Origin: a virus
DNA: 45,567 nt
IMG/VR virus record: IMGVR_UViG_3300020472_000055
Location: 1 to 45,567 of that record
Strand: one strand, 5' to 3'
In this document: in pieces, positions 1 to 45,567 of the stretch
Layout: each line of letters starts with the position of its first letter
Numbering within the stretch: position 1 is the stretch's first letter
Translations under genes and position numbers: made by a program
The notes under the pieces: model-generated
Seen by the model: the letters and a program-made list of their open reading frames with translations, nothing else
What the model was told of the DNA's origin: nothing
Databases searched by the model: none

Positions 1-83
1 ACACTTCGATCCTCCATTTCAAATGGTAGATCATTAAGAACTGTTTGAAGTTCTTTAACACTTAGTTTGGTTGATTGTGTCAT
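1..83 (-). CDS. Small hypothetical protein, N-terminal part (cut by window edge)
   Basis: ATG at 83 opens a frame of 27 codons that runs off the left edge without a stop. It begins MTQSTKLSVKELQTVLND and looks like the short, charged early proteins that follow. It lies about 100 bases downstream of a promoter cassette (183-246), so it is probably the first gene of the next operon. Function is not recognisable. Confidence 0.6.
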   Translation of the reverse strand, partial: MTQSTKLSVKELQTVLNDLPFEMEDRS

Positions 84-182
84 AAAAATGATAATAAAGA
101 ACTTGTGATTAGAGTGTGAAAGAATACTTAAGTTCGATTTAAAGACGATTAGTGAACGTCACCTTGAAAGTTTTACTTCTTT

Positions 183-246
183 CACTCTTATATAATACAC
201 CATTTTGAGGGGTTTGGGTGGAATAGTGGACACTTAAATTAGTGTC
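183..246 (-). promoter_or_regulatory. Regulatory cassette 1: 18-bp palindrome plus -10-like box
   Basis: Read on the minus strand, a perfect palindrome GACACT-N6-AGTGTC (229-246) is followed by CAC and, centred about 44 bp further on, by TATTATATAAGAGTG (183-197), a sigma70-like -10 region. This is one of eight such cassettes in the left 10 kb. Each lies between the end of one gene and the start of the next operon. In this copy the C-rich hairpin seen in others is degenerate. The arrangement resembles the early-promoter/stem-loop cassettes described in T4-type phages. Use as an activator or repressor site is inferred. Confidence 0.65.
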
Positions 247-270
247 ATAAATCCACTTGACAACGATAAA

Positions 271-558
271 TTAAGAATCTACGTTATCAATTAACTCAGT
301 TAATGTTTCCTCATCAAATGTATATCTAATTTCATCTTTTAACTCAATTTCTGATAACTTATCATAGTCATCTATCAGAGTATCTCTAACAAATTGTTCC
401 AACGTTTTTACGTCCATACTATCAGTTATTAACTCAACATATTGTTGAATTAGTTCATCTCTTTGAGGTGAAGTTAGAGGACGATTCTTAATAATTATCT
501 TTGCATCTAACTCGGAGTTAGTTGCATTTGGATTTGCAGATTGTCTGTAAATAGTCAT
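271..558 (-). CDS. Hypothetical protein, 95 aa, acidic helical
   Basis: It begins MTIYRQSANPNATNSELDAK and is rich in Glu, Asp and Leu, with helical heptad-like stretches (QQYVELITDSMDVKTLEQFV). I chose ATG at 558 rather than the GTG three bases earlier, because it overlaps the TGA of the upstream gene (TGATG), a sign of translational coupling. It is the last gene before cassette 1. I do not recognise the family. Confidence 0.7.
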   Translation of the reverse strand: MTIYRQSANPNATNSELDAKIIIKNRPLTSPQRDELIQQYVELITDSMDVKTLEQFVRDTLIDDYDKLSEIELKDEIRYTFDEETLTELIDNVDS

Positions 559-689
559 CACTGATCTAAGGATTGTAGGGATAAATCTAATACTTCTATG
601 AGTTCATTATATGTTATACATTGTGCATCACACTCACTAATTGCACGAGTGAAACTATCAACTAAGAATTCAATTTGTTGTTCAGTCAT
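558..689 (-). CDS. Small hypothetical protein, 43 aa
   Basis: The frame starts MTEQQIEFLVDSFTRAISEC and ends SLQSLDQ, with its TGA overlapping the ATG of the next gene. It fills the gap between two better-supported genes, with two bases separating it from the upstream stop. The composition (acidic, helical) matches its neighbours. The tight junctions on both sides are the main evidence that it is real. Confidence 0.65.
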   Translation of the reverse strand: MTEQQIEFLVDSFTRAISECDAQCITYNELIEVLDLSLQSLDQ

Positions 690-691
690 TG

Positions 692-892
692 TTAGTTTCC
701 CTCCTCTTGTTGTGCGTAATAGTTATCAGTAACCGACTGTAATTCTGCAAAGATCATATCCATATCTCGATTGTAATCATCATTGAAATGATATTCATCA
801 GATCCTTGAATGTGTCCTTCCAAAATGTAAAGAATTGTCGATATTTGTCCTCCAGTTAGGTTTAGTTTGTGAGTAGTATTTTCGTAACTCAT
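692..892 (-). CDS. Hypothetical protein, 66 aa
   Basis: It begins MSYENTTHKLNLTGGQISTI and has a charged C-terminus (QSVTDNYYAQQEEGN). The frame is open upstream to 925, but ATG at 892 lies directly after the TAA of the preceding gene (TAACAATG), which fits the local packing. No family recognised. Confidence 0.7.
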   Translation of the reverse strand: MSYENTTHKLNLTGGQISTILYILEGHIQGSDEYHFNDDYNRDMDMIFAELQSVTDNYYAQQEEGN

Positions 893-894
893 TG

Positions 895-1062
895 TTAAAT
901 AACCTCCACTGATTGTATGTCCCAATCAGATACTAACTCTTGAACTATTTCATACTTATTAACATCTTCCCTAACTAATTCTCTTGCATTATCTTCACTT
1001 TCTGCATTAACTTCCACGATGAAAGTTGTAATTTCTTCGCAAGATACAAGGTAGGTTTGCAT
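895..1062 (-). CDS. Hypothetical protein, 55 aa
   Basis: It begins MQTYLVSCEEITTFIVEVNA and carries a pattern of alternating strand and acidic helix (SEDNARELVREDVNKYEIV). The start at 1062 is supported by a GAGGAAT ribosome-binding site and by a TAATG overlap with the upstream gene. An open frame continues to 1113 but lies wholly inside the upstream gene. Function unknown. Confidence 0.7.
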   Translation of the reverse strand: MQTYLVSCEEITTFIVEVNAESEDNARELVREDVNKYEIVQELVSDWDIQSVEVI

Positions 1063-1244
1063 TAGTAATTCCTCAAAGTTCTCCAAGGTTGAATAGGTTT
1101 CCAAGTTGTACAATCGACCTCTTCGTTATCAACGAAACATTGTACATTACCTGTCTTGTTTATACTCTTGACTGGTGTAATATCTTTGGAATTGTACCAA
1201 AAATCATCCCAATCTTTCGGTGAGTTAGTAACATCTTCAATCAT
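1062..1244 (-). CDS. Hypothetical protein, 60 aa, Trp-rich
   Basis: It begins MIEDVTNSPKDWDDFWYNSK and contains five tryptophans (DWDDFWY, TTWKPIQPW), unusual for its size. GGAG lies ten bases before the ATG, and the start overlaps the stop of the upstream gene (TAATG). It is a cysteine-containing, compact small protein of unknown role within the early operon. Confidence 0.7.
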   Translation of the reverse strand: MIEDVTNSPKDWDDFWYNSKDITPVKSINKTGNVQCFVDNEEVDCTTWKPIQPWRTLRNY

Positions 1245-1420
1245 TAATCATCTCCAAAAATTGATCCTACAAGTACCTCATATTCCTTCACTTCCTTATC
1301 ACTTAGTCTTGAAACTAAGTCATCTAATAGTTCACCTAAAAGATGATTATCCTCCTTAATTGCATAACCAAGGTCTGCAATTAGGTCTCTTCGTTGTTGT
1401 AATTGTGCATCAGTTTGCAT
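1244..1420 (-). CDS. Hypothetical protein, 58 aa, helical
   Basis: The frame reads MQTDAQLQQRRDLIADLGYA and ends LVGSIFGDD. GGAG stands just before the ATG, and its TAA overlaps the next ATG. It is acidic and predicted to be mostly helix (LLGELLDDLVSRLSDKEVKE). Start and stop both tile exactly with neighbours, which supports a real gene. Function unknown. Confidence 0.65.
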   Translation of the reverse strand: MQTDAQLQQRRDLIADLGYAIKEDNHLLGELLDDLVSRLSDKEVKEYEVLVGSIFGDD

Positions 1421-1422
1421 TG

Positions 1423-1572
1423 TTAAATCTCCAAATAAGGTGAATCTGTGTTATGGAAATTAACACCTACTGGGGAGAATTCATTCTTATCAGTATCATA
1501 TAGTGTGACAACTTTCAAAAGATCATCATCATCAAATGACTGCAATTCAGTCAATAAATCAAGATAAGTCAT
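1423..1572 (-). CDS. Hypothetical protein, 49 aa
   Basis: It begins MTYLDLLTELQSFDDDDLLK and ends with the aromatic/polar stretch VNFHNTDSPYLEI. Its ATG overlaps the TGA of the upstream gene (ATGA). The short acidic N-terminal helix is typical of cyanophage early proteins. No function can be assigned. Confidence 0.65.
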   Translation of the reverse strand: MTYLDLLTELQSFDDDDLLKVVTLYDTDKNEFSPVGVNFHNTDSPYLEI

Positions 1573-1727
1573 ACTGAAATTGTCCTCCATTTTAATACTT
1601 TTGCGAATGAATCTTCCTCATAGTTTGAGTCAAGATACATTTGTAATTCTTCAGGTAAATGTTTAACTTGAAGACCATAATCATCATCAAATTCAATGAT
1701 ACATTCAAACTTGATTTTAGTCTTCAT
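1569..1727 (-). CDS. Hypothetical protein, 52 aa
   Basis: It begins MKTKIKFECIIEFDDDYGLQ and looks like a small beta-alpha fold with an acidic middle. ATG at 1727 lies nine bases after GAGG. An in-frame ATG at 1736 is also possible. The same string ATGATACTTATGAAG occurs at the start of the gene ending at 2769. The start lies inside the end of the upstream gene. Function unknown. Confidence 0.65.
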   Translation of the reverse strand: MKTKIKFECIIEFDDDYGLQVKHLPEELQMYLDSNYEEDSFAKVLKWRTISV

Positions 1728-1890
1728 AAGTATCATCCTCGATTGGAAATTGATTCAAGTGCGCTTCACTTAAACCGTAAACCATTGTCCAAACTTTCTC
1801 ACCTGAAAGTTGATATTCTCTACAAATATATTCAACTGCATCTTCAATCGTATCCTTAACTTCTACCGCTTCTTGGTAAATGTTGTCCAT
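1717..1890 (-). CDS. Hypothetical protein, 57 aa
   Basis: It begins MDNIYQEAVEVKDTIEDAVE and ends FPIEDDTYED, overlapping the next gene by 11 bases. It is helical and acidic, with a central aromatic patch (EKVWTMVYGL). It follows a clear terminator (1919-1947), so it may be served by a promoter between 1890 and 1920 or by read-through. I do not recognise it. Confidence 0.65.
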   Translation of the reverse strand: MDNIYQEAVEVKDTIEDAVEYICREYQLSGEKVWTMVYGLSEAHLNQFPIEDDTYED

Positions 1891-1918
1891 AATTGTTAAT
1901 TAGTGAAGGGAATTAAGT

Positions 1919-1947
1919 AAAAAAAAGAGGTGGGATTAGTTCCCACC
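1919..1947 (-). terminator. Intrinsic terminator after the 73-aa gene
   Basis: On the minus strand GGTGGGA-ACTAA-TCCCACC is followed by TC and eight T residues. The stop codon of the gene ending at 1936 lies in the loop. Confidence 0.8.
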
Positions 1948-2157
1948 ACTCTCAGGATGACGATTCTCGTCTTGAAACTTAGGATTAAAGAGTTTATACA
2001 TCTTATCACCGACTGAGTTCATCAAGTCTGATTCTTTATCACCATAATCTTGATAATCTGCAAGTGCGGAGTCGATTGCGTCCCACTCATCCTCGGTAAA
2101 GAATCCCTTGATAGTTTGTAACTGATCGTAGGAATAATCTCTAACCATTGTTTGCAT
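1936..2157 (-). CDS. Hypothetical protein, 73 aa (paralogue of the gene at 2769-3017)
   Basis: It begins MQTMVRDYSYDQLQTIKGFF. The core pattern F-T-E-D-E-W, then I-D, G-D-x-E and D-K-M-x-x-L-F-N is shared with the protein at 2769-3017, so the two are likely duplicates of one early gene. AGGAG lies eight bases before the start. It is the only gene between cassette 2 and the terminator at 1919-1947, hence a monocistronic unit. Function unknown. Confidence 0.75.
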   Translation of the reverse strand: MQTMVRDYSYDQLQTIKGFFTEDEWDAIDSALADYQDYGDKESDLMNSVGDKMYKLFNPKFQDENRHPESGGN

Positions 2158-2180
2158 TGGATTTCACTCCTTGATTGTTT

Positions 2181-2244
2181 ACTCTTATATAATACCATAA
2201 AAAAACCCCCAAATGGGGGTTTGGTGGACAGTTTGGTGACTGTC
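2181..2244 (-). promoter_or_regulatory. Regulatory cassette 2
   Basis: A perfect palindrome GACAGT-N6-ACTGTC (2227-2244) is followed by CAC, a C5/G5 hairpin and GTATTATATAAGAGT (2181-2195). Palindrome centre to -10 box is about 47 bp. It serves the 73-aa gene. Confidence 0.7.
2203..2222 (-). terminator. Intrinsic terminator within cassette 2
   Basis: Minus strand AAACCCCC-ATTT-GGGGGTTT followed by further T residues ends transcription from the 122-aa gene upstream. It sits between the palindrome and the next -10 box. Confidence 0.75.
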
Positions 2245-2256
2245 ATACATTTCTTA

Positions 2257-2625
2257 TCACTTAGAGACAGAATTGTCTGAAGTTGTGTTAAATGCACGAT
2301 CATAAGATTCACGAACATAATTAACACTTTTCTTTGCAAATGGTAAAAGGTAGTTATAACCTTTTACACAATCTTTCCAGAGTTCTTGTGTCTCAAATAG
2401 ATGAATGTTCCATCTATTCTTAACATCTTCAACATACTGTTGTCTGGTGATAAGTGTTGCTGAAGGTTTGTCCATTTTGGGGGTTGCAATTACTTTTGGT
2501 TGAACTTTGGTAACAGTTGTTGTTACTTTTGGTTGAACTTTCGCAGTTGTTTTAGCAACTTTACGAGTGCGTCTTTTCCTTGGAGTTGTTACTTTCTTTG
2601 GAGAAGTTGCAGTCGATACTGTCAT
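2257..2625 (-). CDS. Basic protein with Lys/Arg/Thr-rich N-terminus, 122 aa
   Basis: Residues 1 to about 50 are strongly basic and low in complexity (TTPRKRRTRKVAKTT, then two VQPKV/VTKVQPKV repeats), like the tails of DNA-binding proteins. Residues 60-122 look like a globular helical domain (RQQYVEDVKNRWNIHLFETQ). A nucleic-acid-binding role is inferred from charge only. It stands alone between cassettes 2 and 3, so it is probably expressed early from its own promoter. Confidence 0.7.
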   Translation of the reverse strand: MTVSTATSPKKVTTPRKRRTRKVAKTTAKVQPKVTTTVTKVQPKVIATPKMDKPSATLITRQQYVEDVKNRWNIHLFETQELWKDCVKGYNYLLPFAKKSVNYVRESYDRAFNTTSDNSVSK

Positions 2626-2645
2626 AAATTGAGACTAACTTGTTT

Positions 2646-2711
2646 GACTCTCTTAATATAGTCCATTTTTCCCAATTTGTCTACCGATCTTGTGACAGTT
2701 TGTCAACTGAC
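2646..2711 (-). promoter_or_regulatory. Regulatory cassette 3 (degenerate)
   Basis: The palindrome copy at 2694-2711 has one mismatch in the distal half (GTCAGT-N6-ACTGTC on the minus strand). GACTATATTAAGAGAGTC (2646-2663) supplies the -10-like box about 46 bp away. The C-rich hairpin is absent. The surrounding 143 bases (2626-2768) hold nothing else I can identify. Confidence 0.5.
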
Positions 2712-2768
2712 TCATTTCGCTACATTTAGTGTTTGAAATAATGTACAATGCTACATTTATAGCAAATA

Positions 2769-3017
2769 CTATTGTTGATAATCAATCCAACCATCTAATG
2801 CGTCTAAGTCTTTACCAACTCTACCTGATTTAACTAAGTTTAGTTCATCTCTATTGAACAAATATTGCATCTTATCTGATATATTTTGCAGTAATTGTAA
2901 CCTGTCTTCATTATCACCTACTTGACCCATCTTACTAAACACAAGTACATCTAACTCGTGCCATTCTTCATCACTAAAGTAATTTCTAACTTCACGATTA
3001 AACTTCATAAGTATCAT
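2769..3017 (-). CDS. Hypothetical protein, 82 aa (paralogue of the gene at 1936-2157)
   Basis: It begins MILMKFNREVRNYFSDEEWH. It shares F-S-D-E-E-W, G-D-N-E-D-R-L and D-K-M-Q-Y-L-F-N with the 73-aa protein. ATG at 3017 overlaps the upstream TGA and follows GAGG by five bases. The internal ATG at 3008 is an alternative. The C-terminus is longer than in the paralogue. Function unknown. Confidence 0.7.
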   Translation of the reverse strand: MILMKFNREVRNYFSDEEWHELDVLVFSKMGQVGDNEDRLQLLQNISDKMQYLFNRDELNLVKSGRVGKDLDALDGWIDYQQ

Positions 3018-3220
3018 TTAACCTCGTAACGTGGTTCATCATCATTCAACTCAATTACCTCATCTAATTGATTAATTATCTTAGAAAGTGTTTGATCTAA
3101 CTTAAATCCTAATCTCTTAATAACTTCTATTAATTCAGTAGGATCTTTCTTTAGATATACATTTAACTGATCGCAATATTCACGATATGCTTCAGCATCA
3201 AACGATTCTTTGTCGGACAT
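3014..3220 (-). CDS. Hypothetical protein, 68 aa, helical
   Basis: It begins MSDKESFDAEAYREYCDQLN, is almost all charged helix, and ends acidic (ELNDDEPRYEVK). It is translationally coupled by ATGA to the next gene. A strong terminator lies immediately upstream (3238-3269), so a promoter is expected between 3220 and 3240, where I see only A/T-rich sequence. No family recognised. Confidence 0.7.
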   Translation of the reverse strand: MSDKESFDAEAYREYCDQLNVYLKKDPTELIEVIKRLGFKLDQTLSKIINQLDEVIELNDDEPRYEVK

Positions 3221-3237
3221 GATAATAATTAGATAGA

Positions 3238-3269
3238 GAAAAAAAGAGGGAGTTGTTTATAACTCCCTC
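3238..3269 (-). terminator. Intrinsic terminator after the MGTRSRI-family gene
   Basis: Minus strand GAGGGAGTT-ATAAAC-AACTCCCTC is a perfect 9-bp stem followed by seven T residues, a few bases after the stop codon at 3276. Confidence 0.9.
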
Positions 3270-3275
3270 ATGTAA

Positions 3276-3707
3276 TTATGCGGCAATGAGTTCATCAGAA
3301 ACCGCAGTTCCATCAGAATTGTATAAATTACCACTTGGAATTTCAACCTTAGTTGTTACTCCTTGATGTGAATAACACTCCCACTGATTATTAACGAAGA
3401 CGTAGGTAAATTCCTCCGCAAATGATAATAAATCATCAAAGTTATCATGTAACTTAGGTGGACAATCTTCACCCCTTTCACTATAATATAGTGTCTGATT
3501 AGGACGAGATTCTTTTAAATCCCAAGTGGAATCTGACCAAAGTGATGATATATCACCACCATCAATCAGTTCGGTAACTTTATCACGAGTATTGAAATAT
3601 TGACGTAATATCTTACCATTAAAGGTAGGATATCCATCCCAATGACAATAAACAGAGACAAGATTGTCTCCATCTAATTGTAATGCAATGCGTGATCTTG
3701 TTCCCAT
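3276..3707 (-). CDS. Phage protein of the MGTRSRI family, 143 aa
   Basis: It begins MGTRSRIALQLDGDNLVSVY followed by CHWDGYP. This N-terminus recurs in many phage proteins of unknown function, and I recognise it from that pattern. Length is ordinary for the family. The strand-rich N-terminal half suggests a small beta domain; the C-terminal half is less ordered. It is closed by a strong terminator. No biochemical role is known to me. Confidence 0.8.
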   Translation of the reverse strand: MGTRSRIALQLDGDNLVSVYCHWDGYPTFNGKILRQYFNTRDKVTELIDGGDISSLWSDSTWDLKESRPNQTLYYSERGEDCPPKLHDNFDDLLSFAEEFTYVFVNNQWECYSHQGVTTKVEIPSGNLYNSDGTAVSDELIAA

Positions 3708-3744
3708 TAAAATAAAGCGAATGTGTACTAATTTGGACTGTTAA

Positions 3745-3837
3745 TTACTCAAAACTACCTGCAAGGTAAGTATCAATCACTTCGAGAAGTTCATTGCCAT
3801 TTGAGCACTGTTCAAGCACGAAAATTAGGTCTGACAT
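3745..3837 (-). CDS. Very small hypothetical protein, 30 aa
   Basis: The frame starts MSDLIFVLEQCSNGNELLEV and ends DTYLAGSFE. It lies in the gap between two accepted genes. No strong ribosome-binding site is visible, so support is only the open frame, the plausible amphipathic composition and the position. Confidence 0.45.
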   Translation of the reverse strand: MSDLIFVLEQCSNGNELLEVIDTYLAGSFE

Positions 3838-3903
3838 TGTTAATTAAGACGAGTGTTTAATTGAAAAATGTGTAACTTTAGGGCGAACACATTCCCATAA
3901 TTC

Positions 3904-4173
3904 TTATAAGTTTGATGGATCAGATTCCATGTGGTTGTTTATAGGTTTGAGTGCAATTCGTTCTGCGATTGCTACAACCAAATCCATAGACATATCACCA
4001 CTTAATTCACAACTACCATCAGGTCTTTTGTTACCCAATTTGTCACAAATTGCATCACCAATTACCTCCATCAAAAACTCATTTAGACGAGGAAAATCAT
4101 CTTCTATGTATGCAATAACTTCTGGTACAAGTACATCAGCAAGTTGAGCAAGAGTAGTTTCAGATAATGCCAT
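3904..4173 (-). CDS. Hypothetical protein, 89 aa, acidic helical
   Basis: It begins MALSETTLAQLADVLVPEVI and is a helical protein with a short Cys-containing loop (CDKLGNKRPDGSCELS). The plus-strand frame at 3929-4147 is its shadow. It follows cassette 4 and a possible small gene whose end overlaps this start. Function unknown. Confidence 0.75.
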   Translation of the reverse strand: MALSETTLAQLADVLVPEVIAYIEDDFPRLNEFLMEVIGDAICDKLGNKRPDGSCELSGDMSMDLVVAIAERIALKPINNHMESDPSNL

Positions 4174-4333
4174 TGATTAATATAAATGGGTGAGAGAAAC
4201 AAAAACGAGGACTTACATCCCAAATCTCAGATGTCTGACTTGGTAAGTATTTTACATCAACATCATATCTCTGCTTCTCACCAAAAATGGAATTGTCAGA
4301 GTAGTTGATAACCAATGTCTCAGGGATGAGCAT
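4160..4333 (-). CDS. Possible small protein, 57 aa
   Basis: The frame begins MLIPETLVINYSDNSIFGEK and is the first open frame after cassette 4, with GAGG ten bases before ATG. The start codon lies inside a short inverted repeat, GCATTTTTAAATGC. The first 40 residues look protein-like; the last 17 are hydrophobic and overlap the next gene, which may be chance. Confidence 0.5.
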   Translation of the reverse strand: MLIPETLVINYSDNSIFGEKQRYDVDVKYLPSQTSEIWDVSPRFCFSHPFILINGII

Positions 4334-4360
4334 TTAAAAATGCCTCGTTTTGTTTCCCAT

Positions 4361-4421
4361 ATTGTTAATATAACACAGAAATCATGCTGTGGGGAAAATA
4401 GTGGACACTTTATTTACTGTC
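4361..4421 (-). promoter_or_regulatory. Regulatory cassette 4
   Basis: The palindrome copy at 4404-4421 reads GACAGT-N6-AGTGTC, so the outer four pairs hold and the fifth mismatches. The stop codon of the ligase-like gene (TAA, 4410-4412) lies in its spacer. GTGTTATATTAACAAT (4361-4376) is the -10-like region about 43 bp away. Confidence 0.6.
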
Positions 4422-5360
4422 ACATACTTTCATCTTTCTCTGTCTACCTACAGTAAAGTTAGCATAAGAGAAGTATTGACGATCAATTAGTTTATATGTT
4501 CCATGAATATTTGTCATTACATATCCTTCATGTCCACCTATTTCATCACCAATGTAACATCCTACAGTAGAATCTTCAGGGATAATTCCGTTCATCAACA
4601 AGAGTTTAATCTCTCTGATAATATTATACAAGTGGAAGAGATTTGCATGGAATCCTGTCTCTTTTGCAAGAGAATTTGCAGACAATTCTTTTCTTTCACG
4701 AATGAACTGATTAACAACTTGTTTAATCATCTTCCCTTCTTTAATGTTAGGGAACTGAACAAATGGTATGAGAGTTTTAGCAACATTGACCCACAATCCT
4801 ATTTGTAGATGTCTATGAACTAACTTCGCATTTGTATTCAAATTATATACTTTTCCACAAAATGTATAAGGTGTATTAAATACACAATCCATTTCTTTCA
4901 TCACATCACCAACATAATGAGAGTGAGTTGCAACCACTATGTTATGTTTATCAGAGTCAATTTCCTTATCAAACTTGTAAGTAATTGTATTAGGATTGTA
5001 CTCGTTAGTACCTGCAAACCCAATAAAATCACTTTGAAATACTCCCATGTTTGAGTAATTCTGGAAACTAACTAAACACATGTGCAAGATACTTGCAACT
5101 TCAGGTGTATGTCCATGATTCAATTCTATATCATGGTGAGTATAATTAATCTTAACTTTTACCTTATTAAATACACTCTTAGTTCCAACAAAAAACTTAT
5201 CATTTTCAGGATTTCTTCCCCACACAATAGCAGGTGAACCATCATACTTTACTGACAGTTCGCTACTCTTTTCCTGAAAGAATTTAAGTACTGTTTTAGC
5301 ACCTTCCTTACCATTGTTAAGGATGTTATCTTCAGGATGTTCGAGGTGAGTGTTTTTCAT
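4410..5360 (-). CDS. Putative nucleotidyltransferase (RNA/DNA ligase-like), 316 aa
   Basis: The protein begins MKNTHLEHPEDNILNNGKEG, an opening I associate with the DUF6267 phage family. Residues 37-41 read VKYDG, matching motif I (K-x-D-G) of ligases and capping enzymes, where Lys38 would carry the nucleotide. Further matches are GVFQSDFIGFAG near residue 107 (motif III-like), EGYVMT at 278-283 (motif IV-like) and YKLID at 289-293 (motif V-like). The set and order suggest an ATP- or GTP-dependent nucleotidyltransferase, perhaps RNA repair, but sequence identity outside motifs is low and the substrate is unknown. I chose ATG at 5360 because the family begins near HLEHPED. It is alone between cassettes 4 and 5. 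Confidence 0.7.
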   Translation of the reverse strand: MKNTHLEHPEDNILNNGKEGAKTVLKFFQEKSSELSVKYDGSPAIVWGRNPENDKFFVGTKSVFNKVKVKINYTHHDIELNHGHTPEVASILHMCLVSFQNYSNMGVFQSDFIGFAGTNEYNPNTITYKFDKEIDSDKHNIVVATHSHYVGDVMKEMDCVFNTPYTFCGKVYNLNTNAKLVHRHLQIGLWVNVAKTLIPFVQFPNIKEGKMIKQVVNQFIRERKELSANSLAKETGFHANLFHLYNIIREIKLLLMNGIIPEDSTVGCYIGDEIGGHEGYVMTNIHGTYKLIDRQYFSYANFTVGRQRKMKVCDSK

Positions 5361-5422
5361 ACTTATAGTATGACACACATTTCACCCCAATGGGGAGAAT
5401 GGTGGACACTTCCTCAACTGTC
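5359..5422 (-). promoter_or_regulatory. Regulatory cassette 5
   Basis: The palindrome copy is at 5405-5422 (GACAGT-N6-AGTGTC), a CCCCATTGGGG hairpin at 5385-5395, and GTCATACTATAAGTAT at 5359-5374 as the -10-like box about 46 bp from the palindrome centre. The stop of the 58-aa gene (5414-5416) lies within the palindrome. The -10-like box directly abuts the ATG of the ligase-like gene, so that transcript would have almost no leader. Confidence 0.65.
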
Positions 5423-5590
5423 AGTCTTCTTCTTTCTTGTTACTTTTTGTGAACCTCTATCAATTAAATCTTCTAATTCCTCTATATTATTACCGAGGTT
5501 ATCATCATTCTTTTCCTCAGAATAGAAGAACAATGCTTCACTTAGAAGATTATATTGTTTATCAGTTAGTTTAAAATTACACTGGTACAT
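5414..5590 (-). CDS. Small hypothetical protein, 58 aa
   Basis: It begins MYQCNFKLTDKQYNLLSEAL and ends in a basic tail (RGSQKVTRKKKTDS). Its ATG lies next to the TAA of the upstream oxygenase gene, and the last residues are encoded inside the cassette 5 palindrome. No family recognised. Confidence 0.65.
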   Translation of the reverse strand: MYQCNFKLTDKQYNLLSEALFFYSEEKNDDNLGNNIEELEDLIDRGSQKVTRKKKTDS

Positions 5591-5591
5591 T

Positions 5592-6167
5592 TTATCCTAT
5601 TGGTATATTAAAGGACATAATAGTTCTTGGTACATTAGAAGTATTTTGTGGTGATTCATGTAGTAACATTGCAGGAAATAAAATAATATCTCCCTCATCT
5701 ACTTGTGGAACATACTCTTGATTATATCCTGTAAATGGATCATTAAATGGTGAATGAAACCAAGTAGGAGAGTGTACACTTTTATCAAATTGTAGATACA
5801 AAACACAAGATAGATTACCAACTCCATGATTATGACATGAATGATATTGTTGATTGTTATATCTTTGTGACCATAATTGCCATTTAGATGTATCTGTACT
5901 ATTCTTAAGTAGAGGACTAATTACATCAGATTGTTGAAAGATGTTATTAAGATCCTCCTCTAATATCTCACACCATTGTTTAAAGTATGGTGGTCTACCT
6001 TGATTAGAATAGTAATCAGTATGTTGCGGTAATTTAGATTGTACCACATCATCATCACTAAAGTCAAGTAATGATAATAGTTTTGGTTTCTTTTCTTCCC
6101 AGTTTGTAATACTATATTTGAAGATATTTACAGCAAATATAGTCTGTCCCAGTAAATCACTTCCCAT
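5592..6167 (-). CDS. 2OG-Fe(II) oxygenase-like protein, 191 aa
   Basis: Residues 110-125 (SCHNHGVGNLSCVLYL) and 160-189 (GDIILFPAMLLHESPQN, then PRTIMSFN) match the double-stranded beta-helix core of putative 2OG-Fe(II) oxygenases in which the metal motif is H-x-H. Likely ligands are His112, His114 and His170; Arg181 would bind 2-oxoglutarate. Such enzymes hydroxylate proteins, sugars or small molecules; the substrate is not evident. This is the only oxygenase-like gene in the early region, and the family recurs nine more times in the window. Start at 6167 overlaps the upstream gene. Confidence 0.75.
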   Translation of the reverse strand: MGSDLLGQTIFAVNIFKYSITNWEEKKPKLLSLLDFSDDDVVQSKLPQHTDYYSNQGRPPYFKQWCEILEEDLNNIFQQSDVISPLLKNSTDTSKWQLWSQRYNNQQYHSCHNHGVGNLSCVLYLQFDKSVHSPTWFHSPFNDPFTGYNQEYVPQVDEGDIILFPAMLLHESPQNTSNVPRTIMSFNIPIG

Positions 6168-6348
6168 TCTTAAATCTATCCTTCCTCCTTAATTTAGTCC
6201 CAGTAGGATTACGTTTAAGATCCTTTTTAAGAGCAGCAAGATATTTCAAATGCTTCTTATTTGATGGAAGCAAATTCTCAACATCTTTCTTCTCTTGTCT
6301 ACTTTGTTTACTCAATCTGTTCAAACTCGATATTATCGAGATCCTCAT
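6157..6348 (-). CDS. Basic small protein, up to 63 aa
   Basis: The convincing part is residues 12-63 (KQSRQEKKDVENLLPSNKK, then RNPTGTKLRRKDRFKNGK), strongly basic and suggestive of nucleic-acid or ribosome binding. ATG at 6348 lies within the upstream gene. A TTG at 6315, at the very end of that gene, is an equally possible start and would give 52 aa. Function unknown. Confidence 0.6.
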   Translation of the reverse strand: MRISIISSLNRLSKQSRQEKKDVENLLPSNKKHLKYLAALKKDLKRNPTGTKLRRKDRFKNGK

Positions 6349-6538
6349 TATTAAACTCAGTTAGATCATCCATAAATGTCCAATCTGCATCTTCAATGTC
6401 ATCTTCAATGACCATTTCTTGCATCACTGATTCAGCATCTTCAAGACGTAATTCATCCACTAATTGTGTTAATCTAACTGCATAAGTCTGTTCGAGTTGT
6501 TCTAAACATTGATTGCGAATTAAATCGATTTGTCTCAT
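6308..6538 (-). CDS. Hypothetical acidic protein, 76 aa
   Basis: It begins MRQIDLIRNQCLEQLEQTYA and has a very acidic C-terminal half (MVIEDDIEDADWTF). ATG at 6538 follows the stop of the upstream gene immediately; the longer frame upstream is the wrong frame of that gene. It may be a DNA-mimic-like acidic protein, but that is only a composition-based thought. Confidence 0.65.
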   Translation of the reverse strand: MRQIDLIRNQCLEQLEQTYAVRLTQLVDELRLEDAESVMQEMVIEDDIEDADWTFMDDLTEFNNEDLDNIEFEQIE

Positions 6539-6539
6539 T

Positions 6540-6713
6540 TTACTGAATAAGTTTGGATGGACGTTGTTGTAATCTAAAGAATGTTTCTTGTTTAGTATAG
6601 TTAGAACCACCAGAGTAATCTGATGAAGATAAATTAACAACAACTGTTAATAGTATTGCTGTTAAAATAGCAGAACTAAACAAAATTACATTAGTATTAT
6701 TATCATCACTCAT
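6540..6713 (-). CDS. Small membrane protein, 57 aa
   Basis: It begins MSDDNNTN followed by a single hydrophobic segment, VILFSSAILTAILLTVVVNL, then a polar C-terminus (QETFFRLQQRPSKLIQ). It is predicted to be a single-pass inner-membrane protein. ATG at 6713 overlaps the upstream TGA (ATGA). Role unknown; small membrane proteins in early phage regions often act in host takeover or superinfection exclusion. Confidence 0.7.
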   Translation of the reverse strand: MSDDNNTNVILFSSAILTAILLTVVVNLSSSDYSGGSNYTKQETFFRLQQRPSKLIQ

Positions 6714-6919
6714 TCTACTTTCCAATCTTGGTTACCTTTAACTGGAACCCAAAAGTAATAATTACCCTTCAATGATTTCAGGTAATAATGTTTAGTTCCT
6801 TCATAAATCTGTTCTTCTTCAACTGTACATGTATGGAACAAATCCATTTCGTCAGTGAAGCGATTCTTCGCCTTTTGAGTCAGTGGAGTAACACAAACTC
6901 GTTTGGTTTTGGTTTTCAT
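6710..6919 (-). CDS. Hypothetical protein, 69 aa
   Basis: It begins MKTKTKRVCVTPLTQKAKNR and ends with a strand-rich tail (HYYLKSLKGNYYFWVPVKGN). I chose ATG at 6919 over the alternative at 6931 because it starts the conserved-looking basic segment. It is the first gene downstream of cassette 6. Confidence 0.7.
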   Translation of the reverse strand: MKTKTKRVCVTPLTQKAKNRFTDEMDLFHTCTVEEEQIYEGTKHYYLKSLKGNYYFWVPVKGNQDWKVE

Positions 6920-6935
6920 AATTAAATCCAATGTG

Positions 6936-6993
6936 AATATTATAACAAAGATTGAGACCAGTGGACAAATAGTGTGACAGTAAATTAACTGTC
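6936..6993 (-). promoter_or_regulatory. Regulatory cassette 6 (variant spacing of GTCCAC)
   Basis: The perfect palindrome GACAGT-N6-ACTGTC lies at 6976-6993 and GTTATAATATTC at 6936-6947, about 41 bp away. Unlike the other copies, GTCCAC is not joined to the palindrome but lies at 6961-6966, ten bases further downstream. The palindrome-to-promoter spacing is nonetheless kept. Confidence 0.65.
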
Positions 6994-7116
6994 CTAATCA
7001 TCATCTCCTGATCTCAATTCTATGTTAAGCAAATAGAACCAAATTACCGCCATAACTATTATTAGAAATACTCTAATTGATTCCCAAGATGTATCAATAG
7101 TACCTAAGTTATTCAC
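6994..7116 (-). CDS. Small single-pass membrane protein, 40 aa, GTG start
   Basis: GTG at 7116 overlaps the TAA of the upstream gene (GTGAATAA). The protein reads MNNLGTIDTSWESIRVF, then a hydrophobic segment (LIIVMAVIWFYLLNI), then ELRSGDDD. TAG falls directly before the cassette 6 palindrome. Coupled start, membrane segment and exact tiling support it. Confidence 0.6.
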   Translation of the reverse strand: MNNLGTIDTSWESIRVFLIIVMAVIWFYLLNIELRSGDDD

Positions 7117-7294
7117 GATCAGGTATTTTATCAGGACACAATAATGCTCCTGCTAACTCTCTTGCATGTAAGTTCTTTTCGCATAACTTAGTCATCCATA
7201 TTCGTTCATCTAAACTAACAGGAACTCCATCTGTAGTTACCATCCTACAGCATATATCTATTAACTCATTGCGGTACTTAGTTGATAGTGTCAT
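7109..7294 (-). CDS. Hypothetical protein, 61 aa
   Basis: It begins MTLSTKYRNELIDICCRMVT and contains a CC pair and two further cysteines, in a mainly helical protein. ATG overlaps the TGA of the helicase gene (ATGA), so it is translated with it. No family recognised, and the cysteines are not spaced as an obvious zinc site. Confidence 0.7.
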   Translation of the reverse strand: MTLSTKYRNELIDICCRMVTTDGVPVSLDERIWMTKLCEKNLHARELAGALLCPDKIPDRE

Positions 7295-8550
7295 CTTGTT
7301 ACATGTGATACGTGTGCTTCACCTTTATCGAAAATAGTATTAACAACTCTCTGTAATCTCTTCTCGGTACTTATACCAACATTATTATATACTGGTACAA
7401 ACATTTTACCAAAAGACTTACGATAGTTATCAACATCTCCTGCATTAATTATACCATGTTTTATATCATTTGCATCCTCTTTATGTAGACGTATTACACG
7501 ACCAATCGTTTGCGCCATTGTAATATAGTCTAAATTTCTCATCAATATACATGCACTTAACCCTCTAACATTCATTCCTTCAGATAATATTGAATGATGA
7601 AACATAATAAACTTCTTATCAGGATCATCACCCCATTTGTTCATAGTATCAAAGAATGTATGGCGATGTACTTTCTTTCCATCTATAATTGCACCATGTT
7701 TAGATGTTATCCACATGACACTATATCCTAAGATTTCTTTACACTCTAACTGGAAGGATGTGCGTGTTAATAGTGAAGCAATATCCTTTGTAGATTTTGC
7801 AGTTACTAACACTTTATCCATCCTATCTTCAGTCTTAAGTATCTGTAAGAGAACATTCTTATCCCTTTCAGGTTGTTCCATCTCATTAGTATACTTGCAA
7901 GATGATACTTTAGGTGGGATAATATATCCCTGTCTGATAAGATCAGGTGCAGGTATTTGTGCGATTACTTTACCATAAATGTCCTCATCATTCATTCCTG
8001 CTTTTAAAGGAGTTCTCGAATGTTTAGGAGTTGCAGTAAAGAAATAGCACCGTTTTGCGTACATTGAGTAATACTCAACAGACTCAATAAAATTCTTTTG
8101 TGTACTGTTATGTGCTTCATCAAAATATATCGTATCCACGTTAATCTTAGACTCTTGTACTCTATGAAGAGAATGATATGTCGTAAAGATTAACTTATGT
8201 CTTTTCCAGTTAGTAACAGCGAAATCATAGATTTCCGTACTATTTGTTGTTGTCTGATGACGAGTCTTTGCACTATGTACATGCAAGACTGCAACATTAT
8301 CAAATGAATGTGATAAGAAATCATCACATAATTGTTGTGCAAGTAGTATGCGAGGTGCAACAACTACAGTAGTAACTGGTTCAGTGAATCTCCTTGTATT
8401 CTTATCATAATCCCACAAGGATTGCATTTGATTCATTGCATCTACAATCATGCAGATTGTTTTACCACCACCAGTAGGGACAAGGATTTGTCCCTTAGTA
8501 GTATGTTGCATTGTCTCTACTATTTGACTCTGATGAGTTCTAAGTTTCAT
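7291..8550 (-). CDS. SF2 DEAH-box helicase, 419 aa
   Basis: The protein starts MKLRTHQSQIVETMQ, a Q-motif-like opening. It contains PTGGGKT at residues 25-31 (Walker A), DEAH at 144-147 (Walker B), TATP at 172-175 (motif III) and QTIGRVIRLH at 347-356 (motif VI). This is a complete ATP-dependent helicase core of the UvsW/RecG-like DExH kind with no extra domains; unwinding of recombination or replication intermediates, or of RNA-DNA hybrids, is likely. I prefer ATG at 8550, as the frame upstream to 8595 runs into the terminator of cassette 7. It heads an operon with the two small genes that follow. Confidence 0.9.
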   Translation of the reverse strand: MKLRTHQSQIVETMQHTTKGQILVPTGGGKTICMIVDAMNQMQSLWDYDKNTRRFTEPVTTVVVAPRILLAQQLCDDFLSHSFDNVAVLHVHSAKTRHQTTTNSTEIYDFAVTNWKRHKLIFTTYHSLHRVQESKINVDTIYFDEAHNSTQKNFIESVEYYSMYAKRCYFFTATPKHSRTPLKAGMNDEDIYGKVIAQIPAPDLIRQGYIIPPKVSSCKYTNEMEQPERDKNVLLQILKTEDRMDKVLVTAKSTKDIASLLTRTSFQLECKEILGYSVMWITSKHGAIIDGKKVHRHTFFDTMNKWGDDPDKKFIMFHHSILSEGMNVRGLSACILMRNLDYITMAQTIGRVIRLHKEDANDIKHGIINAGDVDNYRKSFGKMFVPVYNNVGISTEKRLQRVVNTIFDKGEAHVSHVTR

Positions 8551-8565
8551 CAAGGTTTCTTCAGT

Positions 8566-8627
8566 AATAATAATATAACACCAAAAAACCCCCAAGTGGG
8601 GGTTTAGTGGACAGTTTCAGAACTGGT
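8566..8627 (-). promoter_or_regulatory. Regulatory cassette 7
   Basis: Here the proximal half-site is intact (ACTGTC, 8610-8615) while the distal half has two mismatches (8622-8627). GTTATATTATTATTA (8566-8580) forms the -10-like region about 44 bp away. The TGA of the 41-aa gene lies in the spacer. It drives the helicase operon. Confidence 0.6.
8586..8605 (-). terminator. Intrinsic terminator within cassette 7
   Basis: Minus strand AAACCCCC-ACTT-GGGGGTTT with three further T residues, between the 41-aa gene and the helicase. Confidence 0.75.
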
Positions 8628-8742
8628 TGAGTAATTTCTTGGTTTCTGGGGATAACTCCTCTTTAATACCAAGATCGAATAAATCATCCTCAAGTGGAGT
8701 ATTATTCAATTCCTCAATAGTTTCAAATTCAAAATCTTCCAT
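8617..8742 (-). CDS. Small acidic protein, 41 aa
   Basis: It begins MEDFEFETIEELNNTPLEDD and ends LSPETKKLLNQF, very acidic. Its last codons lie inside the cassette 7 palindrome. No clear Shine-Dalgarno site. Composition and position argue for a real early gene. Confidence 0.6.
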   Translation of the reverse strand: MEDFEFETIEELNNTPLEDDLFDLGIKEELSPETKKLLNQF

Positions 8743-8767
8743 AATAAATGTGATTTAGTGAGTGTAA

Positions 8768-9055
8768 TTATGCAACTGGTGGAACACCAGGCGTTTGAGC
8801 AACTGTAGCATCAAGATCAAACTTTTCTGCCATTTGATTTGCTGATTTTAGTGCATTAATTTCAATATATGCTTGTCTAATATCTTCTTGTTGTTTAAAC
8901 AATGCAGAGTTAATCATACTCTCCATTGCTGACAGTCTCTCATCTATATTACCTATAGTTGTCATAGCAACTTTCAACTGTTTTGTTAGTCTATCTAACT
9001 CATTCAGTTTTGCAGTTGTATCAACACCAGGCGCTGACATTGATTGTTGTGCCAT
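8768..9055 (-). CDS. Coiled-coil hypothetical protein, 95 aa
   Basis: Residues 13-75 form a long heptad-patterned helix (LNELDRLTKQLKVAMTTIGN, ERLSAMESMINSALFKQQED), flanked by short Ala/Pro-rich ends (AQTPGVPPVA). Likely an oligomeric helical protein; whether structural or regulatory cannot be told. Position suggests early or middle expression with the genes just upstream. Confidence 0.75.
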   Translation of the reverse strand: MAQQSMSAPGVDTTAKLNELDRLTKQLKVAMTTIGNIDERLSAMESMINSALFKQQEDIRQAYIEINALKSANQMAEKFDLDATVAQTPGVPPVA

Positions 9056-9081
9056 AATAATTAGTCAGTGAACATTTCTAT

Positions 9082-9294
9082 TTAGAAAGCAAACTTAGAG
9101 ATGGAAACACATGTCATAAATGATAGCATTACCACCACATCATACGCTTTAGTTCTTGCAAAGAATGGAATACTCATTAAGCAAGCAATAGCATGTACTA
9201 TTGTACCATAAGTAACACTTACATGCAATACAATGAAATATCCAACAACAACAAGTAATGAACCAATCTGTCTACTAATTGTTACTGTTCTCAT
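9082..9294 (-). CDS. Membrane protein, 70 aa
   Basis: It begins MRTVTISRQIGSLLVVVGYF and shows two to three hydrophobic segments (residues 11-35, 38-50 and 52-70). GAGGTGA precedes the ATG at a good distance, and the start lies just after the stop of the upstream gene. Predicted inner-membrane protein of unknown role. Confidence 0.7.
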   Translation of the reverse strand: MRTVTISRQIGSLLVVVGYFIVLHVSVTYGTIVHAIACLMSIPFFARTKAYDVVVMLSFMTCVSISKFAF

Positions 9295-9299
9295 GGTAA

Positions 9300-9743
9300 T
9301 CACCTCATGTAAAGATAACCACCTGCCCAATCACAGTTTGCATACATTGCTTCACGTTGATAGATAATTCTCATATCATATCTTACATGTTTTGCAGGAG
9401 ATGCCCATGATGCAGGTTTATAAACTTCACCAGTGTTCTTATCAACAAATGCGTGAACACTTCCTGCTCTTCCTCTATCATATTGTATGATTTTGTGATA
9501 CTTTCTACCAGTGGTAATACGAAACTCCATAGTAGACTTATTCGCTTCAAGATCTTCAATCCTTGCCCTTAAGTAGTCTGAAGGAGAAGAATTATAAGAT
9601 CTACGTGCTGAATTAAGAGAGTATCTTACATACTGTTCTTCAAGAGCAACACACAAATCATTAGTCCAACGTAATACTCTTACTTTCAATTCTGCCTTTG
9701 CGATTGCATCGGGACTGAGTTTCTTTTGAGTCTTAGTTGACAT
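9300..9743 (-). CDS. Conserved cyanophage-type hypothetical protein, 147 aa
   Basis: The N-terminal 70 residues are basic helix (RVLRWTNDLCVALEEQYVRY). The C-terminal part carries GRKYHKIIQ and SVHAFVDKNTGEVYKPASW, a pattern I recall from small cyanophage and cyanobacterial proteins without assigned function. It follows a 150-base structured leader (9761-9914) and cassette 8, so its expression may be controlled by that RNA. Confidence 0.75.
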   Translation of the reverse strand: MSTKTQKKLSPDAIAKAELKVRVLRWTNDLCVALEEQYVRYSLNSARRSYNSSPSDYLRARIEDLEANKSTMEFRITTGRKYHKIIQYDRGRAGSVHAFVDKNTGEVYKPASWASPAKHVRYDMRIIYQREAMYANCDWAGGYLYMR

Positions 9744-9760
9744 AATAATGATTAATAAAT

Positions 9761-9914
9761 GAATGAAATCCCCATTTTCGCATTAACCTCGCCCTTGTTA
9801 GCATAAGGTATGGGGATTGGTTGAGTAAGGTCTTATCCACGGCACCTGCTCGCTACATTGCCTTACTCGTGGGTTTACCACATCTCTGGGACTAACAGAT
9901 CACTCTTGCCCTGA
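9761..9914 (-). ncRNA. Structured untranslated leader, possible riboswitch or ncRNA
   Basis: Between the cassette 8 promoter and the 147-aa gene there is no open frame, and the sequence is visibly richer in G+C than its surroundings. On the minus strand it holds several paired elements: GAGTAAGG with CCTTACTC; CCAC just before and GTGG inside that pair, which cross it and could form a pseudoknot; GGCA/TGCC within; and a nine-base pair AATCCCCAT/ATGGGGATT closing a second domain. I cannot match it to a named family from memory. The manA, wcaG and PhotoRC motifs are known from cyanophages and should be compared. Confidence 0.5.
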
Positions 9915-9915
9915 G

Positions 9916-9979
9916 CACTCTTATATAATACATGAAAAAACCCCTCTGTGGGGGTTTAGTGGACACTTTGTAAACTGTC
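9916..9979 (-). promoter_or_regulatory. Regulatory cassette 8
   Basis: The palindrome copy at 9962-9979 reads GACAGTTTACAAAGTGTC; it pairs along most of its length with one central-arm mismatch. GTATTATATAAGAGTG (9916-9931) is identical to the -10 region of cassette 1 and lies about 43 bp from the palindrome centre. It would transcribe the structured leader. Confidence 0.7.
9938..9957 (-). terminator. Intrinsic terminator within cassette 8
   Basis: Minus strand AAACCCC-CACAGA-GGGGTTT followed by three more T residues. It ends the transcript that includes the 50-aa gene. Confidence 0.75.
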
Positions 9980-10130
9980 ACCTGACTGGTTCAGGATGTA
10001 ACCACATATCATCTGCAGCATATCTTTCCTGCGCTTCTAACAGTGCTGCACTACGATTTGGGGATAATGACTCAAAATAAGTTTGAATTCTTCTACCATC
10101 CTTAGTAGTAGCGTAAACTCTCCATCTCAT
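9978..10130 (-). CDS. Small basic protein, 50 aa
   Basis: It begins MRWRVYATTKDGRRIQTYFE and ends DDMWLHPEPVR, a short strand-strand-helix pattern. Its TGA is the TGA directly adjoining the cassette 8 palindrome. It is separated by five bases from the oxygenase-like gene upstream. Function unknown. Confidence 0.65.
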   Translation of the reverse strand: MRWRVYATTKDGRRIQTYFESLSPNRSAALLEAQERYAADDMWLHPEPVR

Positions 10131-10135
10131 AGTTT

Positions 10136-10891
10136 TTAATCAGAGTGATACTCTTCCATGTCAATATCAGGATACACCCAAATCTCGTCTTTTTTCCTTT
10201 TTGTAAAATTTCTTAACCTTTCTTCATCTGTGAGTCTTGAAACTCTCCATCCATAATCACCATCACCTACAACATTTGGCATAAAGTTCATTGCAACTGT
10301 TATACGATTTGCTTCAGTATTCTTCTTATATCCATGAACAACTGTAGCAGGGAACAGTAATAATTCTCCTTCATTTGCTTTAATGTGGTCAATCTGATTA
10401 TATCTTGTATTCTTCTCACTTGCAAGGTTAATTGTAGGATTGTCTGGAAATTGCATCAATGATGTATTCTTAACAAAATAAGTTGTAGCATGTTTAGTAT
10501 TATCGTAATTAGCGTAATATACTCCTGAAACTATAGTATTACCATGATAATGTGGTCCTTGAATACCACCTACATCACATATATTAATCCAACTATCTGT
10601 TACTAACATAGTGTCAGATAGATACTTACCCATCACATCTTTAACAAATAATTCTGCTTGTTCTTCTATCCAATATCTAAATCTTTCAAACCTTTGTTGC
10701 TCTAATACAGAGTAATAATCCAAATGATATAGTTCATCAGAATTAGGATTAGCAAGTTCAGGCATAAACTCTCTTGCTCCACCTTTACTCCTAATAGTAT
10801 CAACTTCATCCATAACATGTGCTTTCATTTGCTCATGAAATGGACATGGTATAATTGCTACTGGTTGTGGTAATATAGGAACTACATTCAT
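10136..10891 (-). CDS. 2OG-Fe(II) oxygenase-like protein, 251 aa
   Basis: The core reads QGPHYHGNTIVSGVYYANYD (residues 112-131) and EGELLLFPATVVHGYKKNTE followed by ANRITVAMNF. His114, His116 and His186 are the expected iron ligands and Arg196 the 2-oxoglutarate contact. This belongs to the putative oxygenase family with an H-x-H motif and the SGVYY strand. It carries a longer N-terminal helical segment than the other copies. It sits last in a run of three oxygenase-like genes; the substrate is unknown. Confidence 0.8.
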   Translation of the reverse strand: MNVVPILPQPVAIIPCPFHEQMKAHVMDEVDTIRSKGGAREFMPELANPNSDELYHLDYYSVLEQQRFERFRYWIEEQAELFVKDVMGKYLSDTMLVTDSWINICDVGGIQGPHYHGNTIVSGVYYANYDNTKHATTYFVKNTSLMQFPDNPTINLASEKNTRYNQIDHIKANEGELLLFPATVVHGYKKNTEANRITVAMNFMPNVVGDGDYGWRVSRLTDEERLRNFTKRKKDEIWVYPDIDMEEYHSD

Positions 10892-10893
10892 AC

Positions 10894-11559
10894 TTAAGGT
10901 ACAGGATGTGTCTGTCTTTCTTCAAAAGATTCATCACCATATTTACCATGATATTTACCCTTAGTCTTTGCTAATCTCTCTTCATCCATATACTCCATCG
11001 GGAAAGGTACAGAGTTGAAACTAACAGTTATTCTATCACCTTGAGTATTATTCAATCTACTACCATGTTCTAACCATGATGGAAAGATATATAAATGATT
11101 CTCTTTAATAGGTACATCAAACTCATACTGAGTGTACTGAGTTTGTATTAAGTGCATCTCACACATTTTATATGGAGTTAATGGTGAAATCATATACAAG
11201 TTACCTACATCTCCTTCAGGTAATTGCACATAGAATGCTCCACTTAAGGGAGAACCTTCATGTCTATGTCTATGTGTAAATCCGCCAGGTGGTAATATAT
11301 TGTACCAACTACCGCTTAACATACTGGGGAAATATCCACTCTTATCTGAATAGTCATCCAAACATTGTTGAAATGCGAATAACATTGGATGTGCAATTTC
11401 ATCTCTTAGTGGATCCCATCCACCATGAGAACTAACACCATTAACTGCTAATGAGTGTGGATTAGTTTTACCACTGTCTTTAATATGTTTCTTCCAAGTA
11501 TCAAGATCAGGATGACTTGTTAGATCATATTCTTCAATTAGTGTTGGAAATATGTCCAT
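10894..11559 (-). CDS. 2OG-Fe(II) oxygenase-like protein, 221 aa
   Basis: The signature is PPGGFTHRHRHEGSPLSGAF (residues 91-110) with ENHLYIFPSWLEHGSRLNN and DRITVSFN. His96, His98 or His100 and His165 are possible ligands; Arg176 is the 2-oxoglutarate contact. The opening MDIFPTLIEEYDL is typical for this group (a short strand naming the target loop). ATG at 11559 overlaps the end of the upstream gene (TAATG). Confidence 0.8.
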   Translation of the reverse strand: MDIFPTLIEEYDLTSHPDLDTWKKHIKDSGKTNPHSLAVNGVSSHGGWDPLRDEIAHPMLFAFQQCLDDYSDKSGYFPSMLSGSWYNILPPGGFTHRHRHEGSPLSGAFYVQLPEGDVGNLYMISPLTPYKMCEMHLIQTQYTQYEFDVPIKENHLYIFPSWLEHGSRLNNTQGDRITVSFNSVPFPMEYMDEERLAKTKGKYHGKYGDESFEERQTHPVP

Positions 11560-12059
11560 TACAAATATACTATGTTACATACAATTCTTCGGTCAGCATC
11601 AGTACAAGATGACCCAGCATGTTTATATGTGCCTGGGAACTTTATCGCTCTGTTTGCTTTACTTTGTACCTTTTGTCCGTCCTCAAAGTATGTATAACCA
11701 TCACAATCATTGAAATATATTATACAGATCTTTACGTCTTCAGGTATAGTTTCATTGGGTGTAGTTACATCATAATGTAATGGTTTCTCTACTATATCTG
11801 TTGTCCTTGTTGTAGCATTGACCTTAATTCTATGCAACCCAAGTGGATTTATCCCTACTAATACTGGTCTTATTTCACTCCAATGTGGCGATACTGGTTC
11901 ACAATTAAGGTAGAAAGTATGTGAGAATTGTGGACATCCATCACCATCATATACTGTACCATTGCTAAAGAACCATGGCATATTCTCGCCAAGTATAAAC
12001 TTACTTACGTTATTATAGAGATCTTCTGGTAAGAAATTATCGTAAACTTCTACGCTCAT
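11559..12059 (-). CDS. 2OG-Fe(II) oxygenase-like protein, prolyl-hydroxylase type, 166 aa
   Basis: Unlike its two neighbours this protein has the classical H-x-D: PLHYDVTT at residues 93-100 (His95, Asp97), then FPGTYKHAGSS (His147) and DRRIVCNIVYL (Arg157/158). N-terminal VYDNFLPEDLYNNVSKFI is the usual opening helix of prolyl-4-hydroxylase-like domains. Possibly catalytic on a protein or small substrate. ATGA overlap with the endonuclease gene upstream means the two are co-translated. Confidence 0.75.
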   Translation of the reverse strand: MSVEVYDNFLPEDLYNNVSKFILGENMPWFFSNGTVYDGDGCPQFSHTFYLNCEPVSPHWSEIRPVLVGINPLGLHRIKVNATTRTTDIVEKPLHYDVTTPNETIPEDVKICIIYFNDCDGYTYFEDGQKVQSKANRAIKFPGTYKHAGSSCTDADRRIVCNIVYL

Positions 12060-12586
12060 TGTGTAACAACTAAACCATTCTTTGTGTTCTTATAGTATAT
12101 AATAGGGTAGTCAATCGTCTCCTTCCCTGCTTCTATTGTTTTCTTGTAAGTATGTGGTTTAATTGATACAAACTGTCCATCAACTACACCATCAATTCCT
12201 TTACTTTCTTCATCTGGAGTTGCTAATCTATAATCACCAGTCTCGGAAACCATCTCCAATATATCTAACTGAACTTGTAACCCTGAGAATGTCTTATCAA
12301 TAACTAAATCCTTAGTCCAATTATATACATCATCACGATTAAGTTCATCTAAGTTCTCCTTAATCCTCAAAACATACTCCCATATCTTATCAGCAGCAAC
12401 ATCAATCTTATCAAGTCCTTGTTTCTCATCATAGAAAGACTGCCACCCATCCTGTGAAGGATTAGGTGTAGATTCTCTATACTCTTGGATGAGATCACTA
12501 CACTGACCCATATTTCGAGGTCTTGTTGCTTGTGAGAAAGAGTTTGCTAAGTTGATGACAGAACCGATGTATGGAAGTTTAGTCAT
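12056..12586 (-). CDS. MjaI-family restriction endonuclease, 176 aa
   Basis: The protein begins MTKLPYIGSVINLANSFSQA, then TRPRNMGQCSDLIQEY, a hallmark opening of the RE_MjaI family as I recall it. Residues 130-145 read GIDGVVDGQFVSIKPH, which holds the likely catalytic D-x(n)-S-I-K of a PD-(D/E)xK nuclease, with KTFSGLQVQLDIL before it. MjaI itself cuts CTAG. No methyltransferase is next to it, so it is either a lone nuclease used against host DNA or competing phages, or the phage is protected by lacking sites. ATG at 12586 fits the family start; the frame upstream to 12634 lies in the preceding gene. Confidence 0.8.
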   Translation of the reverse strand: MTKLPYIGSVINLANSFSQATRPRNMGQCSDLIQEYRESTPNPSQDGWQSFYDEKQGLDKIDVAADKIWEYVLRIKENLDELNRDDVYNWTKDLVIDKTFSGLQVQLDILEMVSETGDYRLATPDEESKGIDGVVDGQFVSIKPHTYKKTIEAGKETIDYPIIYYKNTKNGLVVTQ

Positions 12587-12614
12587 TAGTAATCTTATTT
12601 CTCTTAGATTACCA

Positions 12615-12794
12615 CTAATGACTACGATTGTCAATCACTGCTTGTGCCTCTTTATAAACTGTCGGCACCTCCACAGTAGAATCCTCTCGTTTTTCTTCGT
12701 TATCTCTGTACCTTTTGTACAATCTATCAGGATGTTTTGAGTCAACTAAAACTATATCATCAAGTTCCTTGACTATCTGTTGCATTGTTTTCAT
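12615..12794 (-). CDS. Hypothetical protein, 59 aa
   Basis: The likely start is MKTMQQIVKELDDIVLVDSK at 12794, with MQQIV (12785) possible. It is a charged helix with a central basic patch (HPDRLYKRYRDNEEKRED). It lies between a coiled-coil gene and the endonuclease in one operon. The function is unknown; a partner or regulator of the nuclease is conceivable. Confidence 0.6.
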   Translation of the reverse strand: MKTMQQIVKELDDIVLVDSKHPDRLYKRYRDNEEKREDSTVEVPTVYKEAQAVIDNRSH

Positions 12795-12942
12795 TTTCAA
12801 GTACCTGTAGCATCTCAAGAGCGCCTTGGAGTTTAAGATATTCTTCTTTTTTCAAATCAAATGATTTCTGTAACTCTTGCAATTCTGCTTGAAGATTATT
12901 AGATCTTTGTATCAACTGTTCCTTATGATTAATATCAGTCAT
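12760..12942 (-). CDS. Small coiled-coil protein, 60 aa
   Basis: It begins MTDINHKEQLIQRSNNLQAE and continues as one heptad-patterned helix (LQKSFDLKKEEYLKLQGALE) to residue 50. It is the first gene of the minus-strand operon that runs to 10136, and its end overlaps the next gene. A CTAAATAT late-type promoter lies 34 bases before the ATG. Confidence 0.65.
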   Translation of the reverse strand: MTDINHKEQLIQRSNNLQAELQELQKSFDLKKEEYLKLQGALEMLQVLENENNATDSQGT

Positions 12943-12975
12943 ATTATTAGCGAAGTTATATCTATCTATTATACC

Positions 12976-12983
12976 ATATTTAG
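12976..12983 (-). promoter_or_regulatory. Late-type promoter for the endonuclease/oxygenase operon
   Basis: CTAAATAT on the minus strand resembles the T4 late consensus TATAAATA; it diverges from the plus-strand late promoter ten bases away. Confidence 0.5.
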
Positions 12984-12986
12984 ATC

Positions 12987-12994
12987 AATAAATA
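12987..12994 (+). promoter_or_regulatory. Late promoter for the glycine-rich adhesin
   Basis: AATAAATA lies 27 bases before the ATG at 13021 and matches the T4-type late consensus. Confidence 0.6.
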
Positions 12995-13020
12995 CATGTG
13001 AGGTATAGTATCTACCGTAC

Positions 13021-14613
13021 ATGACTGACACCAACCATAGTTCCATTGCTGAACAGCAAGAGAACGATATGGTAATGAATCCTGAACTTCAACAGGCATC
13101 ATTACCCATTGAAAAGTGGACAATAGAGTCCGAAACTCTTACCTACAAAACATTAGCAACTGTTGGTGACTTCGAGTGCAGAGTATTCTATCGTAAAGAA
13201 GAATATGATACTTCAAGATCATTTAATGGTGAGAAACCTGTTGTATTAGTATGTTCTACATCATGGTTAGATGATGACGATGAGAACAAACTGCACAGGT
13301 ATATGGTACAAACAAGGGCAGTATATGTTAATGTACTTGTAAGATCTACAGGTGTACTGTCAAGTAATAGAGATGTAAGAGATGCAGTAAGATACTTATC
13401 AGGTGAAGTTAAAAAATATAATGGTGATAACGGTAAGATACAAGTTGTTGATATAAATGACAACGATAAAGTATATGAAATGTCATACGATGACCTCAAT
13501 CTAACACTTGATGTAACATCAGATACTTCCAATCCTTCAACATTGGGTCAAATGTATCCAGTGGATAGTTATACATCTAATGATGTAGGTGGCGGATCTA
13601 TTAGTCTATCATATAACTCTATTTTTCAGAATGGCACAATAGCAATGTCTGAACTGAATAATAAATTAGGTGGTGGACATAGAATCAGTGGATATTATAG
13701 AGGCGGTAGTGCTGTTGCTAATGTAGGAAATAACAATAGTATTCCTACCAGTGGTACTATTAAGTTCAGTGATTTCCGTAACATGACTGATACTGTAAAT
13801 GGTCATTGTAACGGTAATTTCGGTCACTTAAAGACACGATGGGATATATTTGGTGATAGCACATGGACATCTAATCTTAATAAAACTGTTAAGATGTCAG
13901 GGCATTGTGGTGTTACTGATCCCAACCAACCTGCAATAAGATTTAATAACTCAGGTGGTGGTAATATTATCGCACTTGAGATGGTCGCATCAGGTAGAAT
14001 ATGGGGATATTCAGGACAACCAGGCGGACAAGGTGGATTAACATCAGGTGGTAATGGTGGTTATGCAATCCACTTAGCAGTTCCCACCAAAATTTCTGGC
14101 GGAGATTGGGATGGCAGGATTAAAGGCGGTGGCGGTGGCGGCGGAGGCGGCGGTCAAGGCGGTCAAGGTGGCGGTGGTGGTCACGGCGGTACTAAGAGAT
14201 GCAATAGTCGTTTCTGTTGGTCAACTAAACGACATTGTTATAACAATGGTGGAGCAGGCGGTGGCGGTGGCGCTGGTGGACAAGGCGGTCATGGTCATGG
14301 ATATCAATGGGACGGTTCAGTCTGGGTAGATACCCACGGAGCAGGATGGGGTGGCGGTAACGCAGGATCAGGTGGATCAGGTGGTGGAACCAACGCAGGT
14401 GCTGGCGGACAAGGCGGCACAGGTGGAGGCGGTGGTGGTCACCAAAATAATGGTGGAACAGGTGGAACAGGCAATAGAGGAGCAGACGGTGGATCAGACA
14501 ACCGAGGTTGCGGATACCACTCCAATAGAACTGGTCAAAATGGATCAGGTGGACATGGTGGCGGTTCTGGATCAGGCAAACACACTACCAGTCACAATGG
14601 TGGTAGATATTAA
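13021..14613 (+). CDS. Glycine-rich tail-fibre adhesin-like protein, 530 aa
   Basis: Residues 20-180 form a mixed alpha/beta N-terminal domain (YKTLATVGDFECRVFYRKEE). Two short repeats follow, GTIAMSELNNK and GTIKFSDFRNM, of a type common in cyanophage tail proteins. From about residue 310 the chain becomes extremely rich in glycine, with long GGxGG runs, serines, histidines and several cysteines, ending HTTSHNGGRY. Glycine-rich tips of T4-like adhesins (gp38 type) fold as polyglycine II sandwiches and bind the host surface; the same role is inferred here. It is alone on the plus strand with its own late promoter, among minus-strand genes, as expected for an exchangeable host-range module. 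Frames at 14111-14629 are shadows of the GGN repeats. Confidence 0.8.
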   Translation: MTDTNHSSIAEQQENDMVMNPELQQASLPIEKWTIESETLTYKTLATVGDFECRVFYRKEEYDTSRSFNGEKPVVLVCSTSWLDDDDENKLHRYMVQTRAVYVNVLVRSTGVLSSNRDVRDAVRYLSGEVKKYNGDNGKIQVVDINDNDKVYEMSYDDLNLTLDVTSDTSNPSTLGQMYPVDSYTSNDVGGGSISLSYNSIFQNGTIAMSELNNKLGGGHRISGYYRGGSAVANVGNNNSIPTSGTIKFSDFRNMTDTVNGHCNGNFGHLKTRWDIFGDSTWTSNLNKTVKMSGHCGVTDPNQPAIRFNNSGGGNIIALEMVASGRIWGYSGQPGGQGGLTSGGNGGYAIHLAVPTKISGGDWDGRIKGGGGGGGGGGQGGQGGGGGHGGTKRCNSRFCWSTKRHCYNNGGAGGGGGAGGQGGHGHGYQWDGSVWVDTHGAGWGGGNAGSGGSGGGTNAGAGGQGGTGGGGGGHQNNGGTGGTGNRGADGGSDNRGCGYHSNRTGQNGSGGHGGGSGSGKHTTSHNGGRY

Positions 14614-15689
14614 TCTCTCTCGTTATTAGTAGGTTGGGCACCATTCCTTGGTCCTGAGAAACCATACTGTAGTTCTGTTGTGGTTCCCTCTTTAGTACCC
14701 CATACAACTACATCACCAAATACTGAGTGAATACTTTCACATCCTTCCCATGATGCCATTTGATCCTTCCAAGATGAAGGCAACCAAGTGGTGGCAGTAG
14801 TTGTGTCGTCAATTATCTTTGCAACTGCTCTATTATGTGAGTCTAACTTCTCAGTATATCTTCCATAGTTATCCATTGGTTTAGTACCAGTAGGAGCATA
14901 AGCATGAGTATCAGGTGCAATCTCATATCCTATAGTCTTATTCAATCCTGCATCACTAAACTCAAAGTGTAGAGTAGTAATTGCATCCCAATCAGTAACA
15001 AATCTACCTGCTATAATATCAGCAACTGCTTTAGTATTTGTATATGCTTTAGAGTTACCATTACCACATGTTGCTTTAATTATATTCTTCATCTCTGTAT
15101 CATCTACTGGATCCCAATTCTTCCAAAGGGATAAACCAATAGTTCTATTCTTCTTACTAATATTAACTGAGGAAAATCCCCAATCATGTCTATCTGTAAG
15201 AATATTATCACAAATCTCAAGTAAATTCTTTAATGCAGATGTATCAGCATTACCAGTAACTTCACTTGCTAACTGACAGAATGCTGTGATACTTGCTGAT
15301 AATAATGGTGGTTCATCAAGAAAATGATACAACTCTGAAGTTGGAGTTGTTGGATCATCAGCATCAAACCATAATCCTTTAGTATCCTCTAAGTATCTAA
15401 AAAGAGTATTAGTATGAACAGTTCCATCAAATGTCTGAATCTGATTAATTGCAGTAGGTATCTTAAATAGGAAAGCATATTCAGTAGGTATTGCTTTACC
15501 ATCACTACGATGTGTCTTATTAAAATATACACCAGAGTCCCTACGTTGACTGCCAGGTTGATCCCATCCTAATTCAAATAATGATGGGTTAGCATCAACA
15601 ATCTTCCTAATATTAGTGATATCAGTATCACTTAGGAGATCAGGATGTGTATTGACCTGTTTAGTTAAACTGCCAAAATCTACAGACAT
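14610..15689 (-). CDS. Hypothetical protein, 359 aa
   Basis: ATG at 15689 (MSVDFGSLTKQVNTHPDLLS) follows the upstream stop and a GGAAACAAC site; the longer frame is not needed. The protein is soluble, with Trp/Asp-rich stretches (LWKNWDPVDDTEMKN, HDWGFSSVNIS) and no motif I recognise. Its stop codon interlocks with that of the convergent adhesin gene (shared TTAA). It could assist the adhesin, for example in fibre assembly, or be a modifying enzyme like its oxygenase neighbours; neither is shown by the sequence. Confidence 0.75.
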   Translation of the reverse strand: MSVDFGSLTKQVNTHPDLLSDTDITNIRKIVDANPSLFELGWDQPGSQRRDSGVYFNKTHRSDGKAIPTEYAFLFKIPTAINQIQTFDGTVHTNTLFRYLEDTKGLWFDADDPTTPTSELYHFLDEPPLLSASITAFCQLASEVTGNADTSALKNLLEICDNILTDRHDWGFSSVNISKKNRTIGLSLWKNWDPVDDTEMKNIIKATCGNGNSKAYTNTKAVADIIAGRFVTDWDAITTLHFEFSDAGLNKTIGYEIAPDTHAYAPTGTKPMDNYGRYTEKLDSHNRAVAKIIDDTTTATTWLPSSWKDQMASWEGCESIHSVFGDVVVWGTKEGTTTELQYGFSGPRNGAQPTNNERD

Positions 15690-15691
15690 TG

Positions 15692-16258
15692 TTATTCCCA
15701 GTTGTTTCCTTTTTGATACCCAAACCATACAATAACGGAGTATCTTACTCCCTTAGTAACAGGTTTTACTTCATGTGGATATAACATATTGCTTGGATAA
15801 ACATGTATTGAGTTAGCATGTTTAGGCATATTTGTATTACCCCAGAAGCAAACTTCTCCTCCTTCATAATCATCATTAATATTAAATGATGCAGTTATTG
15901 ATGCAGCATCAGCATCACAATCAGTATGAATAGAGAGATGTCCACCTACATCATATTTACATAACCAGTATCCTGAGTATTTATCATATAAGGGAGAATC
16001 TGGTGGATTTATCTCAGAATAGTCAGTATATATCTTGGGCATTGTCTTTAACATACCCTTATGAATTAAATAATATATCTCATCATCTTGTTCTAATAAT
16101 ATCTCTCCTCTTTCACCAGTTAGTTTATAATATGCCTCATTATTCCTATCATCTTGATCTCCAATAGGAAACTGTGTGTTATTACATAACTCCAACAATC
16201 TACTATGGTCATGTTCACTTAATACATTATCATAAGTGAATATGTAATCATTAAGCAT
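15692..16258 (-). CDS. 2OG-Fe(II) oxygenase, prolyl-4-hydroxylase type, 188 aa
   Basis: It begins MLNDYIFTYDNVLSEHDHSR. Full catalytic set: LSIHTDCD (His111, Asp113), LYPHEVKPVTKG (His162) and RYSVIVWFGY (Arg172), as in the P4Hc domain. GGEVCFWGNTNMPKH lies between, a typical 'GGE/T' strand of the family. It is among the most convincing catalytic copies in the window. ATG at 16258 overlaps the stop of the upstream gene; an upstream TTG frame is less likely. Confidence 0.85.
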   Translation of the reverse strand: MLNDYIFTYDNVLSEHDHSRLLELCNNTQFPIGDQDDRNNEAYYKLTGERGEILLEQDDEIYYLIHKGMLKTMPKIYTDYSEINPPDSPLYDKYSGYWLCKYDVGGHLSIHTDCDADAASITASFNINDDYEGGEVCFWGNTNMPKHANSIHVYPSNMLYPHEVKPVTKGVRYSVIVWFGYQKGNNWE

Positions 16259-17042
16259 TAGGTCCGCCACTTCCACCAATAAAATAGTCCCAATGTATAA
16301 AACCAGATAGATTAACTCTTGGAAAATCTTTATACCATCCCTGTTTCATTACAGCAGTATGCCATAAGTATGATGGATATAATACTAATCTATTAAACTT
16401 CATATCTACATGATGATACTCATCATATACTGGTTCAATACTTGAAGTATCCAGTGATACTAACTCATTCCTCTTATCTCTATGAAAATCATATAACCAT
16501 TCTTTGTAATTCCAATACTGTTCCGATCTCCTAAATGTCTTATCTACATGCTCCATGTTACTTTCACCAGTATGTTCATGGTTAAAGAATGAAGTACCAC
16601 CATGACAATCCTGTGGTGCATTTAAGTATAGAACATAAGCAAACATAGCAGGATCAATATGAGGTTGAACACTGATTCTCTCAGTCTCAACATCACTGAA
16701 CATGACATTTATTTGATTAGATATAGTTAAATTATCAGGATCATTTACCTGAAACTCTGTATATTCATTGATAAAATGAGAGACCATTCTGCGTAACTCC
16801 GTCATCTCAAATCCAATGGTGGATGAGAAGCCTGGGAACACTACATCTTGGTCTTTAGGTTTATTCCTTTCTAATGGCATTTGCTGAACAATATTCTTCC
16901 AGAACCCTTCAGGATTCTTGAGAACGTTGTCAACAACTACAATGGGATGATTCTCTTTAGGTCCTATTCTATACCCATCATAGTATAAATCTTCGGATAT
17001 CTTTAAGTCATCCTGATTAACATAATTCAGTAATTCACTCAT
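16251..17042 (-). CDS. DUF6445-like putative oxygenase, 263 aa
   Basis: The opening HPIVVVDNVLKNPEGFWKNI, central VQPHIDPAMFAYVLYLNAPQ and distal LVLYPSYLWHTAVM followed by PRVNLSGFIHW are a pattern of the cupin/2OG-like DUF6445 group. His128, Asp130, His228 and Arg242 occupy the positions of an iron-2OG site. It is longer than the other copies because of a charged insert (residues 155-200). Its start is 19 bases from an AATAAATAC late-type promoter. Substrate unknown. Confidence 0.7.
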   Translation of the reverse strand: MSELLNYVNQDDLKISEDLYYDGYRIGPKENHPIVVVDNVLKNPEGFWKNIVQQMPLERNKPKDQDVVFPGFSSTIGFEMTELRRMVSHFINEYTEFQVNDPDNLTISNQINVMFSDVETERISVQPHIDPAMFAYVLYLNAPQDCHGGTSFFNHEHTGESNMEHVDKTFRRSEQYWNYKEWLYDFHRDKRNELVSLDTSSIEPVYDEYHHVDMKFNRLVLYPSYLWHTAVMKQGWYKDFPRVNLSGFIHWDYFIGGSGGPNA

Positions 17043-17060
17043 AACAACACCTAACTAATA

Positions 17061-17069
17061 GTATTTATT
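17061..17069 (-). promoter_or_regulatory. Late-type promoter
   Basis: GAATAAATAC on the minus strand, just upstream of the oxygenase-like gene ending at 16251 and over the last codons of the 71-aa gene. Confidence 0.5.
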
Positions 17070-17280
17070 CTGTCCTATCAACCTCTGTAAAGGTATATTC
17101 TGCAATCATAGAGAACATTTTATTCCTCACATGTTCAAGATATTGTCTCTCTTTACCATCAATGGTATCTTCACAAGTAGATAGATATTTCTCTATCATT
17201 TTATACATGGTTCTGGTCTCCCAGATACCCATGCGTGCTTCACAATACCATTCTCCTTCTTCAAAATCACGCCCTTTCAT
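17065..17280 (-). CDS. Hypothetical protein, 71 aa
   Basis: It begins MKGRDFEEGEWYCEARMGIW and is otherwise helical (YKMIEKYLSTCEDTID). ATG overlaps the stop of the tail-fibre gene by one base, so it is translated after it; small genes in this position are often fibre chaperones, but no homology shows that here. Confidence 0.65.
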   Translation of the reverse strand: MKGRDFEEGEWYCEARMGIWETRTMYKMIEKYLSTCEDTIDGKERQYLEHVRNKMFSMIAEYTFTEVDRTE

Positions 17281-20200
17281 TACTTAATTAACCGATCTTG
17301 CTTTCCCTTCTTTAGTGCATCAATCTCACTCTTAAGTTCCTTAATAGACTCAATGAGTAGAGGAACTAACTTGTCATACTGTACTGTTAGGTAGTCACCA
17401 TTACCAGGCGCAGGTTTAACTGCCTCAGGTAATACTGCCTGTACTGCTTGTGCAGATACACCAGAATTTCTTCCATCGTAATTACCTTCTTTAGGTAATA
17501 CTTCATCTTTAGCAAGTTGATTCCAACTGTAGGTAAATCCATCCAACTGACATACTTTAGCGACTGCATTATCAATCTGTTCAATACTTGTCTTAAGTCT
17601 AATATCAGACGCATATGCCTGAATGTCACCAGCACACTGTAGTGTACCACCAGAGTATTTAAGGTTAGATGTATTAGTTGTACTGTTAGTACCACTGTTA
17701 TAGAGGATTGCACCACCACCACTTCCAGATACGGAAGAAGCAAGAGATGATGTACCAGAGTTACCATTAATACTACCACTAATAGTATTACTTACTGATA
17801 GTCCTTGAACTGATAGTGTAGTTCCATTGAACGATAAGTTACTACTTGTAGTTGTATTATTTGTAGAATTGTTATAAAGAACCCTACCACCAGTACCCTC
17901 AACATGTTTTGCGAGAGTTGCGTTACTTGCCGTTCCTGAAATACCACTTGTGGCATTAATAGATCCGACTGTTAATGAACCAGATATATCTGCATTACCA
18001 TTAACATCAAGAACTGTTCCAGTACCACCAATGGTTGCACCAGAGTCGCAGTTGAGTGATCCACCAACGAATCCATTTGCAGTAATAACATTACCCTTAA
18101 ATGAACCCGCAGCAGTTCTTGCAACAATACTTGCAGCACTCTGATCATTTGCCTCGGCATTCATTCCATCAAGTAGGTCAGCGTTCAGGTTAGCAACCTT
18201 AGTAGAAGACGATACAATGAATGGAGATACATTACTACCTGATGAAGCAGTAGACTTGAATCTATAAGACTCAACCATACCAGTAGAACCAGCATCGATA
18301 GTCATAGACTTGTTACTACCAGCAGATAGTGCAGTAACAACACCAACATCAGCGAGAATTATTGGAGTTGCAACACCCTTACCACCAGAGGACATGTTGA
18401 TCCTCTCCATTGTCATGGCGTAACCAGTCAATGAAGTAACAACACCAGAGTTAACGTTAACTCTAATCTCAGGTTGTCCGTTACCTGAAGCACCTCTACC
18501 ACCAATATACTCACCAATTAGTGAAGTAAGAACACCAGAGTTGACGTATAAGTCAGGTCCGTAAAGGTCATCAGTAAAGTGCAAGTCAGTTGCAGTAACC
18601 GCAGCACCAGATATGTTAGTAGACCAGATATTTGTACTGGTTACGTTAGTAACAACACCAGCAACTGCATATAACTGAGGTGTAATAATATGATTAGATA
18701 CTGATATCTGAGTGGCAATACCAGTGTAAACATTACTGGTTCCTACCCACTGAACACCAACATGAGATAGTGTAGTAACACCTACATCACTATAGTTCTT
18801 AGATATAGATGCGTCAGTTGCCTTGAAGTCTGTAACTATACCGTTAGTGGCATATAGATTCTTGTAAACTGATAGTGTATCAATACCTGCATTAATACCT
18901 TCTAACTTGTTAAAGGTAACAGATCCAACACCACAAGATAGATTACCTACCTCAAGTGTTCCGTTAAATGTACTAATTCCTGCCCATGTGGAGTGCCATG
19001 AAGACTCTGCCTTAATATGTGCAGCAGGTTTGAAGGATACATAAGTACCAACAACTTCCATGTTGTTGAGTCTTGCAGTACCACCTTCATCTACTATGGT
19101 GTAGTAACCGTATGTTTCCCAAGGAATACCCTGTTGAGATACACCACCAGATGTGTTATATCCCCAGAAGTTAGCAACTTTCTTAACAACCAATGTGTCA
19201 TAAGACACACCAGCAAATGACTGGTTACTTGAGAATGTAACGATACCAGATACAAATAGGTCTTTAACCTTAACAACACCATTAACTTCCAGTGAATCCT
19301 TGAAGTTAAATACACCAACGTTAGACTGACCAATACCAATCTGATCAACTTTAATGAAGTTTCTATCTCTTTCCTGAGAAACTACACCAAATCGTCTCCA
19401 CTCACCAGCAGCAAATATATGTCCTAAGTAACCACCAGCATCAGGAATACCAGTGAATGAAATATCACCGCCTCTCTTAGTTCCTGTAGGAGTAGAAATA
19501 CCAACTGTAATTAGTTTACCCTGTGGTGCATCACCACGAATATACATGTTGATTGCTTCAATACCCTCTACACTGTTACTTGTTAGTTTCTCAGTGAAGT
19601 TAACAGGTCCGTAGAACTGTGATGTTCTATTGTTATTATCTCCACCCTCAACTGTGAGTGATTCTCTAACAAGAACTTCATCAAATACACCAGATACTCT
19701 CTTAGTAGATTCTGCCTCAGCATCATCACCAGTGTATGAGAATACAGGTGCCTCAATGACTTCTTCCTCACCAGTAATAGAGGATAATCTCTTATATCCA
19801 GTGTAGAAGTCACCAGAGTCGTTCATACCAGTATAAACAACAGTACCACCGTCTAGTTCTTTCTTCTGAGCGGCAAGTGTTTCTGTATCAGATAGGACTC
19901 TATCTTGTTTCTGTGGTAATGAAGTTGAATAGTTACCTGAACCATATCCAAGGTACTCAAAGGTATGACCAGATGCACGAAGAATAGAAGGTCTACGCAA
20001 TTCCATTGCAAGAACATCTACTTTCTTAATGGTAGTACCAGTAATGGCAGATGATGCCAATGTACCAAACTGACCACGAAGTATGTTGTTGATGTTATCG
20101 TTAGTAAATCTAACAATCTCAGCATTAATCATACAGTAGTCACCACGTTTGAATCCTTCAGTAGATGACAACGTAATAGTAGTATCAGTTGAAGTCAGTG

Positions 20201-23200
20201 GAGCATTGATTGCAGTTGATATACCTGTATAGAAGTATGATCCTCTACCACCAAGATTGTTCTCACCAGCAGTTAGTGGTTTGCCGTTAGCAGATATACC
20301 ACTACCAAATAGTCTAGTATCTCCTACAAGGTAATCTGTTGCAATACCAGCAGTGATGATACCTACGTTACAGACTATACTCCTTAAAGGTAGATCATCC
20401 TCTACGCCATCTACAATGAGTTTTCTGTCATCAAATAGTGAGTTCTTAGTTCCTTGGATAACGAAACCATTACCAGCAGTAAGTGCATGGTTGTTATCTG
20501 TTCTAATAGTGGCAATACCTAATTCACGGTTTAAATCAATATAAGTAACACCAACACCAACGTTTGTTAAATGATAAGTTGGTTGCCTTCTATCGTCTCT
20601 GTCTATGAAATATGGTTGAAGATTTCTTGAAGTTCCAATCTCAACAGAAACAGACTTAGATGTAGGAATATCTACAATCTTAAATGTTCCATTCAACTTA
20701 GGATCTTCAAATCCAGATAGGTTCAATCCATCACCAATATTATTAAAGATACCAGTAACTTCAACAACACCTGATACACTAGGAGCACCAGCAGGGAAGG
20801 AAGATACTGTCATAGTATTTCCTATACCATATCCACAACCACCATCTAGTAGTGATATACCAGTAATAGTACCAGCAGCAGATACATTAACCTTAGCAGC
20901 AGCGTTCTTACCAAGTAATGCAGCATTCTCTAAGTCTGCAGCATATATTACTGTTGCAATACCAGATCCATTATTATATCCAGCGCCAGGATTAGTAACA
21001 CTAAGACTCTTAATCTGATTGAATCCATGTTCTACATCAGTATAAAGAGTAACAGTAGTATTACCCGTACCAGTGATAACAGCACCCGTAGCAGCGAAAC
21101 CTACTTGTTGTCCCTGCATGAAGTAAGCAAGAGATTCCTTAGTAATAGATCTCTTCTTATCACTTGTAATAACTTCACCAACAACCTTAGCACTAGAGTG
21201 AGTAATGGTTGGTTCTGGGTCAGAATTATAGTTATCTCTATCCTGTTGTGGATATAGGTTCCTTACGTCCTGAGAGAAGGACTTCATGGATACACCAAAT
21301 CCAAGGTCTTTATCCAGTGGAATTGATGCACAAGTTAGAATTATATTATAAACACCATCTTGTCCAGCAGTGCCAGGAACATGAGGTTTGTTCTCTTGAA
21401 CCCTATAAACTGCGAAACTGTCACTTGCCTTAGATCTCTGAACAGTAGGTAGTGCCTCTACCTGTTGTTGTGTAGTTCTCTGGTTAACCTGATTAAGGAA
21501 TACGCCTGGATCAGTGGTAATACCAGCAACAGCAAACTTCTTAGTTGATATAACATTAGTTACTGGATGGACACCATTGTATCCTAAGTTGAATATACCT
21601 GTACTATTATTGACACTATCAATATTTCTGATAGTTACAGTATCATCCTTCTGTAATCTGTGTGCATCTTCTGTAGTAAATGTAAGAGTCTGAGCACTAT
21701 AAGATGCAGTCTTAATGATCTTGACGTTCTTAAGTTGAGTTGGGTTACTTAGGTCAGCACTCAAGAATGATGCACTACTTACACCAACAGTCTTAGATTC
21801 CTGTAAGATATAACCAGGCTTAGGAGCACGAGCATTTGTATGTTCTTTAGGTATAACATATCTTGCCCTGTAAACTCTATCAAGTAGAGATCTGTTATCT
21901 ACACGACGTTTGATGAATGTAGTACCAGTCTCTTCACCAATAACACCTACACCAATAGTATTAAGGGCAGGGAATATAGTGTTGAACGTTGTACTTGGGT
22001 GACCTGATAGATACCAACCACCAATAGTATTAGGTACATTATTAATAGTATAAGTACCATCGTCAAACTGCATTGGATGGCCTGGATCGCCAGGATTCTT
22101 ATCAGATACAGTAGATCTAACAGTTAACTTACCACCACCATTTGAGATACCAGTAATAGGTCTACGTGAGGCAGCATCGTTAAAGGTAGATGCCAACTGA
22201 ATTCTATCTGCAGCAAGTGTACCACCAGCAATAGCAAAGTATATCTTATCATTCTGTATTCCACTAGGGGTCTCACCAGTATTACTGAATACTCTGACTT
22301 TCTCACCATTAACTAACTGGTGATTCGTCTTAAACTGGATTACGTTAGAAATAATGGCATTAACACCAGAGTTTCTAATAACCTCATACTCTTTAAGAGA
22401 TGAAGTTCCAATACCACTAGGAACCTGCATCAAGACTGGAGATGTATATGTCTCCTGAACTGCCTGACCAGAAAGAGTATTAACTAAACTTAAATGAAGT
22501 TGTTCATCCTTTCTAGCACCAATTCTGAATGAGTCGATCTCTGCTGGAGGTACGATCTCTTCACTATTATATCCAAATAGATAGAATCTATCAGTAACAC
22601 CAACACCAATAGTCTTTCTAGTATCAATGGTCAACCAAGAAACAGTAGAGTCTTCTCTTGTAATCTCTCTTGGTGGAATAATATGAGTAATATAACCTGT
22701 GTCATCTCTATCAAATGATTCTGGTCTGAATCCTGATGCCTCAAGACCAGTCTGTCCAAAGTTACTGTTAGAGTTAGTAATAGATGCGTCACCACCTCTC
22801 TCTGCATGGAAGTGACGAGCATATGCAATAGCGAACACAGAAACCAACTGAACAACAGCGTTGTTCCTTACTCTCATGTGAGAGGTTTCATAGGTTGGTT
22901 TGTATATCGCCTTAGAGTTGGAGTGTAGTGGTTTCTCCGCCTCTGATACAGTAGTCGTATCATTAAAGATAGCAGTATCAGGGTTGTAAAGGACAAACGC
23001 ATTGTCATCCTTCTGAATAGAGATACCAGTGAACTGAGCACAGACCATAGATCTGAATCCAGTTGCCTTATCTCCATCACAATCCAAACCGTTCATACCG
23101 TAAACAGAACGGAGTGAGCAGTTGAATACGTATGGTGATGCAGATCCTACAGTGTCAGACTCAACGATAACAGATGAGTTCTGGATTTCCTGTGCAGTTG

Positions 23201-24272
23201 GGAGGGCATTGCCTGGGGTTGATGGAGTAACAAACTGAAATCTTGTGTTGTTAATAACTTCATCAACAAGGAATGATCCATTATATGCACCAATACTTGT
23301 AGTAATACCAGCAATTAGAACGGGAGTATCCTTGAATAACCCGTGTGCTTTGTTAGTATCAACAGTAATAGTAGTTGTAGGTGTATTACCATCACCTGCC
23401 TTAATACTTGTAATACCAACTGGGTCAGCAGACAAGTCACCAACGATTCTAAATTCGTCTACGTTAGGTTCAAAGTCATTGAATGTTGGATAATCACCAA
23501 GAGGACGACCAGATGAATCTCCATAGGCCTTGGCAACCTTGAAGTAATACATGTCAAGGTCAGTTAATCCACTATCTGATCCATCAATGATGACATTATT
23601 CATACCATCAGCGAATGAGAATGTCGCTAACTTATGGTGTGAGAATGTAGGTGATTTAGTATTACTATCATAGTCATAGTATGCAGTCTTACCAATATCT
23701 GCATCAAAAATAGTAAACGCAGTGAAGTAACAAGTACCAGTTACACGAAGTACACCACTGTACTGCATGTTATCATCTTGTGGGTCTGGTACATATAATG
23801 GTCTTAGTTTAGTCTTACGAAGGTCAAAACCAATAATAGATGTACCACGAGGCATAACAGCACCACCCTCGGTACTATTATACTTGTAGAGTTCATTATT
23901 AGGATCTAATACATCAAAGTTTGTTTCTGAAGTGAACTGACTGAGAGTTGCCGCTTGCCATCCGGCATTCATTTTCTTCTTGTACTCAGCAGTACCACCA
24001 TTATCCCTAATAGTATATCCAGGCCTGTTATCAATATAGTGTACGCCAGGATATGCTAAGATAGTTGTTCTGTCTATCTTATCATTATTCTGTCCACTCT
24101 GATAAGAGAATCTTGCCGCCTCTATCAGTGCCCTCTGAATTGTCTTAAAAGGTCGTGTCTGAGAATTACCTTTGTTTTCGATACTATCGGTAGCGTCGAA
24201 ATCACTTGGGTTAACATAAAGAATGTTACCCTCAGCATTCTTCAGAAAATTTTCTAATCTTGATAGAGGCAT
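17280..24272 (-). CDS. Giant tail fibre with C-terminal S74 chaperone, 2330 aa
   Basis: The N-terminal region (RLENFLKNAEGNILYVNPSD) resembles the baseplate-facing part of cyanophage fibres with a pectate-lyase-like beta-helix start (RPFKTIQRALIEAA). The long middle is made of beta-rich repeats, including a series of short VNSGVVTSL / YVNSGVLTSL-type units near residues 1800-2000. The last 110 residues (SDIRLKTSIEQIDNAVAKVC, then SGVSAQAVQAVLPEAV) form a peptidase S74 intramolecular chaperone, which trims itself after the trimer folds. The S74 catalytic Ser is plausible in the GVSAQ region. All nine CTAG sites of the window lie in this gene, within residues about 550-1473. Likely long tail fibre and host-range determinant; expressed from a CTAAATAA promoter. 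Confidence 0.9.
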   Translation of the reverse strand: MPLSRLENFLKNAEGNILYVNPSDFDATDSIENKGNSQTRPFKTIQRALIEAARFSYQSGQNNDKIDRTTILAYPGVHYIDNRPGYTIRDNGGTAEYKKKMNAGWQAATLSQFTSETNFDVLDPNNELYKYNSTEGGAVMPRGTSIIGFDLRKTKLRPLYVPDPQDDNMQYSGVLRVTGTCYFTAFTIFDADIGKTAYYDYDSNTKSPTFSHHKLATFSFADGMNNVIIDGSDSGLTDLDMYYFKVAKAYGDSSGRPLGDYPTFNDFEPNVDEFRIVGDLSADPVGITSIKAGDGNTPTTTITVDTNKAHGLFKDTPVLIAGITTSIGAYNGSFLVDEVINNTRFQFVTPSTPGNALPTAQEIQNSSVIVESDTVGSASPYVFNCSLRSVYGMNGLDCDGDKATGFRSMVCAQFTGISIQKDDNAFVLYNPDTAIFNDTTTVSEAEKPLHSNSKAIYKPTYETSHMRVRNNAVVQLVSVFAIAYARHFHAERGGDASITNSNSNFGQTGLEASGFRPESFDRDDTGYITHIIPPREITREDSTVSWLTIDTRKTIGVGVTDRFYLFGYNSEEIVPPAEIDSFRIGARKDEQLHLSLVNTLSGQAVQETYTSPVLMQVPSGIGTSSLKEYEVIRNSGVNAIISNVIQFKTNHQLVNGEKVRVFSNTGETPSGIQNDKIYFAIAGGTLAADRIQLASTFNDAASRRPITGISNGGGKLTVRSTVSDKNPGDPGHPMQFDDGTYTINNVPNTIGGWYLSGHPSTTFNTIFPALNTIGVGVIGEETGTTFIKRRVDNRSLLDRVYRARYVIPKEHTNARAPKPGYILQESKTVGVSSASFLSADLSNPTQLKNVKIIKTASYSAQTLTFTTEDAHRLQKDDTVTIRNIDSVNNSTGIFNLGYNGVHPVTNVISTKKFAVAGITTDPGVFLNQVNQRTTQQQVEALPTVQRSKASDSFAVYRVQENKPHVPGTAGQDGVYNIILTCASIPLDKDLGFGVSMKSFSQDVRNLYPQQDRDNYNSDPEPTITHSSAKVVGEVITSDKKRSITKESLAYFMQGQQVGFAATGAVITGTGNTTVTLYTDVEHGFNQIKSLSVTNPGAGYNNGSGIATVIYAADLENAALLGKNAAAKVNVSAAGTITGISLLDGGCGYGIGNTMTVSSFPAGAPSVSGVVEVTGIFNNIGDGLNLSGFEDPKLNGTFKIVDIPTSKSVSVEIGTSRNLQPYFIDRDDRRQPTYHLTNVGVGVTYIDLNRELGIATIRTDNNHALTAGNGFVIQGTKNSLFDDRKLIVDGVEDDLPLRSIVCNVGIITAGIATDYLVGDTRLFGSGISANGKPLTAGENNLGGRGSYFYTGISTAINAPLTSTDTTITLSSTEGFKRGDYCMINAEIVRFTNDNINNILRGQFGTLASSAITGTTIKKVDVLAMELRRPSILRASGHTFEYLGYGSGNYSTSLPQKQDRVLSDTETLAAQKKELDGGTVVYTGMNDSGDFYTGYKRLSSITGEEEVIEAPVFSYTGDDAEAESTKRVSGVFDEVLVRESLTVEGGDNNNRTSQFYGPVNFTEKLTSNSVEGIEAINMYIRGDAPQGKLITVGISTPTGTKRGGDISFTGIPDAGGYLGHIFAAGEWRRFGVVSQERDRNFIKVDQIGIGQSNVGVFNFKDSLEVNGVVKVKDLFVSGIVTFSSNQSFAGVSYDTLVVKKVANFWGYNTSGGVSQQGIPWETYGYYTIVDEGGTARLNNMEVVGTYVSFKPAAHIKAESSWHSTWAGISTFNGTLEVGNLSCGVGSVTFNKLEGINAGIDTLSVYKNLYATNGIVTDFKATDASISKNYSDVGVTTLSHVGVQWVGTSNVYTGIATQISVSNHIITPQLYAVAGVVTNVTSTNIWSTNISGAAVTATDLHFTDDLYGPDLYVNSGVLTSLIGEYIGGRGASGNGQPEIRVNVNSGVVTSLTGYAMTMERINMSSGGKGVATPIILADVGVVTALSAGSNKSMTIDAGSTGMVESYRFKSTASSGSNVSPFIVSSSTKVANLNADLLDGMNAEANDQSAASIVARTAAGSFKGNVITANGFVGGSLNCDSGATIGGTGTVLDVNGNADISGSLTVGSINATSGISGTASNATLAKHVEGTGGRVLYNNSTNNTTTSSNLSFNGTTLSVQGLSVSNTISGSINGNSGTSSLASSVSGSGGGAILYNSGTNSTTNTSNLKYSGGTLQCAGDIQAYASDIRLKTSIEQIDNAVAKVCQLDGFTYSWNQLAKDEVLPKEGNYDGRNSGVSAQAVQAVLPEAVKPAPGNGDYLTVQYDKLVPLLIESIKELKSEIDALKKGKQDRLIK

Positions 24273-24303
24273 TGACCTTCAACCTATAGTATTTCTTCTA
24301 AGG

Positions 24304-24311
24304 TTATTTAG
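24304..24311 (-). promoter_or_regulatory. Late promoter of the tail-fibre gene
   Basis: CTAAATAA lies 32 bases before the ATG at 24272. Confidence 0.6.
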
Positions 24312-24327
24312 ACATGCAAATAAATCT

Positions 24328-25047
24328 TTAGATATATAATAGTTGCGTCATCCTTGAGAAATCAGGATATGAGCCTGGATATAACTCATCTGCATGTAAT
24401 ATTTGCGTCTGAAATAATATAGCACGATTATATCTCATAGGAAATGCATGTTCAGACTTCCATGCGAATGAACCCTTGATACTCATCTCCATACTCTTCA
24501 AATCTTTCTCTGTTTGATACTGACTCCAATTAGGTTTTGGTATAGTCATTTCATTTAAGAAACTATACAAGTCAGTTCCACCACCTGCCATCTTACTTTC
24601 TTCTTCGGTATTTAGATATACTGTAAGTAGGAATTGATAAGGTCGAGGAGCAAATGGATAACTATCCTGATATGGTACAAGTCCCCAAGGTTTATCAACT
24701 AACATACTACCAAGAGTATAATTAAATGTTACTCCTTTATTCTTCCACCCTTCTTCTACATCTTCTCTATTAACAGGTACACCCCACAGTTGTTCATCAT
24801 AAGTAAATTGATCAAATAAAGGTTTCCATTGATGAGTTATTTCTTTAGATGGCATTGAGAATCTCTTACCAACCCCAGGCATCTCCTTCGGGATTGTAGT
24901 TGCCAACAACTCTTTCTCACGACCAAACCTTCTTACCTTCTCAGGTTCAGCATAGAAGTTATCAATAATTAGTGCAGATATATTCTTACTGGGACCTATC
25001 TCGGTTACCGCAGTAATTTCCATCTTTTGTTGATCAAGTTCAAACAT
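24328..25047 (-). CDS. DUF6445-like protein, probably divergent oxygenase fold, 239 aa
   Basis: The opening SALIIDNFYAEPEKVRRFGR and the closing ILFQTQILHADELYPGSY and SRMTQLLYI follow the plan of the protein at 16251-17042. The metal-binding triad looks incomplete: where H-x-D is expected the sequence reads PYQDSYPF, so the first His is replaced by Tyr. It may be a non-enzymatic binding protein or use other ligands. A GGGTDLYSF strand is kept. It is the last gene before the tail fibre. Confidence 0.6.
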   Translation of the reverse strand: MFELDQQKMEITAVTEIGPSKNISALIIDNFYAEPEKVRRFGREKELLATTIPKEMPGVGKRFSMPSKEITHQWKPLFDQFTYDEQLWGVPVNREDVEEGWKNKGVTFNYTLGSMLVDKPWGLVPYQDSYPFAPRPYQFLLTVYLNTEEESKMAGGGTDLYSFLNEMTIPKPNWSQYQTEKDLKSMEMSIKGSFAWKSEHAFPMRYNRAILFQTQILHADELYPGSYPDFSRMTQLLYI

Positions 25048-25216
25048 CGTTAACTAATGATTCCACTGTAGTTTTCACTTTATCCATACATGTAGTCACA
25101 TCCTTATGCGATCCTGTAGTTTGATATGAATCCTTACCTTCAGGTGAATATCTTTGTGTGAATAGTGACCATCTCCACTCATCCATATCAGCGGAGTACC
25201 AGATGTGAACACGCAT
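25040..25216 (-). CDS. Hypothetical protein, 58 aa
   Basis: It begins MRVHIWYSADMDEWRWSLFT. I chose ATG at 25216 because an upstream TTG at 25252 would overlap the 3' part of the tmRNA region. It ends inside the first codons of the next gene. Trp-rich, no family recognised. Confidence 0.6.
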   Translation of the reverse strand: MRVHIWYSADMDEWRWSLFTQRYSPEGKDSYQTTGSHKDVTTCMDKVKTTVESLVNDV

Positions 25217-25295
25217 TTGCTTTACATTTATATAGGGGCATTTCACCCCCAAGGATCAGTTGGGTAACAAGGTTGATCTAAACCCCGATCTCACC

Positions 25296-25370
25296 TTAGG
25301 CAGTAACCAATTCGGTTCTGCGTGAGAATTCTCTCGTCATTACACGAGAGAACGCTACGATGTTATTCGC
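25296..25370 (-). other. tmRNA proteolysis-tag reading frame, 24 residues
   Basis: The tag is predicted to resume at GCG (25370-25368) and reads ANNIVAFSRV, then MTREFSRRTE, then LVTA, ending at TAA. Cyanobacterial tags typically start ANNIV, carry FSR and end in about 14-16 residues with VAA or IAA. This one keeps the start but is longer, repeats FSR and ends VTA. The resume codon is set by homology; the upstream Ala codon is the alternative. Confidence 0.85.
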
Positions 25371-25465
25371 AGCAGTGTCAGATGGTTTTGCATCTGTGGT
25401 TTGCTCATCCGAGCAGGTTTCAGTCATGTTCCTTGTACCCTGTCGAAACCTTGGCACCCCCATGA

Positions 25466-25538
25466 CTGCTCCTGCTGGGCTCGAACCAGCGACAAATTGA
25501 TTAACAGTCAACCGCTCTACCAACTGAGCTAAGGAGCA
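25466..25538 (-). tRNA. tRNA-Asn (GTT), nested in the permuted tmRNA
   Basis: All arms pair: acceptor TGCTCCT/AGGAGCA, D-stem GCTC/GAGC, anticodon stem GTTGA/TCAAT with loop CTGTTAA, T-stem GCTGG/CCAGC with TTCGAGC. Discriminator G fits tRNA-Asn; CCA is not encoded. Four bases (CCTT) separate it from the tmRNA acceptor end and four (TCAT) from the coding-piece start, so one precursor would give both RNAs by RNase P and 3' processing. Confidence 0.95.
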
Positions 25539-25612
25539 AAGGTGGAGGTGAGGGGAGTCGAACCCCTGTCCAGAATATAGGTGACACCACCTACATGCCT
25601 TTTAAAGTCATG

Positions 25613-26134
25613 CTAAGGACTTATCATCACATTACCTGCAATAGTAGTACCAGTACCACCACTGAGAACATAATGTTCTATGAATGATGGGAAGATAATA
25701 ATATCACCAGTATGTAGTTCGGGTCTCCAATCAAGAGTGAAAATTCCATCATACATTGGACCCATTTGTGCCTCTACACGAAATCGATAAGGATTAAGAA
25801 ATACTGTTCTGGATATGTCCACATCCTCATAAAGGATGAAACTCCATTGAGAGAAGGCATGGATGTGAGGATCCTGAAAATCCTTCTCTGTGTAAGTATT
25901 TCTCCAGATCTCATCGATCTTAGCAGCACCATACTTAACTCCAAGAGTATCGATATTCCTACCAATAACCTCAGATAGATGAGCAATAGTATCATTACTA
26001 ACCTGTCTCTGGGTTCTCAGACTTGACATAAGTTGAGACCTAAAGGTAGGTTCCTGACTCTCATCAATTAATGTTATCTTATCAAGATCAACCTTATCTG
26101 TAAAGAAAGGAACTGTAAAGAAATCATGTTTCAT
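25613..26134 (-). CDS. 2OG oxygenase-like protein lacking the 2OG arginine, 173 aa
   Basis: The metal motif DPHIHAFSQWSFILYED (His90, His92) and GDIIIFPSFIEHYVLSGG (His154) match the H-x-H oxygenase group. Where the sibling proteins have Arg two residues before a beta-strand (DRITV), this one has GTTIAG. The pair formed with the gene at 26517-27074 shares this change, so activity on 2-oxoglutarate is uncertain. It stops only a few bases before the tmRNA acceptor piece. Confidence 0.7.
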   Translation of the reverse strand: MKHDFFTVPFFTDKVDLDKITLIDESQEPTFRSQLMSSLRTQRQVSNDTIAHLSEVIGRNIDTLGVKYGAAKIDEIWRNTYTEKDFQDPHIHAFSQWSFILYEDVDISRTVFLNPYRFRVEAQMGPMYDGIFTLDWRPELHTGDIIIFPSFIEHYVLSGGTGTTIAGNVMISP

Positions 26135-26273
26135 CCTTCTTAACTGGTTTCTCGTTCAACATTGGTTTACCAGTCTGTTTTGCAATAAAAGCAGCGAGTT
26201 CGGGAGTCTCTTCCCATTCCCAAGTGGTCTTGCGACCCTTCTTGTCTACTTGTTCCCAAGTTCTTTTAACCAT
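26124..26273 (-). CDS. Small basic protein, 49 aa
   Basis: It begins MVKRTWEQVDKKGRKTTWEW and ends NEKPVKKDET. ATG at 26273 lies just before the end of the upstream coiled-coil gene (8-base overlap); the longer frame is less likely. Function unknown. Confidence 0.6.
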   Translation of the reverse strand: MVKRTWEQVDKKGRKTTWEWEETPELAAFIAKQTGKPMLNEKPVKKDET

Positions 26274-26514
26274 TGTCTCGCTCCCTGTAAAGTTCGTTAA
26301 GTCCCTGCTTAAGAGTGTCAATTTCATTCAATGCCATATCATACTTACCTTCAAGTTGTTTAACTCGGTGGTGCATGTCAGCAATTGCTTGACCGAATAC
26401 TTCTATATTATTGAGTAAATACTCATTTCCAGAAGCAGGTGATGATCCTATAGAGTCTATCGCATCTATGTTATCTTGTAAATGCTGTGGTAGATCTTCT
26501 TTATTAAATGGCAT
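26266..26514 (-). CDS. Coiled-coil hypothetical protein, 82 aa
   Basis: It begins MPFNKEDLPQHLQDNIDAID. Residues 35-80 are a heptad-patterned helix (QAIADMHHRVKQLEGKYDMA), so an oligomer is likely. It lies between two oxygenase-like genes and may bind one of them; this is only context. Confidence 0.65.
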   Translation of the reverse strand: MPFNKEDLPQHLQDNIDAIDSIGSSPASGNEYLLNNIEVFGQAIADMHHRVKQLEGKYDMALNEIDTLKQGLNELYRERDNG

Positions 26515-26516
26515 AA

Positions 26517-27074
26517 TTATTCAAAAAAATTGTCTTCTTGGTTGGGTCTATACTCCATGTATATATTACCAGAAACAGTAGTACCCTCATTCCCTGACAT
26601 CACTTGATGCATAAGGAAAGATGGGAAGATAATTATATGTCCTGGCGGTAGATTAGGTTTGTAATCTAAAGGGAATTCCCCAAGAATACCACCTATCTGA
26701 TTCTGAATCAATCCCATACTGGGATTTATAAAAGAAGTCTTAGATGATACACTCTCATATACAATGAAACTCCATTGAGAATTAGGATGCAAATGAACAT
26801 CCTGAAAATGATGAGGTTGATATCTATTTCTCCATACATGTCCTACCTTGGCATTATCTCCAAGTAATCCTGCAGGACCTAAGTTCTCTTGAATTACCCT
26901 CTCCAATTCCTTCCATGCACGATCAGGCAATTCTAATCTTGTACTAAAAGTAGATGGGACTCCAGCATCCCAAGTAGGTTCAAGATCTTCTGGATCTTCC
27001 TCTGGAATATGAAATTGATCAAGATCAATGGCATCCTCAAATATAGGAATACCAAAGATATATTTACGGTTCAT
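26517..27074 (-). CDS. 2OG oxygenase-like protein lacking the 2OG arginine, 185 aa
   Basis: MNRKYIFGIPIFEDAIDLDQ opens the chain; the core reads QDVHLHPNSQWSFIVYESVS and GHIIIFPSFLMHQVMSGNEG followed by TTVSGNIYMEY. The layout equals that of the protein at 25613-26134, including Thr in place of the usual Arg. I chose ATG at 27074 over a GTG one codon upstream. It likely arose by duplication of its neighbour and may be a paired complex partner. Confidence 0.7.
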   Translation of the reverse strand: MNRKYIFGIPIFEDAIDLDQFHIPEEDPEDLEPTWDAGVPSTFSTRLELPDRAWKELERVIQENLGPAGLLGDNAKVGHVWRNRYQPHHFQDVHLHPNSQWSFIVYESVSSKTSFINPSMGLIQNQIGGILGEFPLDYKPNLPPGHIIIFPSFLMHQVMSGNEGTTVSGNIYMEYRPNQEDNFFE

Positions 27075-27109
27075 CACTCATTCCCCAATCCCATAATGCT
27101 TTCAAAAAT

Positions 27110-27769
27110 TCAAGTATTCGTTTCATTTGGTGGTAAAGCGACTTTCCTCATAAATTTATAAACTAACGTTGCTCTAAGACCACGATAGTTTTCATTAGGA
27201 GGACTGCCATGATGTGGTATATTTCCTTTAAAGAAACATACTCTGCCAGGTTTAGGAGGTACTTCTATCCACTCATCGTTAAGTAGGATCATTGTACTTC
27301 CACCCCAATCATCATACCATACCTTATTGACATAGTAAATAAAACTTAATCCATTATCACAAGGACAATCCTGATGTGGGAGTGTATTGTGAATCCACTG
27401 TTGTCCATTCACTAAGATCTCACCTATCTCCAGATCAAAATCAATACTGTTTATCACAGCATCCATTATCATTTTAAAACATCCATCATTGGCATGAGGA
27501 GATTTGCCAGGAAAAATTTGTTGCTTCAATGCGGCAACCTCTTTCCATTCTGGATCTGCACCTATATCATGTCCATCTTGTGGATAATTACTGGTATGTC
27601 CATAAAACCACCCATAACTATTCATGATTAGATCATCAACATAATGTATGAAATAATCAGGAAATAAATTATCAATCACAAAAACTTGATCCTCAGCAAG
27701 ATTATACTGAGTAAAATCAAGAGATTGTGTATGGAGATCAATGTAATTCATTATATTATTTTGCGTCAT
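27110..27769 (-). CDS. 2OG-Fe(II) oxygenase, prolyl-hydroxylase type, 219 aa
   Basis: A full H-x-D...H...R set is visible: LPHQDCPCDNGLSFIYYVN (His132, Asp134), GGSTMILLNDEW, PPKPGRVCFFKGNIPHHGSP (His186/187) and YRGLRATLVYKF (Arg196/199). The order and spacing fit the 2OG-FeII_Oxy prolyl-hydroxylase domain, which makes a catalytic role likely. The C-P-C after the metal site is unusual. It precedes a run of tail genes and could act on virion proteins, but the substrate is unknown. Confidence 0.85.
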   Translation of the reverse strand: MTQNNIMNYIDLHTQSLDFTQYNLAEDQVFVIDNLFPDYFIHYVDDLIMNSYGWFYGHTSNYPQDGHDIGADPEWKEVAALKQQIFPGKSPHANDGCFKMIMDAVINSIDFDLEIGEILVNGQQWIHNTLPHQDCPCDNGLSFIYYVNKVWYDDWGGSTMILLNDEWIEVPPKPGRVCFFKGNIPHHGSPPNENYRGLRATLVYKFMRKVALPPNETNT

Positions 27770-29404
27770 TTATGTGATCTCTTTCCAATTAAAATCTTCT
27801 ACTGAGTTTGCTCTTTTCTCCAAATCACTTCTCTTCTCATTCATATACCCAATACCCTGCATATATCCCCATGCTTGGGTCTCATCTTCGTTTCTAATCT
27901 CTCTTAATGATGCAGCACCATTAATATAGTGGTTAATCTTAGGTGTAGAAAGGGCAATCTGATCAAGCATTTCATCAGTTGCCGTAGCAATAGCAGTATC
28001 ATATGTACCACAATCGCCTGGAATTGATCCAGATGGAGGAGTATTTTCATATCCCATAGTGGTATTGGCAGTTCCACCAATAGCAATAATAATTTGATGA
28101 CCTAAAGACGCATATATTGGATCTACTGCACTACCATCAGCATCATATGGATAGTACACAGGCCAGTTGGTAGTACCAACCCAATACTCGACTTTACCTG
28201 CGCCTACTGCTGGTTCGGGTTCTTGTTTAACTTCACTCCACTGAGCAACAATGTCAGGTTGTTTATTATTAGTCAAGATAAGTTTATGTCCTTTACCTAT
28301 ATTAGAACCCTTAGCAATACCTATCTCTACTGGGTCTACAGGGTTTTTAGTTGATTCAAATGTAATGTCACCAGTATCAGGTGGTCTAACTACAAGAAAA
28401 GAACTACTAAGACCTGTCTGTGTAGGAGTCTTATCCAATGACGCAAAATAATATGTTGATACAACACCAACATAGAAGTTATGACCCTCAGTTGCAGCAA
28501 TACCAGATGTTAATGGTTTATCCACATCTGCATAACTCAATACAATACTTGTACTACTTTGAATACCATTCTGAGTCGTATAACTAACGATACCTACAGC
28601 AGTTCCAAACCCAGTTATCTTAGTATTAGGTGCAACAACACCATCTCCACTCCTATCTGAAGCACCATAAACATGGTCACCAACACTAAAGTTAGTAATG
28701 AATCCTATATTACCATCCTCATATATTCTTGTTGTACCAGCAGTACAGAAACCACTAACAGCATATGCTTTGCCTGGATATGATGTAGTACCCAATCCAA
28801 CAACTGTTGGTGTATTACCTAACTGGAATATTACTGCATCTTGTAAAGCATCAGTAATAAAGTCACCAGTAGCAATACCAGCAGTGACACCAGTAGTAAA
28901 ACCAGTCAGTGTCTCAGCATCAGAATCATATATTATTAATGCACCACTACCTACATTAGCATCTGCATTATCAATAATCTCTACAACATTAGATCCATAC
29001 TCTCTATTCTTAGGATACTTCCAATATTTTGCACCATAATACCCTATGTCTTGATAGGTATCAGGATCCTTTACACACTCATATATCTGTACATCCATAT
29101 TACTACCACTGCCGAAACGACGAAGGGCCTTCGTTTCTTGAAGTACCCACTTCATGTCACTACGACACCCATGAGAAATCCTATTATGATAGGCAGTCTC
29201 TACTGCCTTTATCTTAACATTAATAGGTGCAATAAGAGGAGGTATCTTTACATCTAACTTATTAATTAACTCATCATACTCATCTATGATAGCATCAACA
29301 ATCGCCAGTTGTTCTTGCAACTGTTTGACTTGATCCAACTTCTGAACACGATCTTCTCTAAGTCTTTTAGCAATCTTATTTGCTTTTTCTTCTGCTGCAC
29401 TCAT
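27770..29404 (-). CDS. Virion structural protein, coiled-coil N-terminus, 544 aa
   Basis: Residues 5-60 are a coiled coil (KLDQVKQLQEQLAIVDAIID). The long middle is beta-rich with glycine/valine repeats (GLGTTSYPGKAYAVSGFCTA, GVVAPNTKITGFGTAVGIVS), resembling fibre shafts. Its position between an oxygenase gene and the fibre-like protein suggests a baseplate-attached or neck fibre. I recognise the general cyanophage structural type but not a T4 counterpart. Confidence 0.7.
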   Translation of the reverse strand: MSAAEEKANKIAKRLREDRVQKLDQVKQLQEQLAIVDAIIDEYDELINKLDVKIPPLIAPINVKIKAVETAYHNRISHGCRSDMKWVLQETKALRRFGSGSNMDVQIYECVKDPDTYQDIGYYGAKYWKYPKNREYGSNVVEIIDNADANVGSGALIIYDSDAETLTGFTTGVTAGIATGDFITDALQDAVIFQLGNTPTVVGLGTTSYPGKAYAVSGFCTAGTTRIYEDGNIGFITNFSVGDHVYGASDRSGDGVVAPNTKITGFGTAVGIVSYTTQNGIQSSTSIVLSYADVDKPLTSGIAATEGHNFYVGVVSTYYFASLDKTPTQTGLSSSFLVVRPPDTGDITFESTKNPVDPVEIGIAKGSNIGKGHKLILTNNKQPDIVAQWSEVKQEPEPAVGAGKVEYWVGTTNWPVYYPYDADGSAVDPIYASLGHQIIIAIGGTANTTMGYENTPPSGSIPGDCGTYDTAIATATDEMLDQIALSTPKINHYINGAASLREIRNEDETQAWGYMQGIGYMNEKRSDLEKRANSVEDFNWKEIT

Positions 29405-30360
29405 TCCGATTCCTCCTCATGAATTCCAATAATATCATCCATTGCAATGAATGACTCACCTACATCTTGACCAGGCGATGGGTATATCTCACCCATCTTC
29501 AAGAAATCCTCGCCAGGATAATCTCTTGCAGAAGTACCCTCATACTCAGTAATAAGTGGTTCTAAATCTTTTCTCATACCATGAATAAGATAACTACAAT
29601 TAACTGCACCACCTAAGTTATTCTTAACTTCAACCTTGGTTCCCCAATGAATAAGTTCATAAGATAACTCTTGATAATGACTATCAGATGTTAACTGTAC
29701 TGTAATTGTATCAGGATTTACCAAATCTTTCCAGTAATCTGGTAACTGAATGACATTTTTGCCTTCAAGTTTACCCCTAACATATACACCTAATTCTGGA
29801 CCTTCAACACATCCATATCTTAAACGATAACCATCTCGTGTTGGATGTGGTATATCAAATGATTTTCCAGGCAATGCTCTTGCAGTTGCTAATTGAGCTT
29901 CTAACCAACCACACGCTATAGCACCACCAACAGTAAGGACACCACCAACGGTAACAAGACCTGCAACATTTAGGTTACCATTAAGTTGTGTCTGTGCATT
30001 TCCTAAATTCAGGGCATTCTTAATGTTAATACCTGAAGTCTGACTAAGAGCATTTCTGATTGTTGCACCAAATTTTGTGGTCAAACCCCAAAAATTACTA
30101 ACAGCAAAGACATTCTTGATACCATTAATCTGAGTGATACCATCAACTCTTAAAGATAATGGTGCTCCTATACCTATTGGAGGACCAATCATCACTGTAG
30201 CAGTAGGAATACCTGGCGATATTGCCATACCAAAATAACAAGGACCATTAGCAACTAAAGTGCCAGGAAATAATCTTGTAGATGGACTCAAGAACGACAT
30301 GTCAAGAGCACCAATAACCAATTTATCTCCTACGTAGGAGATTGCACTATGAAATGCCAT
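29401..30360 (-). CDS. Fibre-like virion protein with KSFDIPHP domain, 319 aa
   Basis: The middle (GLVTVGGVLTVGGAIACGWL) is glycine-rich. Residues about 168-215 read GKSFDIPHPTRDGYRLRYGC and VEGPELGVYVRGKLEG, a segment common near the C-terminus of marine phage fibre proteins. The rest is polar and beta-rich. It overlaps the next gene by ATGA (start at 30360). Possible spike-associated or short-fibre protein. Confidence 0.7.
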   Translation of the reverse strand: MAFHSAISYVGDKLVIGALDMSFLSPSTRLFPGTLVANGPCYFGMAISPGIPTATVMIGPPIGIGAPLSLRVDGITQINGIKNVFAVSNFWGLTTKFGATIRNALSQTSGINIKNALNLGNAQTQLNGNLNVAGLVTVGGVLTVGGAIACGWLEAQLATARALPGKSFDIPHPTRDGYRLRYGCVEGPELGVYVRGKLEGKNVIQLPDYWKDLVNPDTITVQLTSDSHYQELSYELIHWGTKVEVKNNLGGAVNCSYLIHGMRKDLEPLITEYEGTSARDYPGEDFLKMGEIYPSPGQDVGESFIAMDDIIGIHEEESE

Positions 30361-30944
30361 TATAAGAAATCTCCAAACTTATCCAACCACTTGAATATCT
30401 TACCAAGGAAATTACCTTGGAACATATCTGATTGAGTTCCTGCTTCTACGCCCACTCCACCTGTCAATTCTATAAAGTTAGCACCTAAAGTTAGATCTTT
30501 AGTTGCAAGAACATTAATCATAGTACCTTTAATATTAGTAATAGATGCATCCAAACTAATATGTTTATTACTCTGCAATGTTATCTCAGCATCTGCATCA
30601 GTAGCTCTCAACCTTATATTTCTACCCTTTAATATTATATCCCCATCTTGTGCATCTAACATAATATGACCATTAGAAGCAGAGATTATCTTAGCATAAT
30701 CACCTTCATCAAGTCTATCACCACTTAAATCATAAGAAGTACCATTACATACTTGCTTATGCATACCATCCTTGTAGTATGCCCAACCCTGACCTTCATC
30801 GGTATACATTGAAAGGTCTACAACCTTACCTTTCAAGTCTCCATCTGGAAGTTTTACACCAGCATAAGTCCTGAAGCCAGGGTAATTGGCAACATATTCT
30901 TTGGTTTCTACCTGTTGTACGTCTTCTGGAAGTTTATCTGCCAT
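30360..30944 (-). CDS. Beta-helix tail spike protein (separate C-terminal part of T4 gp5), 194 aa
   Basis: Residues 80-175 show the alternating pattern of a trimeric beta-helix (GHIMLDAQDGDIILKGRNIR, KHISLDASITNIKGTMINVL), as in the needle of T4 gp5. It follows the gp5-like gene directly, which lacks that needle, so the tail spike appears split into two proteins. C-terminal FLGKIFKWLDKFGDFL forms an amphipathic helix in place of a sharp tip. Confidence 0.75.
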   Translation of the reverse strand: MADKLPEDVQQVETKEYVANYPGFRTYAGVKLPDGDLKGKVVDLSMYTDEGQGWAYYKDGMHKQVCNGTSYDLSGDRLDEGDYAKIISASNGHIMLDAQDGDIILKGRNIRLRATDADAEITLQSNKHISLDASITNIKGTMINVLATKDLTLGANFIELTGGVGVEAGTQSDMFQGNFLGKIFKWLDKFGDFL

Positions 30945-30945
30945 A

Positions 30946-33501
30946 TCACTCCCTCGTCAAAGGTTTACCAACACAATCAATAACATCGAGTACCAACGGT
31001 CTTCCATCTTGTCCTGCTCCATCACGATCAGGATCTTCTCCTATGTCTTGAACAAAGTCTGGGCTGTAGGAGATCACTGGAATTAACTCAGCTCCCCTAC
31101 CAGTATTAGTATTTATCGTCACTTTTGGAGTCTGTTTATGTTTATCCTTACAAATAATATTCTTAACACCAACAACAGATCCAGCAGGAGTAAGTACCAA
31201 TTCAAAGGAACACTGTCCTACCTGACCAATATCTCCTGATGTATAACCTATTCCAGGCTTATGAGGTACAAGAGTCGTTACTATACCTACAGGTTCACTA
31301 CCAATACCAGCAATACCTCTTGTGGTGAAGTTATATGTATCAGTTAAAGCAATACCACTAAAGGATTGACCAGCATAATCCCTAAAGGATCCCTCAGTCA
31401 TCTTGATATAATACTCAGTATTATGTTTTAAGTCAACATCTGGGTCTACCCTTATAATTCTATCAGATAGGAAACTAATTCTACTATCACCCACTGGTAT
31501 TGCTTCATGAATCTGATTAGTAGCAGATTCAACAATAGTTACATCTCCACTTCCCCTAATAATCTGTTCACTAAATGTCATTGATACAGACACACTTGTC
31601 TGAACACCAACGGCATTATCAGCAGGAGTAGTAAATGTAATGAATGGTGGTGGATCTGCAGGATCATCTGGGAAGTCTGGACCTTCAGTAACAGGATACT
31701 TAGGAGGTATTACTCCAGTTGTTGGGCAATATCCAGTACCACCTTGAAGCATATAGATCTGTGTTATCTTTCCTTCATCATCAATAACTGCTTTAGCAAC
31801 CGCACCTCCACCATGATTAGTCTTATCAATGATACTGATAATTGGCGGAACCTCATATCCAAAGCCAGGTTGAATTACAACCAGAGTTAATATACTACCA
31901 TCTACAGATGATATAATAGGTAATAACTGTGCTGGTTTAACATTATTTCCAAATACTTCTATTTTAGGAGGAATACACTTAGCATAAACAAATCCTGATG
32001 GAATACTATCTCCCAGATCATCTTGAGTCTGTGGATTATTTGTCTTCTCATTACAATCAAACCACTGACTGAAATCTCCACCCAACATACTAAGGAATGA
32101 AAGACTTCCATCTCCAGCAGCATAGTCTAAACCATCTAATGCAGAGATATTATCAAGTACAGACTTCATCTTACCAGCATTTTTGGTAGATAGTCCTCTT
32201 CCTTGAGTCCAATCATCATAATCCTTACACTTCAGTGCATCACACTGAAGGAAACTCATAATCATATTAATGTAAGAACTAATCTTCATGAATAGTCCAC
32301 TTACACTATTAAGCATACCCGTCAACCAATCTAATCCGTCCAGAATTGGTTTAAGAGCAGCAGTTATAGCATCAAATAATTTTCCTAAGATTGCAGCAAC
32401 TGCCTGTTCAATAGCACAAACACTTGCATTAATTGTACTACCAATAAGATCCTTAAGTAACCCCTTGATGAATCCAAAGATATCAAAACCAGCCTTCTCG
32501 AAGAGACAGAAAATCAAATCCATGATTTTCTTGAAGGCCTGAACGATAGGAGATTTTTGTGGTTCTGGAACAATTAATCCAACAAGATTTCGGAATATCT
32601 TACCAAGGTACTTCATTACCTTGTCACGAATCATGCGGATGATAGTTTTAATTGCACCTAATATAATTCGTGAAGCCTTATTGATAAGTCTCTTTATATC
32701 AGAGACCATATTTCTTGCTGCATCAATATAGGACTCAGCGAATGCTGTAAGTGAATTAATAGTCTTAAGAAAACTACCTATAGTATGTCCAATAGTACCC
32801 AATGCATCATTCTCGCATGGATTAGGTCCAGTATGAACTCCATGACTTCTATTAGAGAATTCCTGATCACCTTGAGTATGTCTTCTTATTCCTTCTTTTT
32901 CTCCTGAACCATCAGACTCTCCTGCTTTCTGATCTGCATTTCCTGTTGGAGTTCCTTGATTATTAGGGTTAGATGTTACCTTTCCTGTTGCAGATGGTTT
33001 TTCTTTAACTGGTGGTTGAGTTGTAAGTCCATTAGATCCACCGCCACCTTGTCCTGCTCTTCCACTGAAGGTTCCAAATGCATTACCTTCTACTCCTGAA
33101 CTACCCTTAGTCAAATTCATTATATTAGAAGGACCATGAGTATCGTTCACAGTCCTTGCCAATGCACCAAATATAACTGGTTGTTGTGCTTCCTCTCCAT
33201 CCATGAAGAAACCGAAGACTGTTTCTCCTCCTACCATTCTTGAACTCTCACCATAACATGATTGACCAGAACCAGAGGTTGCATCAACCATTACATGAGC
33301 CCAAGGAAGATCTTCGTTCCCTAATTCTGCCTCAGTAAATGGATGATAACCAATGATCCTTACCTTACAACGATAAGCCCAACCCTCTTCCATATCAGTT
33401 GCTGCTTGCTTCCAAAATTCAGCAGGAGCAACCTTACCGATCCACCAAACGAATCCGTCACGGCCGAGAAAATTGGTCTTGAGTAAGGAATTATCAATCA
33501 T
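30946..33501 (-). CDS. gp5: gp5-like baseplate hub protein without lysozyme domain, 851 aa
   Basis: Residues 1-125 (TNFLGRDGFVWWIGKVAP, QQPVIFGALAR) match the OB-fold N-terminus of T4 gp5, which binds gp27. Residues 130-225 are a Gly/Lys/Ser linker. Residues 235-440 form long amphipathic helices with a few cysteines (RLINKASRIILGAIKTIIRM). Residues 619-727 are an Ig-like (SbsA/Big_5-like) domain with PADNAVGV and TEYYIKMTEG. The end repeats PGFGYE/PGIGYT motifs. The T4 lysozyme segment is absent, and the beta-helix needle is encoded by the next gene. The protein would still carry the spike and connect it to gp27. Confidence 0.85.
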   Translation of the reverse strand: MIDNSLLKTNFLGRDGFVWWIGKVAPAEFWKQAATDMEEGWAYRCKVRIIGYHPFTEAELGNEDLPWAHVMVDATSGSGQSCYGESSRMVGGETVFGFFMDGEEAQQPVIFGALARTVNDTHGPSNIMNLTKGSSGVEGNAFGTFSGRAGQGGGGSNGLTTQPPVKEKPSATGKVTSNPNNQGTPTGNADQKAGESDGSGEKEGIRRHTQGDQEFSNRSHGVHTGPNPCENDALGTIGHTIGSFLKTINSLTAFAESYIDAARNMVSDIKRLINKASRIILGAIKTIIRMIRDKVMKYLGKIFRNLVGLIVPEPQKSPIVQAFKKIMDLIFCLFEKAGFDIFGFIKGLLKDLIGSTINASVCAIEQAVAAILGKLFDAITAALKPILDGLDWLTGMLNSVSGLFMKISSYINMIMSFLQCDALKCKDYDDWTQGRGLSTKNAGKMKSVLDNISALDGLDYAAGDGSLSFLSMLGGDFSQWFDCNEKTNNPQTQDDLGDSIPSGFVYAKCIPPKIEVFGNNVKPAQLLPIISSVDGSILTLVVIQPGFGYEVPPIISIIDKTNHGGGAVAKAVIDDEGKITQIYMLQGGTGYCPTTGVIPPKYPVTEGPDFPDDPADPPPFITFTTPADNAVGVQTSVSVSMTFSEQIIRGSGDVTIVESATNQIHEAIPVGDSRISFLSDRIIRVDPDVDLKHNTEYYIKMTEGSFRDYAGQSFSGIALTDTYNFTTRGIAGIGSEPVGIVTTLVPHKPGIGYTSGDIGQVGQCSFELVLTPAGSVVGVKNIICKDKHKQTPKVTINTNTGRGAELIPVISYSPDFVQDIGEDPDRDGAGQDGRPLVLDVIDCVGKPLTRE

Positions 33502-33767
33502 TCGTCGTAAACTCTACACTCCAATGAATCGGGATGATTATCACAATAAACTTCAAGTTTTGAATCCGAATGTCTGGTATGCCAATCATTTATCTTAGCA
33601 CCACCTTCATTAACTTCATTTTCGTCATGATCATGGAAAGCATCATTATGCATTTCTAAATCTGATTCACTATATTCAATCATACCATGATTGACATGCT
33701 CTTTATGATCTTTAGGATCGATATAAACCTCATGATTGAGGTCATGTTCTGGGATTTTTGTGGTCAT
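33498..33767 (-). CDS. Small acidic His-rich protein, 89 aa
   Basis: It begins MTTKIPEHDLNHEVYIDPKD and holds many histidines (HDHDENEVNEGG, DWHTRHSD), suggesting metal or pH sensitivity. ATGA overlap with gp5 means co-translation. It may be a chaperone or spike tip plug; no homologue recognised. Confidence 0.65.
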   Translation of the reverse strand: MTTKIPEHDLNHEVYIDPKDHKEHVNHGMIEYSESDLEMHNDAFHDHDENEVNEGGAKINDWHTRHSDSKLEVYCDNHPDSLECRVYDE

Positions 33768-33785
33768 AATAGTTACCGTCTGTTG

Positions 33786-35207
33786 TTATTTTAGACCATA
33801 AGAATCTCTAACGAGATTCAATGATGTAATATTTGTTCCTCCAGAGATTTCAAAATGATGTCTAAGACATCTAATCAAATAATAACCACTGGATTCATTA
33901 TCAGCAGGTTTACTATCACCTGCTTGAGTTGGTCCAACAGTAGGAAGAACAACTTTAATTATACCACCAACACGTAAATTTGTGTTAATTGGTATCACTA
34001 TATTTAGTGACTGTTGGAAGAGCATGTTGTATCTTGAGAAGGCTTTTGCCATGTCAGCATGATCCCTTCCATCATCTCCCAACTCTTGGTCATCATCAAC
34101 AAGTAAACTCTTATCAATATTACCCTTCGACCCCAACCTAACCAATACTCTTGATGCATAATCACCAAGTTCAGTTGGTATAGGTAGTCTTTCACCAAGA
34201 GTTTTATTTTTAGGTTTATTGTCTGGACTCTTCTTCATTGACTTCACTATACCTTCACTCTCATCATCAGTTTCAAAATTATCCTTCATCTTATAATGAT
34301 ATACACCCAATTTCCAATCCATAGGTTCAAAGAAATAGGTAAGATTTGAATATAAACCTATCCTTAAATTCTTCTGTACATGTGTATTTGCAGACATGAA
34401 CGAATGAATAATCTGTTTATCAGTAGCTTCTCTTTCAGCTACACTACTTGAAACATAAACAGGAACATCACCATCTTCGGCACCATTGGCAACAGCATCC
34501 AACATCTTTTCCATAGATCTAAAATGGAATCCATCATAATCTTCATAAAAGAAATATCCAGCAGTTCCATATGCAGCACCTTCTGTTGAGTCACCTGATG
34601 TTCCTTTTGGACCCTGACTTGTTGGTACTCCTTTAGGACATAACCAAGTACATGTATAAAAAGGTTTCTTCATGTTACCGATGAATTCAAAAGGAAACGA
34701 TGTCGGTTCTATCTCTATAATTCTATCTCGTTTAACTTTTAAAACATCATTAAGAATAGATTCTACATGAAGATGAACAGGTTCTCTCTTATATCTCTTA
34801 ACACATCTTGCGGTCTCGTTATTAATACTTTCAAGTGTCGCACATTGCATTGTAAAAGTTTCTGACCCTTCTTTTTGAATTAAATCCTTTATAGCAACAA
34901 CATAGAATGGTTTTTCCTCAGTATATTCAAAATCACCATAAGTAGTTCCAATTTGCAAATCTAATCTCTCATTACCCCTCAATGGAGCACTATTATATAA
35001 ATTAAAAGTATTATTAATCTTAAGATAACAAGTCACTGATGGACTAAGTATATCTGAAAAGAAATCAACCGATGTTATTGCTCTCTCAATACGGATGCCA
35101 TTCTCCTCACCATCTCCAGCTAAATCAATAGTCGTCGAATTAGAAGATGTATTTTGTTGAGGCGTAAGAACAGCCTTTTTTATATGTATGGCCTCTAAGG
35201 ATGACAT
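33786..35207 (-). CDS. gp27: gp27-like baseplate hub protein, 473 aa
   Basis: Residues 30-130 (GIRIERAITSVDFFSDILSP, GNERLDLQIGTTYGDFEYTE) and the C-terminal half (RVGGIIKVVLPTVGP, YYLIRCLRHHFEISGG) are of the T4 gp27 hub type, about 80 residues longer than T4 gp27. Insertions include a Gly/Ser loop near residue 205 (PKGVPTSQGPKGTSGDSTEG). Trimers of gp27 make the ring under the tail tube that holds gp5. Adjacent order gp27-x-gp5-spike supports the call. Confidence 0.85.
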   Translation of the reverse strand: MSSLEAIHIKKAVLTPQQNTSSNSTTIDLAGDGEENGIRIERAITSVDFFSDILSPSVTCYLKINNTFNLYNSAPLRGNERLDLQIGTTYGDFEYTEEKPFYVVAIKDLIQKEGSETFTMQCATLESINNETARCVKRYKREPVHLHVESILNDVLKVKRDRIIEIEPTSFPFEFIGNMKKPFYTCTWLCPKGVPTSQGPKGTSGDSTEGAAYGTAGYFFYEDYDGFHFRSMEKMLDAVANGAEDGDVPVYVSSSVAEREATDKQIIHSFMSANTHVQKNLRIGLYSNLTYFFEPMDWKLGVYHYKMKDNFETDDESEGIVKSMKKSPDNKPKNKTLGERLPIPTELGDYASRVLVRLGSKGNIDKSLLVDDDQELGDDGRDHADMAKAFSRYNMLFQQSLNIVIPINTNLRVGGIIKVVLPTVGPTQAGDSKPADNESSGYYLIRCLRHHFEISGGTNITSLNLVRDSYGLK

Positions 35208-35208
35208 G

Positions 35209-36924
35209 TTAACCAGTAAGTGACGTTAATAGAATATGATTTCCAACTTCCTCTGCAGATGCATCATGAGACATTGGTAATATCATAGGAGCTCCACCAC
35301 CTCCGCCAGGAACTGAGGCAATCTGTGCAGGTATATCGTTAGATCTTTGTGGTGGGGCCTGTTGGATCATCATTACAGTATTATTTACACTACCACGTTG
35401 ATTGTAAGAGGGATACTGAGATGGAGGAAGAGCAGCCTGATCGCCTGGAACCTTAACTTGATTATCTCTTAATCCTTTTAATATCTCATCATAACGTGCT
35501 TTAGTTTCAGTAGTAGTTTGAGTTGTTTGTCCATGATATGGTCCAAAACTTGCCCATTCCTGTTGAAGAATATCAAAGTCTTGCTTAGTTAATTCTTTAG
35601 AAACATTTATTTTTCTCTTTCTCTTGGCAAGATCCATCAACAATTCATGCTGCACATTCTTATCAAATTTTATTTTAGTAGGATCAAACTCTTGCAATCT
35701 ACCTTGACCCTGATACATCTCTTTAACCTGAGTCAAAGGATCCATAAACTGACCAACACCTACAGCAGCAGACTTTAATCCATTATAAGTAGTCTCTCCA
35801 GCGTTCATTCTCCTTGTCTGTTCATCATATACCTCTTGAAGAGTCATGTTAGTCATATCCATTTCATCTCTACCACCGAACCATCTACTATAAGCTTTAT
35901 CACCCTTAGTACCTTCAAGTTCTCTGGTAAGTTGCACAAAAGCTTGCTCCTCTAAACTCCCTGATCCTCCTGCCATTGGAGGTCCAGCAATTAAAGTTTC
36001 ATTAGGAGGCATCCACTTATCTCTCTGTACTGTAGTAGTGGACTGTATTATTTCTGTTGCATCCTTATATTCTACTTTAACTTTCTTTAGTTTATTTTCA
36101 TCAATAACACCATCTGCACGAGGTATTCCATCATCATCTACTGTCTCTTTAGGTGTATTCTTCTTATCAAAATCAAATATATTTCCAGTTAAGAAGTCTG
36201 CTGCTCCTGCAATACCTCTCTTAGTTCCTTCAATAACCTTTCCTGCAGTCTCCGTAACAACATTAACTACAGACTCAAAGAATCCTGGCCCCATTGCATT
36301 TGCAATTGCTTTACTTTCTATGAGTCTTACAAATCCTTTAACTCCTGAATCAAACTTATCAACATCTATTTTAGTCTTCTTATGAATCTCCTCCTGCATC
36401 TGTTTGGCTCTATCCGTATCACCAAGAGATACTTTACCATCTGATGGAGTTACTTGACTCTTTTCAAGATGGTTGATCTGTTTATCAATTTCTTCATTTT
36501 TACCTTCTGATGACTCTTGTGCTTTATCTGCACCCTCTTTTGCTAACTTTTTCTCCTTCTTCAAGTCTGCAATCATCTTAGCCTTGTCACCACCATACTG
36601 TTCATTGAGTACCTGATTAGTCTGAGCTTCAGCAGACTGTGCAGGCATAAAATGCATAGTACCCATAGTAAGTATTGCAGCACCAGCAGCAAGTTTCAAG
36701 AACTTATTATCACCACCAGCTTTACCACCTTTGCCTGGATTCCAATTCTTTATAAATTTCTCAGCCTTTGAAATAGTACCTTTCTTTGGTAATTGAGTCC
36801 TCTTAAGAATAGTTGTTTTAAGTTTAAGAAACCTCGTAAACTTCACTATGGCAGTTTCAGACTGTTTAACAGCCTTAGATGTGGTATCTACTACCTTATT
36901 AATTCCAGTAGAAGTCTCAGCCAT
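35209..36924 (-). CDS. Baseplate hub protein with muramidase-like domain, 571 aa
   Basis: Residues 75-97 (FLKLAAGAAILTMGTMHFMP) form one hydrophobic segment. Residues 324-480 resemble lysozyme-fold muramidases (LTRELEGTKGDKAYSRWFGG, ETTYNGLKSAAVGVGQFMDP), with Glu335 or Glu337 as candidate catalytic acid. T4 places its tail lysozyme inside gp5; here it seems carried by this protein. The N-terminus is coiled and basic. Probably cuts host peptidoglycan during injection. It lies between the tape-measure-like protein and gp27. Confidence 0.75.
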   Translation of the reverse strand: MAETSTGINKVVDTTSKAVKQSETAIVKFTRFLKLKTTILKRTQLPKKGTISKAEKFIKNWNPGKGGKAGGDNKFLKLAAGAAILTMGTMHFMPAQSAEAQTNQVLNEQYGGDKAKMIADLKKEKKLAKEGADKAQESSEGKNEEIDKQINHLEKSQVTPSDGKVSLGDTDRAKQMQEEIHKKTKIDVDKFDSGVKGFVRLIESKAIANAMGPGFFESVVNVVTETAGKVIEGTKRGIAGAADFLTGNIFDFDKKNTPKETVDDDGIPRADGVIDENKLKKVKVEYKDATEIIQSTTTVQRDKWMPPNETLIAGPPMAGGSGSLEEQAFVQLTRELEGTKGDKAYSRWFGGRDEMDMTNMTLQEVYDEQTRRMNAGETTYNGLKSAAVGVGQFMDPLTQVKEMYQGQGRLQEFDPTKIKFDKNVQHELLMDLAKRKRKINVSKELTKQDFDILQQEWASFGPYHGQTTQTTTETKARYDEILKGLRDNQVKVPGDQAALPPSQYPSYNQRGSVNNTVMMIQQAPPQRSNDIPAQIASVPGGGGGAPMILPMSHDASAEEVGNHILLTSLTG

Positions 36925-38519
36925 CAGTTAGTAAGGATATTAAAGGTTTGTTTTGCATGAGCAATATGAATATTGCCTGTATCAAATGGCATAAGAAATG
37001 GTACATTCGCACCAGTCTTTACATCTGGAGAACTCATCTTAGACCTTGATGCATCTCCTCCACCTGCATTTGTACCAGCAGCAGGAGCATTCATTGGAAG
37101 AACTGTTGTATTAACAGACGGTTCATCCTGTTCTGGAGCCTGTGATACTGTTTTAGACTCCTCTATCTTAATATCTTTCTCTGTTGTTGAGGGTTCAACA
37201 GTAGTAGGTGTTACTCCCTCTACAGTTGTAGTCTCAGGTTTGGTATCTGTACCTTCAGGTTTTACAGTGTCAACAACTTTCTTAGCATTCTCATCAAGTT
37301 TTCCACGACCACCAAACATACTCTTTATTCCACCAACCAATCCACCACCAACACCTTTCAACCAACCCATAGGTCCTTTGGCGCCCGTTGCACCTTCATC
37401 ACCCTTCTTACCAGTTGTTCCTGTTATCCCATCTTGAGGAGTTGCTACAGTCTCAGCCTTAGTACCATCTCCTTCTCCATCACCACCAGTACGAACTCCT
37501 GTTATTGCATCTACACCACCAGCAAGCCATTTCTTTACACCCTCTGGTTTCTTCTTAGCTTCCTTCTTCTCATCAACTTTCTTCTTAAAGTTCTTAACCT
37601 TATCTGTTACGGTTTCAGTCTTAGATTCTTTTGACGTAGATGTAACTTCAGAAGGAGCAAGTATAACATCAAGTCCTGCTGGTACATCTTCACCAGCAAT
37701 CAATGCAGTCTGTTTCTTACCAGCTAAACTGGACTCCTTTTCCTTCTCTACTTTCTCTTCTTCTTTCTTCTCTTCTTCTATTTCTTCTTCTTTTGGTTTC
37801 TTATTCCTACCTTTAAGTTGTCCCTCTAAAACCTTAATAGCCTTATCAAAGGCTTTCATAGTCTTATTAAACTTCTCAGTCTCCTTCTTAGTCAACTGAT
37901 CACCCATTTCCTCTTGGAAAGTTCCAGCTGGTCCCGCTGTGGTTCCATCACCTACTACGGTAACATCACCCTCTTTTTTGCCTTTTACTATCTTATTAAT
38001 ACCCCATGCAGTATACGCTACAAGTCCTAAAGTTGCAGCACCTTTCAGTATACTACTAAGTAATCCACCTCTTTTTGAACCTCCCTTGGCAATTTTTGCC
38101 TTGGAAAGTTTTTTGATAAAATCAGTAAATAATTTCTTACTTTTCTCAAGAAAATTAAACGTCTTCTCAAATGGTTTCTTGAAAGCCTCTAAACCTTGAG
38201 CAAAACTTGTTAATTGACTTAATCCACCACCAAATATCTTCTCCAACATCGCTGTAGGATCAAATCCACCACCAGCACCACCTCCGATTTGTTGGGTGAT
38301 ATTCTTAACATGTTTAGAAACCTGATTATTAACCAGTTTTGTTATTTGATTTACTGGTTGAATACCTTCTTCTTGGCCTGGAACCTGAGCAATAGTCTTT
38401 GCTGCAGATTTAAGAGGAGACATACCTCCTCGCACCATACTAAGACCTTTGCGACGACGTTGTAATCCTCGTTTTGCAAAGAGACTTCCCTTTTTAAGTA
38501 TAGATCTTCCTATTGCCAT
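36924..38519 (-). CDS. Tape-measure/hub-like tail protein with collagen-like segment, 531 aa
   Basis: The chain starts MAIGRSILKKGSLFAKRGLQ and is basic. A hydrophobic segment lies at residues 155-178 (GAATLGLVAYTAWGINKIV). Lys/Glu coiled coil follows at 205-265. Residues 364-386 are seven G-x-y triplets (GITGTTGKKGDEGATGAKGP), a collagen-like stretch. The protein fits the place of T4 gp29, the tape measure, though direct homology is not visible. Possible hole-forming role at the inner membrane through the hydrophobic segment. Confidence 0.65.
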   Translation of the reverse strand: MAIGRSILKKGSLFAKRGLQRRRKGLSMVRGGMSPLKSAAKTIAQVPGQEEGIQPVNQITKLVNNQVSKHVKNITQQIGGGAGGGFDPTAMLEKIFGGGLSQLTSFAQGLEAFKKPFEKTFNFLEKSKKLFTDFIKKLSKAKIAKGGSKRGGLLSSILKGAATLGLVAYTAWGINKIVKGKKEGDVTVVGDGTTAGPAGTFQEEMGDQLTKKETEKFNKTMKAFDKAIKVLEGQLKGRNKKPKEEEIEEEKKEEEKVEKEKESSLAGKKQTALIAGEDVPAGLDVILAPSEVTSTSKESKTETVTDKVKNFKKKVDEKKEAKKKPEGVKKWLAGGVDAITGVRTGGDGEGDGTKAETVATPQDGITGTTGKKGDEGATGAKGPMGWLKGVGGGLVGGIKSMFGGRGKLDENAKKVVDTVKPEGTDTKPETTTVEGVTPTTVEPSTTEKDIKIEESKTVSQAPEQDEPSVNTTVLPMNAPAAGTNAGGGDASRSKMSSPDVKTGANVPFLMPFDTGNIHIAHAKQTFNILTN

Positions 38520-38707
38520 TAACTTTTTGCAGCTGCTGCTCTTTGTTGTGCTTTAAGGTTCTCTTCATCAATATGTGATCTTAAAAGACCAACATATATG
38601 TCTCTCTCCCAAGAGACCATATTCTCTATTTCAGTCAAAGAATATTTATGGAACTGCATTAAAGCGAAGTTAATTCTATAGTAGGTCTCCATGTCTATAT
38701 GAGACAT
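38519..38707 (-). CDS. gp51: gp51-like baseplate hub assembly protein, 62 aa
   Basis: It begins MSHIDMETYYRINFALMQFH, then LTEIENMVSWERDIYVGLLR, a pattern I associate with tail-assembly chaperones next to gp26 in T4-like cyanophages. It is much shorter than T4 gp51 (249 aa), so the symbol is by position and local pattern. It overlaps the tape-measure-like gene start, which is common for tail chaperones. Confidence 0.55.
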   Translation of the reverse strand: MSHIDMETYYRINFALMQFHKYSLTEIENMVSWERDIYVGLLRSHIDEENLKAQQRAAAAKS

Positions 38708-38709
38708 GG

Positions 38710-39435
38710 TTAGCCGAAAAAATCCGACAATCCCTCCAATACCACCGTATTATCTTTCTTAGTATTTGGATTCTTTACCTTGATTGTACAAGTCAACTTA
38801 GGCATAGTATCAAAGAAAGTCTCAATCTTCTTGAATTGTTCTGAAGTCAAAGACTCCACCCACTCTATAAGTTCTTTCTTACTACAATCAGAAGCCGCCC
38901 AAACATCAGAATCATCATATACCATATCAATACATGAAGAGATGACCTCAAATGATCTGTCTACTTCATTTACTTCTTCCTCATCAGATGAGAAATTAGT
39001 ATCAATGAACTGACTCAAAGACGGATACTTCATCTTTAACTTATATCCATCACCTATAACAATCTCATTAGTATGTTTAGGATCTTCAACAACTTCAACT
39101 TCATCTATATGAACAGTAGTCTTAACTTGAGTGACACCATCATCACCACAAGTAACAATAAGTTCAATAGATTCTCCAACAGATTTACCTCTTATATTAA
39201 GAAAGAGATATTCAATATCAAAACTTGGAAGACTATCTATCTTCAATCCTCTGGTTAAAACACATTCTTTTAAAACCTGTTTAACTGCATTGGTAATTTG
39301 TTTCTGATCTTTAGATTCAAGAGCAAGAATAAGAATCTTCTCTTCTCTAACTAAAAATGGTCTATATTTAACTGTCTTCCCTGTGGAAGGCAACTTCAGC
39401 TCATACTGAGAAGTCGTAATTTTTGGTAAAGGCAT
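38710..39435 (-). CDS. gp26: gp26-like baseplate hub protein, 241 aa
   Basis: It begins MPLPKITTSQYELKLPSTGK, with VKYRPFLVREEKILILALES directly after, the conserved N-terminal part of T4-type gp26. T4 gp26 is 208 aa. The C-terminus (IKVKNPNTKKDNTVVLEGLS) is strand-rich. A CTAAATAA late promoter lies 24 bases upstream. Together with the gp51-like protein it likely assembles the central hub. Confidence 0.85.
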   Translation of the reverse strand: MPLPKITTSQYELKLPSTGKTVKYRPFLVREEKILILALESKDQKQITNAVKQVLKECVLTRGLKIDSLPSFDIEYLFLNIRGKSVGESIELIVTCGDDGVTQVKTTVHIDEVEVVEDPKHTNEIVIGDGYKLKMKYPSLSQFIDTNFSSDEEEVNEVDRSFEVISSCIDMVYDDSDVWAASDCSKKELIEWVESLTSEQFKKIETFFDTMPKLTCTIKVKNPNTKKDNTVVLEGLSDFFG

Positions 39436-39458
39436 GATATGTGATCAAGTCATCGTAG

Positions 39459-39466
39459 TTATTTAG
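39459..39466 (-). promoter_or_regulatory. Late promoter of the gp26 operon
   Basis: CTAAATAA on the minus strand, 24 bases before the ATG of gp26. Confidence 0.6.
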
Positions 39467-39471
39467 AGGGG

Positions 39472-39702
39472 TTATTGATACTTCTTAACACTCTGTTCCC
39501 ATTCTTGAAGCGATGAGGAACAATCAGGTGGTTCAGGATCTTTATAACCCTTCATCTTCTTCCACTTATTATGCAATGCACCCATCATCCATGACTGAGC
39601 AAGGCTCTTGGGTCCATTCTCAAGCAGATCTAACTCATATCTGGATGAGGTATAACCCTTGTATTCTTCTCTCCAATTGGAGTCATCATATTGATCTGTC
39701 AC
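39472..39702 (-). CDS. Hypothetical protein, 76 aa
   Basis: It begins MTDQYDDSNWREEYKGYTSS and holds MMGALHNKWKKMKGYKDPEP, a pattern I have seen in cyanophage tail operons without a role. It overlaps gp54's stop. Function unknown. Confidence 0.7.
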   Translation of the reverse strand: MTDQYDDSNWREEYKGYTSSRYELDLLENGPKSLAQSWMMGALHNKWKKMKGYKDPEPPDCSSSLQEWEQSVKKYQ

Positions 39703-40658
39703 TATTGTCCTGTTTGTTCCTTAACTACCTGTGTATTGGTTACGTTCTCTCCATTTGAATAAGTGGAGTTTGAAGTAGATGACATCTGTGTATATGCATC
39801 ACTACTATCACCAAGTAACCCATCAATATTTGGGCCGGCTCCTTGAGGGCCATCGTTATTCATCTGAGTTACATAGAATCTATCATACTTAAGATTCACA
39901 GTACATTGAACTACTTGTCCTTCATTATAAGATAAAGGAATCGCTTCCATCGATTCAGGGAAAGCATTAACCATATTATACTCTATTGCATTTGTATCTG
40001 CAACATTTTTAGACTCGGTTATATCGAAATCAGAGTACCCATAACTCTTTTCAAATTTAGTAATTGTTATTTCTTTCTTATAACTATCTGGATATCTCAT
40101 CCGTGTAAATCCAGATCTTGCGTTCTGTTTATATTGTCCTTTAGGAGATGCACCTCTACTTTTACCATCAGTATATGTTGGGTTAATAAAATTAATCCAT
40201 TCTTGGAATAATCTAATAGCCTTATAATCAGAAGAAACATAGAACCTCAATTGAAGATCAGTGTATGATCTCATGCCTGGGAAAGTTTCTGTGATTCCTT
40301 GTCTACTTCCTGTTTCTTCAAATGCAACAAAGTTTGCTCCAGGCAAACTTGCTTCTGAACATAAGAAATCAAACCTTTGAGTTCCAGCAGCTTCTTTACC
40401 ACCAAAAACTCCACAATTAGCAATCCAAGTATTCACATCAACTTGAGAAGCACCAGTATTACCAAAATTCAGGGATACTCTATACTGATTGGATATAGAG
40501 GGAGAAGCAAGAGTAGCCTGAAAAGACTGAGAATTTGCTTTCGTATAGTGTAAACCCTTCTGCCAAAGGATCGATCCTACTTTGGTATTCTTGGGTTCTT
40601 CTATCTCCGCATTAGTAATTTGAGCGGAAGAATCTATTGCAGGAGAGTAGTCGGGCAT
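39702..40658 (-). CDS. gp54: gp54 baseplate-tail tube initiator, 318 aa
   Basis: Length equals T4 gp54 (320 aa). PGANFVAFEETGSRQGITET, SYTDLQLRFYVSSDYKAIRL and NAFPESMEAIPLSYNEGQVV are the tail-tube-like fold segments of this family. gp54 rings on top of gp48 start polymerisation of the tail tube. The gene starts head to head with gp4, whose late promoter abuts this start codon. Confidence 0.9.
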   Translation of the reverse strand: MPDYSPAIDSSAQITNAEIEEPKNTKVGSILWQKGLHYTKANSQSFQATLASPSISNQYRVSLNFGNTGASQVDVNTWIANCGVFGGKEAAGTQRFDFLCSEASLPGANFVAFEETGSRQGITETFPGMRSYTDLQLRFYVSSDYKAIRLFQEWINFINPTYTDGKSRGASPKGQYKQNARSGFTRMRYPDSYKKEITITKFEKSYGYSDFDITESKNVADTNAIEYNMVNAFPESMEAIPLSYNEGQVVQCTVNLKYDRFYVTQMNNDGPQGAGPNIDGLLGDSSDAYTQMSSTSNSTYSNGENVTNTQVVKEQTGQ

Positions 40659-40665
40659 CTAAATA
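40659..40665 (+). promoter_or_regulatory. Late promoter of the gp4-gp48-gp53 operon
   Basis: CTAAATA lies 27 bases before the ATG of gp4 and immediately next to the divergent gp54 start codon. Confidence 0.6.
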
Positions 40666-40691
40666 AACTATGATCCTCACATACTATGTAT

Positions 40692-41132
40692 ATGGCTTAT
40701 AAGGGGAAATATAAACCACGCAATACCAAAAAGTATAAAGGCGACCCCACTGGTATCATTTATAGGTCACTCTGGGAACGCAAATTCATGGAGTACTGCG
40801 ATCTAACTGAAAATATAAGTCAATGGCAATCAGAGGAATTTTGGATACCTTATAAGAATCCATTAGATAATAGGACACATCGTTATTTCCCAGACTTCTT
40901 TATCAAATACAAGGATTCAAAAGGGAAGACAAGAAATGTAGTCATTGAAGTAAAACCAAAGAAACAACTTCAAGAACCAAAAAGAAATCCCAAGAAAAGA
41001 ACTAAGTCATGGGCATATGAAGTTCAAACATGGGTTGTCAATCAAGCAAAATGGGAAGCAGCAAAGTCCTATTGCAATGACAGAAAGTATGAATTTAAAA
41101 TCATGACAGAAAAAGAATTAGGAATCACATGA
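40692..41132 (+). CDS. gp4: gp4 head completion protein, 146 aa
   Basis: It begins MAYKGKYKPRNTKKYKGDPT, then YRSLWERKFMEYCDLT, RYFPDFFIKY and VVIEVKPKK, as in T4 gp4 (gp50), with the same length. The D...E-x-K pattern is of a Holliday-junction/TnsA-like nuclease fold, used on DNA at the portal before tail joining. I chose ATG at 40692 to match the T4 start. It overlaps the next gene by ATGA. Confidence 0.92.
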   Translation: MAYKGKYKPRNTKKYKGDPTGIIYRSLWERKFMEYCDLTENISQWQSEEFWIPYKNPLDNRTHRYFPDFFIKYKDSKGKTRNVVIEVKPKKQLQEPKRNPKKRTKSWAYEVQTWVVNQAKWEAAKSYCNDRKYEFKIMTEKELGIT

Positions 41133-41629
41133 TTGGAGAAGAAATACGACAAAAAGCTGGTAAAAAGCGTAGAAGTGGTGACTGGTACATCGCTGAATTG
41201 GAGAATGCTTTAGAACCTCTTCAATTTAAAGACATTAGTACCAGTGATACAAGTTACATTGAAGTTGGTAAACTATTCTTCTTCTCATATGGTGCAGCAT
41301 ACCCAGAAAAATATGAATTCTGGGATCTTCAACCACTCTCATTTGCACTTAGATTCTATAGAGATGGGTTCTTAGGTGCTAACTTACACTACATAAATCC
41401 TGATTATAGGGATTCAGTTGCAAAAAGTCTTCTAAATAGCGGCAGTGCTGGTGCTACAACTGTACCCAAAAACAGTTTGCACAAATACCTATACTCTGGT
41501 ATAGGAAATCTATATCAAGTTCCTGATGACGAAGATTGGGCAGAAATATCTCTTCTACCAACTGAAAAATTTATGGCAAGGAATGGCATGAAGTACCCTA
41601 AACATAAAGCATTTAACTGGAAAAAATGA
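41129..41629 (+). CDS. Conserved T4-like phage protein, 166 aa
   Basis: GKLFFFSYGAAYPEKYEFWD followed by LQPLSFALRFYRDGFLGANL and HYINPDYRDSVAKSLLN is a pattern seen in T4-like cyanophages and related marine phages (YD-x-PL and GGFLG-x-N-x-HYL motifs). The role is not known to me; the place between gp4 and gp48 suggests head or tail morphogenesis. ATGA junctions on both sides. Confidence 0.75.
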   Translation: MIGEEIRQKAGKKRRSGDWYIAELENALEPLQFKDISTSDTSYIEVGKLFFFSYGAAYPEKYEFWDLQPLSFALRFYRDGFLGANLHYINPDYRDSVAKSLLNSGSAGATTVPKNSLHKYLYSGIGNLYQVPDDEDWAEISLLPTEKFMARNGMKYPKHKAFNWKK

Positions 41630-43341
41630 CCGCAGAAATGGGGACAACGGGGACCATCCTCAACAGACAAGAAGTAGATCCAGAGGTCGTAACTAATGGC
41701 CAAGAGGGGATATGGGTTTATAGCTCAGTAACTAATAAGACACAACGTTACGCAGTATTCTACTATCATGACCAGAAGACAGCACAAGTCCTTCCTGTAG
41801 ATGATAATGGAGACGTTCTTATTGATGCTAAACCAATCTACACTAATGGGGTATGGGACAAGTCACTATTCGATGCAGATAACTCAAATGCACCATTTGA
41901 TGAAGAACAACAACTATTCATACATGGTAGAATACAACAATCTGTAAGAACTCATGTAGAAAACACCTTCACAATTACAAATAAAGGATTATATACTCTT
42001 AAAACTGGTGGTCAAGTACCACAGTGGGCATCAAGAGAGATGCAAGGAAAGGATGTATCAGAGGTACAAAATGTTGGTACTTTACCAATGTATGAAGGTG
42101 CTGGTACTGGTGAAGGTACAAAGTGGCAAAGATATGCTGGAGATGCAAACAATACAAGAGTAGTTAAAGTTGATGATGATAAGTGGTTTATAGAAGAAGC
42201 ATTCACAAAAGGACCACTCCATGTAATTAATAAATCAGGTATTCAAGGTGGAGGATATGATAAGATAGGCGATCGCATGTTCAACAAGATCATGTCATAT
42301 CCTGCTGACCTTGATAGCGCACAAGACTACTTCTTCATTCAAGCATATGCATATATGCCTCCTTATAATGCATCATTAACAAAAGATTTTGGTACAAAAT
42401 CAGATGATACAAGTATTGGATATGGACTCCAAAGACAATCTCCATTTAGAAAAAAACTTGGTGCAGGTATAAAACTACCAATGCCAAATGGCATGTCTGA
42501 TAGAAACTCAGCAGATTGGGTTGAAGATAGCATGACAACAATGAGTCTTGGTGCTCTACAAAATTTAAACAAGAACGCAACTTCAAAAGTATTAACCTCC
42601 TCTTTAAACTTCATAGGATTGGGTAATCTTGGTGATAATATCAATAGTTTCTTCACCAATGCAGCATTAACAACAGCTTTGGGAGGAACAAAAGCAGGTA
42701 GAACTGATATTGGTGCGAATTTAATGAGTCAACTTGCAGGTGCAAATGGATTCGATGTAACTCCAGAATCTATTTTAAGTAGGTCTGGTGGTATTGTTGC
42801 TAACTCTAACACAGAACTAATGTTCTCTGGAGTTAAGATGAGAACATTCCAATTCTCTTGGAGAATGAGTCCAAGATCAGCAGATGAAGCTGGACGTATT
42901 AGAATGATCATTCGTGCAATGAAACAATGGTCAGCTCCAAAGAAACTTGCAAAAGTAAGTTCTGGGCCTGGATCCACAGCTGTAGGATCAGCAGGATCCC
43001 CATCATATTTCTTAGGAACACCCAATGTATTCAGACTTCGTTATATGTCAGGTGGAAAGGGTATACTTGGAGTCAATAAGTTTAAACCATGTGCTCTAAC
43101 ATCTATATCCATCAACTACACTCCAGATCAAATGTGGCAAGCATATGAAGGAGGTCAACCTGTATCAGTCATCATGGACTGTGAATTTGCAGAACTTGAA
43201 CCAATATTCGATACCGATTACGTTGGCTCAGTACAGGGTGATAGAGCGTTTAACGAAGATGATCCAAATTCTCTTGGAGACTTGTATCCAATCAGTATTA
43301 TTAATGAAAATGATCCATCAACAGCAGACGTAGGTTACTAA
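41626..43341 (+). CDS. gp48: gp48 baseplate tail-tube cap protein, 571 aa
   Basis: The C-terminal half has the tube-like fold segments SGVKMRTFQFSWRMSPRSAD and EAGRIRMIIRAMKQWSAPKK, typical of gp48. The N-terminal half (residues 1-230) is an extra domain not present in the 364-aa T4 protein. gp48 forms the ring on gp27 on which gp54 sits. Linkage to gp53 and gp54 supports the call. Confidence 0.85.
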   Translation: MTAEMGTTGTILNRQEVDPEVVTNGQEGIWVYSSVTNKTQRYAVFYYHDQKTAQVLPVDDNGDVLIDAKPIYTNGVWDKSLFDADNSNAPFDEEQQLFIHGRIQQSVRTHVENTFTITNKGLYTLKTGGQVPQWASREMQGKDVSEVQNVGTLPMYEGAGTGEGTKWQRYAGDANNTRVVKVDDDKWFIEEAFTKGPLHVINKSGIQGGGYDKIGDRMFNKIMSYPADLDSAQDYFFIQAYAYMPPYNASLTKDFGTKSDDTSIGYGLQRQSPFRKKLGAGIKLPMPNGMSDRNSADWVEDSMTTMSLGALQNLNKNATSKVLTSSLNFIGLGNLGDNINSFFTNAALTTALGGTKAGRTDIGANLMSQLAGANGFDVTPESILSRSGGIVANSNTELMFSGVKMRTFQFSWRMSPRSADEAGRIRMIIRAMKQWSAPKKLAKVSSGPGSTAVGSAGSPSYFLGTPNVFRLRYMSGGKGILGVNKFKPCALTSISINYTPDQMWQAYEGGQPVSVIMDCEFAELEPIFDTDYVGSVQGDRAFNEDDPNSLGDLYPISIINENDPSTADVGY

Positions 43342-43342
43342 A

Positions 43343-44095
43343 ATGAAAGGATATTTTTCTTACTTACCCAATATTAAATACGTCTCAAGGACTACCGACA
43401 GGAGTTCTAATGACGAATTTATTGCAGTAAAGAACCTCTTTAGAAGAGCAAGATTACGTGGTGATCTTGAAGCAGTAGCTACTGCATTTAATGATTATAT
43501 AATTGGAGAAGATCTGAGACCAGAACAAATTGCACAAGAACTCTATGGAGATCCAAGATTTGACTGGGTAATTCTTATTGCAAATAATATTATTAACGTC
43601 AGAAATGAATGGCCTCTTAGTAATAACGATTTCCAAAAATTTATTCATGAAAAGTATGGTAGTGATGAAAACTTAGCAAAAATTCACCATTATAAAACTA
43701 CTCCTCAGTATGATGATTATAGAAGACTTGTATTACCACAAGGATTAAAAGTCGATTCCAACTTTGATATGAATTACCTGAAACTAACACCAACCGCACA
43801 AATGGAAATGTCATATAGTGGTGGTACTTTGGCTACCGCAACTAATGTAGATGTAGTTGGTACAGCAACAGATGCAAGTGGTAATGTTATCCAAAACTCA
43901 AAGGTAACAGCAGTATCAAACTACGATTATGAAGTAGAAGTGAATGATGCTAAAAGACGAATCGGAGTTATCAAACCAACTTACTTAGATGTAATAGTAA
44001 GTGATCTTAGGAAGATAATGAGTTATAAGAGATCTACTCAATTTATCAATAGAACACTCAAAGAAGCATATAACCCAAGACTTAGTGGGGCATAA
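43343..44095 (+). CDS. gp53: gp53 baseplate wedge protein, 250 aa
   Basis: The opening MKGYFSYLPNIKYVSR and LYGDPRFDWVILIANNIINV are diagnostic of gp53, which joins neighbouring wedges; T4 gp53 has 196 aa. The C-terminal half adds about 60 residues (YSGGTLATATNVDVVGTATD). A bidirectional terminator follows. Confidence 0.92.
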   Translation: MKGYFSYLPNIKYVSRTTDRSSNDEFIAVKNLFRRARLRGDLEAVATAFNDYIIGEDLRPEQIAQELYGDPRFDWVILIANNIINVRNEWPLSNNDFQKFIHEKYGSDENLAKIHHYKTTPQYDDYRRLVLPQGLKVDSNFDMNYLKLTPTAQMEMSYSGGTLATATNVDVVGTATDASGNVIQNSKVTAVSNYDYEVEVNDAKRRIGVIKPTYLDVIVSDLRKIMSYKRSTQFINRTLKEAYNPRLSGA

Positions 44096-44098
44096 AAA

Positions 44099-44120
44099 AA
44101 AGGGGTCGTAAGACCCCTTT
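44099..44120. terminator. Bidirectional terminator between gp53 and gp32
   Basis: AAAGGGGTC-GTAA-GACCCCTTT with A residues before and T residues after on the plus strand serves both converging genes. Confidence 0.9.
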
Positions 44121-44128
44121 CTTATTGT

Positions 44129-45046
44129 TTACTCTTCAGCGAGTTTCTGAAAGTAACTCAGAGCCTCATCCTCATCTTCCGTATTTGCGGCAGGAGTTGC
44201 AGCAGCAGTGAGTTTAGCAAGTTCCTCATCAACAGGAGCAGCCACCTCACGATGATTATCTTCATCAGCGACTTCTGGATCCTGATAACGTAGTGAACCA
44301 GTTGGTAACTTAGTTCCCAAAACTGTGTCTAATCTCTTCTTCAGGTCTTCATATGACTTGAATTGGTCATCATTGGTGAACTCATTAAGATTATAGAGTC
44401 CATCATAGATCTTCTCCAATGCTTCATCATCCTTAAGTAAAGCTTCTACCTTACCGAACTCTGAACTATCGTAGTTCCAGAATCCACCAACCTGTTTGAT
44501 CTTAAGTTTGAAGTTCGCACCTTTCCAGAAATCGAAAGGATTGATTGGTTCTTCATCCTCAAACTCAGGTTGCATAGAAGCAGTGATCTTATCAAAGATC
44601 TTCTTACCAAACTTATAAAGATAAGTCTTACCTTCGGTTTCAGGGTTAGCAGAATCCTTTACGACATAGATGTTTGCATAGTAAGAAAGCTTACGCTTCT
44701 GCTTACGAGCAATATCTTTATCAGACTCTCTACCACTGTTCCAAAGACTCCTGTTAAGTTCACCAACAGGATCATCCTTACCTACTGTGGTAAGTGAATT
44801 CTCTATGTACCATCCTCCTGGCCCTTGGAAAGCATGACTCCATACTTGTGCCCAAGGTAGGTCACATTCTGGGTGTGCAGGGAGGAATCGTACTACAGCA
44901 TAACCATTACCTGCTTTATCGACTGCTGGTTTCCAGAGTCTTTCATCAGTATTATTACCCTTAGCGTTGAGTTTCTCAACTTTATTCATCAATCTCTCTG
45001 TGAGAGACCCCGCTCGGGATTGTTTTTTAAGGTCAGCGAATGACAT
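44129..45046 (-). CDS. gp32: gp32 single-stranded DNA-binding protein, 305 aa
   Basis: The basic N-terminus (MSFADLKKQSRAGSLTERLM, the cooperativity LAST-type region), the OB-fold core with AVVRFLPAHPECDLPWAQVW and KQKRKLSYYANIYVVKDSAN, and the acidic C-terminal tail (EDEDEALSYFQKLAEE) are as in T4 gp32 (301 aa). The zinc-ribbon cysteine ligands of T4 are not seen here, as is usual for cyanophage gp32. It coats replication intermediates and binds other replication proteins by the acidic tail. GGAG stands six bases before the ATG. Confidence 0.95.
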   Translation of the reverse strand: MSFADLKKQSRAGSLTERLMNKVEKLNAKGNNTDERLWKPAVDKAGNGYAVVRFLPAHPECDLPWAQVWSHAFQGPGGWYIENSLTTVGKDDPVGELNRSLWNSGRESDKDIARKQKRKLSYYANIYVVKDSANPETEGKTYLYKFGKKIFDKITASMQPEFEDEEPINPFDFWKGANFKLKIKQVGGFWNYDSSEFGKVEALLKDDEALEKIYDGLYNLNEFTNDDQFKSYEDLKKRLDTVLGTKLPTGSLRYQDPEVADEDNHREVAAPVDEELAKLTAAATPAANTEDEDEALSYFQKLAEE

Positions 45047-45109
45047 GTTATTCTCCGTATTTTTGTATTTGAGTATTTGATTATATTATAGATGACTTGG
45101 ACTGAAAAG

Positions 45110-45463
45110 TCAATCCTCTTTATATTCTTTTGGTATTTGTGATTCCAACCGATCTAATGTCGCCCGTAGATTATCAAAGAATTTATTGATATCCTCATTG
45201 GGTTTCAAGCCAAGGAATTTAGCAGATTCTATAATCTGTTTCTTCATTTCAACAGCATCACGATCATCTTTCTCAAGAGAAAGTCTGAACATGAAATTCT
45301 TTTGTTTTTCGACAAGAGACTTCATGGTACGAATATGTTGAGAACTAAGTGGAGAATAAGGATTAAAACCCTTAGAAGCCATTAATTGCATCAAATCTTC
45401 TTGTAACTCATGAATCTCGGCCATTGCGGCTCTGACAACTGGTGAATTAAAAAAGTCACTCAT
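45110..45463 (-). CDS. DUF1825-like protein, 117 aa
   Basis: The opening MSDFFNSPVVRAAMAEIHEL and the segment SLVEKQKNFMFRLSLEKDDR resemble the cyanobacterial DUF1825 family (FF-x-S-x-V-x(n)-L-x-Q-L, later K-x-FM-x-RL). The protein is helical. Position next to gp32 suggests a replication or transcription accessory role; the family itself has no function that I can state with confidence. A TATAAATA late promoter lies upstream. Confidence 0.65.
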   Translation of the reverse strand: MSDFFNSPVVRAAMAEIHELQEDLMQLMASKGFNPYSPLSSQHIRTMKSLVEKQKNFMFRLSLEKDDRDAVEMKKQIIESAKFLGLKPNEDINKFFDNLRATLDRLESQIPKEYKED

Positions 45464-45491
45464 CGAACTGTTCAAATTTCCTTAACACTAC

Positions 45492-45499
45492 TATTTATA
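45492..45499 (-). promoter_or_regulatory. Late promoter TATAAATA
   Basis: A perfect T4 late consensus on the minus strand, 29 bases before the ATG of the DUF1825-like gene. Confidence 0.7.
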
Positions 45500-45504
45500 A
45501 GGGT

Positions 45505-45567
45505 TTAGCGTTTTTTTATCCACCTTGGGAGGTAGAATATTCCGAAGGAAAGACCCCAGAAAATAGC
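45505..45567 (-). CDS. C-terminal end of an unidentified protein (cut by window edge)
   Basis: The last 20 codons and TAA (45507-45505) of an open frame read AIFWGLSFGIFYLPRWIKKR, hydrophobic then basic. In T4 the genes next to 32 are 59 and 33, but too little is present to name it. Confidence 0.55.
   Translation of the reverse strand, partial: AIFWGLSFGIFYLPRWIKKR

Follow-up and report, generated by a model that had tools for sequence, protein, structure and literature searches.

A complete tRNA-Asn gene nested between the halves of a permuted tmRNA gene in a T4-like cyanophage, and recurrence of the arrangement in other cyanophages

The window analysed here, the whole 45,567-nucleotide stretch of IMG/VR record IMGVR_UViG_3300020472_000055 (45.6 kb), comes from a T4-like cyanophage near S-SSM7 and includes on its minus strand a circularly permuted tmRNA gene of the cyanobacterial type (Table 1). 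ARAGORN called a permuted tmRNA (tmRNA*) at 25205-25632(-) with a tRNA-Asn(gtt) within it, and cmscan matched both cyano_tmRNA (25627-25235(-), 116.3 bits, E 5.9e-31, model positions 1-288, cut-off 70 bits) and tmRNA_permuted (RF04321, 82.8 bits against a cut-off of 47). In the ARAGORN call as well as in the order of the covariance model the acceptor piece precedes the coding piece, which is the circular permutation. The two acceptor strands, CACCUCC and GGGGGUG, form seven of seven pairs including G3-U70, and the tag frame ends at a stop codon and has the cyanobacterial ANNIV core. A preliminary description made from the letters alone had recognised a phage-borne permuted tmRNA with a G3-U acceptor stem and had proposed ARAGORN and the Infernal cyano_tmRNA and tRNA models as a check; both halves and the tRNA were matched. 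The extent given there, 25262-25612, falls on the correct locus, the full gene (25627-25235) being slightly longer.

Table 1. Features of the nested locus and of the adjoining reading frames, in window coordinates
Feature	Position	Strand	Basis and remarks
Upstream ORF, 2OG-Fe(II) oxygenase-like	25613..26134	minus	phrog_81; PF13759, 28.4 bits
Permuted cyano-type tmRNA	25627-25235	minus	RF01851 cyano_tmRNA and RF04321 tmRNA_permuted
tmRNA acceptor piece (3' half, transcribed first: P2 strand, T-arm, CACCUCC, A73)	25543..25627	minus	RF01851 and RF04321 alignments, 7/7 acceptor pairing; 5' end approximate, overlapping the end of the upstream ORF
Acceptor 3' strand CACCUCC	25550-25544	minus	A73 at 25543
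Spacer CCTT, 4 nt, tmRNA A73 to tRNA U1	25539..25542	minus	sequence, anatomy
Nested tRNA-Asn(GUU), 73 nt, U1-A72, discriminator G73	25466..25538	minus	ARAGORN, RF00005
Spacer TCAT, 4 nt, tRNA G73 to tmRNA G1	25462..25465	minus	sequence
tmRNA coding piece (5' half: GGGGGUG, TTTCGAC segment, tag frame, terminal hairpin)	25235..25461	minus	RF01851 alignment; terminal hairpin ends at 25235
Acceptor 5' strand GGGGGUG	25461-25455	minus	includes the G3-U70 pair
Tag frame, AKPSDTAANNIVAFSRVMTREFSRRTELVTA followed by a stop	25296..25391	minus	frame as set by ARAGORN; conserved core ANNIVAFSR; stop at 25296; resume codon uncertain
ORF downstream of the tmRNA, phrog_1644 / DUF6445	24328..25047	minus	phrog and Pfam matches

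The halves are joined by a spacer of 81 nt, CCTT plus a complete 73-nt tRNA-Asn(GUU) plus TCAT, exactly the anatomy first read from the letters. When the spacer was scanned alone the tRNA was found at 25538-25466(-) with 68.7 bits (E 1.1e-15, cut-off 29); in the whole-window scan it is masked by the Rfam clan filter. A start at U1-A72 and an end at G73 are typical of tRNA-Asn, and ARAGORN found no second tRNA in the whole window. A short gene-free spacer is usual, although not defining, for permuted tmRNAs of the cyanobacterial type, and the 81-nt spacer with its tRNA departs from it. The tRNA is intact and lies wholly within the intervening sequence, as in the one published nested case (PMC11915505). 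The locus can be considered a variant form of the permuted tmRNA gene in which the nested gene is real and well supported.

The upstream ORF ends right at the tmRNA, and room for a separate promoter is not evident; a promoter scan at the locus yielded no more candidates than were found in shuffles. Just past the terminal hairpin of the tmRNA, on the minus strand, the sequence TATATAAATG (25220-25240) looks like a late promoter of the T4 type that could serve the downstream ORF. Genes for 2OG-Fe(II) oxygenases are common in cyanophages, and their density in the window is unusual: seven ORFs pass the Pfam cut-off for these families and two more match DUF6445 (5592-6167, 10136-11559, 15692-17042 and 24328-27769, minus strand).

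The same nesting was looked for in other cyanophages, as had been suggested, and was found at 15 further IMG/VR loci, with four distinct tRNAs overall. The pattern used, a tmRNA 3' end followed after 85 to 115 nt by TTCGAC, matched 47 IMG/VR loci, 14 of which have a complete tRNA as spacer. Six of these (L017, L032, L042, L050, L051, L052) nest a tRNA-Asn identical to that of the window, one (L028) a different tRNA-Asn, and seven (L027, L033, L035, L037, L043, L055, L056) a tRNA-Tyr. All 14 match RF01851, 13 over the cut-off, the exception being L056, which runs off its contig. A second scan of IMG/VR, requiring any tRNA T-arm in the spacer, recovered the same 14 loci and L407, where a tRNA-Asp occupies an 80-nt spacer (4+72+4) between acceptor strands AUGCUCC and GGGGCAU (7/7 pairs), with a P2 match and the tag ANSIVKFQRSAVAV followed by a stop. 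This divergent permuted tmRNA (L407:4320-4580) is below the Rfam gathering thresholds and is not called by ARAGORN, and was found via the nested tRNA-Asp pattern only. Since psbA is present near both L407 and L028, these too are cyanophages. The flanks of the nested tRNA are short whichever of the four tRNAs is present (2-5 nt on the 5' side and 4-5 nt on the 3' side), the tRNA-Tyr loci having only 2 nt between tmRNA A73 and the tRNA; A73-CCA is encoded in L017, L032, L050 and L052.

No nesting was found in cultured phages in the phage-record collection, among 101 listed ARAGORN-supported IMG/VR permuted tmRNAs with long spacers, taken as other permuted lineages, or in 34 bacterial contigs with the cyano-type pattern, which does not cover alpha and beta forms. 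None of these searches gave a longer spacer holding several tRNAs, and a looser scan returned tRNA arrays, with no new nested case among the matches listed. A tRNA-Phe at L067 was rejected as a nested case because the returning acceptor strand is absent. A host origin of the nesting was also rejected: none of the 35 tmRNAs over the RF01851 cut-off in 292 cyanobacterial genomes has a tRNA in its spacer, and the match spans of all 35 (274-317 nt) leave no room for one.

Two further observations concern the nested tRNAs and the tags. All four distinct nested tRNAs (Asn, Asn, Tyr, Asp) carry GUN anticodons, and tRNAs of this kind usually carry queuosine; the proportion is 4/4 against 27 of 113 background tRNAs of these phages (about 0.003, post hoc). 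A GUN-anticodon rule was not adopted, as the statistic is post hoc and the nested tRNA of the published case is a tRNA-Ala. At about 20-31 amino acids in the ARAGORN frames, the tags of the phage tmRNAs are long, and many finish with VTA, ATA or ATV whereas those of the hosts end in VAA, a difference that could alter the proteolysis of tagged proteins.

Uninterrupted spacers measure 4-9 nt in about 70 phage loci, and the same tmRNA has a 5-nt spacer in S-SSM7, S-SSM6a, S-CAM1, S-CAM3, Sf-FS3 and the single-cell virus AG-345-P14. The closest relative of the window, locus L102 on the 46-kb contig G308, has tmRNA halves 98% identical to those of the window and the spacer CCTTTGCAA. G308 is colinear with window positions 10681-45567 (35 kb) at 84-91% identity, the sole break is located at 25464/25536, and the contig represents a clean empty site for the nested tRNA. 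L151, sister to a nested locus, lacks a nested tRNA, and its free tRNA-Tyr has the same sequence (100% identity) as the one nested in L027, L035, L037 and L056: one tRNA gene is found both free among clustered tRNAs and within a tmRNA. The bases that precede the nested tRNA-Asp of L407 (CCACCTGGACCC) resemble the Tyr-Asp junction of S-PM2 and S-CREM1 (CCACCTTGACCC in S-CREM1), a likeness that would fit recombination between tRNA-like 3' ends. The uninterrupted spacers of L102, L099, L145 and L086, mostly from the tRNA-Asn clade, read (CC)TTGCA(A), like the acceptor ends of tRNA-Asn (TGC...GCA), and may possibly be scars of past tRNA loss, or a coincidence.

On a tmRNA tree the state of the spacer has to change about 10 times, with 8 or more of the changes on starred branches; the bootstrap of this tree has not converged, it contains long branches, and it does not tell gain from loss. 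That the uninterrupted state is ancestral is argued only from the hosts and the basal phages. The presence of four different tRNAs points to several acquisitions or replacements. In these comparisons the spacer behaves as a slot in which tRNA genes have landed again and again, probably being occupied and emptied repeatedly among cyanophages.

According to a review (PMC3985003), RNase P and tRNase Z probably process the permuted precursor in bacteria, and the tmRNA of Prochlorococcus was seen as two molecules by Northern blot (PMC1242208). Because the four bases on each side of the tRNA leave no room for a promoter and the upstream ORF abuts the tmRNA, a single transcript is the simplest assumption; the sharing of one transcript, already proposed in the preliminary description, seems close to unavoidable. 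Such a transcript would fold into a pair of tRNA-like bodies, the inner one seated in the acceptor loop of the outer, and would most likely be converted by the tRNA-processing enzymes of the host into acceptor piece, tRNA and coding piece. Host RNase P would make two cuts, one at the tRNA 5' end, which releases the acceptor piece of the tmRNA, and one where the coding piece starts, which releases the tRNA; 3' trimming and CCA addition would then complete the acceptor piece and the tRNA. The products of the one precursor would be a tmRNA assembled from two pieces and a tRNA-Asn that could be charged. The further suggestion that processing of the tRNA sets the 3' end of the tmRNA holds in part: RNase P acting at the tRNA 5' end would cut near that end, but RNase P alone would not finish it since A73 is followed by CCTT with no encoded CCA, so that the acceptor piece would end in A73-CCUU and would need trimming and CCA completion. 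In the minimum free energy structure predicted for the full-length precursor the cloverleaf is nested in the acceptor stem (z -5.1), but competing folds take over once the boundaries are set differently, and they also prevail at about half of the nested loci; folding is therefore weak and mixed evidence for the nesting and we do not rely on it.

The insertion might have broken the tmRNA, leaving the tRNA as the only functional RNA flanked by decaying remnants, and the facts that the host tmRNA could suffice and that nesting is patchy across the tree would agree with such an outcome. However, all seven acceptor pairs are kept in the window and in the 14 pattern-matched nested loci (15/15, with A-U for G-C at pair 5 in two of them). 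Structure cells are paired in 89.1% of cases in nested rows and 90.0% in uninterrupted rows, and two-sided changes among nested rows affect 12 of the 41 pairs, which were taken from the window's own Rfam alignment with near-identical rows at full weight, making these counts supportive rather than formal. In addition, the tag frames are open in the nested loci with complete genes. The complete acceptor pairing, the pairing on par with uninterrupted relatives and the two-sided changes thus argue that the tmRNA is maintained despite the nested tRNA, and a broken tmRNA is improbable. It is very improbable that, conversely, the tRNA is no longer used as such and survives only as a spacer, considering that it has a full cloverleaf, the GUU anticodon and G73, that its sequence is 100% identical across seven phages including the window while the tmRNA halves vary, and that the alternative nested tRNAs are intact as well.

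An assembly chimera or a gene-finder artefact might be suspected because most nested loci are metagenome contigs, but we give this practically no weight in view of the independent nested loci in many datasets, with four different tRNAs, and the covariance scores of both tmRNA and tRNA. Chance or mis-assembly is refuted by the 15 further loci, which come from other assemblies, together with the flanks colinear with the empty-site relative. A more active role would be that of a processing device, the tRNA being kept for its RNase P site and 3' end, from which the tmRNA would take its termini; this would tune tmRNA maturation or couple the dosage of tRNA and tmRNA. The very short and similar flanks in four tRNA types could be understood in this way; yet short flanks are expected when the empty loop itself is so short, and the close relatives L102, L111 and L151 work without a nested tRNA. 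The frequent gain and loss also speaks against such a device, and this high turnover implies that nesting is not needed for tmRNA function. We consider the device unlikely, and are equally doubtful that the spacer is a dedicated dock for GUN-anticodon tRNAs (Asn GUU, Tyr GUA, Asp GUC) whose processing signals would mature the tmRNA and, in infected cells, tie tRNA supply to that of tmRNA.

The locus is probably best explained as a functional-looking permuted tmRNA of the cyanobacterial type with a whole tRNA inserted in its 4-9 nt spacer, one precursor yielding the two-piece tmRNA and tRNA-Asn. The slot would have been gained and lost repeatedly with four tRNAs taken up, most simply as a compact and tolerated extension of the phage tRNA cluster. 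What had been a one-line curiosity is in this way a recurring arrangement, in which several cyanophage lineages hold a stable RNA gene between the halves of another without destroying it. Matched alleles that carry or lack the tRNA occur naturally (84-91% identity across 35 kb); they are suited to the study of permuted tmRNA precursor processing and of the order of the RNase P cuts, and also bear on why tmRNA permutation is tolerated. For annotation, dropping a tRNA that overlaps a tmRNA, or the reverse, loses one of two real genes.

The preliminary description knew of no described case, and in this it fell narrowly short. Nawrocki, Petrov and Williams (2025, the tmRNA database paper, PMC11915505) mention in one sentence, as a unique feature, a single permuted tmRNA whose intervening sequence contains an intact tRNA-Ala, found in GCA-2688965 sp002688965, a nominally archaeal and possibly misbinned metagenome-assembled genome. 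That case, known by its description, shares with ours the intact tRNA gene inside the intervening sequence, but it is single and involves tRNA-Ala, whereas the arrangement described here is recurrent in cyanophages, involves Asn, Tyr and Asp, and has empty-site relatives and covariation. A full-text search of open-licence papers found no other published nested case, and the passages on permuted tmRNAs in a methylophage paper (PMC9004378), which describes them as common in marine phages, mention no nested tRNAs. The recurrence, the phage setting, the variety of tRNAs, the empty sites and the maintenance of both RNAs appear to be unreported.

The two-piece tmRNA of cyanobacteria (RF01851) has in common with that of the window the permutation, the acceptor stem with G3-U70, the T-loop, P2 between the halves and the ANNIV...FSR tag core, but its spacer is short and free of tRNA; the phage tag is longer than that of the hosts and ends in VTA, while host tags (ANNIVRFSR...) share the core. 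The permuted tmRNAs of S-SSM7, S-SSM6a, S-CAM1, S-CAM3, Sf-FS3 and AG-345-P14 are the same gene in the same T4-like family, with a neighbourhood shared with S-SSM7, but unlike the window they are uninterrupted. In the tRNA clusters of T4-like cyanophages the tRNAs also lie a few bases apart, presumably in one precursor cut by RNase P; here one member is flanked by the two halves of another RNA. tmRNA genes also harbour inserts of other kinds, group I introns and integrated elements (PMC11915505), but these are found in the T-loop or at the 3' end, whereas the insert described here lies in the spacer that is discarded and is a gene product in its own right.
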